Positions 1-64,000 of a stretch of DNA of 64,000 nucleotides are shown piece by piece (positions within the stretch are counted from its first letter, which is position 1; every line of letters starts with the position of its first letter). The notes beneath the pieces were generated by a model, which saw only the letters and a program-made list of their open reading frames with translations, was not told the origin of the DNA and did not search any database. Made by a program: the position numbers and the translations under genes. The DNA is from Pseudomonadota bacterium (GTDB lineage Bacteria; Desulfobacterota; Desulfobulbia; Desulfobulbales; JAGXFP01), in assembly GCA_018814305.1 (NCBI GenBank), contig JAHJAA010000043.1:1-64000 (forward strand). Reading direction: 5' to 3'.

Positions 1-132
1 CACGGCAACTCTCTTTGCCGTTCGCGGAATAGGATCTCAAATAACCAAGCTTACTTCCCTGATGCTGAGGGGGCGTTGCCTCAACGTTCCCTCATTTTTG
101 GAGGATATACCTCCCTTAATTTGCGAGTTCGC
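1..132. other. run of four hairpins beside the katG break
   Basis: Four inverted repeats follow one another: 2-21 (7-bp arms), 66-94 (13-bp stem including two G-U pairs when read on +), 100-114 (GGAGG/CCTCC) and 123-132 (GCGA/TCGC). No convincing coding frame crosses the stretch. It lies exactly where katG homology stops. It could be the end of an inserted structured element such as an intron or retroelement, or the terminator region of a + strand gene left of the window. I cannot tell which. Confidence 0.45.
66..99 (+). terminator. possible rho-independent terminator
   Basis: A 13-bp stem with a 3-nt loop (66-94) is followed directly by TTTTT at 95-99. The two G-U pairs form only in + strand RNA, which favours that orientation. 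The gene it would serve lies outside the window. Confidence 0.45.
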
Positions 133-134
133 TC

Positions 135-994
<860 letters not shown>

Positions 995-1831
995 ATGCAG
1001 GATAAACTTGAAAAATTTGGCAGAGGCTCAGTTATACAGCATGGTCGGGTAAACAATAGGGTTTACTTAATGAAGCTGAACAAGGCCGATTTTCCAGAAG
1101 TTCTTGAATACATTGAGAATTTGACAATTTCAAATTCATACACAAAAATATTTTGCAAAGTTCCTTTTTGGGCGGTTCCGGGCTTTATGGCAAAGGGCTT
1201 TGCCATGGAAGCGTATATTCCAAATTTTTACAAAAACAGGGCTGATGTATTTTTTGTATCGAAGTTTCTCGATGCGGAGAGGGCATCTGGGGGGGAATAT
1301 GATAAACTGGAAGGACTTTCAAGATTGCTTATTGCCTATCGAACAAAAAAAACAGTAGGACAGGCAAATAAATCTGTTCAGATCAAAGTCCTCAAAGGGA
1401 AAGACGTTAATGAAATATCGAATTTATACAAAAAGACCTTTGACAGCTATCCTTTTCCTATATTTGACTCGGCCTACATATCTCAAACAATGAAAAACAA
1501 TGTTCAATATTTCGGCATTGAAGCAAAAGGTCGTTTGGTTGCCTTGTCATCAGCCGAAATAGATCCCCAGGGGAAAAACGCCGAGATGACCGATTTTGCC
1601 ACGCTGCCTGACTATAGGGGCGGTCAATCGGCGACCCGTCTTTTGTCTGAAATGGAAAGAGTAATGGAAGCACAAGGAATCACAACCTTATACTCTATTG
1701 CCAGACTCAATTCGCCTGCGATGAGCAAGACATTTCTCAAACATAGCTATAAATATGCTGGAACATTAATTAATAATACAAACATCTCAGGTAAAATTGA
1801 GAGTATGAACGTTTTTTACAAACACATTTGA
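995..1831 (+). CDS. ablB: putative beta-lysine N-acetyltransferase (AblB-like GNAT)
   Basis: The 278-residue protein matches the AblB family: an N-terminal segment with the GxxSVIQHGRxNNRVYLMKL pattern and a C-terminal GNAT fold (about 130-278) with the acetyl-CoA loop near ATLPDYRGGQSATRLL. AblB acetylates the epsilon-amino group of beta-lysine made by lysine 2,3-aminomutase (AblA/KamA), giving the osmolyte N-epsilon-acetyl-beta-lysine. No aminomutase gene is visible in the window, so the substrate may come from elsewhere or may differ. The gene is clearly more AT-rich than the next one, suggesting a separate origin. The ribosome binding site is weak. It leads a same-strand cluster with an ATP-grasp/peptidase fusion and a deacetylase. 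Confidence 0.8.
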   Translation: MQDKLEKFGRGSVIQHGRVNNRVYLMKLNKADFPEVLEYIENLTISNSYTKIFCKVPFWAVPGFMAKGFAMEAYIPNFYKNRADVFFVSKFLDAERASGGEYDKLEGLSRLLIAYRTKKTVGQANKSVQIKVLKGKDVNEISNLYKKTFDSYPFPIFDSAYISQTMKNNVQYFGIEAKGRLVALSSAEIDPQGKNAEMTDFATLPDYRGGQSATRLLSEMERVMEAQGITTLYSIARLNSPAMSKTFLKHSYKYAGTLINNTNISGKIESMNVFYKHI

Positions 1832-1975
1832 GCCTCTCTATCATGCTTGACGGACTCGCTAAAAGCACCTTTGAAGGCATAAATCCTTCGTACCGCTTGA
1901 GATGGCTGAGCAGCGTCTGACTTTTAACGACGTAAAAATGATTACGGGTATCTTATAAGATCAAGAGGACAAATT

Positions 1976-4123
1976 ATGAGGATCACCATTGCCTACAATC
2001 TGCGCCTTGATGACACTGAAGCCACGGCTGAACTCCTGGCGGAAGCAGACATTAAGCGGATTTATGATGCCATCAGCAGTCTTCAACACACAGTTACGGT
2101 CGTTGAGGTCTCAGGGAAACCCAACGGTGTCATCGAACGCCTTATCGAAAGCGAACCCGATCTGGTCTTCAACCTGGCTGAGGGAACTATCGGCAGTTCC
2201 CGTGAGGCATTTTATCCAGGACTGTATGAGCAAATGGGCATTCCCTTCACCGGCGGCAATGCCTCGCTCCTTCATCTCAATCTTGATAAACATCTTGCTA
2301 AAACCGTTTTATCTTCACACGGGATCAGTGTCCCGCAAGGCGTTCTGGTTACTGAAAAAGAGCGCCAATTGCCCGATAACCTGCAGTACCCGCTGATGAT
2401 CAAACCCAATTCAGAGGGGTCCAGTAAAGGCATTACCCAGGATTCGGTTGTTGAAACCAAGGAGCAGGCCCTTGACCGGATCAATCGTCTGTTGGGCCAT
2501 TACCCCGCCGGTCTGGTGGTCGAAGAGTATATTGGTGGCCGCGAACTCAGTGTTCCCTTCCTTGAAAGCTTTCCGGGCAAGTTGCTTGATATCGTTGAGC
2601 ACACCTTTGACCTCAATAAAATCGGCGGCAAATACAACATTTACGACTATGAAATGAAGCAAGGCGGCGATGCGGCCCAGGCGGTTCATATTGTTTGCCC
2701 CGCCACTATCAATGCCGAAGAAGAAAAAGCCGTCATGGAAATGGCCCGACAGGTTTTCGAGATCATGTCCTGCCCTGATGTCGGGCGAGTCGATATCCGT
2801 TTACACACCAATGGCCGCCCCTATTTTATCGAACTGAACCCGCTGCCAAGCCTGCACCCTATCGCCTCATTAATGACCGCTGCTAAATCGCGCGGGCTCG
2901 AATTCCGGGACGTCCTCCGGTTAATCATCCGCTCGGCCGCCCGCCGGTACGGCCTGGCGTTACGATCAACCAAGCAGCCGAAAAAAGTCGAATTTTCCGC
3001 CGAAACGCCTCGTCCGACCGCTCGGGAACTCGGCATCCAGATCGGTCGGTTGCGCCCGGGGGTTCATAATGCCATCACGGATGTCAAAGGCGTTCGGGTG
3101 GGTCATTGCTCAAGGGTCGAGGATAACGTCCAGATCCCTGGCGGTTCGGGGATGAGCAGCATCCGCACCGGCGCCACCGCTATTTTGCCGGCCGGCCAGG
3201 CCTATGCCAACCGGATCGCGGCCGGTGGTTTTATCTTGAATGGGGTTGGCGAAATGGCAGGTCTTACCCAGGTTATTGAGACAGGTTGGCTGGAAACCCC
3301 AATACTCCTGACCAGTTCACATTCGGTTGGTCGAGTCCATGCCGGGGTGGTCAATCATATGATTAAAAAACACCCTCGTCTTGGCACCGAATCCGATGTG
3401 GTCCTGCCGGTGGTTGGTGAGGCTGACGACTCTTTTTTAAACGATGCCAGAATCGGCGTCTGTTCAGCCCAGGATGCGATAAGGGCTATCGAGTCAGCCT
3501 CTGCCGGGTCGGTACTCCAGGGATCGATCGGGGCCGGCACGGGCATGACCAGTTTTGATTTCGCCGGCGGCATCGGCACCTCATCCAGAATAGTTAATTT
3601 TTCTGAAAGCGATGCCTTCACCGTTGGTGTCCTCGTTCTTTCCAACCTTGGCAAAATGCGCAATCTTACCATTGATGGCGGGGTCGTCGGCAGGGAATTA
3701 GACAAGGAATTCGATCAGGAAGGGCGTCGCGGAGTATCGGAAGGGTCAATCATTGTTGTGGTTGCCACTGATATCCCGTTGATCAACAGTCAGCTGAATC
3801 GGGTGTCGAAACGAGCCGCACTTGGCCTTGGTCGCACCGGTTCTTATGCCGCCTCGACCAGTGGTGAAATCATCATTGCCTTCAGCACCGGTAATCGTAA
3901 ACCCCGGCAGGTTTCTTCCAGTAGTACTTTTATTACCCTGAAATGTGTCTCGGATTACCATATCAACCTAGTGTATGAAGCCGTCATCGAAGCAACCGAA
4001 GAAGCGGTAATGAATGCAATATTCTGCTCGAAAGGGATGAACGGTCGCGAACAACGATGGTGCCCGCCGATTCCACCCGAGAGAGTGATCGAATTGTTGG
4101 GCAAAGGGAGAATCACTCCATGA
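1976..4123 (+). CDS. ATP-grasp (D-Ala-D-Ala ligase-like) / P1 family peptidase fusion
   Basis: The 715-residue protein joins two enzymes. Residues 1 to about 325 are a D-Ala-D-Ala-ligase-like ATP-grasp: NLAEG, the nucleotide-binding motif KPNSEGSSKG, EEYIGGREL, and the metal-site motifs GRVDIRL and IELNPLPSLHP. Residues about 348-715 are a P1/DmpA-type peptidase: LRPGVHNAITDVKGVRVGH, the GAGTGM and GGIGTSSR motifs, VGVLVLSNLG near residue 556 and the terminal RAALGLGRTGS. P1 enzymes (DmpA, BapA) are self-cleaving N-terminal-nucleophile aminopeptidases, and some release N-terminal beta-amino acids. One chain therefore appears to form and cleave amide bonds. I cannot place the nucleophile with certainty. 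A ribosome binding site (AGAGGA) precedes the ATG, and the stop overlaps the next start. Confidence 0.85.
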   Translation: MRITIAYNLRLDDTEATAELLAEADIKRIYDAISSLQHTVTVVEVSGKPNGVIERLIESEPDLVFNLAEGTIGSSREAFYPGLYEQMGIPFTGGNASLLHLNLDKHLAKTVLSSHGISVPQGVLVTEKERQLPDNLQYPLMIKPNSEGSSKGITQDSVVETKEQALDRINRLLGHYPAGLVVEEYIGGRELSVPFLESFPGKLLDIVEHTFDLNKIGGKYNIYDYEMKQGGDAAQAVHIVCPATINAEEEKAVMEMARQVFEIMSCPDVGRVDIRLHTNGRPYFIELNPLPSLHPIASLMTAAKSRGLEFRDVLRLIIRSAARRYGLALRSTKQPKKVEFSAETPRPTARELGIQIGRLRPGVHNAITDVKGVRVGHCSRVEDNVQIPGGSGMSSIRTGATAILPAGQAYANRIAAGGFILNGVGEMAGLTQVIETGWLETPILLTSSHSVGRVHAGVVNHMIKKHPRLGTESDVVLPVVGEADDSFLNDARIGVCSAQDAIRAIESASAGSVLQGSIGAGTGMTSFDFAGGIGTSSRIVNFSESDAFTVGVLVLSNLGKMRNLTIDGGVVGRELDKEFDQEGRRGVSEGSIIVVVATDIPLINSQLNRVSKRAALGLGRTGSYAASTSGEIIIAFSTGNRKPRQVSSSSTFITLKCVSDYHINLVYEAVIEATEEAVMNAIFCSKGMNGREQRWCPPIPPERVIELLGKGRITP

Positions 4124-5133
4124 AGGTCATTGAGAAGTATAACGACAGTCTTCACAATCCATACTGGAAGTTTCAGTTGGGCCCTGAAGCATACGAAGTG
4201 AAGGATACTCCCTTGCGGGTCGAAGCCATCAAGAAGGCCCTCCGCGCCGATCAACGGTTCCAATTCATTACCGCGGACCCCTTTCCTGAACGACTGATTT
4301 CACGATTGCATCCCTACCACGACTATATCCGCAAGACCGGGCTCAGCTTACAAAACGACAAGGAGGAATTTTATCCGGACCTTTTCCCCGGCGAGGGCGC
4401 CCATCTGAGAAAAAAAGTAGACAATCCTCTCTGGGGTGGGATTTGGTGTACCGATGCCGTGACACCCATCATGAGGAAAACATATGAGGTGGCCCGTGCC
4501 TCTGCCGAAACAGCCCTGACCGGCGCAGCACTCCTTCGCGAAGGCAGGGAAAAGGCGGTCTACGCCCTTTGCCGGCCCTCGGGGCACCATGCCGGTCCCC
4601 GGGTGTTTGGCGGCTACTGTTACTTCAATAATGTAGCCACCGCGGCCGAATACTTATTGCCCGAGGGAAGAGTCGCGATCGTCGATATCGATTATCATCA
4701 CGGCAACGGCACCCAGGAGTTCTTCGATGAGATAAAGTCCGTGTTTACGGCCTCCATCCACGGTGACCCGGATAACGAATACCCCTATTTTTGGGGCTAT
4801 GCCGAAGAAATAGGGAAGGGCCAGGCCGAGGGCACGAATCACAACGAACCGTTACCGAAGGGTACCCAGCTGGCGCAATACAGTGAGGCTGTGGATCGTA
4901 TCCTCGATATGATCCGGGGTTTCGATGCCGCTTACCTGATAATTTCTGCCGGATTCGATACCCACGAAGCTGATCCGATCGGCGGTTTTAAACTTCGCAC
5001 CGAAGAGTACACCGCCATAGGCAAACAGTTTCGGTCACTTGGCATACCAACCTTGATATGCCAGGAAGGCGGGTACAATATTGACGTTCTGGGAGCTTGC
5101 GTGAAGAACTTTCTTCTGGGATTCATGGATTAA
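4120..5133 (+). CDS. acetylpolyamine amidohydrolase-like deacetylase (HDAC superfamily)
   Basis: The 337-residue protein has the HDAC-superfamily motifs in order: PSGHHAG (active-site histidines), GGYCYFNN, DIDYHHGNGTQ (zinc ligands Asp and His), SAGFDTHEADP (third zinc ligand) and EGGYN (catalytic Tyr). Length and motif spacing match bacterial acetylpolyamine amidohydrolases (about 340 residues), which remove acetyl groups from acetylated polyamines. I chose the start at 4120 because it forms an ATGA overlap with the upstream stop and follows GGGAG; a longer frame from 4057 would overlap the fusion gene. Translational coupling ties it to the ATP-grasp/peptidase. In this cluster it may undo the acetylation made by the AblB-like enzyme. 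That link is inference. Confidence 0.88.
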   Translation: MKVIEKYNDSLHNPYWKFQLGPEAYEVKDTPLRVEAIKKALRADQRFQFITADPFPERLISRLHPYHDYIRKTGLSLQNDKEEFYPDLFPGEGAHLRKKVDNPLWGGIWCTDAVTPIMRKTYEVARASAETALTGAALLREGREKAVYALCRPSGHHAGPRVFGGYCYFNNVATAAEYLLPEGRVAIVDIDYHHGNGTQEFFDEIKSVFTASIHGDPDNEYPYFWGYAEEIGKGQAEGTNHNEPLPKGTQLAQYSEAVDRILDMIRGFDAAYLIISAGFDTHEADPIGGFKLRTEEYTAIGKQFRSLGIPTLICQEGGYNIDVLGACVKNFLLGFMD

Positions 5134-5449
5134 AGAGAACTGGAAAACTCTTTATTCTTGTTATGGATTGAATAGTTCTGGCCAGTCGCTATCCTGATAG
5201 GCGTGTAAAATGCATACATTCATCTGTAAAGGTGGTGCCATTTTTCTCGCCTGAGTTGTGAATGAATTAACTCGACAACAAGCAAGAGTCAAGCAAAGAT
5301 CTGACCCCTATCGTCTATCTACCCGACCCCTATCGACCCCTATCTCACTGTCATATCGCAAGGGTCATTCGCTGTACATTTTGTTCTGCCATGGGTTCGT
5401 CAATTTGTTAATCAGCGTAGAAAATAGACCCCCGGTCAGCGACCAAACC
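5134..5449. other. intergenic with short direct repeats
   Basis: This gap of about 316 bases lies between two convergent genes. A weak hairpin (AAAGAG/CTCTTT, about 5133-5155) follows the deacetylase stop. The only other structure is a cluster of short direct repeats at 5303-5344. No gene is supported. Confidence 0.5.
5303..5344. repeat. three copies of GACCCCTATC
   Basis: The decamer occurs at 5303-5312, 5325-5334 and 5335-5344; the last two are directly adjacent. This may be slippage or a remnant of a repetitive extragenic element. I see no flanking transposase. Confidence 0.6.
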
Positions 5450-7162
5450 TCAAGATGAACAGTCTGCTGCGCAAAGGGATGGATTTTCACCGTTATTCCA
5501 GGCGCAGTGGCCATCGCCACAAAATCCACAGTCGTTTGGACAGTTTGTTTCCGTTTCGCCCAAGGCATCGTCGCAGATAGCATTTCCACAGTGGCAATCT
5601 GCCAGGCAGGTACTATAGTCTTCACTGTTGTTCCAGGCGCAGTGGCCATCGCCACAAAATCCACAGTCGTTTGGACAGTTGGTTGCCGTTTCACCCAGAT
5701 TGCTTTCGCAGATAGCATTGCCGCAATGGCAGTCGTCAAAGCAGCTCGTGTAATTCTCCCCGCTGCCATAAGCACAGTATCCATCCCCGCAGATTCCGCA
5801 GTCGTTTGCACAATTGTCCGCTGTTTCCCCGAGGGTATTATCACAGATATTATTGCCGCAATGGCAGTCGTCAAAGCAGCTCGTGTAATTCTCCCCGCTG
5901 CCATAAGCACAGTATCCATCCCCGCAGGTTCCGCAGTCGTTTGCACAGTTATCAGCCGTTTCTTCGAGGGCATCTTCGCAGATATTGTTGCCACAAAAGC
6001 AATCGTCTGGGCAATTTTCACTATCTTCATTGTTTCCCCAGGCGCAGAAACTGTCCCCACAGGTACCGCAATCGTTCTTGCAGGTGGACGCAGTTTCACC
6101 CAAGCTTTCTTCGCAAAGGTTGTTTCCGCAGTAGCAGTCTGTTTGACAGGGGTCAGGGTTTTGTCCGGAGTCGGTACAGTTCACCAGATATCTGATGGAG
6201 ATGGTATCAGTATGGTCAAAGTCTGACTGCTGGGAGCCAATCTTGCCGCGGTAACGAATCTTAAGGTCCAGTTGAATTGAACCGTTTCCCGGTTGCTCAC
6301 AGGTATAGTTTCCCAATGAATAATCCGCTATTGGCAATGGCACATCAATGGCGCTGTCTCCCCACCATGCCTGGCCTGAGTTGGAAGTAGTGATTAACTC
6401 TTGAAGATCTGTCTGAATGGATTGATCCTGGCTGACAGCACCATCAGCAATACTGGTAAATGAGGTGTAGCGCACCGTTTCCAGAACGATTTTCTGGTTC
6501 GATTGAGGGTTTTTTAGGATATCTAGATCAATGGGAATGGAGAAAGGGGTGTAGGCCGGAGGAGAGGTGCTAAATCCGAAGGTTGATCTGGCCACAATCG
6601 TTGATTTCGGATTCCGGATAGTCAAGCGGCTAAAGTGATTGACCCCGGTGTTGATGCTTAATCCGGTGGAGTTGTCAGCCTGCAGGAGGTTAGAGATGGT
6701 TTCGGTGAGCAGTTCGATATCACCTTCTGTGGATTCAAGTTCCGCAAAAGGGGCCTGGAGGCTGTGGGTAAGATCCTCGGGGTGGCCGGTTGCGTTCTGT
6801 AGTTCTCCGAGTTCGTCGGAGTCGGTTTCAATTGTTATGGTGGCAGGAGTATTAAAAGTCAGGCCATCGGGCTCTAGTTCATAGCCGACTGCAGCGGTCA
6901 GGTCGTCCTGAGGGGTGATGGTTATTTCGGTGTCTTCGTTGAGGGCTCCGGGATCGATAGCCATTATAAAACTATTGTCGCCGGTGGTAATACGGCCTCC
7001 GTTAAGATCGCTGATCGTTTCATGAACTGAATTTTGAGGGGGGGCCGTTGTGTCATTCGAAGTCGTGTCGTCAGTGTTGTTGTCGTTACTGCCACTACAG
7101 CCAACGCAGGAGATGATTGTGAAGAGGAAAATAAAAAGATAGGAAAAAGAAATCAATTTCAT
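5450..7162 (-). CDS. secreted lipoprotein with ten tandem four-cysteine modules
   Basis: The 570-residue protein starts with a lipoprotein signal (Cys19 in IISC, or Cys22). Residues about 45-115 resemble a ZU5-like beta domain (GGRITTGDNSF, AIDPGALNEDTEITI). The C-terminal 230 residues are ten cysteine modules alternating between a CGNxxC...GETxxNCxxDC type and a CGDGxC...C..DC type, five pairs of about 45 residues. Such modules are probably disulfide-bonded or metal-binding and imply an exported, surface-anchored protein. I know no function. The start at 7162 is preceded by GAGGG; upstream in-frame codons lack a ribosome binding site. It stands alone on its strand. Confidence 0.75.
   Translation of the reverse strand: MKLISFSYLFIFLFTIISCVGCSGSNDNNTDDTTSNDTTAPPQNSVHETISDLNGGRITTGDNSFIMAIDPGALNEDTEITITPQDDLTAAVGYELEPDGLTFNTPATITIETDSDELGELQNATGHPEDLTHSLQAPFAELESTEGDIELLTETISNLLQADNSTGLSINTGVNHFSRLTIRNPKSTIVARSTFGFSTSPPAYTPFSIPIDLDILKNPQSNQKIVLETVRYTSFTSIADGAVSQDQSIQTDLQELITTSNSGQAWWGDSAIDVPLPIADYSLGNYTCEQPGNGSIQLDLKIRYRGKIGSQQSDFDHTDTISIRYLVNCTDSGQNPDPCQTDCYCGNNLCEESLGETASTCKNDCGTCGDSFCAWGNNEDSENCPDDCFCGNNICEDALEETADNCANDCGTCGDGYCAYGSGENYTSCFDDCHCGNNICDNTLGETADNCANDCGICGDGYCAYGSGENYTSCFDDCHCGNAICESNLGETATNCPNDCGFCGDGHCAWNNSEDYSTCLADCHCGNAICDDALGETETNCPNDCGFCGDGHCAWNNGENPSLCAADCSS
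5460..6140 (-). repeat. 135-bp tandem repeats encoding the cysteine modules
   Basis: The coding repeats have an exact 135-bp period: matching blocks begin at 5501 and 5636, and at 5721 and 5856. The 5721/5856 pair is almost identical for about 95 bases. This indicates recent duplication within the gene and likely copy-number variation between strains. Confidence 0.85.
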
Positions 7163-7497
7163 GATGCACCCTCTCAAGCTTATAGCAGCGGGGAGCATGA
7201 TTCAGCAGTCTTGCTCCCCGAGAAAGGTTTCTCTTGATTGCATAATGGTTTGAAATGTTATGAATAAATAAAATCCGTTGGCTTGGAAAAGTCAAGTGTG
7301 TTCGTTAGATAGGCATATTGGAAAAAGGCTGGGGTAGGCTGGAAGAATGGGGGGGCACGCTAACCTCTGAAATCATTTGAATTAATTGCCAAAAATAGGG
7401 TTTTTGTCGGATATAATGACTTTTTCATGGTTAATTCCAGAGTTTCAGACTCGCCGCAGACACGACCCGGATCCTCTTCCACAAGGAGGGGATTTTT
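7163..7497. other. divergent intergenic region
   Basis: About 335 bases separate the minus-strand lipoprotein from the + strand small gene. It must hold both promoters. A TATAAT box at 7412-7417 fits the + strand gene. I see no other gene or repeat. Confidence 0.5.
7386..7417 (+). promoter_or_regulatory. possible sigma-70 promoter
   Basis: A perfect TATAAT lies at 7412-7417. The best -35 match, TTGCCA at 7386-7391, is 20 bases away, which is long. It would serve the small gene at 7498. Confidence 0.35.
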
Positions 7498-7755
7498 TTG
7501 AAGATCTATAACCGGCATGCCATGCTGTTTATAGAAGATGCCAAAGATCTTAAAGTGAAGGGCAGATACGTCAAGAAGGTCAATGAAACGGTTTATTCAT
7601 GCGGATTTCCCGCCTCGACCATCGAGGAAGTTAAAGGGCGCTTGACCGAGATGGGAGGTGAGTTTGAAGAAAAACCCGAAATGATAACGGTTACTGGGAT
7701 TGCCTGGCCGACCAAGGGAGATTACGGAGTGCTGATGTTCGGAAGATTTCAGTAA
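7498..7755 (+). CDS. small protein of unknown function
   Basis: This encodes 85 residues. The TTG at 7498 is the likely start because AAGGAGGGG lies 7-8 bases upstream; an ATG at 7519 has no ribosome binding site. The sequence is mixed alpha/beta in appearance (IEEVKGRLTEMGG) with one cysteine, no signal peptide and no membrane segment. I do not recognise a family. Confidence 0.6.
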   Translation: MKIYNRHAMLFIEDAKDLKVKGRYVKKVNETVYSCGFPASTIEEVKGRLTEMGGEFEEKPEMITVTGIAWPTKGDYGVLMFGRFQ

Positions 7756-7909
7756 GGCCCTGACCATGTCCAAAATGGTCCAAGGGGAAAGGATACTGTT
7801 CATCGATGACGAGAAGTGGCGGCAAGCAACTTGCGGGAAAAGATCAGGTTGCCATTCTTTTTAGAGATTGAAGAAAAGAAATGAAAGGGAATGGTGCGTG
7901 GATTGCACC

Positions 7910-8205
7910 CTACAAAACTCGTCTTTCCTGCCAATACTCAGGGCGGCGGCGCAGGTTTGCGACCGCAATGACAATAATAACATCCGTTTTGATCTGGTAG
8001 ATGATACTGAAAGGAAACCTGGAGACCAGGCATCGCGGGTGTTCGCGGATATTTGTGACCAGGCCCCCGGGTACTGGATAATACGGTGGATGGCCACGTG
8101 GATTTCCCGGGCGAAATCCATACCGAGCCCGGCAAGACAGTCCTCGTAATATTCAACGGCCTGAACGAACTCCTGCTCTGCCAGAGGATGGAAGAACCAT
8201 TTCAT
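7910..8205 (-). pseudogene. RelE/ParE-type toxin with a 1-nt frameshift
   Basis: The first 57 or so residues (PLAEQEFVQAVEYYED, GLGMDFAREIHVAI) are a RelE/ParE fold. Near 8036 the frame breaks. Restoring one missing base continues the family pattern in the next frame: CLVSRFPFSIIYQI, then IIVIAVANLRRRPEYWQER, ending at 7910. Without the correction the tail is unrelated. These toxins are ribosome-dependent RNases (RelE) or gyrase poisons (ParE). Its start overlaps the antitoxin stop (ATGA at 8202-8205), the usual operon layout. The break may be a real inactivation, programmed frameshifting or a sequencing error. Confidence 0.8.
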
Positions 8206-8435
8206 TTAAAGTGCTTTGCCTGGATACGGGCGAAGACCTCTTCTCCCGGTATCATTTCAATCTTCCCTTCTTTAAGCTCGGTGACCCGCCGTTCGGCTTC
8301 AGTAGCCCAGGCCCGCTCGATTTCTTCGTCAAACGGCAGATTGAGACTCTGCAGCAGGGTATCAATGAGCGCGAGTCGTGCTTCTGCCGGCAGAGACAGG
8401 ACGTCCTCAATCATTTTTTCACTTGCCATGACCAT
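8202..8435 (-). CDS. addiction module antitoxin (unstable antitoxin family)
   Basis: The 77-residue protein has the layout of the short antitoxins paired with RelE/ParE toxins (stabl_TIGR02574-like): a leading helix ending in LPAEARLALIDTLLQSL, then EEIERAWATEAERRVTELKEGKIEMIPGEEV. It would bind and neutralise the downstream toxin and probably repress its own promoter. I chose the ATG at 8435 because GGAGG sits 8 bases upstream; the open frame extending to 8642 runs through the tRNA and its terminator and is not coding. The antitoxin stays intact although its toxin frame is broken. Confidence 0.85.
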   Translation of the reverse strand: MVMASEKMIEDVLSLPAEARLALIDTLLQSLNLPFDEEIERAWATEAERRVTELKEGKIEMIPGEEVFARIQAKHFK

Positions 8436-8565
8436 ATTTGGTACCTCCAGGTGAAACGATTCTCTTCTGTTGCTACATTGTAGCCATCTGGATAAAAACA
8501 AGCAAATTCCAGAGGGTGTCCTACCAGGGAACCAAAACAAAACGACCAGAGGACGACCAGAGACG

Positions 8566-8604
8566 AAAAAAGGGTTTACAGCCAGAAAGCTGTAAACCCT
8601 TTTA
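8566..8604 (-). terminator. terminator of tRNA-Phe
   Basis: On the minus strand, AGGGTTTACAGC and its complement form a 12-bp stem with a 6-base loop, followed by TTTTTT. It starts about 6 bases beyond the tRNA CCA end. Confidence 0.9.
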
Positions 8605-8609
8605 GTTAT

Positions 8610-8685
<76 letters not shown>

Positions 8686-8701
8686 TAAAGTCGGTGGCTA
8701 C

Positions 8702-8728
8702 TCTATAAATAGCCGGGGAAGTTGTCAA
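8702..8728 (-). promoter_or_regulatory. probable promoter of tRNA-Phe
   Basis: On the minus strand TTGACA (8723-8728) and TATAGA (8702-8707) are spaced by 15 bases, putting the start of transcription about 10 bases before the tRNA. A second TTGACA lies further upstream near 8753. Confidence 0.5.
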
Positions 8729-8770
8729 GATCTTTCTCCCCTCAAAGGGAAATTGTCAACTCAAAGTCGG

Positions 8771-10693
8771 TTATTTAGGGAGATCCGGCGGACCATCATC
8801 GTCATCATCGTCAACCAGTTCGATCTCAGGGACCACATTATCCGGGAGGGTTAATTCCATTGAGTCGTCAAGAAGCGCTTCCGGTGCCCCAATTTCGTCA
8901 TCCAACAGATCAAGATCAAGATCTTCCGGGGGGGCTAATTCGATATCGTCGACAGAGGAATCCATCAGAGCGGTCAGGTCGACGTCATCTTCTGTTTCTT
9001 CAGGGGCAGCCAGGGATGCTGGCTCTTCCTGGGTTGAAGAGGGCGGTAGGAGATCGGATACATCGATGTCGTTAAGGCCAGGAATCTCGAGGGGTTCGTC
9101 ATCAAGATTCAGATCGCTATCAAGTTCGGCATCGGAGGATTCAGCGGAGATAGCGTCAACCAGGCCTCCATCACTTTCCTCGTCCACATCCATCAACAGG
9201 ACATCGGTTTCATCAAGCAGGAACGGCTCATCATCGTCCTTTGCCACCAGGGGATTTTCAAGTTGAAGATCGAGCTCATCGGCAGGGGGGGCTTCGGTGA
9301 CGGCCTCTACGGTTTCTACGGGAGCGGCCTCGTCTTCATCAAGCATCAGAACATCGGTATCATCAATCAGAAACGGCTTGTCCTCGTCTTTTTCGGTAAG
9401 GGGATTTTCGAGCTCAAGTTTAAGGTCGGCAAGGGGGGGCTCCACCGAAGTGTCGGTGCTTTCATCTTGAACATCGATTTCTTCATCCCCAAGGAGGAGT
9501 GCGGCATCATCATCAGGGAGCTGAAGCGCTTCATCACTGATCGGTACAAGTTCATCCAGATCGTCAATTTCTTCAGTAATTTCCACATCCGGAAGCTCTG
9601 AACTTTTATTGCCAGCCGTGGGTGCAACCTTTTCTTCATATTCCCCGGAAAGTTCTGCTGCTTCGGCAAGCTCATCAAGCAGGGAGTCGTCAAGATCAAG
9701 ATCATTGCCGATTTCTTCATCAAGGGCTTGAAATTGTCCGGTCAGGTCCTCGATGGCTGGTTCTTCTTCGTCGATAAAATCAGGGAGCTCTGGGGCTGGC
9801 TCCATGGGGCCTTCCAGGTTAAGGGGCGATTCACGCAGAATGACGGTATCATCTGATTGGTCCATCTCCTCAACTGCCGGGAAATCGCCGGTCAAGTCCT
9901 CAATGGCGACATCGGTATCGAGGTTGGGGGTTTCCAGGGACATATCGGCCAGGTCTTGTTCGAGATCGGTATCAAGCTCTATCTGGCCTAACTCGACATT
10001 GTCGATATCGATGGTATCAAAATCACCGGTGCCGTCCTGGGCGAAAGCGCCTGAGATTTCGGTCGTAGCATCTCCTGCGATGTCATTATCACCCAGGGCA
10101 TCAGTCCCGAGCTCAGACAGGTCGAGACCGGTATCATCAAGATCGATGTCGGAGAGTTCTGTTTCGGTATCGTCCTCATCAAAGTTCAAGTCGTCTTGAT
10201 TGATGGACGTGGTGGTCGTCGGCACATCTCCAAGATCAAGCTCATGGTCTGAAAATTCGAGATCAGCACTGCGGGTAAAGGGTATACTCTCCGTATCATC
10301 AAGGTCCCCCATGATCTGGGTTGTATCGAGCTGGGTAAGATCAATGGGCATAATCTCACCTAATTCGAGGGCCAGGTCATCGTCATGGGCCATGTCGTCA
10401 TCCAGGGACAGGGCCATGGAATCATCCATGGCTTGGGTGGGCGAAAATTGACCGGTTGAGGTATCGTCGAAATTAATATGGTCTGAATTAAGCGGGGGCA
10501 GGATCTGGGAATCGGAGAAACTATCTTCATCGATGACATCGGGAGTCTGGATGACCGGTCCCAGGAAGAAGGAGATATTGGTTTCGCTGCAGGTACCTTT
10601 CAATTCTCCAATCACCGAAGAAAGATCGTTGGAGCATTTAGCACAGGTCGCAAGATCGTCAAAGGAGATGAATTTACACTTGGGACAACGCAT
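8771..10693 (-). CDS. very acidic zinc-ribbon protein, function unknown
   Basis: The 640-residue protein starts with a zinc ribbon (CPKC...CAKC, residues 3-20). Nearly all the rest is Asp/Glu-rich, low-complexity sequence with no membrane segment. Two copies of an approximately 30-residue unit occur (LELENPLTEKDEDKPFLIDD and LQLENPLVAKDDDEPFLLDE), as do repeated EDLTG(D/Q)F motifs. The start at 10693 follows GAGGAA. Such proteins are probably disordered and may bind basic partners or metal. Homologous zinc-ribbon-plus-acidic proteins are common in deltaproteobacterial genomes as hypotheticals; I know no function. It reads toward tRNA-Phe. Confidence 0.75.
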   Translation of the reverse strand: MRCPKCKFISFDDLATCAKCSNDLSSVIGELKGTCSETNISFFLGPVIQTPDVIDEDSFSDSQILPPLNSDHINFDDTSTGQFSPTQAMDDSMALSLDDDMAHDDDLALELGEIMPIDLTQLDTTQIMGDLDDTESIPFTRSADLEFSDHELDLGDVPTTTTSINQDDLNFDEDDTETELSDIDLDDTGLDLSELGTDALGDNDIAGDATTEISGAFAQDGTGDFDTIDIDNVELGQIELDTDLEQDLADMSLETPNLDTDVAIEDLTGDFPAVEEMDQSDDTVILRESPLNLEGPMEPAPELPDFIDEEEPAIEDLTGQFQALDEEIGNDLDLDDSLLDELAEAAELSGEYEEKVAPTAGNKSSELPDVEITEEIDDLDELVPISDEALQLPDDDAALLLGDEEIDVQDESTDTSVEPPLADLKLELENPLTEKDEDKPFLIDDTDVLMLDEDEAAPVETVEAVTEAPPADELDLQLENPLVAKDDDEPFLLDETDVLLMDVDEESDGGLVDAISAESSDAELDSDLNLDDEPLEIPGLNDIDVSDLLPPSSTQEEPASLAAPEETEDDVDLTALMDSSVDDIELAPPEDLDLDLLDDEIGAPEALLDDSMELTLPDNVVPEIELVDDDDDDGPPDLPK

Positions 10694-11073
10694 CGCAACT
10701 TCCTCAATGTTTTCTAATTGTTTGTTATTACAGGGTATTTTGTAGATGGCGGCGGCGAGGCCCCAGGCCCTGTTCCCAACAGCGGCAATGAAAACTATCC
10801 GAATTTACTCGGTTTTTTTAAAAACGTATAAAAATTGAATATATGTAAATCAATAAAATTTCAACAATTTTTGTAAATATTATAGGTTCTTATTTGAAAA
10901 AAGATAAATATTCATGCTGAATCGGCTGGAAAATTCGGTGGAATTTTCTGTTTTTTTTTATAGATCGGAGAGAGATCTTGTAGAAAAATGAAAAATATCT
11001 GTTAATCATACTTTTTTGATTAATGTGATTCTCTCCCTTTTTTATGAATAGCCAAAGAGCTTGACGGAATACT
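10694..11073. other. AT-rich divergent intergenic region
   Basis: This 380-base stretch lies between the acidic protein and the BamE-like gene and is strikingly AT-rich from about 10800 to 11060. It should contain promoters in both directions. I see no gene and no clear consensus promoter. Confidence 0.5.
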
Positions 11074-11103
11074 ATGAATGTATTGCATTGTATCTCACGG
11101 ATC

Positions 11104-11481
11104 ATGAGTTGGAAAAGGATTATCCTGTTCGGTCTTGGCGGAATCTTAGTATTGATCTCCGGTTGTGGACTCGGCACGCCGGTTCGCCATTTATCTTCAG
11201 ATGTTTGCCTGGTGTTGCCGGAGAAAACCAGCCGGGAGCAGGTTCAGGTATATCTGGGAGACCCTGATCAGATCCAGCGCCCAGGATCAGGGGCTGAGGT
11301 CTGGATTTACATGAAGGTAAACCGGGATCTGGTTCGGAATATGCCCTTGGTCGGTGATTCTCTCGGTAGTCAGGACTATGAGGTGGTCACTGTAACCTTT
11401 GACGGCGAATTGGTGAGTACCTGCGTTTATCGGCAATTGAGTGATGAAGAGTTCCGACAGCTTGGAGAAGTGACGGATTGA
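11104..11481 (+). CDS. BamE/SmpA-like outer membrane lipoprotein
   Basis: The protein has a lipoprotein signal (MSWKRII, hydrophobic core, lipobox ISGC) and a small SmpA/OmlA-like domain (SREQVQVYLGDPD, EVWIYM, VVTVTFDGELVSTCVY). In the BAM complex BamE helps insert beta-barrel proteins; this divergent copy may do a related job or be a separate small lipoprotein. I prefer the ATG at 11104 because it gives a classic signal peptide; an in-frame ATG at 11074 adds ten residues. Ribosome binding sites are weak at both. The gene overlaps pcm by 4 bases. Confidence 0.7.
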   Translation: MSWKRIILFGLGGILVLISGCGLGTPVRHLSSDVCLVLPEKTSREQVQVYLGDPDQIQRPGSGAEVWIYMKVNRDLVRNMPLVGDSLGSQDYEVVTVTFDGELVSTCVYRQLSDEEFRQLGEVTD

Positions 11482-12137
11482 AGCTGAGTGATTTAAAAAG
11501 ATATGCCAAAGTCCGTGAACGGATGATCCGTGAACAGCTGTTGTCCCGTAACATCACCGATCAGCGGGTTCTTGAGGCCATGGCCGGGATTCCGAGACAT
11601 ATCTTTGTCGAAGAAGCCCTCGAAAGCCAGGCCTATGGGGATTTCCCTTTGCCGATCGGGGAGGGGCAGACTATCTCCCAGCCCTATATTGTCGCTCTCA
11701 TGACCCAGATGCTCAGTTTGCAGGGAAGTGAGAAGGTTCTGGAGGTTGGCACTGGGTGTGGGTATCAGACAGCTATTCTCGCCCGTCTTGCCGAGACCGT
11801 GTATTCGGTGGAACGGATCAAAAAACTGCTGGCTCGGGCCCGGATTAATCTGGATCGGGTGCAATGTTTCAATGCCCTGTGCAAGGTTGATGACGGCACC
11901 CTGGGCTGGCCGGAAAATGGTCCGTATGATGCGATCATGGTTACGGCCGGTGGCCCGGAGATTCCGGCGGCCTTGCTGGAACAGTTGGCAGATCCAGGGA
12001 TTATGGTGATTCCGGTGGGTGATCGGATTAGTCAACAGCTGACCAGAATCGTGAAAATGAATGGACAGATCACCCATGAGGCCGGGGAAAGTGTTCGTTT
12101 TGTCAATTTGATCGGTCGGCAGGGGTGGCAGGAATGA
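11478..12137 (+). CDS. pcm: protein-L-isoaspartate O-methyltransferase
   Basis: The 219-residue protein is a full-length Pcm. It shows RERMIREQL, the substrate loop GEGQTISQPYIVALM, SAM motif I (VLEVGTGCGYQTAILA) and a final VRFVNLIGRQGW. It methylates isoaspartyl residues in aged proteins so that they can return to aspartate. Translation starts at TTG (11478) overlapping the previous stop, so it is coupled to the lipoprotein. The DedA-like gene overlaps its own stop. Confidence 0.95.
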   Translation: MKLSDLKRYAKVRERMIREQLLSRNITDQRVLEAMAGIPRHIFVEEALESQAYGDFPLPIGEGQTISQPYIVALMTQMLSLQGSEKVLEVGTGCGYQTAILARLAETVYSVERIKKLLARARINLDRVQCFNALCKVDDGTLGWPENGPYDAIMVTAGGPEIPAALLEQLADPGIMVIPVGDRISQQLTRIVKMNGQITHEAGESVRFVNLIGRQGWQE

Positions 12138-12757
12138 GTGGTGTTGAAGAAGTGGACCCCGTGGGAAAATCCGGGCTGATCCGAAGGCTCTATGACTGGA
12201 TCATGGCCTGGCTGCAGACCTCGTATGGGGTTTGGGTCCTGTTTCTGGTGGCGGTGGCAGAATCCTCATTTTTTCCGATCCCTCCCGATGTTTTTTTAAT
12301 GGCCCTTTGTATCAGCCTGCCCAAGAGGGCCTTTCGGTATGCCGCCATCTGTGCGGCGGGGTCGGTTTTAGGCGGCGCCATCGGGTATGGTTTGGGCCTG
12401 GGATTCATGGAGACGGTGGGGAGCCGGATCATCGCGCTTTACGGCTTAACCGACAAGTATGAGGTCGTTCAGCAACTCTATCACCAGTATGATGTCTGGG
12501 CGGTGGGGGCAGCCGGCTTTACTCCGCTTCCCTATAAACTGTTCACCATTACCGCCGGTGCCTTTCACATCAATTTTGCCACCTTTCTGCTGGTATCGCT
12601 TGTTTCCCGGTCGGCCCGTTTTTTCTTGGTGGCCGCATTGATCCATCGGTTTGGCGCTCCGATCAGAATCTTTATCGAAAAGTACTTCAATATCTTATCC
12701 ATTCTTTTTCTGGTTCTGTTGATCGGCGGCTTTGCCCTGATTAAAGTGTTGCTCTGA
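12134..12757 (+). CDS. DedA/YqaA-family membrane protein (VTT domain)
   Basis: The 207-residue protein has the SNARE-associated/VTT layout: ESSFFPIPPDVFLMAL, a glycine-rich segment GSVLGGAIGYGLG, GFTPLPYKLFTITAGAF, and a hydrophobic C-terminal helix (about 180-205). DedA relatives act in the inner membrane in lipid-carrier recycling and envelope homeostasis. The start at 12134 makes an ATGA overlap with pcm and lies 8 bases after AGGGG. Its 3' end overlaps the convergent mtaD gene by 17 bases. Confidence 0.88.
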   Translation: MSGVEEVDPVGKSGLIRRLYDWIMAWLQTSYGVWVLFLVAVAESSFFPIPPDVFLMALCISLPKRAFRYAAICAAGSVLGGAIGYGLGLGFMETVGSRIIALYGLTDKYEVVQQLYHQYDVWAVGAAGFTPLPYKLFTITAGAFHINFATFLLVSLVSRSARFFLVAALIHRFGAPIRIFIEKYFNILSILFLVLLIGGFALIKVLL

Positions 12758-14045
12758 TCGTCTGGGCTAGGAGGTTGACCTGTTTGATGGTTTCCTGCAG
12801 ATCAATGGTCAAGAGTTTTCGGTCGGCCATGACCAGGCGGCCGTTGATGATTACATGGGAGACATCTCCGCCCGAGGCCGAATACGTCAAAAGGGAGGGG
12901 ATATCGTACCGGGGAGAGAGATGGGGGGCGCTCAGGTCAAGCATGATCACGTCTGCTGCCCTTCCTGGGGCCAAACGTCCGGTTGGTAGACCTAGGGCCC
13001 CTGCCCCGCCTGATGTGGCCATGGTGACCATATTGACGGCCGGCATGGTGGTAGGATCCCGGGAGATAACCTTGTGAAGTTTAGCGGCCATATCCATCTC
13101 TCCGAAGAGATCCAGATTGTTGTTGCTGGCGCAGCCATCGGTACCGAGACCCACCGGGATTCCCGCCTTGATCATTTCGGTCAGCGGGGCGACCCCGGAG
13201 GCCAGTTTCATATTACTCTCCGGGCAGGTGACCACAGCCGCCCCCGTTTTTTGCATCAGCTTTAGATCCTCCTCCTTAAACCATACCCCGTGGATACAGA
13301 TCGTTCGGTCATCCAGCACTCCAAGTTGGTCTAAATACCCAAGGGGTGTTTTCCCATGCAGTTCAATGGAGTTTTGGACCTCTTCCTCGGTTTCGGCCAC
13401 ATGGATGAAAAAACGACATTGTTTATCGCGGGCCATCTCCTTGGCCTGGATTAAGGTCTCGGCGCTGCAGGTGTAGGGTGAATGACAGAAAACAGCCGGG
13501 GTGATCAGGGGATGGCCCTGCCATTGATCGATAAAGGTCGCTGCGGTGGCGACGTTTTTAGAAGGATCCGGGACTCCAGGAGCCGGAAAATCGATGACGC
13601 CCTGGGCAGCAACGGCCCGCATACCCGCATCGGCCAAAGCCTGGGCGACCCGCTCTTCGAAAAAATAGCTGTCGGCCACGGTGGTGGTTCCGGACCTGAT
13701 CATCTCAGCGGCGGCCAGCATCGTACAGTGATAAACCATCTCCGCGCTCACCATTCTGGCCTCGGCGGGAAAGATATGCTCCTGAAGCCAGATCATGAGT
13801 GGCAGGTCGTCGGCTAATCCCCGGAACAGGGTCATGGGGCAGTGATTATGGCAGTTGACCAACCCAGGCATGACCAAATGATCTCGGCCGTCGATGATCT
13901 GCACCTCGGGAGGGTATTCACCAAGTTCAGCCATTGGGCCGATTCTGTCGATCAGACCGTTGGCAAGCGTGATGAAACCGGAGGAAAGCGTTTGACCGCT
14001 ATCCAGCAGGATAAGAGCGTTGGTGATGATGATGGTTTCCAGCAT
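12741..14045 (-). CDS. mtaD: 5-methylthioadenosine/S-adenosylhomocysteine deaminase
   Basis: The 434-residue amidohydrolase shows the metal and catalytic motifs of the MtaD/TrzN group: GLVNCHNHCPMTLFRGLADD, HVAETEEEV, CIHGVWF, GTDGCASNNNLDLFGEM. MtaD deaminates methylthioadenosine and SAH to inosyl forms, salvaging SAM by-products. The ATG at 14045 follows GGAG; an upstream in-frame codon at 14069 has none. The spermidine-synthase-like gene upstream on the same strand would, if active, generate methylthioadenosine, so the pairing makes sense. Confidence 0.9.
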   Translation of the reverse strand: MLETIIITNALILLDSGQTLSSGFITLANGLIDRIGPMAELGEYPPEVQIIDGRDHLVMPGLVNCHNHCPMTLFRGLADDLPLMIWLQEHIFPAEARMVSAEMVYHCTMLAAAEMIRSGTTTVADSYFFEERVAQALADAGMRAVAAQGVIDFPAPGVPDPSKNVATAATFIDQWQGHPLITPAVFCHSPYTCSAETLIQAKEMARDKQCRFFIHVAETEEEVQNSIELHGKTPLGYLDQLGVLDDRTICIHGVWFKEEDLKLMQKTGAAVVTCPESNMKLASGVAPLTEMIKAGIPVGLGTDGCASNNNLDLFGEMDMAAKLHKVISRDPTTMPAVNMVTMATSGGAGALGLPTGRLAPGRAADVIMLDLSAPHLSPRYDIPSLLTYSASGGDVSHVIINGRLVMADRKLLTIDLQETIKQVNLLAQTIRATL

Positions 14046-14249
14046 GGGAAATTCTCCGTCCGTGATCACAGGATGCGCGAAAACAGCTCATGGCCGGGCA
14101 TAGACACCCTGGACTTGATATTTGATTCTGCCTTGTCGTCGCAATCGGCTGGGGCTTGCGTGGGTTTGGGTTCGTGGGAAACCGGTTTATGCCATCAGCA
14201 TGGCAAAGGTTGTCCCTGACTTTTGCGTACAGATAATTTCTGCACCAGT

Positions 14250-14981
14250 TCAGTATCCGTTTTGGGGCGGCTGGTTTTTTGCGGTTCGAGGTTGCCGGGG
14301 GTCGGGTGATTTCTCGGCGATATACACCACATGGCGGCGTCCGCCACGACCCGGGCGTTGCCGATTGACGGAAAATCCAGCGGCGTGCAGACGATTTTCA
14401 AAGGCCTGGTCCGGATCTTCGGACCAAACAGCAAAGACCCCATCCTTGGTCAAGGCGTGACAGCTTAACCGTAATGCCTGGTCACCGTAAAAATATTTGC
14501 CCCGCCCCTGATCTCCTTCATAGGGCCCTTCGTACAGATCAAGAATAATGCCATCAAAGCGGGTTCTTTTGCCTTTCCCGTCAGTATTTCGGATCACTGC
14601 AGCAACATCATCAATCACCATCGTGACTCGCTGGTCGTCAACGGCCCTGGCGGTAATCTGGGCAATCGGCCCCCGGCACCATTTGACCACGATTGGGTTC
14701 AATTCGGCGACCAGGACTTGGGCGCCAGGGGGGAGATGGTCAAGGGCCGCCTTCAGGGTGAATCCCATCCCCAAACCACCGATCAACACTCGGGGGTTTA
14801 TTTTATTTTTCAGGGACGCGCAGGCCAGCTTCGCCAAAACCATCTCGGACTGGTTTGCTGAGGAGTTCATCAGCACCCGACCGCCAATGGTGATCAGAAA
14901 GTCCGTCTCGCCCCGCTGGCGAAGATCGAGAAGCCCTTCATCGGTATCAATACTGTCGATAATCCGCCATGGCTGAGCCAT
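14250..14981 (-). CDS. spermidine synthase-like methyltransferase-fold protein
   Basis: The 243-residue protein has the spermine/spermidine synthase Rossmann fold: VLIGGLGMGFTLKAAL as the nucleoside-binding loop, VLVAELNPIVVKW with the acidic ribose ligand, a VIDDV segment and ILDLYEGPYEG at the catalytic aspartate position. It lacks the full N-terminal beta domain and the classical GGGDG loop, so aminopropyl transfer is uncertain. The C-terminal 25 residues are Arg/Pro/Gln-rich. It is followed on the same strand by mtaD after about 200 bases. Confidence 0.75.
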   Translation of the reverse strand: MAQPWRIIDSIDTDEGLLDLRQRGETDFLITIGGRVLMNSSANQSEMVLAKLACASLKNKINPRVLIGGLGMGFTLKAALDHLPPGAQVLVAELNPIVVKWCRGPIAQITARAVDDQRVTMVIDDVAAVIRNTDGKGKRTRFDGIILDLYEGPYEGDQGRGKYFYGDQALRLSCHALTKDGVFAVWSEDPDQAFENRLHAAGFSVNRQRPGRGGRRHVVYIAEKSPDPRQPRTAKNQPPQNGY

Positions 14982-15073
14982 TTATTATTCGCCCCCTCTT
15001 TCCGAAGATGTATTCATGATATTTTAGGCGATGAGCGTGGTCTTGCGCTATGTATTGGCATCAAAAAATCGAA

Positions 15074-15106
15074 TAAAAAAAGCCCTGAGCGATCAGGGCT
15101 TTTTTA
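15074..15106. terminator. bidirectional terminator after tRNA-Leu
   Basis: The stem AGCCCTGA/TCAGGGCT is flanked by A and T tracts (15074-15080, 15100-15105), so it can work in both directions. It lies about 30 bases beyond the tRNA-Leu 3' end on the minus strand. Confidence 0.88.
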
Positions 15107-15134
15107 TTCACCGGGTTGGACCCGGATTATCAAC

Positions 15135-15221
15135 TGGTGCCGGAGGTCGGAATCGAACCGACATGACCTTGCGGTCGCGGGATTTTGAGTCCCGTGCGTC
15201 TACCAGTTTCACCACTCCGGC
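15135..15221 (-). tRNA. tRNA-Leu (CAA)
   Basis: This 87-nt class II tRNA on the minus strand begins GCCGGAGTGGTGAAACTGG. The anticodon loop CTCAAAA gives anticodon CAA. It has a long variable arm (GACCGCAAGGTC), T-loop GGTTCGATTCC, discriminator A and an encoded CCA. Confidence 0.97.
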
Positions 15222-15268
15222 ATGATTCAATCGAGGGAGAAAAACAGCTGGTCTCCCAAAGAAGGTGG

Positions 15269-15296
15269 ATTATACAAATTTCCCTTTTAAGCGCAA
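15269..15296 (-). promoter_or_regulatory. probable promoter of tRNA-Leu
   Basis: On the minus strand a perfect TATAAT (15269-15274) is preceded at 16 bases by TTGCGC (15291-15296). It lies about 48 bases upstream of the tRNA. Confidence 0.5.
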
Positions 15297-15434
15297 ACAA
15301 AAAATAATCTTTTCGGCCGATCCGCTGAATATCCGACTGCAGATAACGATTTTTTTTGCAGGTGGTTACTATAACGGGCAGAGGTGATTTTGGTTCAACG
15401 CCAAGGAGGGTTGATTCCTTGGGGGAGTAACGGG

Positions 15435-15998
15435 TCAGGAGGAAGGAGCCAGGAACAGCTTCTGAAAACGGTAGAAATAGTCGAAGCCGGACCAGATAGT
15501 CAGGATCAGGGAAAAGACCAGGATTACCAGGCCGATCTGGTGCAGGAAGGGGATGGGTAGGAGGGTCTCCGGGAAGATCAACACGCAGAGGGCAGTGTAC
15601 TGCATCACCGATTTAATTTTACCCAGTCCGCTGGCCGCAACCACAATTCCCGATGAGGCGGCAACTCCACGGAGACCGGTGACCATCAGTTCGCGGGCGA
15701 GGATCAGGACGCTGATCCAGGCAGGGACCCGGAACATGGGAATCAGCATGATCAGGGCCACGGTTACCAGAACCTTGTCAGCCAGAGGATCCATGAGTTT
15801 TCCGAGAACTGTTTCACTCTTATGCTTCCTGGCAAAGTAACCGTCGGCCAGATCGGTGAGCGCGGCGGACAGAAAAATAACAAAGGAGAGGAGCTCGACC
15901 CACTGACTGGAGCCAGGTACAAGACAGAAAAGAAGGACCGGTACCACCGCAAAACGGTAACCGGTCAAGAGATTAGGCAGAGTAAGAATATGTTTCAT
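15435..15998 (-). CDS. pgsA: CDP-diacylglycerol-glycerol-3-phosphate 3-phosphatidyltransferase
   Basis: The 187-residue membrane protein has the CDP-alcohol phosphatidyltransferase signature DG-x2-AR-x8-G-x3-D-x3-D (in DLADGYFARKH through LMDPLADK, about residues 47-73) and several hydrophobic helices. It makes phosphatidylglycerol phosphate, the precursor of PG and cardiolipin, in the inner membrane. The start has little ribosome binding site. It follows a lytic transglycosylase on the same strand, separated by an inverted-repeat element. Confidence 0.95.
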   Translation of the reverse strand: MKHILTLPNLLTGYRFAVVPVLLFCLVPGSSQWVELLSFVIFLSAALTDLADGYFARKHKSETVLGKLMDPLADKVLVTVALIMLIPMFRVPAWISVLILARELMVTGLRGVAASSGIVVAASGLGKIKSVMQYTALCVLIFPETLLPIPFLHQIGLVILVFSLILTIWSGFDYFYRFQKLFLAPSS

Positions 15999-16080
15999 TT
16001 GATTTGTATAGCACTTAAATTATCCGCTTTCAACCGGGAAGCTGTTGGGGGGCAGAAAATTAACGATCATAGAAACCATT

Positions 16081-16250
16081 TAGTTTCCATCCAGAAACGA
16101 GGATTTTTGTTCGAGAGCAAGGCGCGAAGGCGACGAAAAAGCGGAGCGTACTTGGGTACGTGAGCATTTTTCGGCAACTGAGCAACGCAGCTATCGGACA
16201 GGTAAGCGAGCTTGCGAGACTCCGAAAAGACCGTTTCTGGACGGAAACTA
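16081..16250. repeat. 170-bp inverted-repeat element (MITE- or BIME-like)
   Basis: The ends are TAGTTTCCATCCAGAAACG at 16081 and its near-exact complement at 16231-16250 (18 of 20 match). The interior is GC-rich with a short CGTAC/GTACG palindrome near 16147-16160 and no coding frame. A solo copy of the right end lies at 31498-31516, so this is a dispersed family. It sits between the lytic transglycosylase and pgsA. Confidence 0.75.
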
Positions 16251-16281
16251 TTTAGGTGTACACGATACTTTTTGCAACGGC

Positions 16282-16995
16282 TTAGGGTCCGGAAGGGGTA
16301 TAAAAATTTTTGGCCCAGCGTTTCGATGGTGAAGAGGCATCTTTGAACTGTTGATAATAGAAATCAACCCTTTTGATATAGCTGATCGTTTCAGGGAAAT
16401 CGGGAATCCGGCCCAGGGTTTTCACCTTGTTCGGGCCTGCATTGTAGGCGGCTAGCGACAGGCGCAAATCTCCTTTGAAAAGGCCGAGGACCTTTCGCAG
16501 ATATCGAGTTCCACCGATGATATTCTCCCTGGGATCAAATGGGTCGGAAATCATCATTTCATCGGCGGTGCCCGGCATCAGTTGCATGAGGCCCAAGGCG
16601 CCTCTCTTGGAAACGGCCTGGAAATTGAAATTTGACTCCGCCTTGATGATGGCCTTCACCAGTCGGGGATCGATCTGATAGGTGCGCGCGGCAAGACGGA
16701 TGGTGGGGTCATAAAATGTTTGAGGATCTTCGTCCCAATCTGGAATTATCGGCGGGGCAAGATGACTGATGAGCCGGTCCAGGCTGCCTTTGCTGTCGGC
16801 TTCATCCTGGTTCCGGATCATCAGTTGGTATTTAGGGTCTTCCGGGACATTGGTGAAATGAACGACACCGCTTGGATCCACAAAGGAGTAAATCGTAGCG
16901 TACCCCCGCGAAGATATCAGGATTACACTGAGTGTGGCAAGGCAAACCGCGGTTATTCGAATCCAGGCTATCGTTCCCATGTTCCCATAGTACAT
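16282..16995 (-). CDS. lytic transglycosylase with DUF4124-like N-terminus
   Basis: The 237-residue protein has an N-terminal hydrophobic export signal, a short DUF4124-like segment (IYSFVDPSGVVHFTNVPEDP), then an Slt domain with catalytic Glu in KAESNF, GLMQLMPGTA and LSLAAYNAGP. It cleaves peptidoglycan glycan strands to 1,6-anhydro products in the periplasm. The ATG at 16995 lies just after the fsa stop; an ATG at 16980 is also possible. Neither has a strong ribosome binding site. Confidence 0.92.
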   Translation of the reverse strand: MYYGNMGTIAWIRITAVCLATLSVILISSRGYATIYSFVDPSGVVHFTNVPEDPKYQLMIRNQDEADSKGSLDRLISHLAPPIIPDWDEDPQTFYDPTIRLAARTYQIDPRLVKAIIKAESNFNFQAVSKRGALGLMQLMPGTADEMMISDPFDPRENIIGGTRYLRKVLGLFKGDLRLSLAAYNAGPNKVKTLGRIPDFPETISYIKRVDFYYQQFKDASSPSKRWAKNFYTPSGP

Positions 16996-16998
16996 CAA

Positions 16999-17640
16999 TT
17001 ATGAACGCTTTTTCCAGTCGGCAAGAAAGTTTTCAATACCGATATCGGTTAAGGGGTGTTTGGCCAATTGCGCGATCACCTTGAAGGGGATGGTTGCGAT
17101 ATCGGCTCCGATCAGTGCCGACTCAACCACATGCATGGGAGTCCGAATACTGGCCACAATGACCTCGCTGGGGAAACCGTAGTTATCCAGGATGGTCATG
17201 ATATCGGAAATCAGATCCATGCCGTTCAGTGAGATATCGTCAAGCCGACCGACAAACGGGCTGATATAGGCGGCCCCGGCCTTGGCGGCCAACAAGGCCT
17301 GGGAGGCCGAGAAGACCAGGGTGACATTGGTCCTTATTCCCTCGGCGGCAAACATTCGGACCGCCTTGAGTCCTTCGGTGATCATCGGAACCTTGATAAC
17401 GATATTTTCATTGATCTTGGCTAATTTTTTTCCTTCCTTGACCATGCCATCAGCCTCAAGACTGACGACTTCAGCGCTGATCGGGCCGTCAACCAACGAG
17501 CAAATTTCCTTAAGGATATCCTCAAACGTACCGGTCTCTTTGGCGATCAGTGAGGGATTGGTGGTGACGCCGTCCACCATACCCATGGCTACAGCCTGCT
17601 TGATTTCAGCGATATTGGCGGTGTCGATAAAGAACTTCAT
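16999..17640 (-). CDS. fsa: transaldolase-like fructose-6-phosphate aldolase
   Basis: The 213-residue protein is the short transaldolase type: [42 protein letters not shown] with the Schiff-base lysine, [19 protein letters not shown] and SPFVGRLDD. Members act as transaldolase or fructose-6-phosphate aldolase; sequence alone does not separate them. AAGGAG precedes the start. It is 12 bases after the YHS-domain gene. Confidence 0.92.
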
Positions 17641-17652
17641 GGGGGCTCTCCT

Positions 17653-17910
17653 TTAAGATTTATTGGATTCTAAATACTTATGACGACAGTCGGGACTGCA
17701 GAAAAAAAAATCAGCCCCATTATGATGAACATGGATTGCCTGCTTCATTGGGATATACACATGACAGACCGGATCTTCGACTAGAATATCCTGGGCTGTG
17801 GAATCGGTAGAATTCTTGTCATGGTCAGCCTTTGAACTGATCCCCCCCCGGATCAGGCGGTAGAAAATGTACAAGAGAATGCCGAGAATGAGAATACGGA
17901 TAGGACTCAT
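17653..17910 (-). CDS. membrane-anchored YHS/TRASH-like small protein
   Basis: The 85-residue protein has one N-terminal transmembrane helix (about 4-20), a charged linker and a cysteine motif DPVCHVYIP...FFFCSPDCRHKYLE resembling YHS/TRASH metal-binding domains. It may bind a metal at the membrane surface. The ATG at 17910 follows AGGAAAA. It sits between folK and fsa in a tight same-strand run; nothing nearby is an obvious metal transporter. Confidence 0.75.
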   Translation of the reverse strand: MSPIRILILGILLYIFYRLIRGGISSKADHDKNSTDSTAQDILVEDPVCHVYIPMKQAIHVHHNGADFFFCSPDCRHKYLESNKS

Positions 17911-17967
17911 GATTTTTATTTTTCCTAAAATCAGTCGTTTTCCGAACAACAAAAGGGTGAAGGACGA

Positions 17968-18504
17968 TCAGGGTGATTCTCTTTCGTCCCAATGGGTTTT
18001 CCGAACATCTCCGGCGCTCTCCGGCGGGAGATTCCGGCGCATCTGGGCGGTAGTGAGGGCCAGAACCGGGTGATGGTGTTCAGGCGCCAGTTCTTCCATG
18101 GGGGCCAGGACAAAGAGTCGATCCTGGATGGCCGGGTGGGGGATGGTCAAGGCATCCGTCTCCATGGTCAGGGTATCAAAATAGAGGATATCCAGATCCA
18201 CTGGTCGATCAAAGGATTCGCCCCGTTGTCGTCCCATCCCGCCCTCGATGGACAGGAGGAGTCCAAGGAGCTCGTCGGGGGTTCCCCGGTATTCCAACAC
18301 CCCTACCGCATTGGTAAACCATTGCTTAGCAAGGGTTTTACCTGATTCAAGCCAGCCTGCCTTGTAGATCGGTCGGGTCAGGTACGGGCTGGATAAGGCC
18401 AGCAAGGTCGTGTTGCTGGCTAGGCCAAGATCCCGCCAGGCCTGGCGCAGGTTGTGGGAACCATCACCCTGATTGGAACCCAGCCCGATGAAAACGAGGG
18501 CCAT
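17968..18504 (-). CDS. folK: 2-amino-4-hydroxy-6-hydroxymethyldihydropteridine pyrophosphokinase
   Basis: The 178-residue protein has the HPPK motifs FIGLGSNQGD, SSPYLTRPI, the nucleotide/metal motif RPVDLDILYFD and IPHPAIQDRLFVLAPMEE. It transfers pyrophosphate from ATP to the pterin in folate synthesis. It is 12 bases after dapB on the same strand. Confidence 0.95.
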   Translation of the reverse strand: MALVFIGLGSNQGDGSHNLRQAWRDLGLASNTTLLALSSPYLTRPIYKAGWLESGKTLAKQWFTNAVGVLEYRGTPDELLGLLLSIEGGMGRQRGESFDRPVDLDILYFDTLTMETDALTIPHPAIQDRLFVLAPMEELAPEHHHPVLALTTAQMRRNLPPESAGDVRKTHWDERESP

Positions 18505-18516
18505 GTCGAGATCTCC

Positions 18517-19326
18517 CTAGAGGTCTTGGAGGCCCAGAACATCAAACATGGTGTAGAGGCCGTTGGCTTTACCGGATATCCAGGCAGCGGCAAGGGCGGC
18601 ACCTTTGGCAAAATTATCACGGCTGTGGGCTCGATGGGTGATTTCCAATCGTTCCCCGGCCCCGGCAAAGTAGACTGTGTGTTCGCCGACGATATCGCCA
18701 GCCCTGATGGTCTGAATGCCGATCTCCTGGTCGGTTCGTTCACCGATGATCCCATGCCGTTCAAAAACCCCGACCTTGTTCAAATCGCGGTTCACTCCCT
18801 GGGCCACCATTTCGCCAAGTTTCAGGGCGGTTCCACTGGGGGCATCCTTCTTCATCCGGTGATGGGCCTCGACGATTTCGATGTCGTAGTCATCGCCCAA
18901 AATAGAGGCCACTTTTCGGGCCACTTTGAAGAGGACATTGACTCCCACCGCCATGTTGGGCGACTGGATGCAGGGGAAATCAGCGGCAAGGCCTCGAAGT
19001 TCTTCAATATTAGCCGGGCTCAAGCCGGTGGTGCCGATCACCATCGCCTTCTGGTGTTCTGCGGCCAACCGGGCGAATTTCATGGTGGATTCATGGAAGG
19101 TGAAGTCGATGATCACATCCCCTTGCCCGATAATCTCCGGAAGGGTTGCAGCCACGGTGATCCCGTTTTTGCCGATTCCGGCAAGTTCACCGAGGTCCTT
19201 GCCGATTTCGGGGCTGCCGTCCCGTTCAAAACCACCGGCTAATTGTAATTGGGGATGCTGGTCGACCATGGCGGTAATCCGGCGGCCCATGCGACCTGCC
19301 GCGCCTGCGACAATGACTTTCGTCAT
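18517..19326 (-). CDS. dapB: 4-hydroxy-tetrahydrodipicolinate reductase
   Basis: The 269-residue protein has the nucleotide loop VAGAAGRMGRRI, the catalytic EAHHRMKKDAPSGTA motif and the C-terminal RAHSRDNFAKGAALAA. It reduces HTPA with NAD(P)H in diaminopimelate/lysine synthesis. AAGGAG precedes the start. It follows dapA after 43 bases. Confidence 0.97.
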   Translation of the reverse strand: MTKVIVAGAAGRMGRRITAMVDQHPQLQLAGGFERDGSPEIGKDLGELAGIGKNGITVAATLPEIIGQGDVIIDFTFHESTMKFARLAAEHQKAMVIGTTGLSPANIEELRGLAADFPCIQSPNMAVGVNVLFKVARKVASILGDDYDIEIVEAHHRMKKDAPSGTALKLGEMVAQGVNRDLNKVGVFERHGIIGERTDQEIGIQTIRAGDIVGEHTVYFAGAGERLEITHRAHSRDNFAKGAALAAAWISGKANGLYTMFDVLGLQDL

Positions 19327-19369
19327 AGTGTTTCTCCTTGGTATGAAAAGAGGTTCCTTACGGAGTCAA

Positions 19370-20254
19370 TTAGATCAGGCCGGCATCCTTCAGGGCAACG
19401 GCAAGTCGCTCCCGGTTTGCCTCGGACATGGTCCACAAGGGGAGCCGGGGGGAGGCCGCAGAAATTTTACCCATCATAGCCAGGGCTGTTTTGGCCGGAA
19501 CCGGGTTGGTGTCATAAAACATGGCCTTCATTAAAGGGAACAGCTGGTAATGTAACTCCCGAGCCCTGGTGAAATCCCCGGCCAGGGCTGCTTCCATCAT
19601 CTTGGCCATGGGAGCCGGAGCGACGTTGGAGGTGACTGAGATCAGCCCCTTGCCGCCGATGGCAACCGTGGCCATGGAGGTGAAGTCGTCACCGGACAGG
19701 ACCATGAAATCATCGGGGCAGAGCCGGATGACCTCGCTGATCTGATTTAAATCGGCGGTGGCCTCCTTGATCCCGACGATATTGGGGATTTGGGCACAAC
19801 GGGCCACTGTTTCCGGCAGCATATTGATACTGGTTCGGCTGGGGACGTTGTAAAGGATGATCGGAATATCCACAGCCTCGGCCACCTTTTTGAAATGCTG
19901 GTAAAGGCCTTCCTGGGAGGGCTTGTTGTAATAGGGGGTGATCATCAGAGCCCCATCGGCCCCTGCGGTCTTGGCGTGCCGGGTCAGTTCGATGGATTCA
20001 GAGGTGGAGTTTGAACCGCTGCCAGCAACAACCGGAACCCTTTTTGCCACTGTCTTGATGGTGTGCTCCACTACCAGGTGGTGCTCCTCATGGCTCATGG
20101 TGGCAGATTCACCGGTGGTCCCGCAGGGCACGATGCCGTGGGTACCGCCGTCAATCTGGAATTCGATGAGCTCGGTCAATTCCTGGACGTTTACCGCTCC
20201 ATCGTCGGTGAACGGGGTGATAATTGCCACATAGGCGCCGGAAAAAGTGGTCAT
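19370..20254 (-). CDS. dapA: 4-hydroxy-tetrahydrodipicolinate synthase
   Basis: The 294-residue protein is a full-length DapA: VAIITPFTDDGAVN, PCGTTGESATMS, the active-site Tyr in YNVPSRTSIN and the Schiff-base Lys in IVGIKEATADLNQ. It condenses pyruvate with aspartate semialdehyde, the first committed step to diaminopimelate. AGGAGG precedes the ATG. Confidence 0.97.
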   Translation of the reverse strand: MTTFSGAYVAIITPFTDDGAVNVQELTELIEFQIDGGTHGIVPCGTTGESATMSHEEHHLVVEHTIKTVAKRVPVVAGSGSNSTSESIELTRHAKTAGADGALMITPYYNKPSQEGLYQHFKKVAEAVDIPIILYNVPSRTSINMLPETVARCAQIPNIVGIKEATADLNQISEVIRLCPDDFMVLSGDDFTSMATVAIGGKGLISVTSNVAPAPMAKMMEAALAGDFTRARELHYQLFPLMKAMFYDTNPVPAKTALAMMGKISAASPRLPLWTMSEANRERLAVALKDAGLI

Positions 20255-20331
20255 TTCATCCTCCTGATTTTTGGATCAAATTGTATTTAAATAGGTGTAA
20301 GGCGGAATTTTCAGTTCTGTGCCAGTTTGGC

Positions 20332-21183
20332 TTAAAGGGCCTCTTTGTGGAGTGATCCTTCATAGATAAAACTGGCCGGCCCTTCCAGAAAGACCTCACT
20401 GATCCTCTGCTCATGGTGTTCGTCTTTTTCAGAACTGGTAGCGATGAGCGAAAAGTGGATGATCAACTTTTCATTACCGGAGGTCCGAACGGTGACCGGT
20501 GAGGTGACATGGCCATGGAGCGCAGCGATCAGAGCGGAGGCCACGGCCCCGGTACCGCAAGCCAGGGTCTCATTTTCAACACCTCGCTCATAGGTTCGGA
20601 CATAGAGTTCTTTATCGGGCAATTGCACGAAATTGACGTTGGTTCCGGCCGGTTCAAACAGTTTATGGTGACGGATAATTCGCCCCCACTCCTTAACCGG
20701 GGTCTCTTTGTTGTCGGTGACAAAGGAAACGGCATGGGGGACGCCGGTGTTAATGGTATGGATTTCAATTTCCCGGCCGGCAACCTCAATGGCTTGGCCC
20801 AGTCGGATGTGTGAAGGCAGGGTCAATCTGATCTTGACGGAGGAGCCAATTATCTGGGCCTCAATCAATCCGGCCAGGGTGCGGAAGGTCATTCGCTCAG
20901 GGGCTATTCCCCGAGAAAAGGCGTAGCGAGCGGCACAACGGGCACCATTCCCGCACATTTCCGCTTCGCTGCCGTCGGCATTATAAAACTGCCATTGGAA
21001 GTCGGCATCATCGGATTTTTCGATCATGATCAGGCCGTCTGCGCCTACGGAAAACTGTCGTCGGCAAATGCGTCGGGCCAGGTCCGCCATTTCATCCTTA
21101 CGGATCGATTGGAGTCGGTTGTCAATGATGATGAAATCATTGCCTGTTCCGCTCATCTTGGTAAAAGCAATCGGCAATTCCAT
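20332..21183 (-). CDS. dapF: diaminopimelate epimerase
   Basis: The 283-residue protein has both catalytic cysteines in MCGNGARCAA and LACGTGAVASA, and the N-terminal FTKMSGTGNDFIIID. It converts LL- to meso-diaminopimelate for peptidoglycan and lysine. It starts 13 bases after lysA ends. Confidence 0.97.
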   Translation of the reverse strand: MELPIAFTKMSGTGNDFIIIDNRLQSIRKDEMADLARRICRRQFSVGADGLIMIEKSDDADFQWQFYNADGSEAEMCGNGARCAARYAFSRGIAPERMTFRTLAGLIEAQIIGSSVKIRLTLPSHIRLGQAIEVAGREIEIHTINTGVPHAVSFVTDNKETPVKEWGRIIRHHKLFEPAGTNVNFVQLPDKELYVRTYERGVENETLACGTGAVASALIAALHGHVTSPVTVRTSGNEKLIIHFSLIATSSEKDEHHEQRISEVFLEGPASFIYEGSLHKEAL

Positions 21184-21196
21184 GGCCTATAACTCA

Positions 21197-22465
21197 CTAA
21201 GAGGATGATTCCTGCAAAAAATCCGGGATGTCCTCTCCCCGGATCAGATCTTCATAAGTTTCCCGGTGGCGGATACTATGGAATTTCTCTCCCTCAACCA
21301 TGATCTCGGCCACTCGAGGTCGGGAGTTGTAATTGGATGACATGGTGAAACCGTAAGCACCCGCACTCATCACTGCCAGCAGATCACCGGACTTAACCAC
21401 CGGCACTTCCTGATCTCGGGCCAGAAAATCCCCGGTTTCGCAGATCGGGCCGACCACATCGACTATTTCCGTTGACTGAAGGTGCTCATCAACCGCTTTG
21501 ATGGCATGGTAAGCCCCATAAAGACTGGGCCTGGTCAGATCGTTCATGCCGGCATCGACGATTACAAATTTTTTAGTCGGACCTTGTTTGGTATAAAGTA
21601 CCCGGGTGACTAAAATCCCTGCGTTGCCAACTATAACCCGACCAGGCTCCAGGATCAAGGTGCAGTTGAGTTCGGATATCTCTTCCATGATCGCCCGGGC
21701 ATACTCGTCAGGATGGGGTGGTGATTCCTGATCATAACGGATACCCAGGCCTCCGCCCAGATCGAGATGGGTGATGGAGATCCCGGCCTCTTGGAGAAGG
21801 GTGATGAATTTTTTTAATTTCCCCAGCGATTCAAGAAATGGGGAGATCTCAGTCAACTGTGAGCCGATATGACAGCTGACTCCCTGGACGTGGATATTGG
21901 CCATGCCGGCGGCCTGGCGATAAATCGGCAGGGCCTCGGTGATCGGGATGCCGAACTTGTTCTTGGCGAGCCCGGTGGAGATATAGGCATGGGTCTTGGG
22001 ATCAACATCCGGGTTGACCCTGAATGAAACCGGGGCAATGACCCCTACTTCTGCCGCAACCTCGTTTAAGACCTCAAGCTCTTGCTCTGATTCGACATTG
22101 AATTGGAGGATTCTTTCTCGGAGTCCATATGCCATTTCCGCTCGGGTTTTGCCTACTCCGGAATAAACGATCTTTTCCGGGGCGATGCCGGCGGTAAGGG
22201 CCCTGAAGAGCTCGCCCCCGGATACGATGTCGGCCCCGCCACCGAGGTGGGCGAAGAGGCGGAGGATGGCAAGGTTTGAACATGACTTTACAGCAAAACA
22301 ACTAAGGTGGGGAATCGGGGAAAAGGGTGTGTCAAACGCCTTGAAGTGCTGGGTGAGGGTCGCTGCACTATACAGATAGAAAGGGGTTCCCACCTGGTCC
22401 GCGATGTCGGCGATCGGGACTGATTCGCCGTGCAGTTGCCCGTTATGGTAATTGAAATGATGCAT
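21197..22465 (-). CDS. lysA: diaminopimelate decarboxylase
   Basis: The 422-residue PLP enzyme has the N-terminal barrel with the PLP lysine in FAVKSCSN, HIGSQLTEISPF, the phosphate-binding loop LDLGGGLGIRY, EPGRVIVGNAG and the CETGDFLA motif. It makes lysine from meso-diaminopimelate. It follows the FN3 lipoprotein by 5 bases and leads the lysA-dapF-dapA-dapB block. Confidence 0.96.
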   Translation of the reverse strand: MHHFNYHNGQLHGESVPIADIADQVGTPFYLYSAATLTQHFKAFDTPFSPIPHLSCFAVKSCSNLAILRLFAHLGGGADIVSGGELFRALTAGIAPEKIVYSGVGKTRAEMAYGLRERILQFNVESEQELEVLNEVAAEVGVIAPVSFRVNPDVDPKTHAYISTGLAKNKFGIPITEALPIYRQAAGMANIHVQGVSCHIGSQLTEISPFLESLGKLKKFITLLQEAGISITHLDLGGGLGIRYDQESPPHPDEYARAIMEEISELNCTLILEPGRVIVGNAGILVTRVLYTKQGPTKKFVIVDAGMNDLTRPSLYGAYHAIKAVDEHLQSTEIVDVVGPICETGDFLARDQEVPVVKSGDLLAVMSAGAYGFTMSSNYNSRPRVAEIMVEGEKFHSIRHRETYEDLIRGEDIPDFLQESSS

Positions 22466-22470
22466 GCCGG

Positions 22471-23556
22471 TTACCTGTCTGGAATGATTGTGGTTGATTG
22501 TGAGAGAGGGCTGGTATTGGCCGGGGTTGCCCGATCATAGCTCTTGAGGGCATAAATAATTTTTTGAACTCGGGCGGGGATCTCCCGGTCCAGGGCGTTA
22601 TTGGCACCAGGGTCGTGCAGTTTGGCGATGACTTCGTAGCCGGAATCCTCCGGCATGGTGGCCGAGGTCTCAGGCACCAGAACCACTCGACGGTAGAGCA
22701 GATACCCGGCGATATCCGGATCGAGTACCGGCTCCCAGAGAATTCGGATACCTTCCTTGATCATGATTGTGGAAAGGTGTCGGGGAGGGGGCGGAGGGGT
22801 CAAATCCAGAGGAGTGGCAGTTATGGCGGTTGAATAGAGGCCGATTCCCCCTGCCTTCCTTTCAGCTCTAATCCGGTAGGTGTATGGGGTCCCGTTGGTC
22901 ACCCGGCGATCAGTATAGATTGTCTCCATAATGCCATGAGCCAGGAGGGAGAATTTTTCTTGATCTTCACTTCTCTCGATCCGGTAGGACGGTTGTGCCG
23001 TAAGGGGGGTCCCATTGATATCATTCACCGGTGGTTGCCAGGAGAGAATAATTTTTTGGTCGTACGCTTTGGCAGTGGGATGAGCTGGGGGAACGACCGG
23101 CGGTTGCCAGGTGAATTCCACCGGTTCAGAAGCATTGCTGATCACCGGCCAACCCATACTGGAGCGGACCCGATAGAGATAATGGGTGCCGGTAGTGAGG
23201 TTTGCTTCCTGGTACTCAACGGTCCGGGCCTGCCTGGTCTCAGGGATATTGCCCCCGTCGATGGTGGCAAGAATTTCATAAGTCACCGGGCAATCACTGC
23301 AATAGGTCCCCTTGGGAAAGACCGCCCTTTCGAGGATAAATTCGTTGATGGTGTGGAGTCGTTCCCCCTGATTACTCCGTTCAGGCCAAGACCAGTAGAG
23401 TTTTACTCCAGAGGTGTCAAGTTGGTACCTGAGGTCGGTGATCCGGGCTGGGATCACCGCCTGGGGTGGAACCAGTCGGGTCTTTTTGCCGCAGCCTCCC
23501 AAAACAAGCAGGGTAACGATGATGGGTAGCCATGCGGTGACAATAGGGAGCTTCAT
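22471..23556 (-). CDS. fibronectin type III domain lipoprotein
   Basis: The 361-residue protein has a lipoprotein signal (lipobox LGGC, Cys22) followed by three FN3-like beta modules (about 35-150, 150-250, 250-355) with the recurring THYLYRVRS, PYTYRIRAE and GYLLYRR patterns. It is probably an envelope protein and I know no enzyme activity. It sits 6 bases after argH and 5 before lysA, an unexpected envelope gene joining two amino-acid operons; conserved position would suggest co-expression rather than shared function. Confidence 0.8.
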   Translation of the reverse strand: MKLPIVTAWLPIIVTLLVLGGCGKKTRLVPPQAVIPARITDLRYQLDTSGVKLYWSWPERSNQGERLHTINEFILERAVFPKGTYCSDCPVTYEILATIDGGNIPETRQARTVEYQEANLTTGTHYLYRVRSSMGWPVISNASEPVEFTWQPPVVPPAHPTAKAYDQKIILSWQPPVNDINGTPLTAQPSYRIERSEDQEKFSLLAHGIMETIYTDRRVTNGTPYTYRIRAERKAGGIGLYSTAITATPLDLTPPPPPRHLSTIMIKEGIRILWEPVLDPDIAGYLLYRRVVLVPETSATMPEDSGYEVIAKLHDPGANNALDREIPARVQKIIYALKSYDRATPANTSPLSQSTTIIPDR

Positions 23557-23562
23557 AGAAAA

Positions 23563-24948
23563 TCAGCGTATGCCCAACTCCTGTTCTGCCAGGTTCAGGG
23601 CCTCATGGACCCGATCCGGGCTGGTTCCACCGACGGAGCGGCGGCTGGCAACCGAACCGGCCACGGTGAGCAGGGGAAAAACGTCCTCGGTAATCTCTAC
23701 TGCAAAGCGCTGCAATTCGGTAAGGCTCAACTCGGTTAGGGCCTTGTTCTGTTCGAGGCAATAGGCCACGGTTTTACCGACCACGGCGTGGGCCTTGCGG
23801 AAGGGGACCCCACGGGTCACCAGAAAGTCGGCCAGGTCGGTGGCGGTCATATGCCCCCCGGCCCCAGCGGCAGCGGTCAACCGGTCGGTGTTGAAGATCG
23901 TATGGGAGAGCATTTCCGCAGTGATGGCCAGGCACTGGCTCACTGTGTCCACCGTGTCGAACAGCGGTTCCTTGTCTTCCTGGAGGTCGCGGTTATAGGT
24001 GAGGGGAAGACCCTTGAGCAGAGTGAGCAGGCTCATAAGGTTGCCGATGACCCGGCCTGATTTGCCCCTGACCAGCTCCGGGATATCGGGATTTTTCTTT
24101 TGCGGCATGATGCTGCTGCCGGTGCAATAACCATCCGCCAGGGTGATAAAGGAAAACTCCTCGGTGGACCAGAGGACCAGCTCTTCGGATAGCCTGCTGA
24201 GATGGATCTGGATGATGGCGGCTGCGGCACAGAATTCCATGGCAAAATCACGGTCGCCGACGGTATCCATGCTGTTGGCGGTAATCTTCGGGAAGTTCAG
24301 TTCCCGGGCGACGAATTCACGATCCACCGGCAGGCCGGTACCGGCCAGGGCTGCGGCGCCCAAGGGCATGACATTGAGTCGTTTCAGGCAATCGGTCATT
24401 CGGCCACTGTCCCGGCCGAACATCTCATAATAGGCCAGGAGGTGATGGGCGAGCAGGACCGGTTGGGCCCGTTGGAGATGGGTGTAACCCGGCATGACCG
24501 TATTGTCATAGCGGCGGGCCAGGTGGACAAAGGCGGTGCGCAGGTCTTTGAGCAGATCAATGATCCGGATGGTTTCTGCGCGAAGATAGAGCCGGATATC
24601 CAGGGCAACCTGATCATTGCGGCTCCGGGCGGTATGGAGTTTTTCCCCGGCCGCTCCGATCTTTTCCACCAGGGCTTTTTCGATATTCATATGGATATCT
24701 TCAAGCGCAGGCCTGAAGACAAAGGTATTGTTCTCGATCTCAAGAGCGATGGCGTCAAGCCCTTCCAGAATCAGGTGACATTCCTCTTCGGAGATGAGCC
24801 CCTGTCTGGCCAGCATCGCAGCATGGGCTCGGCTGCCCAAGATGTCATAGCGGGCCAGGCGGGCGTCAAAATGGATCGAGGCGGTAAAGGCCTCTACTGC
24901 AGCGGCAGTGACGGAGGCGAATCGTCCCCCCCATGGTTTTTCAGACAT
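23563..24948 (-). CDS. argH: argininosuccinate lyase
   Basis: The 461-residue protein starts KPWGGRFA and has HTARSRNDQVALD, TVMPGYTHLQRAQPVLLAHH and the signature GSSIMPQKKNPDIPE with the catalytic Ser. It splits argininosuccinate to arginine and fumarate. AGAGGAAA precedes the ATG, 18 bases after argG. Confidence 0.97.
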   Translation of the reverse strand: MSEKPWGGRFASVTAAAVEAFTASIHFDARLARYDILGSRAHAAMLARQGLISEEECHLILEGLDAIALEIENNTFVFRPALEDIHMNIEKALVEKIGAAGEKLHTARSRNDQVALDIRLYLRAETIRIIDLLKDLRTAFVHLARRYDNTVMPGYTHLQRAQPVLLAHHLLAYYEMFGRDSGRMTDCLKRLNVMPLGAAALAGTGLPVDREFVARELNFPKITANSMDTVGDRDFAMEFCAAAAIIQIHLSRLSEELVLWSTEEFSFITLADGYCTGSSIMPQKKNPDIPELVRGKSGRVIGNLMSLLTLLKGLPLTYNRDLQEDKEPLFDTVDTVSQCLAITAEMLSHTIFNTDRLTAAAGAGGHMTATDLADFLVTRGVPFRKAHAVVGKTVAYCLEQNKALTELSLTELQRFAVEITEDVFPLLTVAGSVASRRSVGGTSPDRVHEALNLAEQELGIR

Positions 24949-24966
24949 TGGTTCTTTTTCCTCTGA

Positions 24967-26187
24967 TCAATTCTGCTGACGGCCTTTTTTTTCGACCAGG
25001 GCCTGGATGGTCAACCGCAGGGCATTTAAGCGGATAAAACCACCGGCATCGGACTGGGTATAGACCTCATCCTCTTCAAAGGTTGCAAAACTTTCCTGGT
25101 AAAGAGAGTGCTCGGATTTACGTCCCACCGGAATACAGTTGCCTTTGTAAAGTTTGAGCCGGACAATCCCGTTGACCGTGGTCTGGCAATCGTCCATGGT
25201 TTTCTGCAGGATCCGCATCTCTGGAGAAAACCAGAAACCGTTGTAGATCAACTCCGAGTAGCGTCCCACCAGACTGTCTCTGATCTTCATGACCTCACGG
25301 TCTAAGGTGATGGTCTCAAGGTCACGATGGGCGGCGCGGATGATGGTCCCGCCCGGGGTCTCGTAGACCCCCCGGGACTTCATGCCGACGAAGCGATTTT
25401 CCACCATATCCAGCCGACCGATGCCGTTGGCGCCGCCCAAGGTATTTAAGCGGGTCAGTAGGGCGACTGGGGAGAGGGTTTCACCGTTGATCGCCACGGG
25501 GGAACCCTGACGGAATTCGATTTCCACATAGGTCGGGTGATCCGGGGCCTTCTCCGGGGAGCAGGAGAGTTTGAACATGGATTCATCCGGTTCGTTCCAA
25601 GGATCTTCCAGAATTCCACCTTCAAAACTGATGTGGAGCAGATTCTCATCGGAGCTGTATGGTTTTTCCTTAGTGACCGGGATGGGAATGCCGTGTTTAT
25701 CGGCATAGGCAATCAGCTTGGTTCGAGAGTTCAGGTCCCAGATTCGCCAGGGCGCGATGATGGTCAAGCGAGGGTTTAGAGCCAGATAGGTCATTTCGAA
25801 GCGGACCTGGTCATTGCCCTTTCCGGTGGCGCCATGACTGACCGCATCGGCCTGTTCAAGCTCGGCGATCCTGACCTGCTCCTTGGCGATAATCGGCCGG
25901 GCCAGTGAGGTGCCTAAGAGATATGATCCTTCATAGATGGCATTGGCCCGGAAGGCCGGGAAGACATAATCCCGGACGAATTCTTCGCGGAGATCAGAGA
26001 TCACCACTTTTTCCGCGCCGGTTGCCATACCCTTGGCTCGAACCTTATCCCAATCCTCTTCCTGACCGACGTCGGCGGCAAAGGCCACCACCGGGCATTC
26101 ATATTGCTCCCGCAACCATTTCAGGATTACTGATGTGTCAAGACCGCCGGAATAAGCCAGAACTATTTTACCTATATTTGCTGCCAT
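24967..26187 (-). CDS. argG: argininosuccinate synthase
   Basis: The 406-residue protein has the PP-loop [30 protein letters not shown] and [23 protein letters not shown]. It joins citrulline and aspartate with ATP. A ribosome binding site (AGGAA) precedes the start. It follows argF after 77 bases. Confidence 0.97.
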
Positions 26188-26264
26188 GGATGATTTCCTG
26201 AAAAGTTTGTTTTATTGATTCCCTATGAATGAAAAGGAGTCTGAAGTATTGGGCTTTTGCTCAA

Positions 26265-27176
26265 TTATCCCAGATGACTGGCCAGGATCGCCTTATGGAT
26301 ATGAAGTTTGTTTTCAGCCTGGTCAAAGGCCACGCATTGTGCACTTTCCAGGACCTGATCGGTGATCTCTTCTTCCCGATGGGCCGGCAGGCAGTGGAGG
26401 ACGATGGCATCCTTCGCGGCTGCTTTGACCAGTTGTTCATTGACCTGAAAGGCCTGGAAGACCTTCAGCCGGGAATCCGCTTCATCTTCCTGGCCCATGC
26501 TGGCCCAGACATCGGTATTGATGACATCGGCGTCCCGGACCCCTTCCATGGGATCGTTGACCAGCCGGATCTTGCCGGGGACGGCTTGCTGGACTTCAGC
26601 TAAAATTTTCGGATTGGGCTCATAGCCCTTGGGACAGGCCAGGGTAAGGGTGAAACCAAACCGGCCGGCCGCCTGGATCCAGGAATTGGCCATGTTGTTG
26701 CCGTCGCCTATCCAGGTCACCTTGAGATCGGCAATCGGCCCCCGGTATTCGATGACGGTCATGATGTCACTTAAGATCTGGCAGGGATGATGGAGATCGG
26801 TCAGGGCGTTGATCACCGGGACGGAGGAATACCCGGCCAATTCGTCAACTATTTCCTGCCCGAAGGTTCTAACCACCAGACCGTCCACATAGCGAGCCAT
26901 GACCCGGGCCATGTCTTTGAGGGGTTCATTCCTGGCCAGTTGGGTGTCCTTGCTGGAGAGATAGATCACTTGGCCACCAAGGCCATACATGGCCGCCTCA
27001 AAAGAGACTCTGGTTCGGGTCGATGGTTTTTCAAAGATCAGGCCGATGATCCGTCCGCTCAGGTGCTGGTGACGGATACCGGTCTTACTCTCTTTTTTCA
27101 GTTGCAGAGCGAGATCAATGTAAGCCTGGAGCTGTTCCCGGGAAAAATCCCAAAGGGAGAGGAGATGTTGTGCCAT
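26265..27176 (-). CDS. argF: ornithine carbamoyltransferase
   Basis: The 303-residue protein has the carbamoyl phosphate motif STRTRVSFE, the DLHHPCQ segment and the ornithine-side HCLPAHRGEE-like HCLPAHREEE. It makes citrulline. I chose the ATG at 27176, which gives the usual MAQHLLSLWDF-type N-terminus and follows GAGAA; the open frame runs on to 27275 without family sequence. Confidence 0.96.
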   Translation of the reverse strand: MAQHLLSLWDFSREQLQAYIDLALQLKKESKTGIRHQHLSGRIIGLIFEKPSTRTRVSFEAAMYGLGGQVIYLSSKDTQLARNEPLKDMARVMARYVDGLVVRTFGQEIVDELAGYSSVPVINALTDLHHPCQILSDIMTVIEYRGPIADLKVTWIGDGNNMANSWIQAAGRFGFTLTLACPKGYEPNPKILAEVQQAVPGKIRLVNDPMEGVRDADVINTDVWASMGQEDEADSRLKVFQAFQVNEQLVKAAAKDAIVLHCLPAHREEEITDQVLESAQCVAFDQAENKLHIHKAILASHLG

Positions 27177-27569
27177 AAGTTTTTCTCTAATGCCTGACCG
27201 AAAATGATGCTGGTCGAATGCCGGATCAGCAGAAATAAAAGGAGTTTCATCGTGCCTCCGACGGCTCCATATCATGAAGACTGATGCAAACTATCGGGGT
27301 AAAGTCATCCCCGGACAGACACTCTTTAAATAATTCTGGCTCAATCGTTGATGCCGACGTGGGTGTCACGGGGCGGATTGAGCCGGTTTTGGTACCCTAA
27401 TATGTTGAAGATGCGCGGATATTATTCCTTTTTATGGGGATTGAGGCACTTTGCTAAATATGGTTGGTGTCAGCCGGAAAACATGTATCATTACAGAAAA
27501 TCGAATTTTTTTGCAAAGTTTTTGTTGCCGTTCCCAGCTGATCGACAACGGAGCGGCCAGGGGGAACCA
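27177..27569. other. gap inside the arg run with an inverted repeat
   Basis: This stretch of 393 bases separates argD from argF on the same strand. I see no gene. An inverted repeat GGCTCAATC/GATTGAGCC lies at 27338-27346 and 27376-27384 with a 29-base spacer; on the minus strand it is followed by AGAATTATTT. It could be a weak terminator or processing site. A promoter for argFGH may lie here. Confidence 0.45.
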
Positions 27570-30143
<2,574 letters not shown>

Positions 30144-30692
30144 ATGCTGAGATTCATAGTATTGTTTTTATTGGTCGCTCTCTTGGTTCCTGGTCTATCT
30201 ATGGCCGCCGAGGATACCGCTGCCAGCCGTGAGCCCATCCATATTGAGGCGGATCGGATGGAGGCGGATCGACAGAAGGATGCAGTTTTTTTTAATGGTA
30301 ATGTTGAGGCGAGCCAGGGAGCTTTGGCGATCAGGGCGGATCGGATGACGGTTTATTATTCAGATCCCGAGAAGGAGGATTCTCCTGGTTTGTCGACCGG
30401 GCCAACATCGGCTCGTTCTATCACCAGGCTCCAGGCGGTCGGCAATGTGGAGATCATTAAAGAAGGCTGGGTGGCAGCAGGGGACCTGGTCGATTATTTC
30501 TCCAATGAACGAAAAGTTGTGCTGTCGGGCAATACCAGGGTCTGGCAGGAAAATAATATGGTGACCGGTGACCGGGTGATTCTTTTTCTTGATGAGGGAC
30601 GAAGTATTATCGAAAAGAAGGATGAAGAGGGTGGCCGGGTCAAGGCCTTTTTTTATCCCGAATCCACTCCGGAAAAAACTCCGGGTCAATGA
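30144..30692 (+). CDS. lptA: LPS transport periplasmic protein LptA
   Basis: The 182-residue protein has a signal peptide (MLRFIVLFLLVALLVPGLSMA) and an OstA/LptA beta-jellyroll: PIHIEADRMEADRQKDAVFFNGNVEASQG and LQAVGNVEI...GWVAAGDLVDYFSNERKVVLSGNTRV. It bridges the inner and outer membranes carrying LPS. The ATG at 30144 follows AAGGTGG; the frame extends upstream to 29967 without family sequence. It is followed by lptB after 7 bases. Confidence 0.92.
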   Translation: MLRFIVLFLLVALLVPGLSMAAEDTAASREPIHIEADRMEADRQKDAVFFNGNVEASQGALAIRADRMTVYYSDPEKEDSPGLSTGPTSARSITRLQAVGNVEIIKEGWVAAGDLVDYFSNERKVVLSGNTRVWQENNMVTGDRVILFLDEGRSIIEKKDEEGGRVKAFFYPESTPEKTPGQ

Positions 30693-30699
30693 GGCAGCC

Positions 30700-31422
30700 G
30701 TGGCCGTTCTTGAAACCAGGGAAATTGTAAAACAGTACCGCAAACGCCGGGTCGTTGACGGCATCAGCCTCCAGGTGGAAACCGGGCGGGTGGTAGGATT
30801 GCTTGGCCCCAACGGCGCCGGTAAGACCACCACTTTTTATACAATCGCCGGGTTCATCAAGCCGGATCGTGGAGCGGTCTTTCTGGATGGCGAGGAGATT
30901 ACTTCCCTGCCTATCCACCAGAGGGCCCTTAAGGGAATATCATATCTGGCCCAGGATTCATCGGTTTTTAAGAAATTGACCGTGGTGGAAAATGTCAGAA
31001 TTGTCTTGGAACCTCTGGGGATTCCAAGGGAAGAAATCCAGGAACGAATTGATCGCTTGCTCCATGACTTGAAGATTGATTATCTGGCGGATCACAAGGC
31101 CCATTCGCTGTCGGGCGGCGAAAGGCGACGGGTCGAAATCATGCGGGCCCTGGCAACCAATCCTCGCTTTATCCTCTTGGATGAACCGTTTGCCGGCATC
31201 GATCCCTTGTCGGTGGCTGATCTCCAACAGATCATTCATTCATTGAAAGATCGGGGGCTGGGGGTGCTGATTTCCGACCATAATGTCCGGGAGACGTTGG
31301 CGGTCTGTGACACCGCGTATATTGTCAATAATGGCCAGATTCTGATCAGTGGTCGGGCCGATGAAATCGTCAATAGTGAAGTGGCCCGGAAGATGTATCT
31401 CGGTCAGAATTTTAGTATGTAG
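30700..31422 (+). CDS. lptB: LPS export ABC transporter ATPase LptB
   Basis: The 240-residue ABC ATPase has Walker A GPNGAGKTT, signature LSGGERRRVEIMRAL, Walker B FILLDEPFAGIDP and the LptB-typical YLAQDSSVFKKLTV and GVLISDHNVRETL. It powers LPS extraction from the inner membrane. The GTG at 30700 follows GAGGCAG after the lptA stop and gives the family N-terminus; an upstream frame from 30589 overlaps lptA. Confidence 0.95.
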   Translation: MAVLETREIVKQYRKRRVVDGISLQVETGRVVGLLGPNGAGKTTTFYTIAGFIKPDRGAVFLDGEEITSLPIHQRALKGISYLAQDSSVFKKLTVVENVRIVLEPLGIPREEIQERIDRLLHDLKIDYLADHKAHSLSGGERRRVEIMRALATNPRFILLDEPFAGIDPLSVADLQQIIHSLKDRGLGVLISDHNVRETLAVCDTAYIVNNGQILISGRADEIVNSEVARKMYLGQNFSM

Positions 31423-31497
31423 TCATGGTGTAGTGGATCCTTGAGCGCTGCCCGCCGAAAAAACAGAAGAGTGTGCCACGGGCTTCTATGGTAGTAT

Positions 31498-31516
31498 CGT
31501 TTCTGGATGGAAACTA
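31498..31516. repeat. solo end of the 16081-type inverted repeat
   Basis: CGTTTCTGGATGGAAACTA matches the right end of the element at 16081-16250 (one mismatch). About 15 bases on, TCCAGAAA (31531-31538) forms an inverted pair with the TTTCTGGA. It lies between lptB and rpoN and may be an element remnant. Confidence 0.65.
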
Positions 31517-31613
31517 GAGAGTTCGTGTCTGTCCAGAAAAATGGGCTTATGTTTTAACGGATTATGACCAACAAACCGCCTCGCCCACGCGGGGCTTTAC
31601 CGATGTAGAAAAT

Positions 31614-33074
31614 ATGGCACTGGACCTAAGACTTCAACTCAAACTCTCCCAGCAACTGGTAATGACTCCCCAGTTGCAGCAGGCGATTAAACTGCTCCAG
31701 TTGAATAGCCTGGAGCTTGCTGCAACTGTTCAGCAGGAGATCGAGCAGAATCCTGTCCTGGAAGAGGTTGGTCTGTCCCAGGAGCAGGAAGAGGAGGGCA
31801 ACGATGAGCGTGGGGAACGAAATGAGGCTGCGGAGAGCCTCGCTGATCGGGTGTCCGAGGTACGAGTCGACGGGGGCGAGAATATTCTCAAGGAGATTGA
31901 TTGGCAGGATTACGCCAATGAGTATGAATCGTTACCCTCATTTCGGAACCGGGATGATAACGATCTCCCCTCCCGCTTGGATATTCTGGTCAAAAAACCG
32001 GATCTTCAGGCCCATCTTCTCTGGCAGCTGCGATTATCGAGCTTGACTTCGGAAGAGGAGGATGTGGGGCAGTATATCATCGGCAATTTGAGCAAGAATG
32101 GCTTCCTTGAAGAGTCGATTGAGGAAATTGTCGAAAAAATCGGGTGTTCCCAGGCAATGGCAGAAAAAACTCTGCAGGTGATTCAGGAAATGGATCCTGC
32201 CGGGGTTGCCGCGCGGAGCGTCAGGGAGTCGCTTCTGCTTCAGTTGCAACGACTTGACCAGGGAGAGTCGTTAGCTGCGGTGATTGTCCGGGATCATCTG
32301 CATCTGATGGAAAATCGAAATTATCCCGGGATTGTTAAAGTGACCGGGCACCCTAAGTTTGAAGTACAGGCCGCCATTGATCTCATTCTCAGCCTGGATC
32401 CTTTCCCTTGCAGGCAATACTCCGCCGATGAGCCGCACTATATTATCCCCGATGTTTATGTCTATAAGGTTGACGACGAATATGTCATCCAGATGAATGA
32501 TGACGGATTGCCCAGGCTTCGGGTGAGCAATTTTTACCGGGATGTGCTTAAGGAGGGGAGTGGGGCGGCCGGTGAGACCAAGAATTATATTCAGGAGAAG
32601 ATGAAGTCGGCTGCCTGGTTGATCAAGTCTATTCAACAGCGACAGCGGACCATCTATAGGGTGGTCGAGAGTATTATTAAATTTCAGCGGGTGTTTTTTG
32701 AGAACGGGGTCGAATATTTACGCCCCCTGGTCCTCAGGGATGTGGCGGAAGATATCGAGATGCACGAGTCCACTATCAGTCGGGTGACCAATAACAAGTA
32801 CATGCATACTCCCCAGGGTATGTTTGAGCTGAAGTACTTTTTTAATTCGGCAATTGAGCGGAGGGATGGCGGGGACTCCATGTCTTCGGTCAGTATCAGG
32901 AACCGGATCAAGGGGATCATCCAGAAAGAGGACCCCTTGAAGCCCTTAAGTGATCAGCATATCGCCGATATATTTAAAAAGGATAAGATCCAACTGGCCC
33001 GCCGGACGGTGGCCAAATATCGTGAGCAGATGGGGATTCCTACCTCGAAACTTCGGAAGAAGACGAGGCTCTGA
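31614..33074 (+). CDS. rpoN: RNA polymerase sigma-54 factor
   Basis: The 486-residue protein has the Gln/Leu-rich activator region (residues 1-50: LKLSQQLVMTPQLQQAIKLLQL), an acidic linker, the core-binding region (about 110-300), the DNA-binding helix-turn-helix (about 360-395, DIEMHESTISRVTNNKYM) and the RpoN box ARRTVAKYRE near residue 462. It recruits polymerase to -24/-12 promoters and needs AAA+ activators, none of which is visible here. The lptA-lptB-rpoN order is common in proteobacteria. Confidence 0.97.
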   Translation: MALDLRLQLKLSQQLVMTPQLQQAIKLLQLNSLELAATVQQEIEQNPVLEEVGLSQEQEEEGNDERGERNEAAESLADRVSEVRVDGGENILKEIDWQDYANEYESLPSFRNRDDNDLPSRLDILVKKPDLQAHLLWQLRLSSLTSEEEDVGQYIIGNLSKNGFLEESIEEIVEKIGCSQAMAEKTLQVIQEMDPAGVAARSVRESLLLQLQRLDQGESLAAVIVRDHLHLMENRNYPGIVKVTGHPKFEVQAAIDLILSLDPFPCRQYSADEPHYIIPDVYVYKVDDEYVIQMNDDGLPRLRVSNFYRDVLKEGSGAAGETKNYIQEKMKSAAWLIKSIQQRQRTIYRVVESIIKFQRVFFENGVEYLRPLVLRDVAEDIEMHESTISRVTNNKYMHTPQGMFELKYFFNSAIERRDGGDSMSSVSIRNRIKGIIQKEDPLKPLSDQHIADIFKKDKIQLARRTVAKYREQMGIPTSKLRKKTRL

Positions 33075-33142
33075 AGGATCTTTCCTTGGCCAAGGGGAAA
33101 AAGCCCCCTCTCTCCTCGCTGATGATTGTTGCCCTCGGAGAT

Positions 33143-33751
33143 TTATTTCGTGATGTCTTCTCCCTGGGCCATGACCTTGGGAGGAGTAAGACCCTCTTTC
33201 CGCAGTACCGTTATCGCGCCGTTGGGGATCTTGACGGAGCGAAATTCTTCAAAGAGTCGTCCGCTGTAATGAAGGACCAGACAGCGAACTACGATCAGAT
33301 GGCTGACCACGGCCACCCTTTCTCCCGCATGCCGTTCGAAGATAGCCTCCATTTCATGAACTGCCCGTTTTTGAACCTCGGCCAGGGTTTCACAGCCCGG
33401 CAGGTTGAATTCACCGGGGGATTCCAGCCAGGTGGGGTACTCCGGGCCGAACTGGCGGCGGATTTCAGACTTTGTCAATCCGTCCCAGTGGGGGATTCGA
33501 ATTTCGGTGAGAGTATCAGAAGTGATCAATGGAGCCCCGGTAATCCGGCAGATTATTTCAGCTGATTGGTGGGTCCGGGGCAGGGGGCCGGCATAAACGG
33601 CCCTCAGATTATGGGGCTTGAGGCGAGAAGCCACGCCTTCTACTTGGGTGATACCGCTTGAGTGGAGTGGTTCCTGGGTTCTCCCGGCAAAACGGTCTTC
33701 CAGATTGGCCGCAGTAACTCCGTGGCGGGTTAAAAAAATTTCAGTAAGCAT
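33143..33751 (-). CDS. histidine phosphatase family protein
   Basis: The 202-residue protein has the catalytic RHG motif (FLTRHGVTAANLEDRFAG), Glu in TEIRIPHWDGLT and VVSHLIVVRCLV with the second histidine. The pattern is close to CobC/phosphoglycerate mutase-like phosphatases. Without cobalamin neighbours I do not assign a substrate. It is convergent with rpoN. Confidence 0.88.
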   Translation of the reverse strand: MLTEIFLTRHGVTAANLEDRFAGRTQEPLHSSGITQVEGVASRLKPHNLRAVYAGPLPRTHQSAEIICRITGAPLITSDTLTEIRIPHWDGLTKSEIRRQFGPEYPTWLESPGEFNLPGCETLAEVQKRAVHEMEAIFERHAGERVAVVSHLIVVRCLVLHYSGRLFEEFRSVKIPNGAITVLRKEGLTPPKVMAQGEDITK

Positions 33752-33902
33752 GATTCAATTTGCTTTGAATGGTGTGTAGGGGGCGGGAAAGAGCCCTCTT
33801 GGTTGTTAGGAAAAGGCTGAAGTATCACCGGCAAAAATCTCTGCCCGGCTGACGTTCATGACCATATCTGATATTGCGGACAGCGAGCAAGACTTTTCTG
33901 AT

Positions 33903-35084
33903 TTATGAGCTCTGGTCAAGAATTTCTCGAGCTTCCAGATTTCCCGGTTCCAAACGCAAGAGCTTCATGGCCCACTTGTCTGCTCTGATCGGACGTTTCA
34001 TCGCCAGATAGTTTTGCGCCAGGGCCAATATCAGGACAGGATCATCGTGCAGGTTGTCAGCAGCTTTCTCCAGGCATTTCGCCGCTTCTTCATGCTCTCC
34101 AATGTGGCTTAGGGCCAGCCCGAGTTTTTTTTGAATCTGGGGTTGGGATTGGTTACCGGCAATGATATTTCGATAGATTTTGGCCGCCAGACGGTCAAGA
34201 CCGTGGGTGTTGGCGATATCGGCAATATTTTCCAGAGCTGATTCTTCAAGATGAGGTTGGCGAATGACCAGTTTGAGGACCTTTTCCGCTTCCTTGGTCT
34301 GTTTTTCCCCTAAGAGTAAGAGGGCAAATTTGACGGCCCGTTCATAGTGTCTGGGGCTGATTTGCATGGCCTTGCCGTAATGTTCGATGGCTTTGGCTAT
34401 ATTGCCTTCACGATAATAGATCTGACCCAGGTAATGGTGAGAAACCACATCCAATCGGTTTGCTGCCGATGCCTTTTTGAAGAGCGTCATGCTTTTCTTG
34501 AGATCACCAGACTTAAAATAGAGTCTGCCCAATTCTCGAAAAGGACGTGAAGAGGGGTGTTGTGGGTTTATCGCCTGTTTTGCTGCCTGGATGGCGCCGG
34601 TGAGATTCCCTTGATCTTCCCGTTCTCGTGCTAATTCGAGGAGGACCGCCTGCGGCGAGGGATGATGGAGATGATCAAGCAGTTCCATGATTTTTTGCTC
34701 AAGGGTCGCCGTGACGAAGGGTTTTGTGAGGTAGGCGTCTACTTCGTGCTCGGCGGCTTCTGCCACCACATCCATATTGGCATCTGCGGTAATCATCAGA
34801 AAGGGAATACTCCGTAACGTGCGATTGGCCCGGATTTTTGCTAGAAGTTCGGTCCCTGACATCTTCGGCATCTTGTAATCGCAGATAATAAAATCGATCC
34901 TGTTTTCTTGATTGGTGATAATCCGCCAGGCCTCGAGTCCGTTAATTGCTTCAATAAAAAGGTTTCCAAAGTGAATTAGTTTGAGCATGGCCTTGATGGA
35001 GCGGCGCATGTTGTCGATGTCATCGACGATGAGAAAATTCAAACAACTGGGGTCTTTGGGGAGGGAGGTTCGGCTGGTACTCAT
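33903..35084 (-). CDS. response regulator with TPR repeats
   Basis: The 393-residue protein has a CheY-like receiver domain (about 15-135; acidic pocket in FLIVDDIDNM, phospho-acceptor Asp in FIICDYKMPKM, Lys in LTKPF) followed by about seven TPR units (residues 150-390). There is no DNA-binding output, so output is probably protein binding. The ATG at 35084 follows GGAGG. The kinase gene lies 18 bases upstream, so it is probably its partner. Confidence 0.9.
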   Translation of the reverse strand: MSTSRTSLPKDPSCLNFLIVDDIDNMRRSIKAMLKLIHFGNLFIEAINGLEAWRIITNQENRIDFIICDYKMPKMSGTELLAKIRANRTLRSIPFLMITADANMDVVAEAAEHEVDAYLTKPFVTATLEQKIMELLDHLHHPSPQAVLLELAREREDQGNLTGAIQAAKQAINPQHPSSRPFRELGRLYFKSGDLKKSMTLFKKASAANRLDVVSHHYLGQIYYREGNIAKAIEHYGKAMQISPRHYERAVKFALLLLGEKQTKEAEKVLKLVIRQPHLEESALENIADIANTHGLDRLAAKIYRNIIAGNQSQPQIQKKLGLALSHIGEHEEAAKCLEKAADNLHDDPVLILALAQNYLAMKRPIRADKWAMKLLRLEPGNLEAREILDQSS

Positions 35085-35102
35085 CAAATCGCGTCCTCCG
35101 GA

Positions 35103-36371
35103 TCAAACCGGCAGCTGAAAGGCAAAGGTACTACCCGATTCAGGCCTGCTATCGACCCGGATCCGGCCCTTATGCTCATTGATCACCAGTTTGCAGAAAT
35201 AGAGCCCAAGGCCACTGCCGATCAAGGTGTCCGAGCCTCCAGCAATCCGGGCATATTTATCAAATATTATCTGTTGCTTAGCCACGGGAATCCCCGGGCC
35301 TTGGTCGCTAATGGAAAATTCGATTATTCGTCCTTCTTCGAGGAGTCCAATGGAGGTGGTGATGGATGACGAAGCTGGGGAAAAATGGAGGGCATTGGTT
35401 AAAAGATTTTGCAAAACCCTTAGAATTAAGACCCGGTCAACCCGGATTGGCGGGGAGTTCGGGGGAATATCAAGAGTGATGTCGACCTCTTTATTTCGGG
35501 CGAGGCCTTTGATGCCGGTAACTGCTTCCATGAGAAGATTGGCTGGGTCAGCTTCTTCGATCAACAGTCGGATCCGCCCGTCTTCCATTTTGTGAACACT
35601 GACCAAATTAGACACCATCCGCACCGTTCGCTCACAACCTAGCTGGGCGGCATCGAGGAACTCACGCTGGGTTTCATCAATAGAGTAGGAAAGAATGTCA
35701 AGGTTGGCGATCACTTCCGAAAGGGGGCCCTTAAGGTCGTGGATCAGCATGGAAGAGAGTTCCTCCATAATTTTCTGTTTCTGCTCAAGTTCCAGATTCT
35801 TTTTTTTCAGGGCTCTTCTTTGTTTATTGAGATCGTTAAGCAATTTTTCCCTCGTCATCAGCCACATGAGGAGGCCACTGAATTCCAGAAGATAGTGAAT
35901 ATCCTCCTTAAACAGGTCCCGGGGGCCGGCTTTGTCGGTGACGTTGATTACCCCGAAGGTCCGGTTTCCGTTAATGATGGGGACAGAAAGCAATGAGTGT
36001 TTTTTATACGTGCCATGGCCTCTTCCCCGAAAGCGATGGTCCTTGCTGATGTCGGGAAGGAACAGGGGGGTGCCGGTGGAGGCGACCCAACTTGCGACAC
36101 AACAAAGATCGTTGAGCGGTTGCCGGAGACCAATCAATTTTTTTCGGCTGGCTGCCTGCACCACCAGATCTTTTTTTTCGAGGATCATGATGGAACCCTG
36201 CTCGGCACCCAGGTACTCAAGGATGATCTCCAGGACTCCTCGCAGTCGATCAGGGTATCTCAAGCGTTCCTTGCTGATTAGTTGACTGACCCTGGAAATG
36301 GCATCCAGAAGGCGATTGGCCATCTCAAGGTCTGCAACAGCTAAGCCATTTTCTGGTAAGGGATTTGTCAT
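35103..36371 (-). CDS. GAF-domain sensor histidine kinase
   Basis: The 422-residue protein has no membrane helix. It has a GAF domain (about 25-175; GSIMILEK, CVASWVASTGTPLFLPDI), a coiled coil (180-205), a HisKA domain with phospho-acceptor His in LIHDLKGPLSEV and a catalytic ATPase domain with N box QNLLTNALHFSP, SDQGPGIP and GSGLGLYFCKLVINEHKG. It senses a cytoplasmic ligand, not identifiable here, and probably phosphorylates the downstream TPR regulator. Confidence 0.92.
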   Translation of the reverse strand: MTNPLPENGLAVADLEMANRLLDAISRVSQLISKERLRYPDRLRGVLEIILEYLGAEQGSIMILEKKDLVVQAASRKKLIGLRQPLNDLCCVASWVASTGTPLFLPDISKDHRFRGRGHGTYKKHSLLSVPIINGNRTFGVINVTDKAGPRDLFKEDIHYLLEFSGLLMWLMTREKLLNDLNKQRRALKKKNLELEQKQKIMEELSSMLIHDLKGPLSEVIANLDILSYSIDETQREFLDAAQLGCERTVRMVSNLVSVHKMEDGRIRLLIEEADPANLLMEAVTGIKGLARNKEVDITLDIPPNSPPIRVDRVLILRVLQNLLTNALHFSPASSSITTSIGLLEEGRIIEFSISDQGPGIPVAKQQIIFDKYARIAGGSDTLIGSGLGLYFCKLVINEHKGRIRVDSRPESGSTFAFQLPV

Positions 36372-36483
36372 GGTTTTTTAGCGATAAAAGGAGTCGAAGG
36401 TGCCGAAAATATCAAAAATATTCTAGCACACCTTGTTGGTGGGGGGAGAAATAAATTATGGGAATATCGTGCTGGAGCAATAA

Positions 36484-36519
36484 AAAACCGGGCCTGGAAA
36501 TTTTCCCGGGCCCGGTTTT
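36484..36519 (-). terminator. terminator after guaA
   Basis: An 11-bp stem AAAACCGGGCC/GGCCCGGTTTT with a 14-base loop is followed on the minus strand by TTTTTT. It lies about 110 bases past the guaA stop. Confidence 0.8.
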
Positions 36520-36629
36520 GATTCTCGCGGTCAAACTGAATCCTCAGTTGGCAGCAGATAATGGAGTTTGATGATGAGTGTTATGCCTGAAGGGCTTCTT
36601 TGTAACGACTTCAAATGGGATGAAGACGC

Positions 36630-38201
36630 TCACTCCCATTCGATGGTTCCCGGCGGTTTGCCGGTAATATCGTAAACCACCCGGGAGACCCCCCGGACCT
36701 CGTTGCAAATCCTGCGGGTTACGTGATCAAGAAATTCATAAGGAAGATGCGCCCAGCGGGCGGTCATGAAATCGACGGTTTCAACGGCTCGTAAGGCTAT
36801 GACATGGGCGTACTGCCTGTTGTCGCCTATAACCCCGACTGATTTGACCGGCAGGAATACGCAGAATGCCTGCGAAGTCTTGTCGTAGAGGTCCTGTCTG
36901 AAAAGTTCCTCGATGAAAATATGATCAGCAAGTCGCAAGGTATCGGCATACTCCTTATGGACTTCGCCGAGGATTCTGACGCCGAGGCCGGGTCCGGGAA
37001 AGGGGTGTCTCTGGACCATCTCTGAAGGCAGGCCAAGCTCAAGACCGATCTTTCGAACCTCATCCTTAAACAGTTCCCGCAATGGTTCGACGAGGTCAAG
37101 TTTCATATAGTCGGGAAGCCCCCCGACGTTGTGATGTGATTTGATGACCTTTGCTTTGCCGGTTTTGGCCCCGGCCGACTCAATGACATCAGGGTATATG
37201 GTCCCCTGGGCGAGCCATTTGGCAGCAGTCAGTTTTTTTGATTGCTCCTCGAAGACGTCGATAAAGGTATTACCAATGATCTTCCTTTTCTGTTCGGGGT
37301 CTTCCACTCCTTTGAGTCTATCGAGAAAACGCTTTTCAGCATTAACCCGGATGACCTTGACGCCCATATGCTTGGCAAAGGTACTCATCACCTGGTCACC
37401 TTCATTCAGGCGCAGAAGGCCGTTGTCAACGAAGACACATGTGAGTTTTTCCCCTATGGCCCGATGCAGGAGGGCGGCAACGACAGATGAATCAACACCC
37501 CCTGAAAGACCGAGAAGGACCTCATCGTAACCGACTTGTTTCCGGATGGATTTAATGGAGTTTTCAATAATATTGTCCGAGGTCCAGAGTTTTCCGCACC
37601 CACATATGGCGTGAACGAATCTTTCGATGATTCGCTGACCTTGTTTCGTGTGGGTGACTTCCGGGTGATACTGGAGTCCGTAGAATTTTCTTTTTTCATC
37701 TGCCATTCCGGCAAGAGGGGCGTTGTCGGTTTCACATATGGCAATAAATCCCTCGGGCAGCTTGTTGACACGATCACCATGACTCATCCATACATCCAGC
37801 AGGCCGTATCCTTCTGGACTGGTATGGTCTTCAATCTCTTTGAGGAGCGTTGAATGATTGCGTGCCCTGACTTGAGCATAGCCATATTCGCGGTGTGAGG
37901 CCGACTCGACTTCACCTCCCAACTGGGCAGCCATGGTCTGCATTCCGTAACAGATACCCAGGATTGGGATGCCGAGCGTAAAGACTATGTCGGCGGCTCT
38001 TGGAGTAGCCTCTTCATGGACGGACTGCGGGCCTCCTGAAAGAATAATTCCGTTAGGATTAAATTCCCTGATGGCCTCCGATTCCAAGTCCCATGGAAAT
38101 AACTCACAATAAACACCGGCTTCGCGGACCCTGCGGGCGATGAGTTGTGTGTACTGAGAACCGAAATCTAGAATCAGTATCTTTTCACTATGTATATCCA
38201 T
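36630..38201 (-). CDS. guaA: GMP synthase (glutamine-hydrolysing)
   Basis: The 523-residue protein has a class I glutamine amidotransferase domain (Cys in [16 protein letters not shown], His/Glu in YHPEV) and the PP-loop synthetase domain [19 protein letters not shown], ending with the IEWE C-terminus. It aminates XMP to GMP. It follows guaB after about 100 bases on the same strand. Confidence 0.98.
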
Positions 38202-38302
38202 AGATGTATACCTTTGCGTAAGCAGGTTATAATCTCAAGGGAGATAGAGGATAGGCCCTCTAAGCATAGCTGGCGTTAGATCAGGCGCGTTGCGTAATCA
38301 CT

Positions 38303-39766
38303 TCATCCCAACCGATAGTTGGGCGCTTCCTTGGTGATGATAACGTCGTGGACGTGGCTTTCTTTGAGACCGGCCGGAGTTATTTTGACAAATCGTGCTT
38401 TTTTATGAAGTTCATCGATGTTTTTGGCCCCTGTATATCCCATGCCGGAACGAAGTCCGCCCATCAATTGATAGATCATGGCGGACAGGGGACCACAATA
38501 GGGAACCTTTCCTTCGATCCCTTCAGGCACCAGTTTGGCGGCTGAATCGACATCTTCCTGAAAATAACGATCACTGCTGCCTCTTTTCATGGCCCCAAGG
38601 GAACCCATACCACGGTATCCTTTATAGGTTCGGCCCTGATAGAGAAAGGTCTCGCCCGGGGTTTCATCGGTGCCGGCAAAGAGACCCCCGATCATCACCA
38701 CATGGGCCCCGATGCCGATGGCCTTGGTCAGGTCGCCGGAAAATTTGATCCCGCCGTCGGCAATGACCGGGATATTATGCCTGGCTGCGGCTCGAGCACA
38801 GTTATAAATGGCAGTCATCTGGGGAACTCCGACCCCGGCCACGATTCTAGTGGTGCAGATGGATCCGGGTCCCACACCAATCTTGACGCAATCTGCCCCG
38901 GCCTTGATCAAGGCCTCGGTCCCTTCGGCGGTGGCAACGTTTCCGGCAATGACCGGGAGGTTGGGAAAGGCTGCTTTGACCTCCCGCAGGGTATTGAGAA
39001 CATTTTGAGAATGACCATGGGCTGAATCAAGACCGACAATATCAACGCCGGCCTTGACCAGTCGTTCAACCTGTTGGAGATAGTCGCCCCCAATGCCGAT
39101 GGCTGCCCCGGCCCGCAAACGCCCAAAGTTGTCCTTGGCGGCCTGGGGATATTTTTTGATTTTTTCAAGGTCCTTAATGGTGATCAAGCCCTTGAGGTTG
39201 TTGTCATCATCCACAACCAGGAGTTTTTCAATCCGGTGCTCATGGAGCAGCGCTTTGGATTGCTCCATGGTGATGCCTGGTCGCGCGGTGACCAGGTTCT
39301 TGTGGGTCATTACCTCATCCACCCGGAGGTCAAGGTCGGAGACAAAGCGGAGATCCCGGTTGGTGACGATTCCTACGAGTTTTTTATTGTTGAGAACCGG
39401 GACCCCGGAGATCCGATAGGTGTTCATGATCTGTTTGACATGACCGACGGTATGACCCATTTCCACAGTGATGGGATCGATAATCATCCCGGATTCTGAT
39501 TTTTTGACCTTTTCCACCTCCATGGCTTGATCATCGACGGACATGTTCTTATGAATTATGCCGATCCCACCTTCCCTTGCCATGGCAATAGCGGTTCGGT
39601 GTTCGGTGACAGTGTCCATGGCTGCGCTGACCAAGGGGATATTCAGGCGGATTTCTTTCGTCAAATTGGTTGAGAGGTCAACGTTTGAGGGCAAGACATC
39701 AGATGCTGCCGGAACAAGGAGGACGTCGTCAAAGGTATAGGCATCTTCAATTATGTCGATCTTCAT
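38303..39766 (-). CDS. guaB: inosine-5'-monophosphate dehydrogenase
   Basis: The 487-residue protein has the barrel with two inserted CBS domains (about 95-205), the catalytic Cys in [20 protein letters not shown] and the flap motif [10 protein letters not shown]. It oxidises IMP to XMP, the first step to GMP, and guaA follows. The start is preceded by GGAG. Confidence 0.98.
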
Positions 39767-39796
39767 GGATGTATCTCCGGAAATTTTTCAGTCAGG

Positions 39797-40759
39797 TCAA
39801 AACGAGAAGTTGAGCGGTCGTCCCTGGTTCGGGCAGCTGAGCAGAATTCCCTCCAACAGACCAGCATCGCTCACTATCATACCTTCACCACCAATTGTTG
39901 CAAGAAGCTCTTGATAAATTTCCATACCGGCCAAAATAATATCGCCACGGCCCTCCTCAAGTCCAGGTAAAAGTGATCTTGACCCGGGGGGTATTGCCGA
40001 CAGGCGATGGTGAAAAAGGTCAATCATCGATCTGGTTAAGCCATGGCCCTGGACTCTGGTTCCATCATAGGTCTCAAGCTTGAGCTCCAAAGCTGCCATG
40101 GCGGTGGCCGTTCCGCCGCTACCGATCAGGGTGAACTGGTTCTTGTTTTTTGCCAGCGGATCGATAAAATCGTTAAGGTCCTTTCTGAATATCCCCAGTG
40201 CCGAAGTTTTCATGTCTCCATCTTCGGCTTCGGTCAGTGACACCGCTCCTATCGAAAAACTGGCGGACTGGACGATCTTTCCGTGCCTGGATAATACAAT
40301 AACTTCGGTGCTGCCGCCACCCACATCAGCGATGATTATTTCAGCTGGACCGGTGGGTAAGCAGAGGCTGGCAAAGACCCCTGCCGCAGTGAGTGCCGCT
40401 TCTTGTGTCCCATCAATAAGTTCAACGGCACATCCGAGAATCTTTTCAGCTTTTTTGATGAAAAGGGGACTGTTTTGGGCCCTGCGAAGGGCCTCTGTCC
40501 CGCAACAACGACAGAAACATGGTCTTGCGATTTCCATTTCCCGGCGGAATTCGGCCAAGGCTGAAAGGCCACGTTCCATTGCTTCAGGGCATATTTGCCC
40601 GGTAGTCACGACATCCTGCCCGATCCGGACCGTGATGAGCTTTTTTATTGCAGGGATACTCGCGGGACGCAGGGGAGAGTCAATCAGAAGCCGGAAACTG
40701 TTGGTGCCTAAATCAATCGCACAAGACGGGGGAATGGATGTTTTTGCCGTTGCTTCCAT
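39797..40759 (-). CDS. Ppx/GppA-family phosphatase
   Basis: The 320-residue protein has the ASKHA-type motifs of exopolyphosphatase/guanosine pentaphosphatase: CAIDLGTNSFRLLID, the GTEALRRA segment and the ADVGGGSTEVIV phosphate loop. It is the short two-domain type without an HD domain. A cluster CFCRCC (Cys81, 83, 85, 86) replaces the usual ATSAxR-type strand, which is unusual. It is 30 bases upstream of guaB, fitting a role in nucleotide or (p)ppGpp balance. Confidence 0.9.
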   Translation of the reverse strand: MEATAKTSIPPSCAIDLGTNSFRLLIDSPLRPASIPAIKKLITVRIGQDVVTTGQICPEAMERGLSALAEFRREMEIARPCFCRCCGTEALRRAQNSPLFIKKAEKILGCAVELIDGTQEAALTAAGVFASLCLPTGPAEIIIADVGGGSTEVIVLSRHGKIVQSASFSIGAVSLTEAEDGDMKTSALGIFRKDLNDFIDPLAKNKNQFTLIGSGGTATAMAALELKLETYDGTRVQGHGLTRSMIDLFHHRLSAIPPGSRSLLPGLEEGRGDIILAGMEIYQELLATIGGEGMIVSDAGLLEGILLSCPNQGRPLNFSF

Positions 40760-40911
40760 GTCTTGGATACTTTATGATAGTCCTGATTTTTCGTCAGCCG
40801 TGGGCTGACCTGTGCATTTTCAGATTGGGATCCCCCTAACCGCCTGGATTTTACCGGAGCACAAAAGGTGCATCGCAATATCGGGCGCTTGCCGATTTTT
40901 GGTAGGCTGCA

Positions 40912-41538
40912 ATGAGTCAAATGACCATAATTCTTTCAATCAATTCAGATAATCCACAACCGCGGCTTATTAGCCAGGTTGTCGCCATGTTACGTCAGGG
41001 GGCGGTGATCTGTTATCCCACAGATACGGTTTATGGGATCGGTTGTGATATTTTTAATCAGAAGGCAGTGAAAAGGATCTATCAGTTGAAACAAAGATCC
41101 AAAGACAAGCCGTTCAGTTTCATGTGTGCCGACCTCAAAGATCTCAGCACGTACTGTCATGTCTCAAATCTGGCCTATCGCTTGATGAAGAAAAATCTCC
41201 CCGGCGCCTATACCTTTATTTTGCCGACTGCGAAAATTGTTCCGAAAATTCTTACCACGAAACAGAAAACAGTGGGCATCAGGGTTCCTGACAACAGGAT
41301 ATGCCAGGCTTTGATTCGGGAACTTGGCAATCCCATTCTGACCACCAGTGCAGTGGCGGCTGATGATGACCAGGCGGCCTCGGAACCCTTTGAAATTGAA
41401 CAGCGCCTTGGTAAACAGATTGATCTGATCATTGATGCGGGTTCGGTTTTTCCTGCCCCTTCAACTATTATTTCTTTGATCAATGATGATATAGAAGTTC
41501 TTCGCCATGGTAAGGGGGAAATCAACCACCTGGTTTGA
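40912..41538 (+). CDS. yciO: YrdC/Sua5-like protein, YciO subgroup
   Basis: The 208-residue protein has the YrdC fold: GGAVICYPTDTVYGIGC-type opening (QGAVICYPTDTVYG), KQRSKDKPFSFMC, LSTYCHVSNLAYRLMKKNLPG and RVPDN. The FSFMCADLKDLSTY and YTFIL motifs place it with YciO rather than classical TsaC. TsaC makes threonylcarbamoyl-AMP for tRNA t6A; whether YciO does so is unsettled, so I leave activity open. The ribosome binding site is weak. Confidence 0.88.
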   Translation: MSQMTIILSINSDNPQPRLISQVVAMLRQGAVICYPTDTVYGIGCDIFNQKAVKRIYQLKQRSKDKPFSFMCADLKDLSTYCHVSNLAYRLMKKNLPGAYTFILPTAKIVPKILTTKQKTVGIRVPDNRICQALIRELGNPILTTSAVAADDDQAASEPFEIEQRLGKQIDLIIDAGSVFPAPSTIISLINDDIEVLRHGKGEINHLV

Positions 41539-41665
41539 CGCAGTTGTCACAGAAATGTTCCTGGTAGTATTCATCCCGCCAATACACCGGATAAGAGCAA
41601 TCGGAGTATCCTTTCTCGGTAGCCATGATCTGCTTGGTCAGCGCAACCAGTTTGGTTTCGAGAGC
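41522..41665 (-). other. short open frame of uncertain status
   Basis: A 47-codon frame runs antisense into the end of yciO. From an internal ATG near 41614 it would encode about 30 residues (GYSDCSYPVYWRDEYYQEH then FCDNCVKPGG), with a heptad-like helix (LETKLVALTKQI) just before. It looks like protein-coding sequence, but there is no start or ribosome binding site at the left end. It may be a decayed gene fragment. I do not recognise it. Confidence 0.35.
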
Positions 41666-41756
41666 TCATGGTCAAATACCGCATAATAAATACAAAGGGG
41701 GTACGCGTTGAGTGAAGTCACGGAGTCCGTTATCCCATTCAATTAAAGGGTGGAAA

Positions 41757-42041
41757 TTATTTTTTTCCAGCTAAAGGATCCTTTAACGATTTACTCATGG
41801 TGAAATGAAGGGTTTTCCGTTCGGGGATGTTCATAATTTCCCCGGTTTTCGGATTTTTTGTACTTCGAGCTTTACGAGACCGAACGCTGAAACTTCCGAA
41901 ACCTCGTATTTCAACTCGCCGTTCTTGGATCAGGGCTTCCACAATGGTCTCCAGCATCGTATCGATCGCTTTACCAATATCTTTTTTGAGGTAGCCACTC
42001 ATCTGGTCGGTTACTTCGTCAATCAGGTCCTTTTTAAGCAT
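41757..42041 (-). CDS. HU/IHF-family DNA-binding protein
   Basis: The 94-residue protein has the HU/IHF fold: N-terminal helices, VEIRGFGSFSVRSRKARSTKNPKTGE with the DNA-intercalating beta arm, and a short C-terminus. It bends DNA and compacts the nucleoid. Its place after rpsA-sppA resembles the rpsA-ihfB order, so IHF-beta is likely, but HU cannot be excluded. AAGGA precedes the ATG at 42041. Confidence 0.9.
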   Translation of the reverse strand: MLKKDLIDEVTDQMSGYLKKDIGKAIDTMLETIVEALIQERRVEIRGFGSFSVRSRKARSTKNPKTGEIMNIPERKTLHFTMSKSLKDPLAGKK

Positions 42042-42136
42042 GGTCAATCCTTTATATCATTAATAGACGTATTCGATCTGCAGATGGAAAGGGGCCAGAT
42101 GGTCTCTTCATACCTGCCGATGATTTTGATCCTGGC

Positions 42137-43063
42137 CTATTGCGCAACGGACCACTCATAAGAGAGAAAGGCCCCCTGAAGGGGAATGTTTTCCCAGAGG
42201 GTACTGCCCTCTTCTCCCACCAGATAGCGTAGAATAGAAAAATTCTTTTCCGATGGATAAACAACCGTCGGTTTTCCAGGTTCCAGTTGGGCCAATTGGG
42301 CAGCCAGATGGAGCGCATCGGTAAAATTTCCGAATTGATCAATCAACCCTGATTCAAGGGCCTGTTCTCCTGAATATATCCGACCGTCGGCCAGGGTTTC
42401 CACCTCAGCCACCGGCAGATTCCGGCTTATTGACACATCTTTTACAAATTGTTGGTAGACGTTGTCAATAATTCCCTGGAGAATATTTTTTTCTTCGTCG
42501 GTCATCTTCCTGGCTGAAGAGCCCAGGTCTTTCATCCGGCCACTCTTGATTACCACCGATTCGTAGCCGATTTTGTCGAAAATCTTTTCTAGATTGGCAA
42601 ATTTGACAATCACCCCGATACTTCCGGTCAACGTTCCAGGATTGGCCAGAATACGTCGAGCGCCAAGGGCGGCGTAATACCCTCCGGATGCGGCTACAGA
42701 ACCCATTGAGGCAACAACTGGTTTTTTCAGATCGGTTCTTGCCACTTCATTAAATATTTCCTGGGAGGCGCCAACGGCTCCCCCGGGGCTGTCTATTCTC
42801 AGGACGATTGCCTTAATGGATCGATCCTGACGAAATTCCGTTAACTCCCGGATGGTTTTCTCTGAGGTCGAAATCAACCCGCGGAGTTCGATAACCCCGA
42901 TCTGGGACGATGATGACCCGGCAAGAAATGATGGGCCCCCTGAGTCAGAAATAAAAGACCCTATAAAGGTTAAACCGCCCCAGCAAAGCAGAAAAAATGC
43001 CGCCAGAAAGAAGATCCCTGTCAAAACAGGATGATCTTGGCGGAAGGATCGTTTGTCATTCAT
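42137..43063 (-). CDS. sppA: signal peptide peptidase SppA
   Basis: The 308-residue short-form SppA has an N-terminal transmembrane helix (about 12-36), the S49 protease core with LRIDSPGGAVGASQEI, the nucleophilic Ser in GSVAASGGYYAALGA and the catalytic Lys region LTGSIGVIVKF. It degrades signal peptide remnants in the membrane. It follows rpsA, with a terminator between them. Confidence 0.95.
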   Translation of the reverse strand: MNDKRSFRQDHPVLTGIFFLAAFFLLCWGGLTFIGSFISDSGGPSFLAGSSSSQIGVIELRGLISTSEKTIRELTEFRQDRSIKAIVLRIDSPGGAVGASQEIFNEVARTDLKKPVVASMGSVAASGGYYAALGARRILANPGTLTGSIGVIVKFANLEKIFDKIGYESVVIKSGRMKDLGSSARKMTDEEKNILQGIIDNVYQQFVKDVSISRNLPVAEVETLADGRIYSGEQALESGLIDQFGNFTDALHLAAQLAQLEPGKPTVVYPSEKNFSILRYLVGEEGSTLWENIPLQGAFLSYEWSVAQ

Positions 43064-43126
43064 TATCGGCGGTTTCCGGATACCTGGTGCCGCCGGCGGA
43101 TGGCCGACTATTAAGGGCTCGAAAAA

Positions 43127-43163
43127 CCGGCCATGTCCGTAATGGAATCACGAACATGGCCGG
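43127..43163 (-). terminator. terminator after rpsA
   Basis: The arms CCGGCCATGTCCG and CGAACATGGCCGG form a 13-bp stem (one mismatch) and are followed by TTTTT on the minus strand. It lies between rpsA and sppA, so part of the transcript should stop before sppA. Confidence 0.85.
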
Positions 43164-43180
43164 AACATATTTGGGAAAGC

Positions 43181-44935
43181 TCAGTCTTGTGCTTCCTCGG
43201 CCGCCTTGCTGCTCTGGGTTTCCATCTCTTCCTTCAAGAGATCACCAATGGTGGAAGGCGATGATGATGATGATGCTGATGCTGATGCTTCCTTGGCCTT
43301 GTAATCGTAGGCATCGGCACCGCCGGCATCATCAGTCAAAGCCTTGATGGAAAGACCGATCTTTCGGTCTTTGGCTGAAACATTGATAACCTTGGTTTCA
43401 ATGGTATCACCCACGTTGTACATGCCAACTGGAGTATTGATCTTGTCTTTACTGATCTCGGAGACATGAATCAAACCTTCAATTCCTTCTTCCAACTCAA
43501 CAAAGACGCCGAAATCGGTAACGTTGGTGATGGCCCCGCTGACCGAACTGCCAAGGGGGTATTTTTCAACCGCTGCCAGCCATGGGTCGGGCTCGAGCTG
43601 TTTGATGCCCAAAGAAAATCGTTCATTTTCCCGGTCAATTTTTAAAACAACCGCCTGGATGGTCTGTCCCTTGGTAAATCGCTCAGAAGGATGCTTGATC
43701 CGTTCCGTCCAAGAGAGGTCGGAGACGTGAATCAAACCGTCAATCCCTTCCTCAATACCCATGAAGATACCGAAGTCAGTGATGTTTTTGATTTTTCCTT
43801 CGATGATCGAACCAACCGGATAATTCTCGGAGACCAAGTCCCACGGATTGGGCTGTAATTGTTTCATACCCAAGGAAATCCGTTTGGCATCGGCATCAAT
43901 ATTGAGGACCACCACATCAACCGGTTCCCCAACTTCGATCATTTTGGAAGGATGGCGGATCTTTTTAGACCACGACATCTCAGAGACATGAATAAGTCCC
44001 TCGACGCCTTCTTCCAGTTCGGCAAAGACCCCGTAATCAGTGATGCTGACCACTTTACCCTGGGTCTTCGTAGCCACCGGGTATCGTTCCGCGACGGTCT
44101 TCCACGGATCATCCTTTAATTGTTTAACACCCAAGGAGACCTTGTCGGTCTCCTTATCATATTTAAGGACCTTGACCTCGATCTCTTCGCCGACCTTAAA
44201 TAATTTCGAGGGATGGGAGACCCGGCCCCAAGAGAGGTCGGTGATATGACAGAGGCCGTCCATGCCACCCAGGTCGATGAAAATACCATAATCGGTGATG
44301 TTGGTGATGGAACCGCTAATTACGGCACCTTCTATGAGGGTATCACGCATCTGCTCGCGCAGTTTGTTCCGATCACCTTCGAGAATGGCACGACGTGAAA
44401 TGACCACGTTGTTACGGCGGCGATTATATTTGAGTACCTTGAAGTCAAAGGTCTGACCCAGCATGGAGTCCAGATCCTTGACTGGGCGGAGATCGATCTG
44501 TGAATAGGGCAGGAAGGCCGGGACGCCGATGTCGACGGAAAGGCCGCCTTTAACCCGGGTCTCGATTTTACCCTGGATGGTACCGTCCGCTTCCTGAATT
44601 TCAGCGATTTCTTCCCAGACTTTAATGCCGATTGCTTTTTCCCGGGAAAGTCTAATGCCGCCTTCCGCTTCACGTTTTTCAACGAAAACGTCGAAAACGT
44701 CACCAATCTTGACTTCGGCATCGCCCCGCTCGCTTTTAAATTCAGCGAGGGGAATGGTGCTTTCTGATTTGTCACCGATGTCGATTACGGCCTGATCTTT
44801 AAAGATGCCGATAACGGTTCCGGTGACGACTTCGCCGACGGCAGCCACTTTTACCTGGCTGTCCTCGAATAACTGGGCGAAAGACTCTTCGAGTCCCTGC
44901 GCCGCTGCTGTGGATTTCGTTTCATTGTTAACCAT
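43181..44935 (-). CDS. rpsA: 30S ribosomal protein S1
   Basis: The 584-residue protein contains six S1/OB RNA-binding domains (about residues 35-105, 120-185, 205-275, 290-360, 375-445, 460-535). Domains 3-6 show the GxVxxITDYGxFxxLxxGxxGLxHxS pattern. It brings structured mRNAs to the ribosome. The C-terminus has a Ser/Ala-rich run encoded by GAT/GCT triplets. AAGGAGG precedes the ATG. Confidence 0.98.
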   Translation of the reverse strand: MVNNETKSTAAAQGLEESFAQLFEDSQVKVAAVGEVVTGTVIGIFKDQAVIDIGDKSESTIPLAEFKSERGDAEVKIGDVFDVFVEKREAEGGIRLSREKAIGIKVWEEIAEIQEADGTIQGKIETRVKGGLSVDIGVPAFLPYSQIDLRPVKDLDSMLGQTFDFKVLKYNRRRNNVVISRRAILEGDRNKLREQMRDTLIEGAVISGSITNITDYGIFIDLGGMDGLCHITDLSWGRVSHPSKLFKVGEEIEVKVLKYDKETDKVSLGVKQLKDDPWKTVAERYPVATKTQGKVVSITDYGVFAELEEGVEGLIHVSEMSWSKKIRHPSKMIEVGEPVDVVVLNIDADAKRISLGMKQLQPNPWDLVSENYPVGSIIEGKIKNITDFGIFMGIEEGIDGLIHVSDLSWTERIKHPSERFTKGQTIQAVVLKIDRENERFSLGIKQLEPDPWLAAVEKYPLGSSVSGAITNVTDFGVFVELEEGIEGLIHVSEISKDKINTPVGMYNVGDTIETKVINVSAKDRKIGLSIKALTDDAGGADAYDYKAKEASASASSSSSPSTIGDLLKEEMETQSSKAAEEAQD

Positions 44936-45055
44936 GGGACAATCCTCCTTACCAATTAATAGAAAGCGGTTATATACCAGAGACCACGAACAAAAACAAC
45001 CTTTTCTAAAAAAATAATATGGAGGGGGATGAGAGCAGGAATGAAAGGAATTTGG

Positions 45056-46033
45056 CTATGATAACTCAGGTTTATCAGAGGAGAATTGGTCATTTTCCTG
45101 GAACTCGGAATTGGAAGCGGTGAGGTTCAGCTGATCACAGACCAATCTGTTTCGGCCTTGGTTTTTGGCGCGGTACAGGGCGCGGTCGGCGCGGGTTATG
45201 GTGTCGGCGATTACCCGATTCAACGAGTCGCCTATTTGGGTGAATTGGGCGAGACCCAGGCTGAGCCCGGTCTGCGTGTACGGTGAAGCGGCAAAGAACT
45301 CAAGAATACGTTCCCCGACCTTTATCGCTTGCGGTCGGGTGAGATAGGGGATGAAGACTGCAAATTCGTCACCCCCATAACGGAAGAGCAGATCAACATC
45401 CTGTCTGGTGCATTTTTTCAAAATACGGCCAATGTCGGTCAGAACCTGATCGCCGGCTTGATGTCCGTAAAGATCGTTAAAGGTCTTAAAGTGATCGACG
45501 TCGATCATCAAAAGAAAAATTGGGTAATTTTGCCGGAAGGCCCGGCGAACCTCTTCTTCGAGCCGGGCATCAAACGTTCGTCTATTGTAGAGGTCGGTGA
45601 GGGGATCGCAGTTGGAAAGATGCTCAAGGTCATTGAGCATCTTTTGCTCTCTCTGCAAGCGATTGATCTTAGCTTCGAGCTCATCTGCGTTGAATGGTTT
45701 CGAGATGAAGTCACTGGCCCCTGCCCGGATGACATCTGTGTAACTGAAGATCCCGGTGTAACCGGTTACAACGATGACCCCGGTTCTAGGATAGTTTGTT
45801 TTGATATGTTTAAGAAGCTCCATGCCGTCGACTTCCGGCATCATCATATCGGAAATCACCAGGGAAAAGCTATTGGTTTTCAGGAGGTCAATGGCTTCCC
45901 GACCATTTTGAGCAGGAAGGAAGGTTAAACCAAAGGAGTCGAGGGTCATTCCGAGCAGATCAAGGACAAGTGGGTCATCATCGACAATGAGCACATCGAT
46001 CGGTGTTTTAGGGTCTGGATTTGAAATAGTCAT
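45056..46033 (-). CDS. response regulator diguanylate cyclase (REC-GGDEF)
   Basis: The 325-residue protein has a receiver domain (about 12-128; [12 protein letters not shown], phospho-Asp in [11 protein letters not shown], Lys in SKPF) and a GGDEF domain (about 150-305) with the intact active-site motif [10 protein letters not shown]. The usual RxxD inhibitory site before it reads QDVD, so product inhibition may be lost. It would make c-di-GMP when phosphorylated. Its first bases overlap the Nudix gene by 26 bases. Confidence 0.92.
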
Positions 46034-46433
46034 TCAAAATCGCTCCATGGTCGAAGGCCAGGGGGGGAAGATTGTCTTGGGTGAAGACTGCCGCTTCGGC
46101 GGCATCGTCTCCACCGGTTGGAGTTCCCTCGGCAGTGGCCGTAAAGACCGTCGTAATCGTATGCATCCGGGGATCGCGATCCGGATCTGAATAGGTGTGG
46201 AACTGCTCTTCCAAGGTGATTGTTAGTCCTGTTTCTTCTAAGGCTTCCCGTTGAGCTGCCGTTTCAAGACTCTCTCCGTAATCGACAAAGCCACCTGGCA
46301 ACGCCCAGCCTTCGGGTGGGTTTTTTCTTCTGATCAGAACAATGCCACTCGTCATTTTAATAATAACATCTACTGTCGGTATGGGGTTACGAAATTTAGC
46401 GGATTTTTTTCGTGAGGAGGAACAATTAGCCAT
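46008..46433 (-). CDS. Nudix hydrolase
   Basis: The 141-residue protein has the Nudix box [24 protein letters not shown] with all catalytic Glu residues. The short length and [14 protein letters not shown] opening suggest a small housekeeping hydrolase, of the ADP-ribose or oxidised-nucleotide type; substrate is not determinable. The ATG at 46433 follows AAGGA at 7 bases. The next gene starts inside its 3' end. Confidence 0.9.
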
Positions 46434-46502
46434 CACAGTATCCTTATATATTGTGATCGGGTGAGGGGCCTTCGCCTTTTTGAGTAATTTAGGCGGATCC
46501 GA

Positions 46503-47144
46503 TCAGGCGCGGCAAATGGTTCTGATGTGTTGCCAGTCATGGACAAGTTGAAGCTGGTGGCGCCCGTTGTTCCATGGTTGATCAAAGACAATTGGAGTAA
46601 TGTCGGGCTCCTCTGCAAGAAGATGGCAGGTTTCAACCCGGTCATCGATGAAATACCGCAGGTCCATTGAGCGGATATGGGGGGCCTTGGCGTTATGATC
46701 TCCGGTTGCGATGAGGCGGCATCTGGAATAAACCTGCGAGCCTAAATGGTGTTCCAGCCATTCGGCGATGGGATCTGGATCCGGCCTGGCGGTAATGAAG
46801 GTTAAGCGAGTGGTCTGGGAAAATTCGGTGAGGACCGTGATAGCCCCGGGCATGGGCCGTAATTGGGCGGCCAAGGGGTGATGGAGAAGGGTATGGAATA
46901 TTTCTTCGATTATGGCCGGATCCATGTCCAGGCAATCTTCAGCCATAAATTCGGTGAGTTGGTGAGGGGGGACCGTGAGGTTATATTGATCTGCTGCTAT
47001 TCGGATAAAGGCTTCCATTGTATCGGCCACCACCCCATCAATATCAAAACCGATAATGGCCGGAGTAATTTTTGTTGCCGAGGGAGGGTGTTGACCATGA
47101 CCAAGGGATGGTGGCCTGTTCCAGAGTTGAAGGGAGGGGGACAT
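46503..47144 (-). CDS. HAD-family 5'-nucleotidase-like hydrolase
   Basis: The 213-residue protein has the HAD catalytic motif GFDIDGVVADT with both aspartates, motif II in TFITARPDP and motif III/IV in YFIDDRVETCHLLAE. The layout resembles the 5'(3')-deoxyribonucleotidase type. The start at 47144 has a poor ribosome binding site, and the first 25 or so residues are non-conserved. It may be translated from within. Confidence 0.82.
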   Translation of the reverse strand: MSPSLQLWNRPPSLGHGQHPPSATKITPAIIGFDIDGVVADTMEAFIRIAADQYNLTVPPHQLTEFMAEDCLDMDPAIIEEIFHTLLHHPLAAQLRPMPGAITVLTEFSQTTRLTFITARPDPDPIAEWLEHHLGSQVYSRCRLIATGDHNAKAPHIRSMDLRYFIDDRVETCHLLAEEPDITPIVFDQPWNNGRHQLQLVHDWQHIRTICRA

Positions 47145-47862
47145 GTGGGGTAAAGATCTCCAAAATGGTATTAATACCTGATCAGGAGTCTGTCGGACTT
47201 AGACATAAATCTGCTGCAGGTAGCGAAGACTCCGAATTCGAGAAATCGGCCCAGAATCCCATAGCTTTCGTTAAATAACAGCGAAGCGGTGTTTGCTGCT
47301 ATTCGCCTCAAATACATAAAGATCTGGTCTCAATTTCTCAAATTTTTGCTACGATTCTCTAAGTCCGACAGGCTCCTAGGCAAAATTCATCCAGGGTGGG
47401 AACGAGAAGGATCGGGATGATTCCATCATAATAAAACAGGGAAGGCACATTTTTTTATAAAGAATGCCTGAAGTGTTCCCCTCCGTCAAGCATTGCGTAA
47501 GGTTCCTGTGATTTCATATTACGAATCCGTCAAACTTGACAAATTTGCTCGGAAGAGCAATATTACCAAATTGCCCATTGGTAGCATCCCAGGTGTGCGC
47601 CACCGTGTTCCTTTCGGGGGGACTCGTTTGGGCTCTCCTTTCTTCTTTTGAGGTGCCGGGGCACTGGTGGTCTCTAGGGTATATGGTTTTTTTCTTGAAC
47701 CTTATTTTTATTCATGACGGTTTCACCAAAATCCTTTCAACCGACAGAACCCAAGGGCAAATCCTTGGGCCGGAAAGATATCTGGGGTGTTTATTTGACC
47801 TCGGTCGGATGGATTCAGCCTGGTTTTTGTGAAACCTACTCATTATTTGGGGTCCGTGTTGC
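47145..47862. other. 718-base intergenic region with a MITE-like element
   Basis: The region separates divergent genes. A 194-bp inverted-repeat element fills 47184-47377. A 98-codon + strand frame at 47536-47832 has no ribosome binding site or known domain, so I do not call it. A promoter for the flavoprotein gene at 47863 should lie near its 3' end. Confidence 0.5.
47184..47377. mobile_element. 194-bp MITE-like element
   Basis: The ends AGGAGTCTGTCGGACTTAGA (47184-47203) and its complement (47358-47377) match at 19 of 20 positions. There is no transposase and no open reading frame inside. This is the layout of a non-autonomous element mobilised by an insertion sequence elsewhere. Target duplications are unclear. 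Confidence 0.78.
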
Positions 47863-48852
47863 ATGAAGCTTCCGCCGCTGAAAATTGGTCAATTTACCGC
47901 ATCAGTCCCTCTGGTTCAGGGTGGGATGTCCATTCGTGTTTCCACCTCTGAGCTGGCTATTCCTGTGGCTGAATGCGGCGGGATTGGAACCATAGGCGGG
48001 TCATCCATACCCCTTGCCGATTTACAGGCGGACATTCGCCGGGCCAAGGAGGCCACGAAAGGTGTGATCGCGGTGAACATCATGTTTGCCATGAAGAATT
48101 TTTATGAAGCGGTCATTGCCTCTATTGAGGCCGGGGTAGATATGATTGTGACCGGGGCTGGATTTTCCCGGGATATTTTTAAAATCGGCAAGGAGACCGG
48201 TACCCCAATCGTCTCCATTGTTTCTTCTCCGGCCTTTGCCCGGCTGGCTGAGAAACTCGGTGCCGCTGCCATTGTTGTCGAAGCCAAGGAAGCTGGCGGC
48301 CATCTGGGGACCGATCAAGCGCTTCGGGATATTTTCCCGGAGATACGCAAGGTGGTCAAAAACATCCCATTAATTGCCGCTGGGGGAATAACCAATGGTT
48401 ATGAGATGGGTGAGATGATGGATAAATACGGCGCCGACGGGGTGCAGATTGCCACCCGCTTCGTCCTCTCCGAGGAATGTTCCGTTTCTGATACCTTCAA
48501 GCAGGCCTTATTGAATGCTCGGCAGGAAGATGTGACCCTGATCAAATCTCCCGTAGGCCTTCCCGGACGGGCCATCAGAACACCATTCGTGGAAAAGCTA
48601 AACGCCCATTTGGACGAGATATCCGTGAGAAAATGTCTCTATAAATGTCTAAAGAAATGTGATCATGTCTATTGCATTTCGGAACGGTTGCTTGCGGCCA
48701 AGGATGGTAATTTGGAAGACGGGCTCTTTTTCTCCGGTGAAAATGTCTATAAAATTAATGATATTCTCCCGGTGCGAGAAATATTTAATCAATTTATCTC
48801 CCAGGCCGAATCGGTATACCGAGAAGGTTCCTTTCAACCGGTTGTTTCATGA
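47863..48852 (+). CDS. FabK/nitronate monooxygenase-like flavoprotein
   Basis: The 329-residue TIM-barrel protein belongs to the nitronate monooxygenase/FabK family: VPLVQGGMSIRVS, VNIMFAM, GAAAIVVEAKEAGGHLG, IPLIAAGGIT and GADGVQIATRFV for FMN binding. Some members reduce enoyl-ACP (FabK), others oxidise nitronates. A C-terminal cysteine string C-x3-C-x3-C-x4-C (from Cys258) is not typical and may bind a metal or Fe-S cluster. It is followed on + by pcnB after 72 bases. Confidence 0.85.
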   Translation: MKLPPLKIGQFTASVPLVQGGMSIRVSTSELAIPVAECGGIGTIGGSSIPLADLQADIRRAKEATKGVIAVNIMFAMKNFYEAVIASIEAGVDMIVTGAGFSRDIFKIGKETGTPIVSIVSSPAFARLAEKLGAAAIVVEAKEAGGHLGTDQALRDIFPEIRKVVKNIPLIAAGGITNGYEMGEMMDKYGADGVQIATRFVLSEECSVSDTFKQALLNARQEDVTLIKSPVGLPGRAIRTPFVEKLNAHLDEISVRKCLYKCLKKCDHVYCISERLLAAKDGNLEDGLFFSGENVYKINDILPVREIFNQFISQAESVYREGSFQPVVS

Positions 48853-48924
48853 TAGTGCGGTGTTCTCTTTCGATTTGTGCATCGCGCCAATCCTCTTCTG
48901 TCTGTTTATTGAAGTAGGTCTTTG

Positions 48925-50220
48925 ATGGATTTACCCGACCCGATCATTATCCCACGGAACCAGCATTCCATTTCCAGAAAGGATATTGATCGTGAGGCCT
49001 TAAAGGTGCTGTACCGACTGCGTGATGCTGGGTTCTCAGCCTATCTGGTTGGCGGCGGGGTCAGGGATCTCTATCTTGGTAAGACTCCTAAGGATTTTGA
49101 TATCAGCACCGATGCCAGACCCGGTCAGCTTCGAAACCTGTTTCGCAATAGCCGGGTGATCGGCAAACGCTTTCGGCTGGTCCAGGTTTTTTTCCGGGGC
49201 AATAAAATTGTCGAGGTCTCCACCCTTCGGTGTCGGAGTGAGTATGATATCGAGGGGGCGGAGGAGGTTCTGCCGGCCAATAACACCTTCGGGTCGGTGG
49301 CCGAGGACGCCTTTCGACGAGATTTGACGATTAATTCACTCTTTTATGAAGTTGAGAATTTTACTGTTATTGACTATGTCGGCGGAGTCGAAGATCTCAA
49401 AAACGGGATTATTCGGGTGGTTGGAGACCCTGACCGGCGGATACGTCGTGATCCGGTTCGAATCATGCGGGCGATCCGTCATGCGGCGAGAAATGATTTC
49501 ACTATTGAGGAGCGCACCTGGCAGGCCATATTAACCAACTTGGAGTATCTGGCCATGTGCCCTGATTCCAGAATCCGGGATGAACTCTTTAAGGACATGC
49601 GGGGTGGGGCTTGCGCCCGTTGGGCCACTCTCGCCATGGAGTGTGGCCTGTTTTCTACCTTATTGCCTTTTTATGGGCCTGATCTGATTCCGGCAGTTAA
49701 GGATCGATTGGATCAGTTATTCAAAGTGATTGATCGGCTCCATGGTGAAGGTGCCAAGGTTGATGAGTCATTGCTGGTGGCTATGCTGTTGCTGCCCTGG
49801 GCCGAGGAGGTGTTGCATCTCCATGGAGCTCCGACTCGGGGAGGGGAGGCCTATCAGTTTGCCCGAACCCTGCGTGATCGGATGGATACGGCGGTTAACC
49901 ATCTTAATATCAATCGGGCGCAGAAAGAATTGGTAACCGGATTTCTGGTGAATCTCCCAGTGTTCAATGAGGCCTTCGGAGATGGCGGCTGGCCGAAATG
50001 GTTGATAAAAAAGAGTTATTTTAAGGATTGTCTCAGGTTTTTTCAGTTGGTGCGTGAGGCCGAGGGCAAAGGTCAGGTGAGTGTGGCTGATTATACCCTG
50101 CCTGAAGAAGACATGGAGACCTCGGTTAAAGTCCCTCGAAAAAGAGGCAAGCGTCCCGGGAGGAGGGCTCCCGTGGTGGTCGGGAAGGCAAAGGGCGGAA
50201 TTTTTGGTCTGAAACGATAA
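48925..50220 (+). CDS. pcnB: poly(A) polymerase / tRNA nucleotidyltransferase family
   Basis: The 431-residue class II nucleotidyltransferase has the head LVGGGVRDLYLGKTPKDFDISTDA with the catalytic aspartates, the FRLVQVFF segment and the RRDLTINSLFYE motif. The basic C-terminal tail (KRGKRPGRRAP) favours PcnB poly(A) polymerase over CCA-adding enzyme. It adds 3' A tails to RNA, promoting decay. The ATG at 48925 is used; it is followed by bioB. Confidence 0.9.
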   Translation: MDLPDPIIIPRNQHSISRKDIDREALKVLYRLRDAGFSAYLVGGGVRDLYLGKTPKDFDISTDARPGQLRNLFRNSRVIGKRFRLVQVFFRGNKIVEVSTLRCRSEYDIEGAEEVLPANNTFGSVAEDAFRRDLTINSLFYEVENFTVIDYVGGVEDLKNGIIRVVGDPDRRIRRDPVRIMRAIRHAARNDFTIEERTWQAILTNLEYLAMCPDSRIRDELFKDMRGGACARWATLAMECGLFSTLLPFYGPDLIPAVKDRLDQLFKVIDRLHGEGAKVDESLLVAMLLLPWAEEVLHLHGAPTRGGEAYQFARTLRDRMDTAVNHLNINRAQKELVTGFLVNLPVFNEAFGDGGWPKWLIKKSYFKDCLRFFQLVREAEGKGQVSVADYTLPEEDMETSVKVPRKRGKRPGRRAPVVVGKAKGGIFGLKR

Positions 50221-50262
50221 CTGAACGACGAAACGGGATCTAAAGGTTTTATCAGGAGGAGC

Positions 50263-51201
50263 GTGGCAGCGTTGGTGGAGATGATCAACAGGGAAGAAAT
50301 TGAGAAATATCGTAAGATTGCCTTGCCTGAGTTGATGAGTATGGCTTTAGCTGAAAAACTCCGGTACCGCGCTCGCAAGGTTTCTCTGTGTACAATTATT
50401 AACGCCAAGTCCGGCAAGTGTAGCGAGGATTGCCGGTTTTGTGTCCAATCGGGTCATTATAATACCGAGGCGCCGGTTTACCCGTTGAAGAGTAATGGGG
50501 AAATCCTGGCCGCTGCCAGGGAAGCGCTGAGGATTGGGTCAGGGCGATTTTCCCTGGTGACCAGTGGTCGCGGGATGGGCAAGAGGGAGATTGGCCAGGT
50601 GGCCGAGGTGATTGCTGCCATCCGTAGCCAGGTGGGAATTGAGGTCTGTGGTTCTTTCGGTATTCAAGATGTTGACGACTTCAGAAGGTTAAAAGAGGCG
50701 GGTCTGTCACGCTATCATCATAACCTGGAGACCTCCCGTGAATATTTTCCTCAGGTCGTTTCCACCCATACCTTTGATGAGCGCGTAGAAACAATCCGTG
50801 CCGCCCACGAGGCGGGACTTCAAGTCTGTGCCGGTGGGATTTTCGGTTTGGGGGAATCTGAAGAAGACCGGATTTCCATGGCGTTGACCTTGCGTGAGCT
50901 TCAGGTTGATTCCATTCCGATCAATGTTTTGATCCCTCTGCCAGGAACTCCTCTGGCCGATTGTGAACCTCCCGTAATTCCAGATATTTTAAGGAGTATC
51001 GCTCTCTATCGTTTGATCAATCCTGAGATTCCTATTCGCCTCGCTGCTGGTCGGGAAAATGTTTTGGCTGACTTTTTGGGACAAGCCTTCATGGCTGGAG
51101 TTGATGGTATGATGATTGGTGGCTATCTGACCCAGAAGGGTCGGCTTCCTGAGCAGGACCTCCAGTTTGTTGAGGCGATCCGGGGAATATGGGAGGGGTG
51201 A
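50263..51201 (+). CDS. bioB: biotin synthase
   Basis: The 312-residue radical SAM protein has the CxxxCxxC motif in KCSEDCRFCVQS and the second-cluster region (SRYHHNLETS, GRENV). It inserts sulfur into dethiobiotin. The start is uncertain: the GTG at 50263 lies only 3-4 bases after AGGAGG; TTG at 50272 or ATG at 50281 are alternatives. bioF follows 33 bases on; bioA and bioD are not in the window. Confidence 0.95.
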   Translation: MAALVEMINREEIEKYRKIALPELMSMALAEKLRYRARKVSLCTIINAKSGKCSEDCRFCVQSGHYNTEAPVYPLKSNGEILAAAREALRIGSGRFSLVTSGRGMGKREIGQVAEVIAAIRSQVGIEVCGSFGIQDVDDFRRLKEAGLSRYHHNLETSREYFPQVVSTHTFDERVETIRAAHEAGLQVCAGGIFGLGESEEDRISMALTLRELQVDSIPINVLIPLPGTPLADCEPPVIPDILRSIALYRLINPEIPIRLAAGRENVLADFLGQAFMAGVDGMMIGGYLTQKGRLPEQDLQFVEAIRGIWEG

Positions 51202-51234
51202 TTCGTATGGTTTCTTCCTGGAGATTGTTGGTGT

Positions 51235-52428
51235 ATGGACACCTTGGCGAAATGGTTATCTGAACAGACCCGGGACGGGAAACATCGTTCCCTGACCCCG
51301 ATAAAGCGGCTTTCTCCGGGGTTTCTTCAATCCACCACAACGGAATTCTCCGCCCCCCTGCTTGATTTTTCCTCAAATGATTATCTGGCTCTTTCCCAGC
51401 ATCCCGAAATGGTGATGGCCGGTCATCGTTGTCTCGATACCTATGGGTGTGGGGTTGGTGGAGCCCGTCTGATGAGTGGTGATCTTGAGCTCTTCCATGA
51501 ACTGGAGGATCGGGTAGCCCGGTTCAAAACTCGAGAGGCGGCGTTGGTCTTTGGCAGTGGTTACCTGGGGAATCTCGGGGTCATCAGTTCCCTGACCGGA
51601 CGTGGTGATGTGATTTTTTCCGACCGCCTCAATCATGCCAGCATTCATGACGGTTGCCGACTCTCGGGGGCAGGGTTGGTCCGGTTTCGCCATAATGACC
51701 CGGATCATCTGGAAGATTGTTTGAAAAAGAAACGCGGTAAAGGGCGAGCCTTGATTGTGGTGGAGTCGATTTACAGCATGGACGGAGATCGTTGCCCTCT
51801 TCCCGAGCTGGTTGTTCTGAAACAGCGATATGACACCTTGCTGATGGTGGATGAGGCCCATGCCACCGGCATATTTGGTTCCAATGGCGGTGGGGTCATT
51901 CAAGAGGACGGGGTTTCCGAGCAGGTGGATGTTGCCTTTGGGACCTTTGGGAAGGCCTTGGGCAGCTATGGTGCCTATGTTGCAGGATCACCAATATTAA
52001 AGGATTTTCTGATTAATCGTGCCCGTAGTTTTATTTTTTCCACCGGTTTGCCGCCGGCGGTAATCGGTTGTTCCTTGACCGCCTTAAAAATTGTTGAAGA
52101 AAATCCTGGTATGGGGAAGAAACTTCTGGAGAAGGCGGCTTTTTTTAGAATGTGTCTTTGCCAGGCGGGGCTGCCTGGAGAATTGACCGGGGCCTCCCAG
52201 ATTATCCCTATTCTGGTGGGGGATAGTGACGCCGCCGTGGCCTTAGCCGACGAATGTCGCCGAAATGGCGTATTTGCCACGGCAGTGCGACCGCCAACGG
52301 TTCCGGTCGGAGCGGCTCGTCTCCGTTTTTCTATATCCTTGGCCCATACCTCTGAAAATCTTCGGGAAGCCGCCGGCGTCCTTGCCGAATCCAGCCGGAA
52401 AATCGGAGTTCGGGTTCGGGTTTTATAG
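51235..52428 (+). CDS. bioF: 8-amino-7-oxononanoate synthase
   Basis: The 397-residue PLP enzyme has SNDYLALSQHPEM, VDEAHATGIFG, the PLP lysine in GTFGKALGSYGAY and SFIFSTGLPP. It condenses pimeloyl thioester with alanine in biotin synthesis. It is convergent with mutM, with 24 bases between the stops. Confidence 0.96.
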   Translation: MDTLAKWLSEQTRDGKHRSLTPIKRLSPGFLQSTTTEFSAPLLDFSSNDYLALSQHPEMVMAGHRCLDTYGCGVGGARLMSGDLELFHELEDRVARFKTREAALVFGSGYLGNLGVISSLTGRGDVIFSDRLNHASIHDGCRLSGAGLVRFRHNDPDHLEDCLKKKRGKGRALIVVESIYSMDGDRCPLPELVVLKQRYDTLLMVDEAHATGIFGSNGGGVIQEDGVSEQVDVAFGTFGKALGSYGAYVAGSPILKDFLINRARSFIFSTGLPPAVIGCSLTALKIVEENPGMGKKLLEKAAFFRMCLCQAGLPGELTGASQIIPILVGDSDAAVALADECRRNGVFATAVRPPTVPVGAARLRFSISLAHTSENLREAAGVLAESSRKIGVRVRVL

Positions 52429-52452
52429 TGAGTGTATCGAATGCCCCAAAGT

Positions 52453-53283
52453 TTACCCTTCCTCTTTTTGGCATTTGGGGCACAAGAACGTTGCCCTGCC
52501 AGCCAAGACCATTTTCGTGATGACCGCTCCGCACTTAAGGCAGGGAAGGCCCTCCCGGGCATAGACCTTGAGTCTGACCTGAAAATATCCTTTTTCGCCA
52601 CTGCTGTTGACGTAGTCAGAAATGGTGGTCCCGCCGCAAGCAATCGCATCACTTAAGATTCTACGACTTTCTTGGATTATACACCGCCACTGCTGGCGGG
52701 TGATTTCGCCGGTGGGTTTAGCGGGATGGATGGCGGAGGCAAATAGCGTTTCACTGGCGTAGATATTCCCGATTCCGGTGACGATCCGGTTATCCATCAG
52801 GAAGTTTTTAACCGGTCCATTGCGTCTTGAACCTTTCTTAATAAGGTAGTCGGGTGAAAAATCCTCCCAGAAAGGATCCGGCCCCAACTCGGCAAAGAAG
52901 TGATCGGGAGTAAGACCAGGGGGGAGGCAATGGATTAAACCGAACCGTCTGGTGTCGTTCAAGCGAAGTTCGAGACCATTATCGAGTCGCCAGCAGGCAT
53001 GGTCATGGACGAGTAACCGGCTGTCCCAAGGGAAGAGTCCAAGACGTCCGGTCATTCCAAGGTGCAGAATCATGGTTGAGGCGTTTGCCATATCGAGCAG
53101 AATGAATTTTGCCCGGCGCCTGACGGAGAGAATCGTCTCTTCTACAACCCATCTTCGGATCAATGCAGTCGGGATGGGCTTCCTGAGTGACTTTCCGCTT
53201 TGTCTAAAAGAAAGGATCTGACGATCGGGAAGGTGCTTGATGAGCCCTTGGCACACCACTTCAACTTCGGGTAATTCAGGCAT
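52453..53283 (-). CDS. mutM: formamidopyrimidine-DNA glycosylase
   Basis: The 276-residue protein starts PELPEVEVV, where Pro2 is the catalytic nucleophile and Glu3 assists. It has LHLGMTGRL, VTGIGNIYASETLF and a C-terminal zinc finger C-x2-C...C-x2-C (PCLKCG...LCPKCQ). It removes 8-oxoguanine and formamidopyrimidines. The 9-bp inverted repeat TGCCCCAAA/TTTGGGGCA at 52442-52482 spans its 3' end. Confidence 0.97.
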   Translation of the reverse strand: MPELPEVEVVCQGLIKHLPDRQILSFRQSGKSLRKPIPTALIRRWVVEETILSVRRRAKFILLDMANASTMILHLGMTGRLGLFPWDSRLLVHDHACWRLDNGLELRLNDTRRFGLIHCLPPGLTPDHFFAELGPDPFWEDFSPDYLIKKGSRRNGPVKNFLMDNRIVTGIGNIYASETLFASAIHPAKPTGEITRQQWRCIIQESRRILSDAIACGGTTISDYVNSSGEKGYFQVRLKVYAREGLPCLKCGAVITKMVLAGRATFLCPKCQKEEG

Positions 53284-53471
53284 CAATTCACCCCTGAAAT
53301 TTCAATGAAAAGTATGGTATATACTGAAAACTTGTGAAACAAATAAAAAAATCATGCTATGGTGAGGGTTATTTAATGCTGTTGAATAATCCGCTCTAAG
53401 TTGTTCTGTTAGAGATCGTTCGATGGGACATTGCCGATAGGGCTGTGCCGATGTCCGGTGAGGAGATCATG

Positions 53472-54236
53472 ATGATAGTTAAATGCCCGAAATGCAACAG
53501 TAAAGGGAAGGTCAGCGGTGATTATGCGGGGAAAGAAGTCCGTTGCCCTAAGTGTGCTGTGGGTTTCATCGCTGTTGAAGATTCTGGGCGGTCAGAGGAA
53601 TGGTATTATGGCCAGGGTCAGGAGAAGATCGGCCCCATTGATCGTGATCAGCTTTTAGATCTTGCCCACCAGGAAGCTTTTTCCGCTTCAACCCTGATCT
53701 GGAAAAAGGGGATGGCCGGTTGGCAGCCTTTTCTAGAGGTCTTTCCCGAACTGGCCATGTCCGCTGAAAGCATTACTTCGGCTGATCCAGAAGCGATCGA
53801 CGAGCCTTTGGCTGAGTTTCACTATGCTGGAGCCAGCGGGAGGATCGCTGCCTGGATTATTGATGTGGTGTTCATGCTTTCTCTGGGGGGGATGGTTGAA
53901 GGCCTGAGTCGCAAGTTTTTTCCTGGAGCCTATGCCGCCTACACCCTTAATCCCGTTCTGCTCGGAACCCTTGGGCTCAATGTCTTCCTTGGCATGTTTT
54001 ATACCATCTTTTTTGTCGGGAAATATGGAGCCACCCCGGGGAAGATGCTCTGTCGGCTGCAGATTGTCAACCAGGACGGGGGAGCGGTCAGTTATCGGCA
54101 GGCCTTTGGGCGCTACTGTGGAAAATTTATTTTTGGGGCACTCACCCTGATGCTCAGTTTCCTGCCGTTTTTTTTCGATCCCCAGCGGCGGGCTCTGCAT
54201 GATCGAATGAGTCATACCCTGGTCATTGAGGTGTAG
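53472..54236 (+). CDS. zinc-ribbon, GYF-like and RDD domain membrane protein
   Basis: The 254-residue protein has a zinc ribbon (CPKC...CPKC, residues 4-30), a GYF_2 domain (about 42-90; EWYYGQGQEKIGPIDRDQLLDL, LIWKKGMAGW) and an RDD domain with three or so membrane helices (about 115-250; RIAAWIIDVVFML, GATPGKMLCRLQIVN, RALHDRMSHTLVI). RDD proteins are integral membrane proteins with diverse, often unknown functions. The start at 53472 (or 53469) follows GAGGAG; upstream in-frame codons lie too close. Confidence 0.82.
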   Translation: MIVKCPKCNSKGKVSGDYAGKEVRCPKCAVGFIAVEDSGRSEEWYYGQGQEKIGPIDRDQLLDLAHQEAFSASTLIWKKGMAGWQPFLEVFPELAMSAESITSADPEAIDEPLAEFHYAGASGRIAAWIIDVVFMLSLGGMVEGLSRKFFPGAYAAYTLNPVLLGTLGLNVFLGMFYTIFFVGKYGATPGKMLCRLQIVNQDGGAVSYRQAFGRYCGKFIFGALTLMLSFLPFFFDPQRRALHDRMSHTLVIEV

Positions 54237-54258
54237 CAAGCCCCCCACTATTTCTTGT

Positions 54259-56610
54259 TTATCTGCAACAATCGCTACCGGTCAAGATGACCGGACCGCT
54301 GAGAACCATTTCACTCCCTGCCGTACAACAGTTGGGGCCCTGCTGATTGAGAATATTTCCCAGAAGGTCAAAGAGAAAAAATGAATCATCATCCCGAGGC
54401 AACAGAGCTTCGCTGATCTGTTGTTTTTCTCCCCTCATCAGTAAAGAGCCATCATCCAAAATTACCCCCGCCATGGGCCCGCGATACATAACTGTTGTCA
54501 GCTGTGGCGAGGTTTTTGGCCGAAAGCACTTGTAGGTCAGTGAGAAGAAGTCCGCCCCTTTTTCCTGTCGATAGAAAAACCGTTTGAGACAACTGGTCCC
54601 GGTAAAACCGGCGGACCTGAGCATGGCCATGAGCTGTTTGAGCTGCATGGCCCCACCAAGACATTCTCCCCGGAATTGGGCATTGTTTTTGATGGTTATT
54701 GGGATGGGTCGATCGGTTACGATGTCTGAGACGACCAGGCGACCGCCGGGTTTGAGGATCCGAAATATTTCATGATAGGTCCGTCGTTTATCGGGACTGA
54801 GATTGATAACACAGTTTGAGATTACTGCATCCACGGAGTTGTCTGCCAGTGGAATCCGCTCCAGAAAACCCTGACGGAAATCAATATTATCGTAACCCAG
54901 TTTTTGTACCACCGAGTCTTTTGACCGCTGGGCCAGGTTGAGCATCTCCTCGGTCATATCGATTCCGTAGACCCGCCCCTCAGGCCCGACCTCCGTTGCG
55001 GCCAGAAAACATTCAACCCCACTACCGCTGCCCAGGTCCACCATGGTTTCACCTGGACGGAGCTCGGCGTCTCGAACTGGACTGCCGCATCCATAGGATC
55101 TGGTTTTGGCATCCTCGGGGATCAGGTGCAGACCAGAACCGGTGGGTCCGAATGGGTTAATAATTTCGTCATTGGTGACCCGGGCTGCCTGGCCATAAAA
55201 TTCTCGGACCGCACTATGGTCTTGATCTTCAGTTGCCAATGAAATCACACAGTTGCAGTGGGTCAGGGAAACCTCGGCCCCTCCGTCGGGGCAATCATGC
55301 CGGACATCTCCCATGCGGAGTTGGATTTCATTGGGATTCCTCACGGTATACAGGGCCGCTTGTCTGCTGATTAGCCAGAGGGCAATCTGTTCATATAATT
55401 CGAGATATGGATCGCCACCGATAAAGGATCGAGTGCTTACATAGCTGTGATCGATATCTCCCCCCCCAATCAGAAAGCGAAAGGGATCAGTTGCCGTCCG
55501 TATTGAGTCACTAAGCGAGGTTTGTCGAATCCGGGTGAGGAGAGCACTGGAGCGCCAGACGGTGTCCAGACCATCTGCAAGATTTCCACTGGCAAGGTCG
55601 CTTTCACCTATCAGGGCCGGTGAGGGATAGATGGTGCCGTCGGGATCAATTGCCAGGGATTCCCAGGCGGCATTGCTGAGATCGAAGCGGGTTCCCGGGG
55701 AGCTGAAGACTTGGCTACGGATTGTTTCGATATTATCGATGGACACTCCCACCTCTTCGGCGATTTCCTGGGCGGTGGTCAGGAGGGGGAAGATCTCCGC
55801 CGGAGAAACAAATTGATCGTTTTTACCCTTGCCCCGGATAAAATGCCATAACAAGTGGATATTACGAATACCTTTATTTGCGGCCAGCCGGGTGAGCGAT
55901 GGAAGATCGAGATAGTTGATGCGGTTGATGGCAATGGAGAGGGTTATCTGAAGCCCAGAGCCGACCAGGGTATCCAGGATATCCATCAATAGGGAGAAGG
56001 TCCCCGGCCCGCGGATGCGGTCGTGTTGTTCTTCCAGGCCGTCCAGGCTTATTTGTAAATGGAGACGGGGACTGGGCAGGGCCAGGAGCTCTTGGATTTG
56101 GTCCGGGAGGAGCAGACCGTTGGTCAAGATAATGGCATGTTTTTCCTGGTCTTTAAGGAGGGTTGCGAGCATTTTGGTCAGGCCCGGATAGAGCAATGGT
56201 TCACCCCCGGTAAAATAATATAGCTTACATCCCAGAGCGTCTGCCTCCCTTATTCCTTGAGCCAGGGTGGTGGGGCTCATGGTCCGGCTCTTGCCCGGTG
56301 AGCAGGAAAACAGGCAATGGGTGCAGGCCAGGTTACAGGAGTCAGTGAGGTGAAACCAGCACTCATGGAGATGGTCAAGGGTAAGATGGTTGGTACGCCC
56401 AAGATAGGGTCTGGGTGATTGATCAATCTCCAATTGGGTCCACAGCAAGCTGTTGCCGGCGGAGCAGATCCCCTGGCTGGCAAGGTTCTGCAGTTCCTGG
56501 TCAGCCTGCAGACCGGGAACCAGCCAGTCCGGCTTGTCGGGATTGACATAAATTGCCTGGCCATCCATAAAAAATCGTTGCCAAGGTCCAATAAAGTTGG
56601 GTTTATCCAT
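54259..56610 (-). CDS. radical SAM / ArsM-type methyltransferase fusion
   Basis: The 783-residue protein joins two SAM-using enzymes. The N-terminal half is a radical SAM domain (CxxxCxxC at Cys92, 96, 99; YYFTGGEPL) followed by a SPASM-like region of about residues 330-440. From about 455 on comes an ArsM-like methyltransferase, with SAM loop VDLGSGSGVECFLA (about 524) and the three ArsM-type arsenite cysteines: Cys508 in SYGCGSP, Cys600 in SNCVINLSPDK and Cys650 in GECLGGA. The last 30 residues have Cys-Cys pairs (CCTAGSE, SDCCR). Radical SAM plus arsenite methylation suggests an organoarsenic (or selenium) metabolite or a maturase. Its start at 56610 begins MDKPNFIG. Confidence 0.85.
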   Translation of the reverse strand: MDKPNFIGPWQRFFMDGQAIYVNPDKPDWLVPGLQADQELQNLASQGICSAGNSLLWTQLEIDQSPRPYLGRTNHLTLDHLHECWFHLTDSCNLACTHCLFSCSPGKSRTMSPTTLAQGIREADALGCKLYYFTGGEPLLYPGLTKMLATLLKDQEKHAIILTNGLLLPDQIQELLALPSPRLHLQISLDGLEEQHDRIRGPGTFSLLMDILDTLVGSGLQITLSIAINRINYLDLPSLTRLAANKGIRNIHLLWHFIRGKGKNDQFVSPAEIFPLLTTAQEIAEEVGVSIDNIETIRSQVFSSPGTRFDLSNAAWESLAIDPDGTIYPSPALIGESDLASGNLADGLDTVWRSSALLTRIRQTSLSDSIRTATDPFRFLIGGGDIDHSYVSTRSFIGGDPYLELYEQIALWLISRQAALYTVRNPNEIQLRMGDVRHDCPDGGAEVSLTHCNCVISLATEDQDHSAVREFYGQAARVTNDEIINPFGPTGSGLHLIPEDAKTRSYGCGSPVRDAELRPGETMVDLGSGSGVECFLAATEVGPEGRVYGIDMTEEMLNLAQRSKDSVVQKLGYDNIDFRQGFLERIPLADNSVDAVISNCVINLSPDKRRTYHEIFRILKPGGRLVVSDIVTDRPIPITIKNNAQFRGECLGGAMQLKQLMAMLRSAGFTGTSCLKRFFYRQEKGADFFSLTYKCFRPKTSPQLTTVMYRGPMAGVILDDGSLLMRGEKQQISEALLPRDDDSFFLFDLLGNILNQQGPNCCTAGSEMVLSGPVILTGSDCCR

Positions 56611-56838
56611 TGAGTATACTTTTCGTTGAGTTGTCTTGGTTTTGAGGGATCGGGTGTGGTATGGAATTTTCTATTCGCCAAGCCATAATTTTTATTCTGA
56701 CCATAGGGTATGATGACCATTGATCAGAACCCTTAAAAGAGATACCGGAATGACGGAATCAGGTCAAGTTCCATGAATCCAGATCAGCCGGGGGTGGGAT
56801 ATTTATTCAAGCTGCACAGAAGAGAGAAGGGGACTCAG

Positions 56839-57435
56839 ATGACTGAAAAAAAGAAAGGACGAGCGGCGATCAGGGAGAGGATGCTATCCCTTCGTGACGG
56901 AATTCCCGAAAAGGAAAGGGCGGCCATGAGCCAGCGTATTGAATCCCATCTTTTTTCGCTGCCGGTTTTGGCGGCGGCTCGAAATATTATGTTTTATGTG
57001 GCCTTTCGGAGCGAGGTGGAAACCAGGTCGGCCATGTATCAGTGTCTGGCCCTGGGAAAGTCATTAGTGTTGCCGGTAACCTTGGCTCGGGAAAAAAGAC
57101 TTATTCCATATCTGGTCACGAATCTCGATCAGGAACTTCGCCCTGGATACTGTTCCATCCCGGAGCCAGACCCAAGCCGGACTGTGGAATTTGATTCCCG
57201 GGAGCTTGACGTCATTATCCTTCCTGGAAGTTCGTTTGATCATAACGGAGGGCGGCTCGGTTACGGGGGGGGGTTTTATGATCGTTTTCTGGCCATAACT
57301 GCACCTCGGGCGGTTAGAATCGGATTGGCTTTCAGTTGTCAAATCACTAACGAACTTTCCCTTGCTCCCCACGATCAGCCGATTAACTATTTGGTCACTG
57401 AACTGGGCGCTGAAAAATGTCATTACCATCGATGA
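56839..57435 (+). CDS. 5-formyltetrahydrofolate cyclo-ligase
   Basis: The 198-residue protein has the 5-FCL/FAU1 motifs: an N-terminal Lys-rich helix, MFYVAFRSEVET, and the nucleotide loop GGRLGYGGGFYDRFL. It converts 5-formyl-THF to methenyl-THF with ATP. The ATG at 56839 follows GAAGGGGA; an ATG at 56773 gives 22 more residues and is less likely. The genomic spot resembles the E. coli 6S RNA-ygfA region, but I found no 6S RNA here. Confidence 0.9.
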   Translation: MTEKKKGRAAIRERMLSLRDGIPEKERAAMSQRIESHLFSLPVLAAARNIMFYVAFRSEVETRSAMYQCLALGKSLVLPVTLAREKRLIPYLVTNLDQELRPGYCSIPEPDPSRTVEFDSRELDVIILPGSSFDHNGGRLGYGGGFYDRFLAITAPRAVRIGLAFSCQITNELSLAPHDQPINYLVTELGAEKCHYHR

Positions 57436-57516
57436 CGGTGCAGGTCCCAGAAGAGTAGGATTCAGTTTGTCGGTGGTCCAGGGGATAACCGCTGGTGATT
57501 GGACTCAGGGAGTGGA

Positions 57517-58818
57517 TTATTTGATGTGCCGAACCTGGTTTCGGCCATCTTCTTTGGCAATATACAGGGCATTATCCGCCCGATAGATCAGGCCATCAAG
57601 GGAGTCGCCCGATTGCAGAGAGGTGACCCCGAAGCTTGCCGTGATCTTGATCGGCGTCGTTCGGCGGGTGCCGGTTTCGATGATGGTTTCTTCAATTAAA
57701 TGTCTCAGTCGTTCGGCGGTTTCCACAGCTTTTGGTAATTCGGTTGCCGGGAGGACAATCAGATATTCTTCCCCGCCATAACGGCAGACAATATCATAAT
57801 TTCTGAGGGTCGAAGTCAGGATGTCGGCAATGGTCTGGATAACCTGATCTCCCACCTGATGACCGAAGTTGTCATTGATTTTTTTGAAATGATCGATGTC
57901 AAGAATGATCACTGAAAGTGCGACCTGCTTTCTTATGCTGAGGGATATTTCCTGTTGAAAGCGCCTGATCCCTTCCCCGCGGTTGAGGAGTGAGGTCAGG
58001 GAGTCCGTGGTTGCCAGCTGGTAGAGTCGTTTTTCCGATTGTTTCAAATCGTTGATGAAGTGCTGGGAGATATAGAGAATCACCGAGAGCAGCAGGACCA
58101 GCAGGGCCGAGGCTGAGAGAATCGTATAAAACAGAGATGCGGACATCTCATCGTTGATTGCGGTCGCAGGGATGGAAATACTGATTCCACCGCGGATATC
58201 CCCGATTTTATAGCCTTGGGCACCATGGCAGATCAAGCATTCCTTTTCCGTGGTGAGCGGTGCCATGTATCTGAAGATTTCTTCGCCGGAGACATTGGTC
58301 TGGTATAGGTAATTTTCTTTGACTCCATTTTCGAATTGTTCCAGGGATTCCTGCTCAAAAAGATCAGGTTCATTGAGTGGACTTAAAGGGTTGAGACTGG
58401 TAATGAAAATTGAAAAGGCCCGTTCTTCCTGGCCGAGTTGAGAGATATTTCTGGTGATGGCGGCATGACTGCGTAAGAGAAAGTTGCCTTGTTCGGCTTT
58501 GATTTCCGGGGTGATCCCGGGAAGGTTAGCGAGAATGGGGTCGATCTGCATATCGCCTTTTTGTTTGACGTAAACCCCTTCCTGGTTGATTATCCATTGC
58601 CGGGTTTGCACGATTTCCTGGAAAAAGGCGCGGGCTTCATGGAGGAGTTGGTCTCGAAGGAGTTGGTGGTTCCGGGCGTTAAAACCCCAGAAAATGGCGA
58701 TGATCAAGACACAACTGATCAGTGATATGAGCCCGAGATAACGTCGCACAAATACGGCACTGGATTGGAACAGCGCAGCCGTTTCTTCTTGGATATGGAC
58801 TGTTGAGGGAGGGGGCAT
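57517..58818 (-). CDS. heme-binding (DUF3365) diguanylate cyclase
   Basis: The 433-residue protein has two membrane helices (about 29-47, 228-248) around a periplasmic DUF3365/Tll0287-like domain that carries a CxxCH heme motif (CLICHG, Cys194-His198). The cytoplasmic GGDEF domain (about 275-430) has RYGGEEYLIV and a full RxxD inhibitory site (RNYD). It therefore probably senses redox state or gas through c-type heme and makes c-di-GMP. GGEEY is an active-type variant. Confidence 0.9.
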   Translation of the reverse strand: MPPPSTVHIQEETAALFQSSAVFVRRYLGLISLISCVLIIAIFWGFNARNHQLLRDQLLHEARAFFQEIVQTRQWIINQEGVYVKQKGDMQIDPILANLPGITPEIKAEQGNFLLRSHAAITRNISQLGQEERAFSIFITSLNPLSPLNEPDLFEQESLEQFENGVKENYLYQTNVSGEEIFRYMAPLTTEKECLICHGAQGYKIGDIRGGISISIPATAINDEMSASLFYTILSASALLVLLLSVILYISQHFINDLKQSEKRLYQLATTDSLTSLLNRGEGIRRFQQEISLSIRKQVALSVIILDIDHFKKINDNFGHQVGDQVIQTIADILTSTLRNYDIVCRYGGEEYLIVLPATELPKAVETAERLRHLIEETIIETGTRRTTPIKITASFGVTSLQSGDSLDGLIYRADNALYIAKEDGRNQVRHIK

Positions 58819-59195
58819 CGATTTAGTTATACCACTAACTTCTGAAGGAAACGCGAGGGATGGATTTGGAATACCCTCGTAACGTGTGGAATTCGCGTGT
58901 AATAAAACATCCTACTATCATAAAAAAATCAAGATACGGCAAGTTGTTTTCGCTTGGAACTTTAAAATAATCATTGTCAGCTCGACTTCCTTGCCAATGA
59001 ATGAATCTCGCGTGGTGAGGACGGAGAACTATATGGCAGGCTGGGGTTGAAAAAAAATAGAGCTGGAAAAAACGCTCCGGTTTAGGGTAAAAATTTTCAG
59101 GTCGGGTTCACCGGATTAAACACCGGGACGAATTCTTTAGTCTTTAGAGAAATCGGTTCCAGGTAAAAAATAGGGATAAGGGTAGAAGATAAGGT
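58819..59195. other. intergenic, no feature recognised
   Basis: These 377 bases separate divergent genes and should hold promoters for both. AT-rich patches occur, but I see no clear promoter, repeat or RNA. Confidence 0.5.
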
Positions 59196-60254
59196 ATGAA
59201 GGGGAAAACGCTTCTTTTTAAGGATGATCTGTTTCTGGCCCATGATCCGGGCTTCACCCATCCTGAATGCCCCGATCGATTGAATGCGATTTATTCAGCA
59301 TTGATCGGGCTTGAGTCCAATGTTGACCTCTCCTTTTCGGTGCCGGTTTCGGCGGATCAGTCAACCTTAGGTTTGGTGCATACCCCGTCGTATATTCAAA
59401 TGGTGGCAGCGACCGCCGGGAAGCCTTTTGAAAGTCTTGATCCGGACACCAAGACATCGGCCCGGTCATATGATGCGGCTTGTCTTGCTGCCGGTTCCGT
59501 GGTGGAGGGGGTTCGGTTGATTGCCTCCGGCCAGGCCCGCAATGGCTTCGCTTTGGTTCGCCCTCCGGGACATCATGCCGAGGCCGATCGGGCCAAGGGC
59601 TTCTGCCTGTTCAATAATGTCGCGGTGGGGGCGGCCTACGGATTAAAAAAAGTCGGCCTTAAAAAGATTCTGATTATCGATTGGGATCTCCACCACGGCA
59701 ACGGGACCCAACATAGTTTCTATGAAATGGATCAGGTATTGTATTTTTCCATCCATCAGTATCCCTTTTATCCCGGCACTGGCGCCATGCATGAAATCGG
59801 ACGCGGGGAAGGTCTTGGCTATACGGTAAACGTACCTTTCGCAGGCGGGCAGAACGATCAGGCTTACCTCGCTGTTTTTAATGATATTCTGCTGCCTATC
59901 GCCCGACAGTACCAACCGGAAATGATCCTGGTTTCAGCCGGATATGATATTTACTACGGTGATCCCCTCGGTTCCATGGCTGTGAGTGAGGCTGGGTTCA
60001 GTGCAATGACCCGACTCCTCGTCAATCTGGCAGAAGAACTGTGTGGTGGTAGACTCATGCTTACCCTTGAGGGGGGCTATGATCTCGAGGGTTTAAAAAC
60101 TGGGGTTATCGCCACCATCAATGAACTGGTCGGGAAGAACACTGGCGGACCTTCTTCTGAACTTTTAGAGTCGGCTTTTGGTCAACCCGGGTGCCCCGGT
60201 CTGGAAGCCCTGAAGATGATTAGGCAGGTCTTTAAGGATCACTGGACGTTTTAA
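59196..60254 (+). CDS. HDAC-superfamily deacetylase (acetoin utilization/HDAC-like)
   Basis: The 352-residue protein is a second HDAC-fold enzyme: HPECPDRLNAI, RPPGHHAEADRAKGFCLFNNVA, IDWDLHHGNGTQ, SAGYDIYYGDPLGSM with the zinc Asp and LTLEGGYD with the catalytic Tyr. It resembles class II-type HDAC/AcuC-like proteins, distinct from the acetylpolyamine type at 4120. Substrate unknown. A short AAGG precedes the ATG. A strong palindrome follows the stop. Confidence 0.9.
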   Translation: MKGKTLLFKDDLFLAHDPGFTHPECPDRLNAIYSALIGLESNVDLSFSVPVSADQSTLGLVHTPSYIQMVAATAGKPFESLDPDTKTSARSYDAACLAAGSVVEGVRLIASGQARNGFALVRPPGHHAEADRAKGFCLFNNVAVGAAYGLKKVGLKKILIIDWDLHHGNGTQHSFYEMDQVLYFSIHQYPFYPGTGAMHEIGRGEGLGYTVNVPFAGGQNDQAYLAVFNDILLPIARQYQPEMILVSAGYDIYYGDPLGSMAVSEAGFSAMTRLLVNLAEELCGGRLMLTLEGGYDLEGLKTGVIATINELVGKNTGGPSSELLESAFGQPGCPGLEALKMIRQVFKDHWTF

Positions 60255-60770
60255 AAATATGCGAATCGTACGAGCCTTTTGCAAAAGACTCGTACGATTC
60301 GCGGCCCTAATTGGCGGCTTCCCCAGCAACCCTCTCCAAAAATCGTTCCCGCAGGCATCGCGTTGAACGTATCCTTCCGGTTGATTTTCCTTAAGCTCCA
60401 TTCCAGACGATTTATTATTGAAGAATTGTTGCTCCGGTAAAAAAGGTTCGGGATGGCTAAGAAAATAAGGATATACAATGGGTAGTGTCCTTCCCTGGGA
60501 AAGGTCATGTATCTGGTTGGTTAGGTGAGTAATTATCCATCATGATCTAAGTAAGCGGGAAATTTCCCAGACCCTCAAGAATTAATCTGTTGAATTGCTT
60601 GTTCCCCTTTCGATATACTTTTTTAAAGATGCAAGATCAGTAATTATTCTATTTTGCCAATGGGGCTTTTTCCCCCGGCGAGCATGATTGAATAAAAAAA
60701 ATTCGGCATAATTACAAGCCGATTGTAACCTGACGCGACATCAATCGGGTCCGGTGGGGTGCCACTTCCT
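60255..60770. other. intergenic with a palindrome
   Basis: About 500 bases separate the HDAC-like gene from the next + strand gene. The 14-bp palindrome at 60261-60302 is the only clear structure. A promoter for the HD-GYP gene is expected near its right end, but I see no consensus. Confidence 0.5.
60261..60302. terminator. strong stem-loop after the HDAC-like gene
   Basis: GCGAATCGTACGAG (60261-60274) and CTCGTACGATTCGC (60289-60302) are perfect 14-bp arms with a 14-base loop. On + there is no T tract after it; on the minus strand ATATTTTTAAAA follows. It could end the HDAC-like gene transcript or be a paired operator. Confidence 0.6.
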
Positions 60771-61838
60771 ATGACGATCAAGGCAAAAATACTGATCACT
60801 GATGATGATCATCTGGTTCGTGAAGCGGTGGTCAAGATCCTTCAAATGTTTGGGTATGAGGTGGAGGCTGCCTCCAGCGGAGAGGAAGCTTTGGACCTGC
60901 TGAGGGCTGATTTTGATGCCATCATCCTTGATATCAATATGCCGGGGATGGATGGTTTTGAAACCATGGCGGCGATCAAAGAGAAGGACTACGGAATTCC
61001 TGTGTTGTTTCTCACCGGGGCAGGTTCCATGGAGTATGCTGTAAAGGCGATTAATCTTGGGGCCTATGATTTTATCTCAAAACCCATCGAAGATCTTGAT
61101 CTTTTCAATGTTAAAATCCATCGGGCCGTGGAAAAGAGGATGTATGTCCAGCAGGAACGGGTCTATAAGGAAAAGCTTGAGATAGAGGTCAGAAATAAGA
61201 CTCGGGAGTTGGCTGAAAAGAATGTGCTCCTGGAGGAATACAGTAATAGTCTTGAGGTTTCGGCGGTCAACACCATCACCACTCTGCAAGTCGCATTGGA
61301 AGAAAAGGATCAGTATACCGCTGGTCATACCACCAGAGTTACCGAGTATTCCTCCCTGATTGCCAAGGCAATGCAGGTTTCTTCCGATGATTTAGCGGTG
61401 TTGCAGCGGGCCTGTCGGATGCATGACATCGGCAAGCTGGTGATTGATAACAGTTGTATTAGAAAGCCTGGCCCCTTGACCGATGAAGAGTGGCAGTTAG
61501 TACGAAAACATCCCGAGATCGGTCAAAATATTATAAAACCCCTGGGGTTTCTTGGTCGGGAAGGGGAGATTGTCCGGCATCACCATGAACGACTTGATGG
61601 GAAAGGCTATCCCGATGGGATCAGTGGTGATGACATCTGTCATCTGACCAGGATCATTACGGTGGCCGATAGTTTTGATGCCATGACCTCGAAGCGGAGC
61701 TATAAGACCAATATGAGCCGCCAGGAAGGCATTGACGAGTTAAGGCGTTGTGTCGGGACCCAGTTTGATCCAGGTGTGGTTAAGGTTTTTGCCGAGGTTT
61801 TAAGTAAGTCGAAACAGACCCGGGTCGAGGCCTTGTGA
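60771..61838 (+). CDS. response regulator c-di-GMP phosphodiesterase (REC-HD-GYP)
   Basis: The 355-residue protein has a receiver domain (about 5-120; ILITDDDHLVREA, phospho-Asp in IILDINMPGMDG, Lys in ISKPIED), a coiled-coil linker (about 130-175) and an HD-GYP domain with HD in RMHDIGKLVI and HHHERLDGKGYPDG. It hydrolyses c-di-GMP and probably opposes the cyclases in this window. The ATG at 60771 lies about 10 bases after GGTGGGG; the GTG at 60759 is too close. Confidence 0.93.
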   Translation: MTIKAKILITDDDHLVREAVVKILQMFGYEVEAASSGEEALDLLRADFDAIILDINMPGMDGFETMAAIKEKDYGIPVLFLTGAGSMEYAVKAINLGAYDFISKPIEDLDLFNVKIHRAVEKRMYVQQERVYKEKLEIEVRNKTRELAEKNVLLEEYSNSLEVSAVNTITTLQVALEEKDQYTAGHTTRVTEYSSLIAKAMQVSSDDLAVLQRACRMHDIGKLVIDNSCIRKPGPLTDEEWQLVRKHPEIGQNIIKPLGFLGREGEIVRHHHERLDGKGYPDGISGDDICHLTRIITVADSFDAMTSKRSYKTNMSRQEGIDELRRCVGTQFDPGVVKVFAEVLSKSKQTRVEAL

Positions 61839-61960
61839 CAACGGGTCAGGCCTCTTCTTGTTTTTGTCGTTTCATTCCCAATAATCAATTAATTTTCATG
61901 GTGTCCGCGGAGCCAAAGAGTCATTGACTTGACGGTTGATTTACGGTAATTCTTTGCCCC

Positions 61961-62245
61961 ATGAAGATAACAACCGATGAAGTGAAATATGTTGCGGCTC
62001 TGGCCCGGTTAGATCTTGGGCACGAGGAGGCCGAGGCCATGACCGGCCAACTGGATCGGATTCTGGCCTATATTGATACCCTCAATGAGTTGGATACCAG
62101 CCAGGTTGAGCCGACCACCCATGCCATCTCGGTGATCAATGCTTTTCGCGAGGATGAGTTGCAGGAGTCATTGCCGCGAGAACTGGCCCTGGTCAATGGC
62201 CCGGACCAGAACGGTGAGGCTTTTGTGGTGCCGAGGATTATTTGA
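61961..62245 (+). CDS. gatC: Asp-tRNA(Asn)/Glu-tRNA(Gln) amidotransferase subunit C
   Basis: The 94-residue protein has the GatC pattern VKYVAALARLDLGHEEAEAM, LDRILAYIDTLNELDTSQVEPTTHA and FREDE. It wraps GatA and stabilises the GatCAB complex, which transamidates Glu-tRNA(Gln) or Asp-tRNA(Asn). The start has little ribosome binding site. gatA follows on + after about 230 bases. Confidence 0.95.
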   Translation: MKITTDEVKYVAALARLDLGHEEAEAMTGQLDRILAYIDTLNELDTSQVEPTTHAISVINAFREDELQESLPRELALVNGPDQNGEAFVVPRII

Positions 62246-62357
62246 TTTCAGCTGAGTGGTCCGTCGGAAGAATAACTGGAAAGCTCCCAACGATGCCCTG
62301 CCCCTGATGATCGACAAAGTGGATTAGTCGTATTTGTGATTCCTTGAGTCATACTCA

Positions 62358-62388
62358 CCACTCGTTCTGGGTGGCTCGGTTTTTTATG
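62358..62388 (+). terminator. possible terminator between gatC and gatA
   Basis: A 6-bp stem CCACTC/GGGTGG (one G-U) at 62358-62374 is followed by CTCGG and TTTTTT. It is weaker than the next hairpin. Confidence 0.5.
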
Positions 62389-62394
62389 GATTAA

Positions 62395-62430
62395 AGCGGA
62401 TCTCAACTCATTAGGGATCCGCTCTTTTTA
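62395..62430 (+). terminator. terminator between gatC and gatA
   Basis: AGCGGATC (62395-62402) pairs with GATCCGCT (62416-62423), an 8-bp stem with a 13-base loop, followed by CTTTTT. With the hairpin just before it, this should limit transcription from gatC into gatA. Confidence 0.75.
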
Positions 62431-62476
62431 TGGTGGCCCGCCTGTATCGTGATCGGTGACGGGAAGGAGAGAGAAT

Positions 62477-63937
62477 ATGGATTTACATACATTAACCATT
62501 CATCAACTCCATGAGAGACTTGATCGGGGTGAGGTGACTTCGGTTGAAGCAACCGAGGCTGTCTTTGGCAGGATTGATCAGGTGGAGGGCAAGGTTGGGG
62601 CCTATATTACGTTGAACCGGACTGAGGCCATGGTTCAGGCTGAAGCTGCGGATCAGCGTCGGGCCGCAGGAGACGGGGGGGCACTCTGTGGAATTCCCCT
62701 TGGATTGAAGGATATCGTCTGTACCAAGGGATTAAAAACCACCTGTGGCTCAAAAATTCTTGAGTCGTTTGTCCCTCCCTATGATGCCACGGTGGTCAAG
62801 AAATTAAAGGATGCGGGGGCGGTGATCATTGGGAAACTCAGCATGGACGAATTCGCCATGGGCTCGTCCAATGAGACCTGTGCCTTCGGTACTCCGAAAA
62901 ATCCCTGGGATCTGGCTCATATTTGTGGAGGTTCCAGCGGAGGTTCCGCCGCAGCCTTAGCTGCCGATGAATGTATTGCGGCCATCGGTTCCGATACCGG
63001 AGGCTCTATTCGGCAACCTGCCTCCCACTGCGGAGTTGTGGGGATGAAACCAACCTATGGCCGGGTTTCACGCTATGGGCTCCTCGCCTACGCCTCTTCT
63101 TTGGATCAACTTGGTCCCATGACCAAGGATGTTCGTGATTGCACCTTGATGCTGCAGACGATGAGTGGCTATGATCCCCGTGATTCGACCTCGGTGAACT
63201 GCCCGGTGCCTGATTATTCGGCAGCTCTTACTCAAGGGGTGAAGGGCCTCAAGGTCGGTGTCCCTAAAGAATACTTCGGGGAAGGGTTGGATTCGGAGGT
63301 TGAACAGGCGGTGCGTTCCGGGATCCGTTTATTGGAGGAAGCCGGAGCGGAAATCTGCCAGGTTTCCCTGCCCCATACTGATTACGGCGTGGCTGCCTAT
63401 TACATCATCGCTCCAGCCGAGGCCAGTTCGAATCTGGCGCGGTATGACGGGGTCCGCTTCGGCTATCGGCATCAAGAGGCCGAGTCTTTGCTTGATCTCT
63501 ATTGCAAGTCCAGATCGGGCGGCTTTGGCAGTGAGGTCAAACGGCGTATTATGATCGGGACCTATGCTCTCTCCTCGGGGTATTACGATGCCTATTATAA
63601 AAAGGCGCTCCAGGTCCGCACCCTGATCGTCCAGGATTTTCTTGAGGCCTTTAAGCAGTGTGACGTCCTGGTCTCCCCGGTCTCGCCTTTTCCAGCCTGG
63701 CGGATCGGAGAGAAAATTGATGATCCTCTCAGTATGTATCTTTCCGATGTCCTGACCATCCCTTCCAACCTGGCCGGGGTGCCCTGTATGTCAGTTCCCT
63801 GCGGATTCAGCGGGGCTGGGCTGCCCATCGGCCTGCAAATTCAGGCCGCCCATTTTGCGGAAGAAAAGATCCTGCAAGTGGCCGCAGTCCTGGAGAATGA
63901 ACTTGGCGTCGTAGGAAAAAAACCATCACTTGTTTAA
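62477..63937 (+). CDS. gatA: Asp-tRNA(Asn)/Glu-tRNA(Gln) amidotransferase subunit A
   Basis: The 486-residue amidase has the catalytic triad: Lys in LGLKDIVC, cis-Ser in [13 protein letters not shown] and nucleophile Ser in [12 protein letters not shown], with [17 protein letters not shown]. It releases ammonia from glutamine for GatB. The ATG at 62477 follows AGGAG; the frame from 62456 adds non-family residues. Confidence 0.97.
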
Positions 63938-63949
63938 AAGGAAAGTCCC

Positions 63950-64000
63950 ATGAAGCTCCATGTCCCAGATGCTATCCGCACCCTGATCCCTTACCCCCCC
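63950..64000 (+). CDS. hisC: histidinol-phosphate aminotransferase, 5' part (partial)
   Basis: The first 17 codons (MKLHVPDAIRTLIPYPP) match the HisC N-terminus, which also starts MKLxVPxxIRxLxPY. AAGGA precedes the ATG at 63950. The window ends inside the gene, so this rests on the N-terminus only. It is 12 bases after gatA. Confidence 0.7.
   Translation, partial: MKLHVPDAIRTLIPYPP

Follow-up and report, generated by a model that had tools for sequence, protein, structure and literature searches.

A transferred ATP-grasp ligase/S58 peptidase fusion, its partner deacetylase and their possible tie to acetyl-β-lysine

Near the start of a 64,000-nucleotide stretch of desulfobulbal DNA (hereafter the window), an acetyltransferase of the β-lysine family stands beside a protein with both an amide-forming and an amide-cleaving domain, which is followed in turn by a deacetylase. 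What could such a set of enzymes make, or break? N-ε-acetyl-β-lysine is a classic osmolyte with, to our knowledge, only two dedicated enzymes, AblA and AblB; as far as we found in the open-access literature, no route for its onward use or removal is known. The AblA/AblB pathway occurs in methanogens and has been predicted in Pelobacter (PMC3543383). A preliminary description of the window, made from the letters alone, had proposed that the three genes serve an acetylated β-amino-acid or polyamine conjugate, for osmotic stress or storage. Here we follow up this proposal by computational comparison with other genomes.

Gene content of the locus

The three genes lie in tandem on the + strand at positions 995-5133 of the window, where the preliminary description had placed them, close to the beginning of contig C5; the genome measures 4.15 Mb in 92 contigs. 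The first (995..1831, +, 278 residues) encodes a GNAT acetyltransferase of the AblB type, a putative β-lysine N-ε-acetyltransferase: it reaches 287.1 bits on the curated equivalog model TIGR03827, whose cut-off is 205.1, in agreement with its earlier assignment. The second (1976..4123, +, 715 residues) is a single open frame that fuses an ATP-grasp ligase to an S58 (P1/DmpA-type) peptidase. Its ATP-grasp half (residues 1-330; 1976..2965) belongs to the D-Ala-D-Ala-ligase superfamily, with 105 bits for PF07478 (Dala_Dala_lig_C) over residues 127-318, and its peptidase half (residues 345-715; 3008..4120) gives 338 bits for Peptidase_S58 over residues 365-694; the two opposed domains recognized before are thus indeed joined in one chain. 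The third gene (4120..5133, +, 337 residues) encodes a Zn deacetylase of the HDAC/APAH type, again as first read (PF00850, 218.9 bits). Its start codon, the ATG at 4120, forms an ATGA that overlaps the TGA of the fusion by four bases, which confirms the overlap noted before.

The acetyltransferase gene differs from its two neighbours in composition, with a GC content of 0.388 against 0.534 for the fusion and 0.533 for the deacetylase, and 144 bases separate it from the fusion. Because of this gap and its AT-richness, the gene is probably a separate, later and recent acquisition, and it is not clearly in one operon with the fusion. It is the second ablB copy of the genome, 51% identical to a Prolixibacteraceae ablB and 42% to the genome's own copy on contig C46. 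No aminomutase gene adjoins it in the window; the earlier remark that none is present therefore holds locally, but not for the genome as a whole, where contig C46 carries ablA beside the other ablB as a complete pair and further aminomutase homologues lie on contigs C80 and C22. The non-coding stretches on both sides of the window ablB, 582-994 and 1832-1975, are AT-rich as well (GC 0.40 and 0.43), and are possibly part of the DNA that carried it in.

Two further genes flank the locus, both on the - strand. Upstream, at 135-581, a catalase-peroxidase gene is represented by its 5' part, of about 125 residues; it stops early near the contig start and is apparently a broken katG. Downstream, 5450-7198 encodes a secreted-looking protein of 582 residues, without a match in a Pfam search and built of repeated Cys-rich CGNxxCE/CGDGxC units.

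A transferred pair of genes

Fusions of the same architecture, 69-84% identical to that of the window, occur in 17 further genomes. By record titles and tree labels, the carriers belong to at least eight phyla: Ignavibacteriota, Bacteroidota, Desulfobacterota, Pseudomonadota, Spirochaetota, Kiritimatiellota, Verrucomicrobiota and Auribacterota. Its recurrence in many genomes rules out that the fusion is an artefact of assembly or of a frameshift. The deacetylase gene follows the fusion in all 16 genomes whose contig extends that far and in two more, always in the same order and mostly with the genes overlapping; the pairing, recurring in so many genomes, is therefore more than chance. Its sole exception is a genome (G342) whose fusion homologue, 57% identical, has no deacetylase adjacent.

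The genes flanking the pair differ from one genome to the next. In the tree, the fusions of Melioribacteraceae and Prolixibacteraceae are sisters, joined by that of the window, which contradicts the kinship of the organisms. The records of two carriers, Psychromonas MB-3u-54 and Marinilabilia rubra WTE16, do not bear titles of metagenome-assembled genomes (MAGs), so that the spread is not just an error of binning. Judged by these sequence comparisons, the fusion and the deacetylase are a mobile, horizontally transferred two-gene unit. In a plasmid search, no record spans 80% of the fusion; the top matches are P1 (S58) peptidases with about half of it covered. The viral contigs searched held no relative.

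Two carriers show local irregularities. The fusion frame of Candidatus Electrothrix aarhusensis is split at about 11310 of its locus (L014), near residue 438, in a way that fits a single missing base, likely a sequencing error. In Psychromonas, the interval that separates the fusion from the deacetylase gene contains near-repeats of the fusion's 3' end, each of about 100 bases (L008, 12120-12440).

Association with ablA and ablB

In the other genomes that carry the fusion, ablA scores over its cut-off in 15/17 and ablB in 16/17. Psychromonas has ablB beside the fusion and no ablA over the cut-off, and in Electronema KV, which holds the pair, neither gene was found; the latter genome is a MAG of medium quality that stands close to a saltwater species (PMC10030654). 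Marinilabilia rubra WTE16 has ablA and ablB together with the fusion and the deacetylase. In the window's phylum, ablB is rare (14 of 395 sampled genomes), and both genomes with the fusion possess it (Fisher p 0.0012); within one family (that of L003), where ablB occurs in 47/140 genomes, it accompanies the fusion in 6/6 and is found in 41/134 of the others (p 0.0011), the genomes in both tests not being phylogenetically independent. The preliminary description had named a lack of co-occurring homologues as grounds for refuting it; in fact, ablA and ablB occur with the fusion far above background.

Most of the pairs are not adjacent to abl genes. Nevertheless, ablB adjoins the pair in 3/18 genomes, upstream in the window and in a verrucomicrobial MAG and downstream in Psychromonas, for which the probability by chance is about 1e-6. 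Each of these ablB genes sits on a branch of its own, which makes it probable that the juxtaposition arose independently three times. In the verrucomicrobial MAG (L011) the order is ablA, a gene for an MscS mechanosensitive channel, an SSF Na+:solute symporter gene, ablB, the fusion and the deacetylase. This array, with a channel and a Na+ symporter in line with the abl genes and the fusion, supports the acetylated β-amino acid and the role in osmotic stress that had been suggested for the locus. Clusters of the ablA-SSF-ablB type recur at other sites in other genomes with the fusion. Altogether, the tie of the pair to β-lysine is well supported, mainly by co-occurrence, and suggests that acetyl-β-lysine may be extended or recycled by a route not recognised so far.

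The main competing explanation is that the genes share nothing beyond a saline, anoxic habitat, the pair being an independent module for another amino acid or a dipeptide, with no biochemical link to β-lysine. Shared saline habitat could give the co-occurrence: several of the carriers are marine or saline, and by record title several hosts are marine or sediment bacteria, the flanks of the pair look random, contact with ablB is limited to the few genomes named above, and Electronema KV keeps the pair with no abl genes found. We still hold this explanation to be unlikely, if a serious contender, as the association persists within a single family, which reduces the part that habitat can play, and as it has to contend with three independent juxtapositions, with the full verrucomicrobial array and with the relation between the ligase half and ligases linked to aminomutases (see below).

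The abl genes and the pair also meet in Candidatus Electrothrix aarhusensis, where ablA and ablB are adjacent and over their cut-offs (L080, 6564-8709) and the fusion-deacetylase pair is found as well (L014). A study of cable bacteria states that none of the MAGs encodes osmolyte biosynthesis (PMC10030654), with which these genes are in tension.

The peptidase half and a proposed function

Both halves of the fusion are present in 17/17 aligned rows. The catalytic residues S250 (the nucleophile), N218, S288 and E144 of DmpA correspond to S591, N557, S629 and E482 of the fusion, all invariant in these rows. Equally invariant is G590 before S591, as in the cleavage site of DmpA (G249/S250); the alignment places the predicted autoproteolysis site at the GS codons 3743..3748. 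Self-cleavage at Gly590/Ser591 would yield two chains, ATP-grasp-alpha with 590 residues and beta with 125. Residue 631 (position 290) is a glutamate, as in BapA, whereas Tyr146 of DmpA is replaced by Asp484; another difference from DmpA and BapA is the location of the S58 domain behind an ATP-grasp ligase. DmpA and BapA enzymes hydrolyse and also form β-alanyl dipeptides (PMC9235088). An AlphaFold model of the fusion, built on the alignment of 17 rows, was too poor for use, with a mean pLDDT of 49 and the S58 half unmodelled.

Our preferred explanation, to which we give somewhat less than an even chance, is that the fusion and the deacetylase are a transferred accessory to the AblA/AblB pathway of N-ε-acetyl-β-lysine, making and breaking an amide of β-lysine; its substrate, product and direction, the self-cleavage and the osmotic role are what we infer. 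AblA, encoded elsewhere in the genome, would convert lysine to β-lysine, and AblB would acetylate it. Spending ATP, the ATP-grasp half would activate a carboxylate, with β-lysine or acetyl-β-lysine as its likeliest source, and couple it to another amino compound; the product would be an (acetyl-)β-lysyl amide or dipeptide. The S58 half, once self-cleaved, would hydrolyse the bond behind the N-terminal β-amino acid and the deacetylase would strip the side-chain acetyl group, so that the osmolyte might be returned to its building blocks when salinity falls. Of the two kinds of conjugate first considered, the β-amino-acid one is favoured by the co-occurrence with ablA and ablB and by the one-genome array. 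Against the proposal counts that N-ε-acetyl-β-lysine is turned over little in methanogens (PMC1224877).

With the known AblA/AblB pathway the system has in common the acetyltransferase family and a complete ablA-ablB pair in the window's genome; the known pathway has no ligase, S58 peptidase or deacetylase. A further parallel is the system for N-acetylglutaminylglutamine amide, whose genes encode a GNAT/ATP-grasp ligase, an asparagine synthetase and an M42 peptidase. There too an acetyltransferase, an amino-acid ligase and a peptidase are grouped around an acetylated dipeptide osmolyte, but the ligase and peptidase families differ, and at our locus the GNAT is separate and an amidotransferase gene is missing.

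The same enzymes could serve breakdown alone: the deacetylase and the S58 half would dismantle acetyl-β-lysine or its peptides, taken up from the medium or left over after a salt downshift, and the ligase would only reconjugate the amine. Two of the three activities are hydrolytic, Na+ symporters stand within abl clusters of genomes with the fusion, and the acetyl group added by AblB would be a plausible substrate for a deacetylase of the acetyl-lysine type. An ATP-spending ligase, kept in the same chain in every aligned row, would be odd for pure breakdown, and we judge this version rather improbable.

All parts of the system belong to known families; what we have not found described in the open-access literature is the fusion, its pairing with the deacetylase, their transfer and the tie to abl genes. 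A 2009 survey of amidoligases by Iyer and others lies outside that scope and may mention aminomutase/ATP-grasp neighbourhoods. We class the pair as a system for amino-acid conjugates that is built on an amidoligase and joined to an osmolyte pathway already known. If it is tied to acetyl-β-lysine as we propose, the module would add a new branch of osmolyte chemistry common to Bacteroidota, Desulfobacterota, Kiritimatiellota and others.

The deacetylase and the question of polyamines

In the deacetylase, the Zn ligands, the catalytic His-His and the tyrosine (H156, H157, D191, H193, D280 and Y319) are invariant in the alignment. Its best matches in the PDB are acetylpolyamine amidohydrolases (APAH), 6phr and 3q9b, with which it shares these residues. 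It departs from them in the acidic residues of the active site: E117 and E106 of Mycoplana ramosa APAH, whose roles there have been described (PMC5454378, PMC11532494), align with V114 and P103, whereas the Pseudomonas aeruginosa enzyme (6phr) has an aspartate at the E117 position. E117 makes a salt bridge with the polyamine (PMC5454378).

These replacements bear on the polyamine half of the original proposal, which they weaken. Under such a scheme, the fusion would make and cleave a peptide-polyamine amide, in the manner of glutathionylspermidine synthetase/amidase, and the deacetylase would free acetylpolyamines. The kinship with APAH invites this idea, as does the known bifunctional enzyme, in which one polypeptide both forms and cleaves an amide. 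However, its peptidase domain is unrelated to S58 and its ATP-grasp is of another family; Pfam finds in the fusion neither the glutathionylspermidine synthase domain (GSP synthase ATP-grasp) nor an amidase domain of the CHAP type, and none of the neighbours scanned is a polyamine gene. With the loss of both glutamates added, we consider a polyamine conjugate very unlikely.

The ligase half and related clusters

The ATP-grasp half resembles D-Ala-D-Ala ligase (Ddl) in superfamily, but the fusion reaches only 131.5 bits on the Ddl model TIGR01205, the cut-off of which is 245.65, whereas the genome's own Ddl scores 286.2. In a tree of 50 rows, a Ddl clade (100/100) excludes the fusions, which form one separate clade (100/99), and the Ddl of the window's genome falls together with the Ddl sequences of Electrothrix and a Desulfobulbaceae genome (100/100), which points to a probable place of the genome in Desulfobacterota. 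The sub-cut-off score, the separate clade and the presence of a true Ddl besides rule out that the fusion is the Ddl of the genome. That a Ddl paralogue, a D-aminopeptidase and a deacetylase might together alter peptidoglycan precursors is suggested by the superfamily of the ligase and by the name D-aminopeptidase given to the related S58 structures 2drh and 5tzb, yet it is the least probable of the alternatives, as all 14/14 genomes tested have their own Ddl over the cut-off, the two clades are distinct and no cell-wall genes recur among the neighbours of the pair that were scanned.

The sister of the fusion clade in this tree (97/90) is AGa, the first ATP-grasp of a cluster on contig C80 of the window's genome (L024, 3363-9149). 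In this cluster an aminomutase gene stands in a row with genes for two Ddl-like ATP-grasps and for a protein in which GNAT and HDAC domains are fused; a further radical SAM gene comes next. It has the ingredients of the window locus, with a first ligase that is sister to the ligase half; it differs in the lack of an S58 domain, in its two separate ligases and, in the window's genome, in the fusion of HDAC to GNAT. AGa occurs in 94/385 sampled genomes of the phylum. Among 20 of its neighbourhoods, an aminomutase stands beside it in nearly all; most include a second ATP-grasp, most a GNAT, and a few an HDAC; the AGa-type cluster of G342 has a shuffled order and keeps most of the parts. Since aminomutases accompany the AGa relatives, relatives of the ligase half are tied to aminomutase in their own right. 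The cluster of aminomutase, two ATP-grasps and acetyltransferase, sometimes with a deacetylase, is widespread and apparently undescribed, and a tie of the module to acetyl-β-lysine would offer a first functional handle on it.

A broader reading, which we put forward as possible but rather doubtful, would unite both arrangements: enzymes similar to D-Ala-D-Ala ligase would make, in two versions, a new class of acetylated β-lysine peptides, as osmolyte or storage. One version would be the mobile fusion and deacetylase that plug into AblA/AblB across phyla; the other would be the cluster of aminomutase, double ATP-grasp and acetyltransferase (with or without deacetylase) present in roughly a quarter of the phylum's sampled genomes.

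A different ligase fusion is encoded in a genome of Melioribacteraceae (G001; L174, 6596-9376), beside a glutamine amidotransferase gene. It joins a Ddl-like ATP-grasp to a C-terminal half of about 370 residues, which has no Pfam match and, by eye, resembles M20 peptidases.
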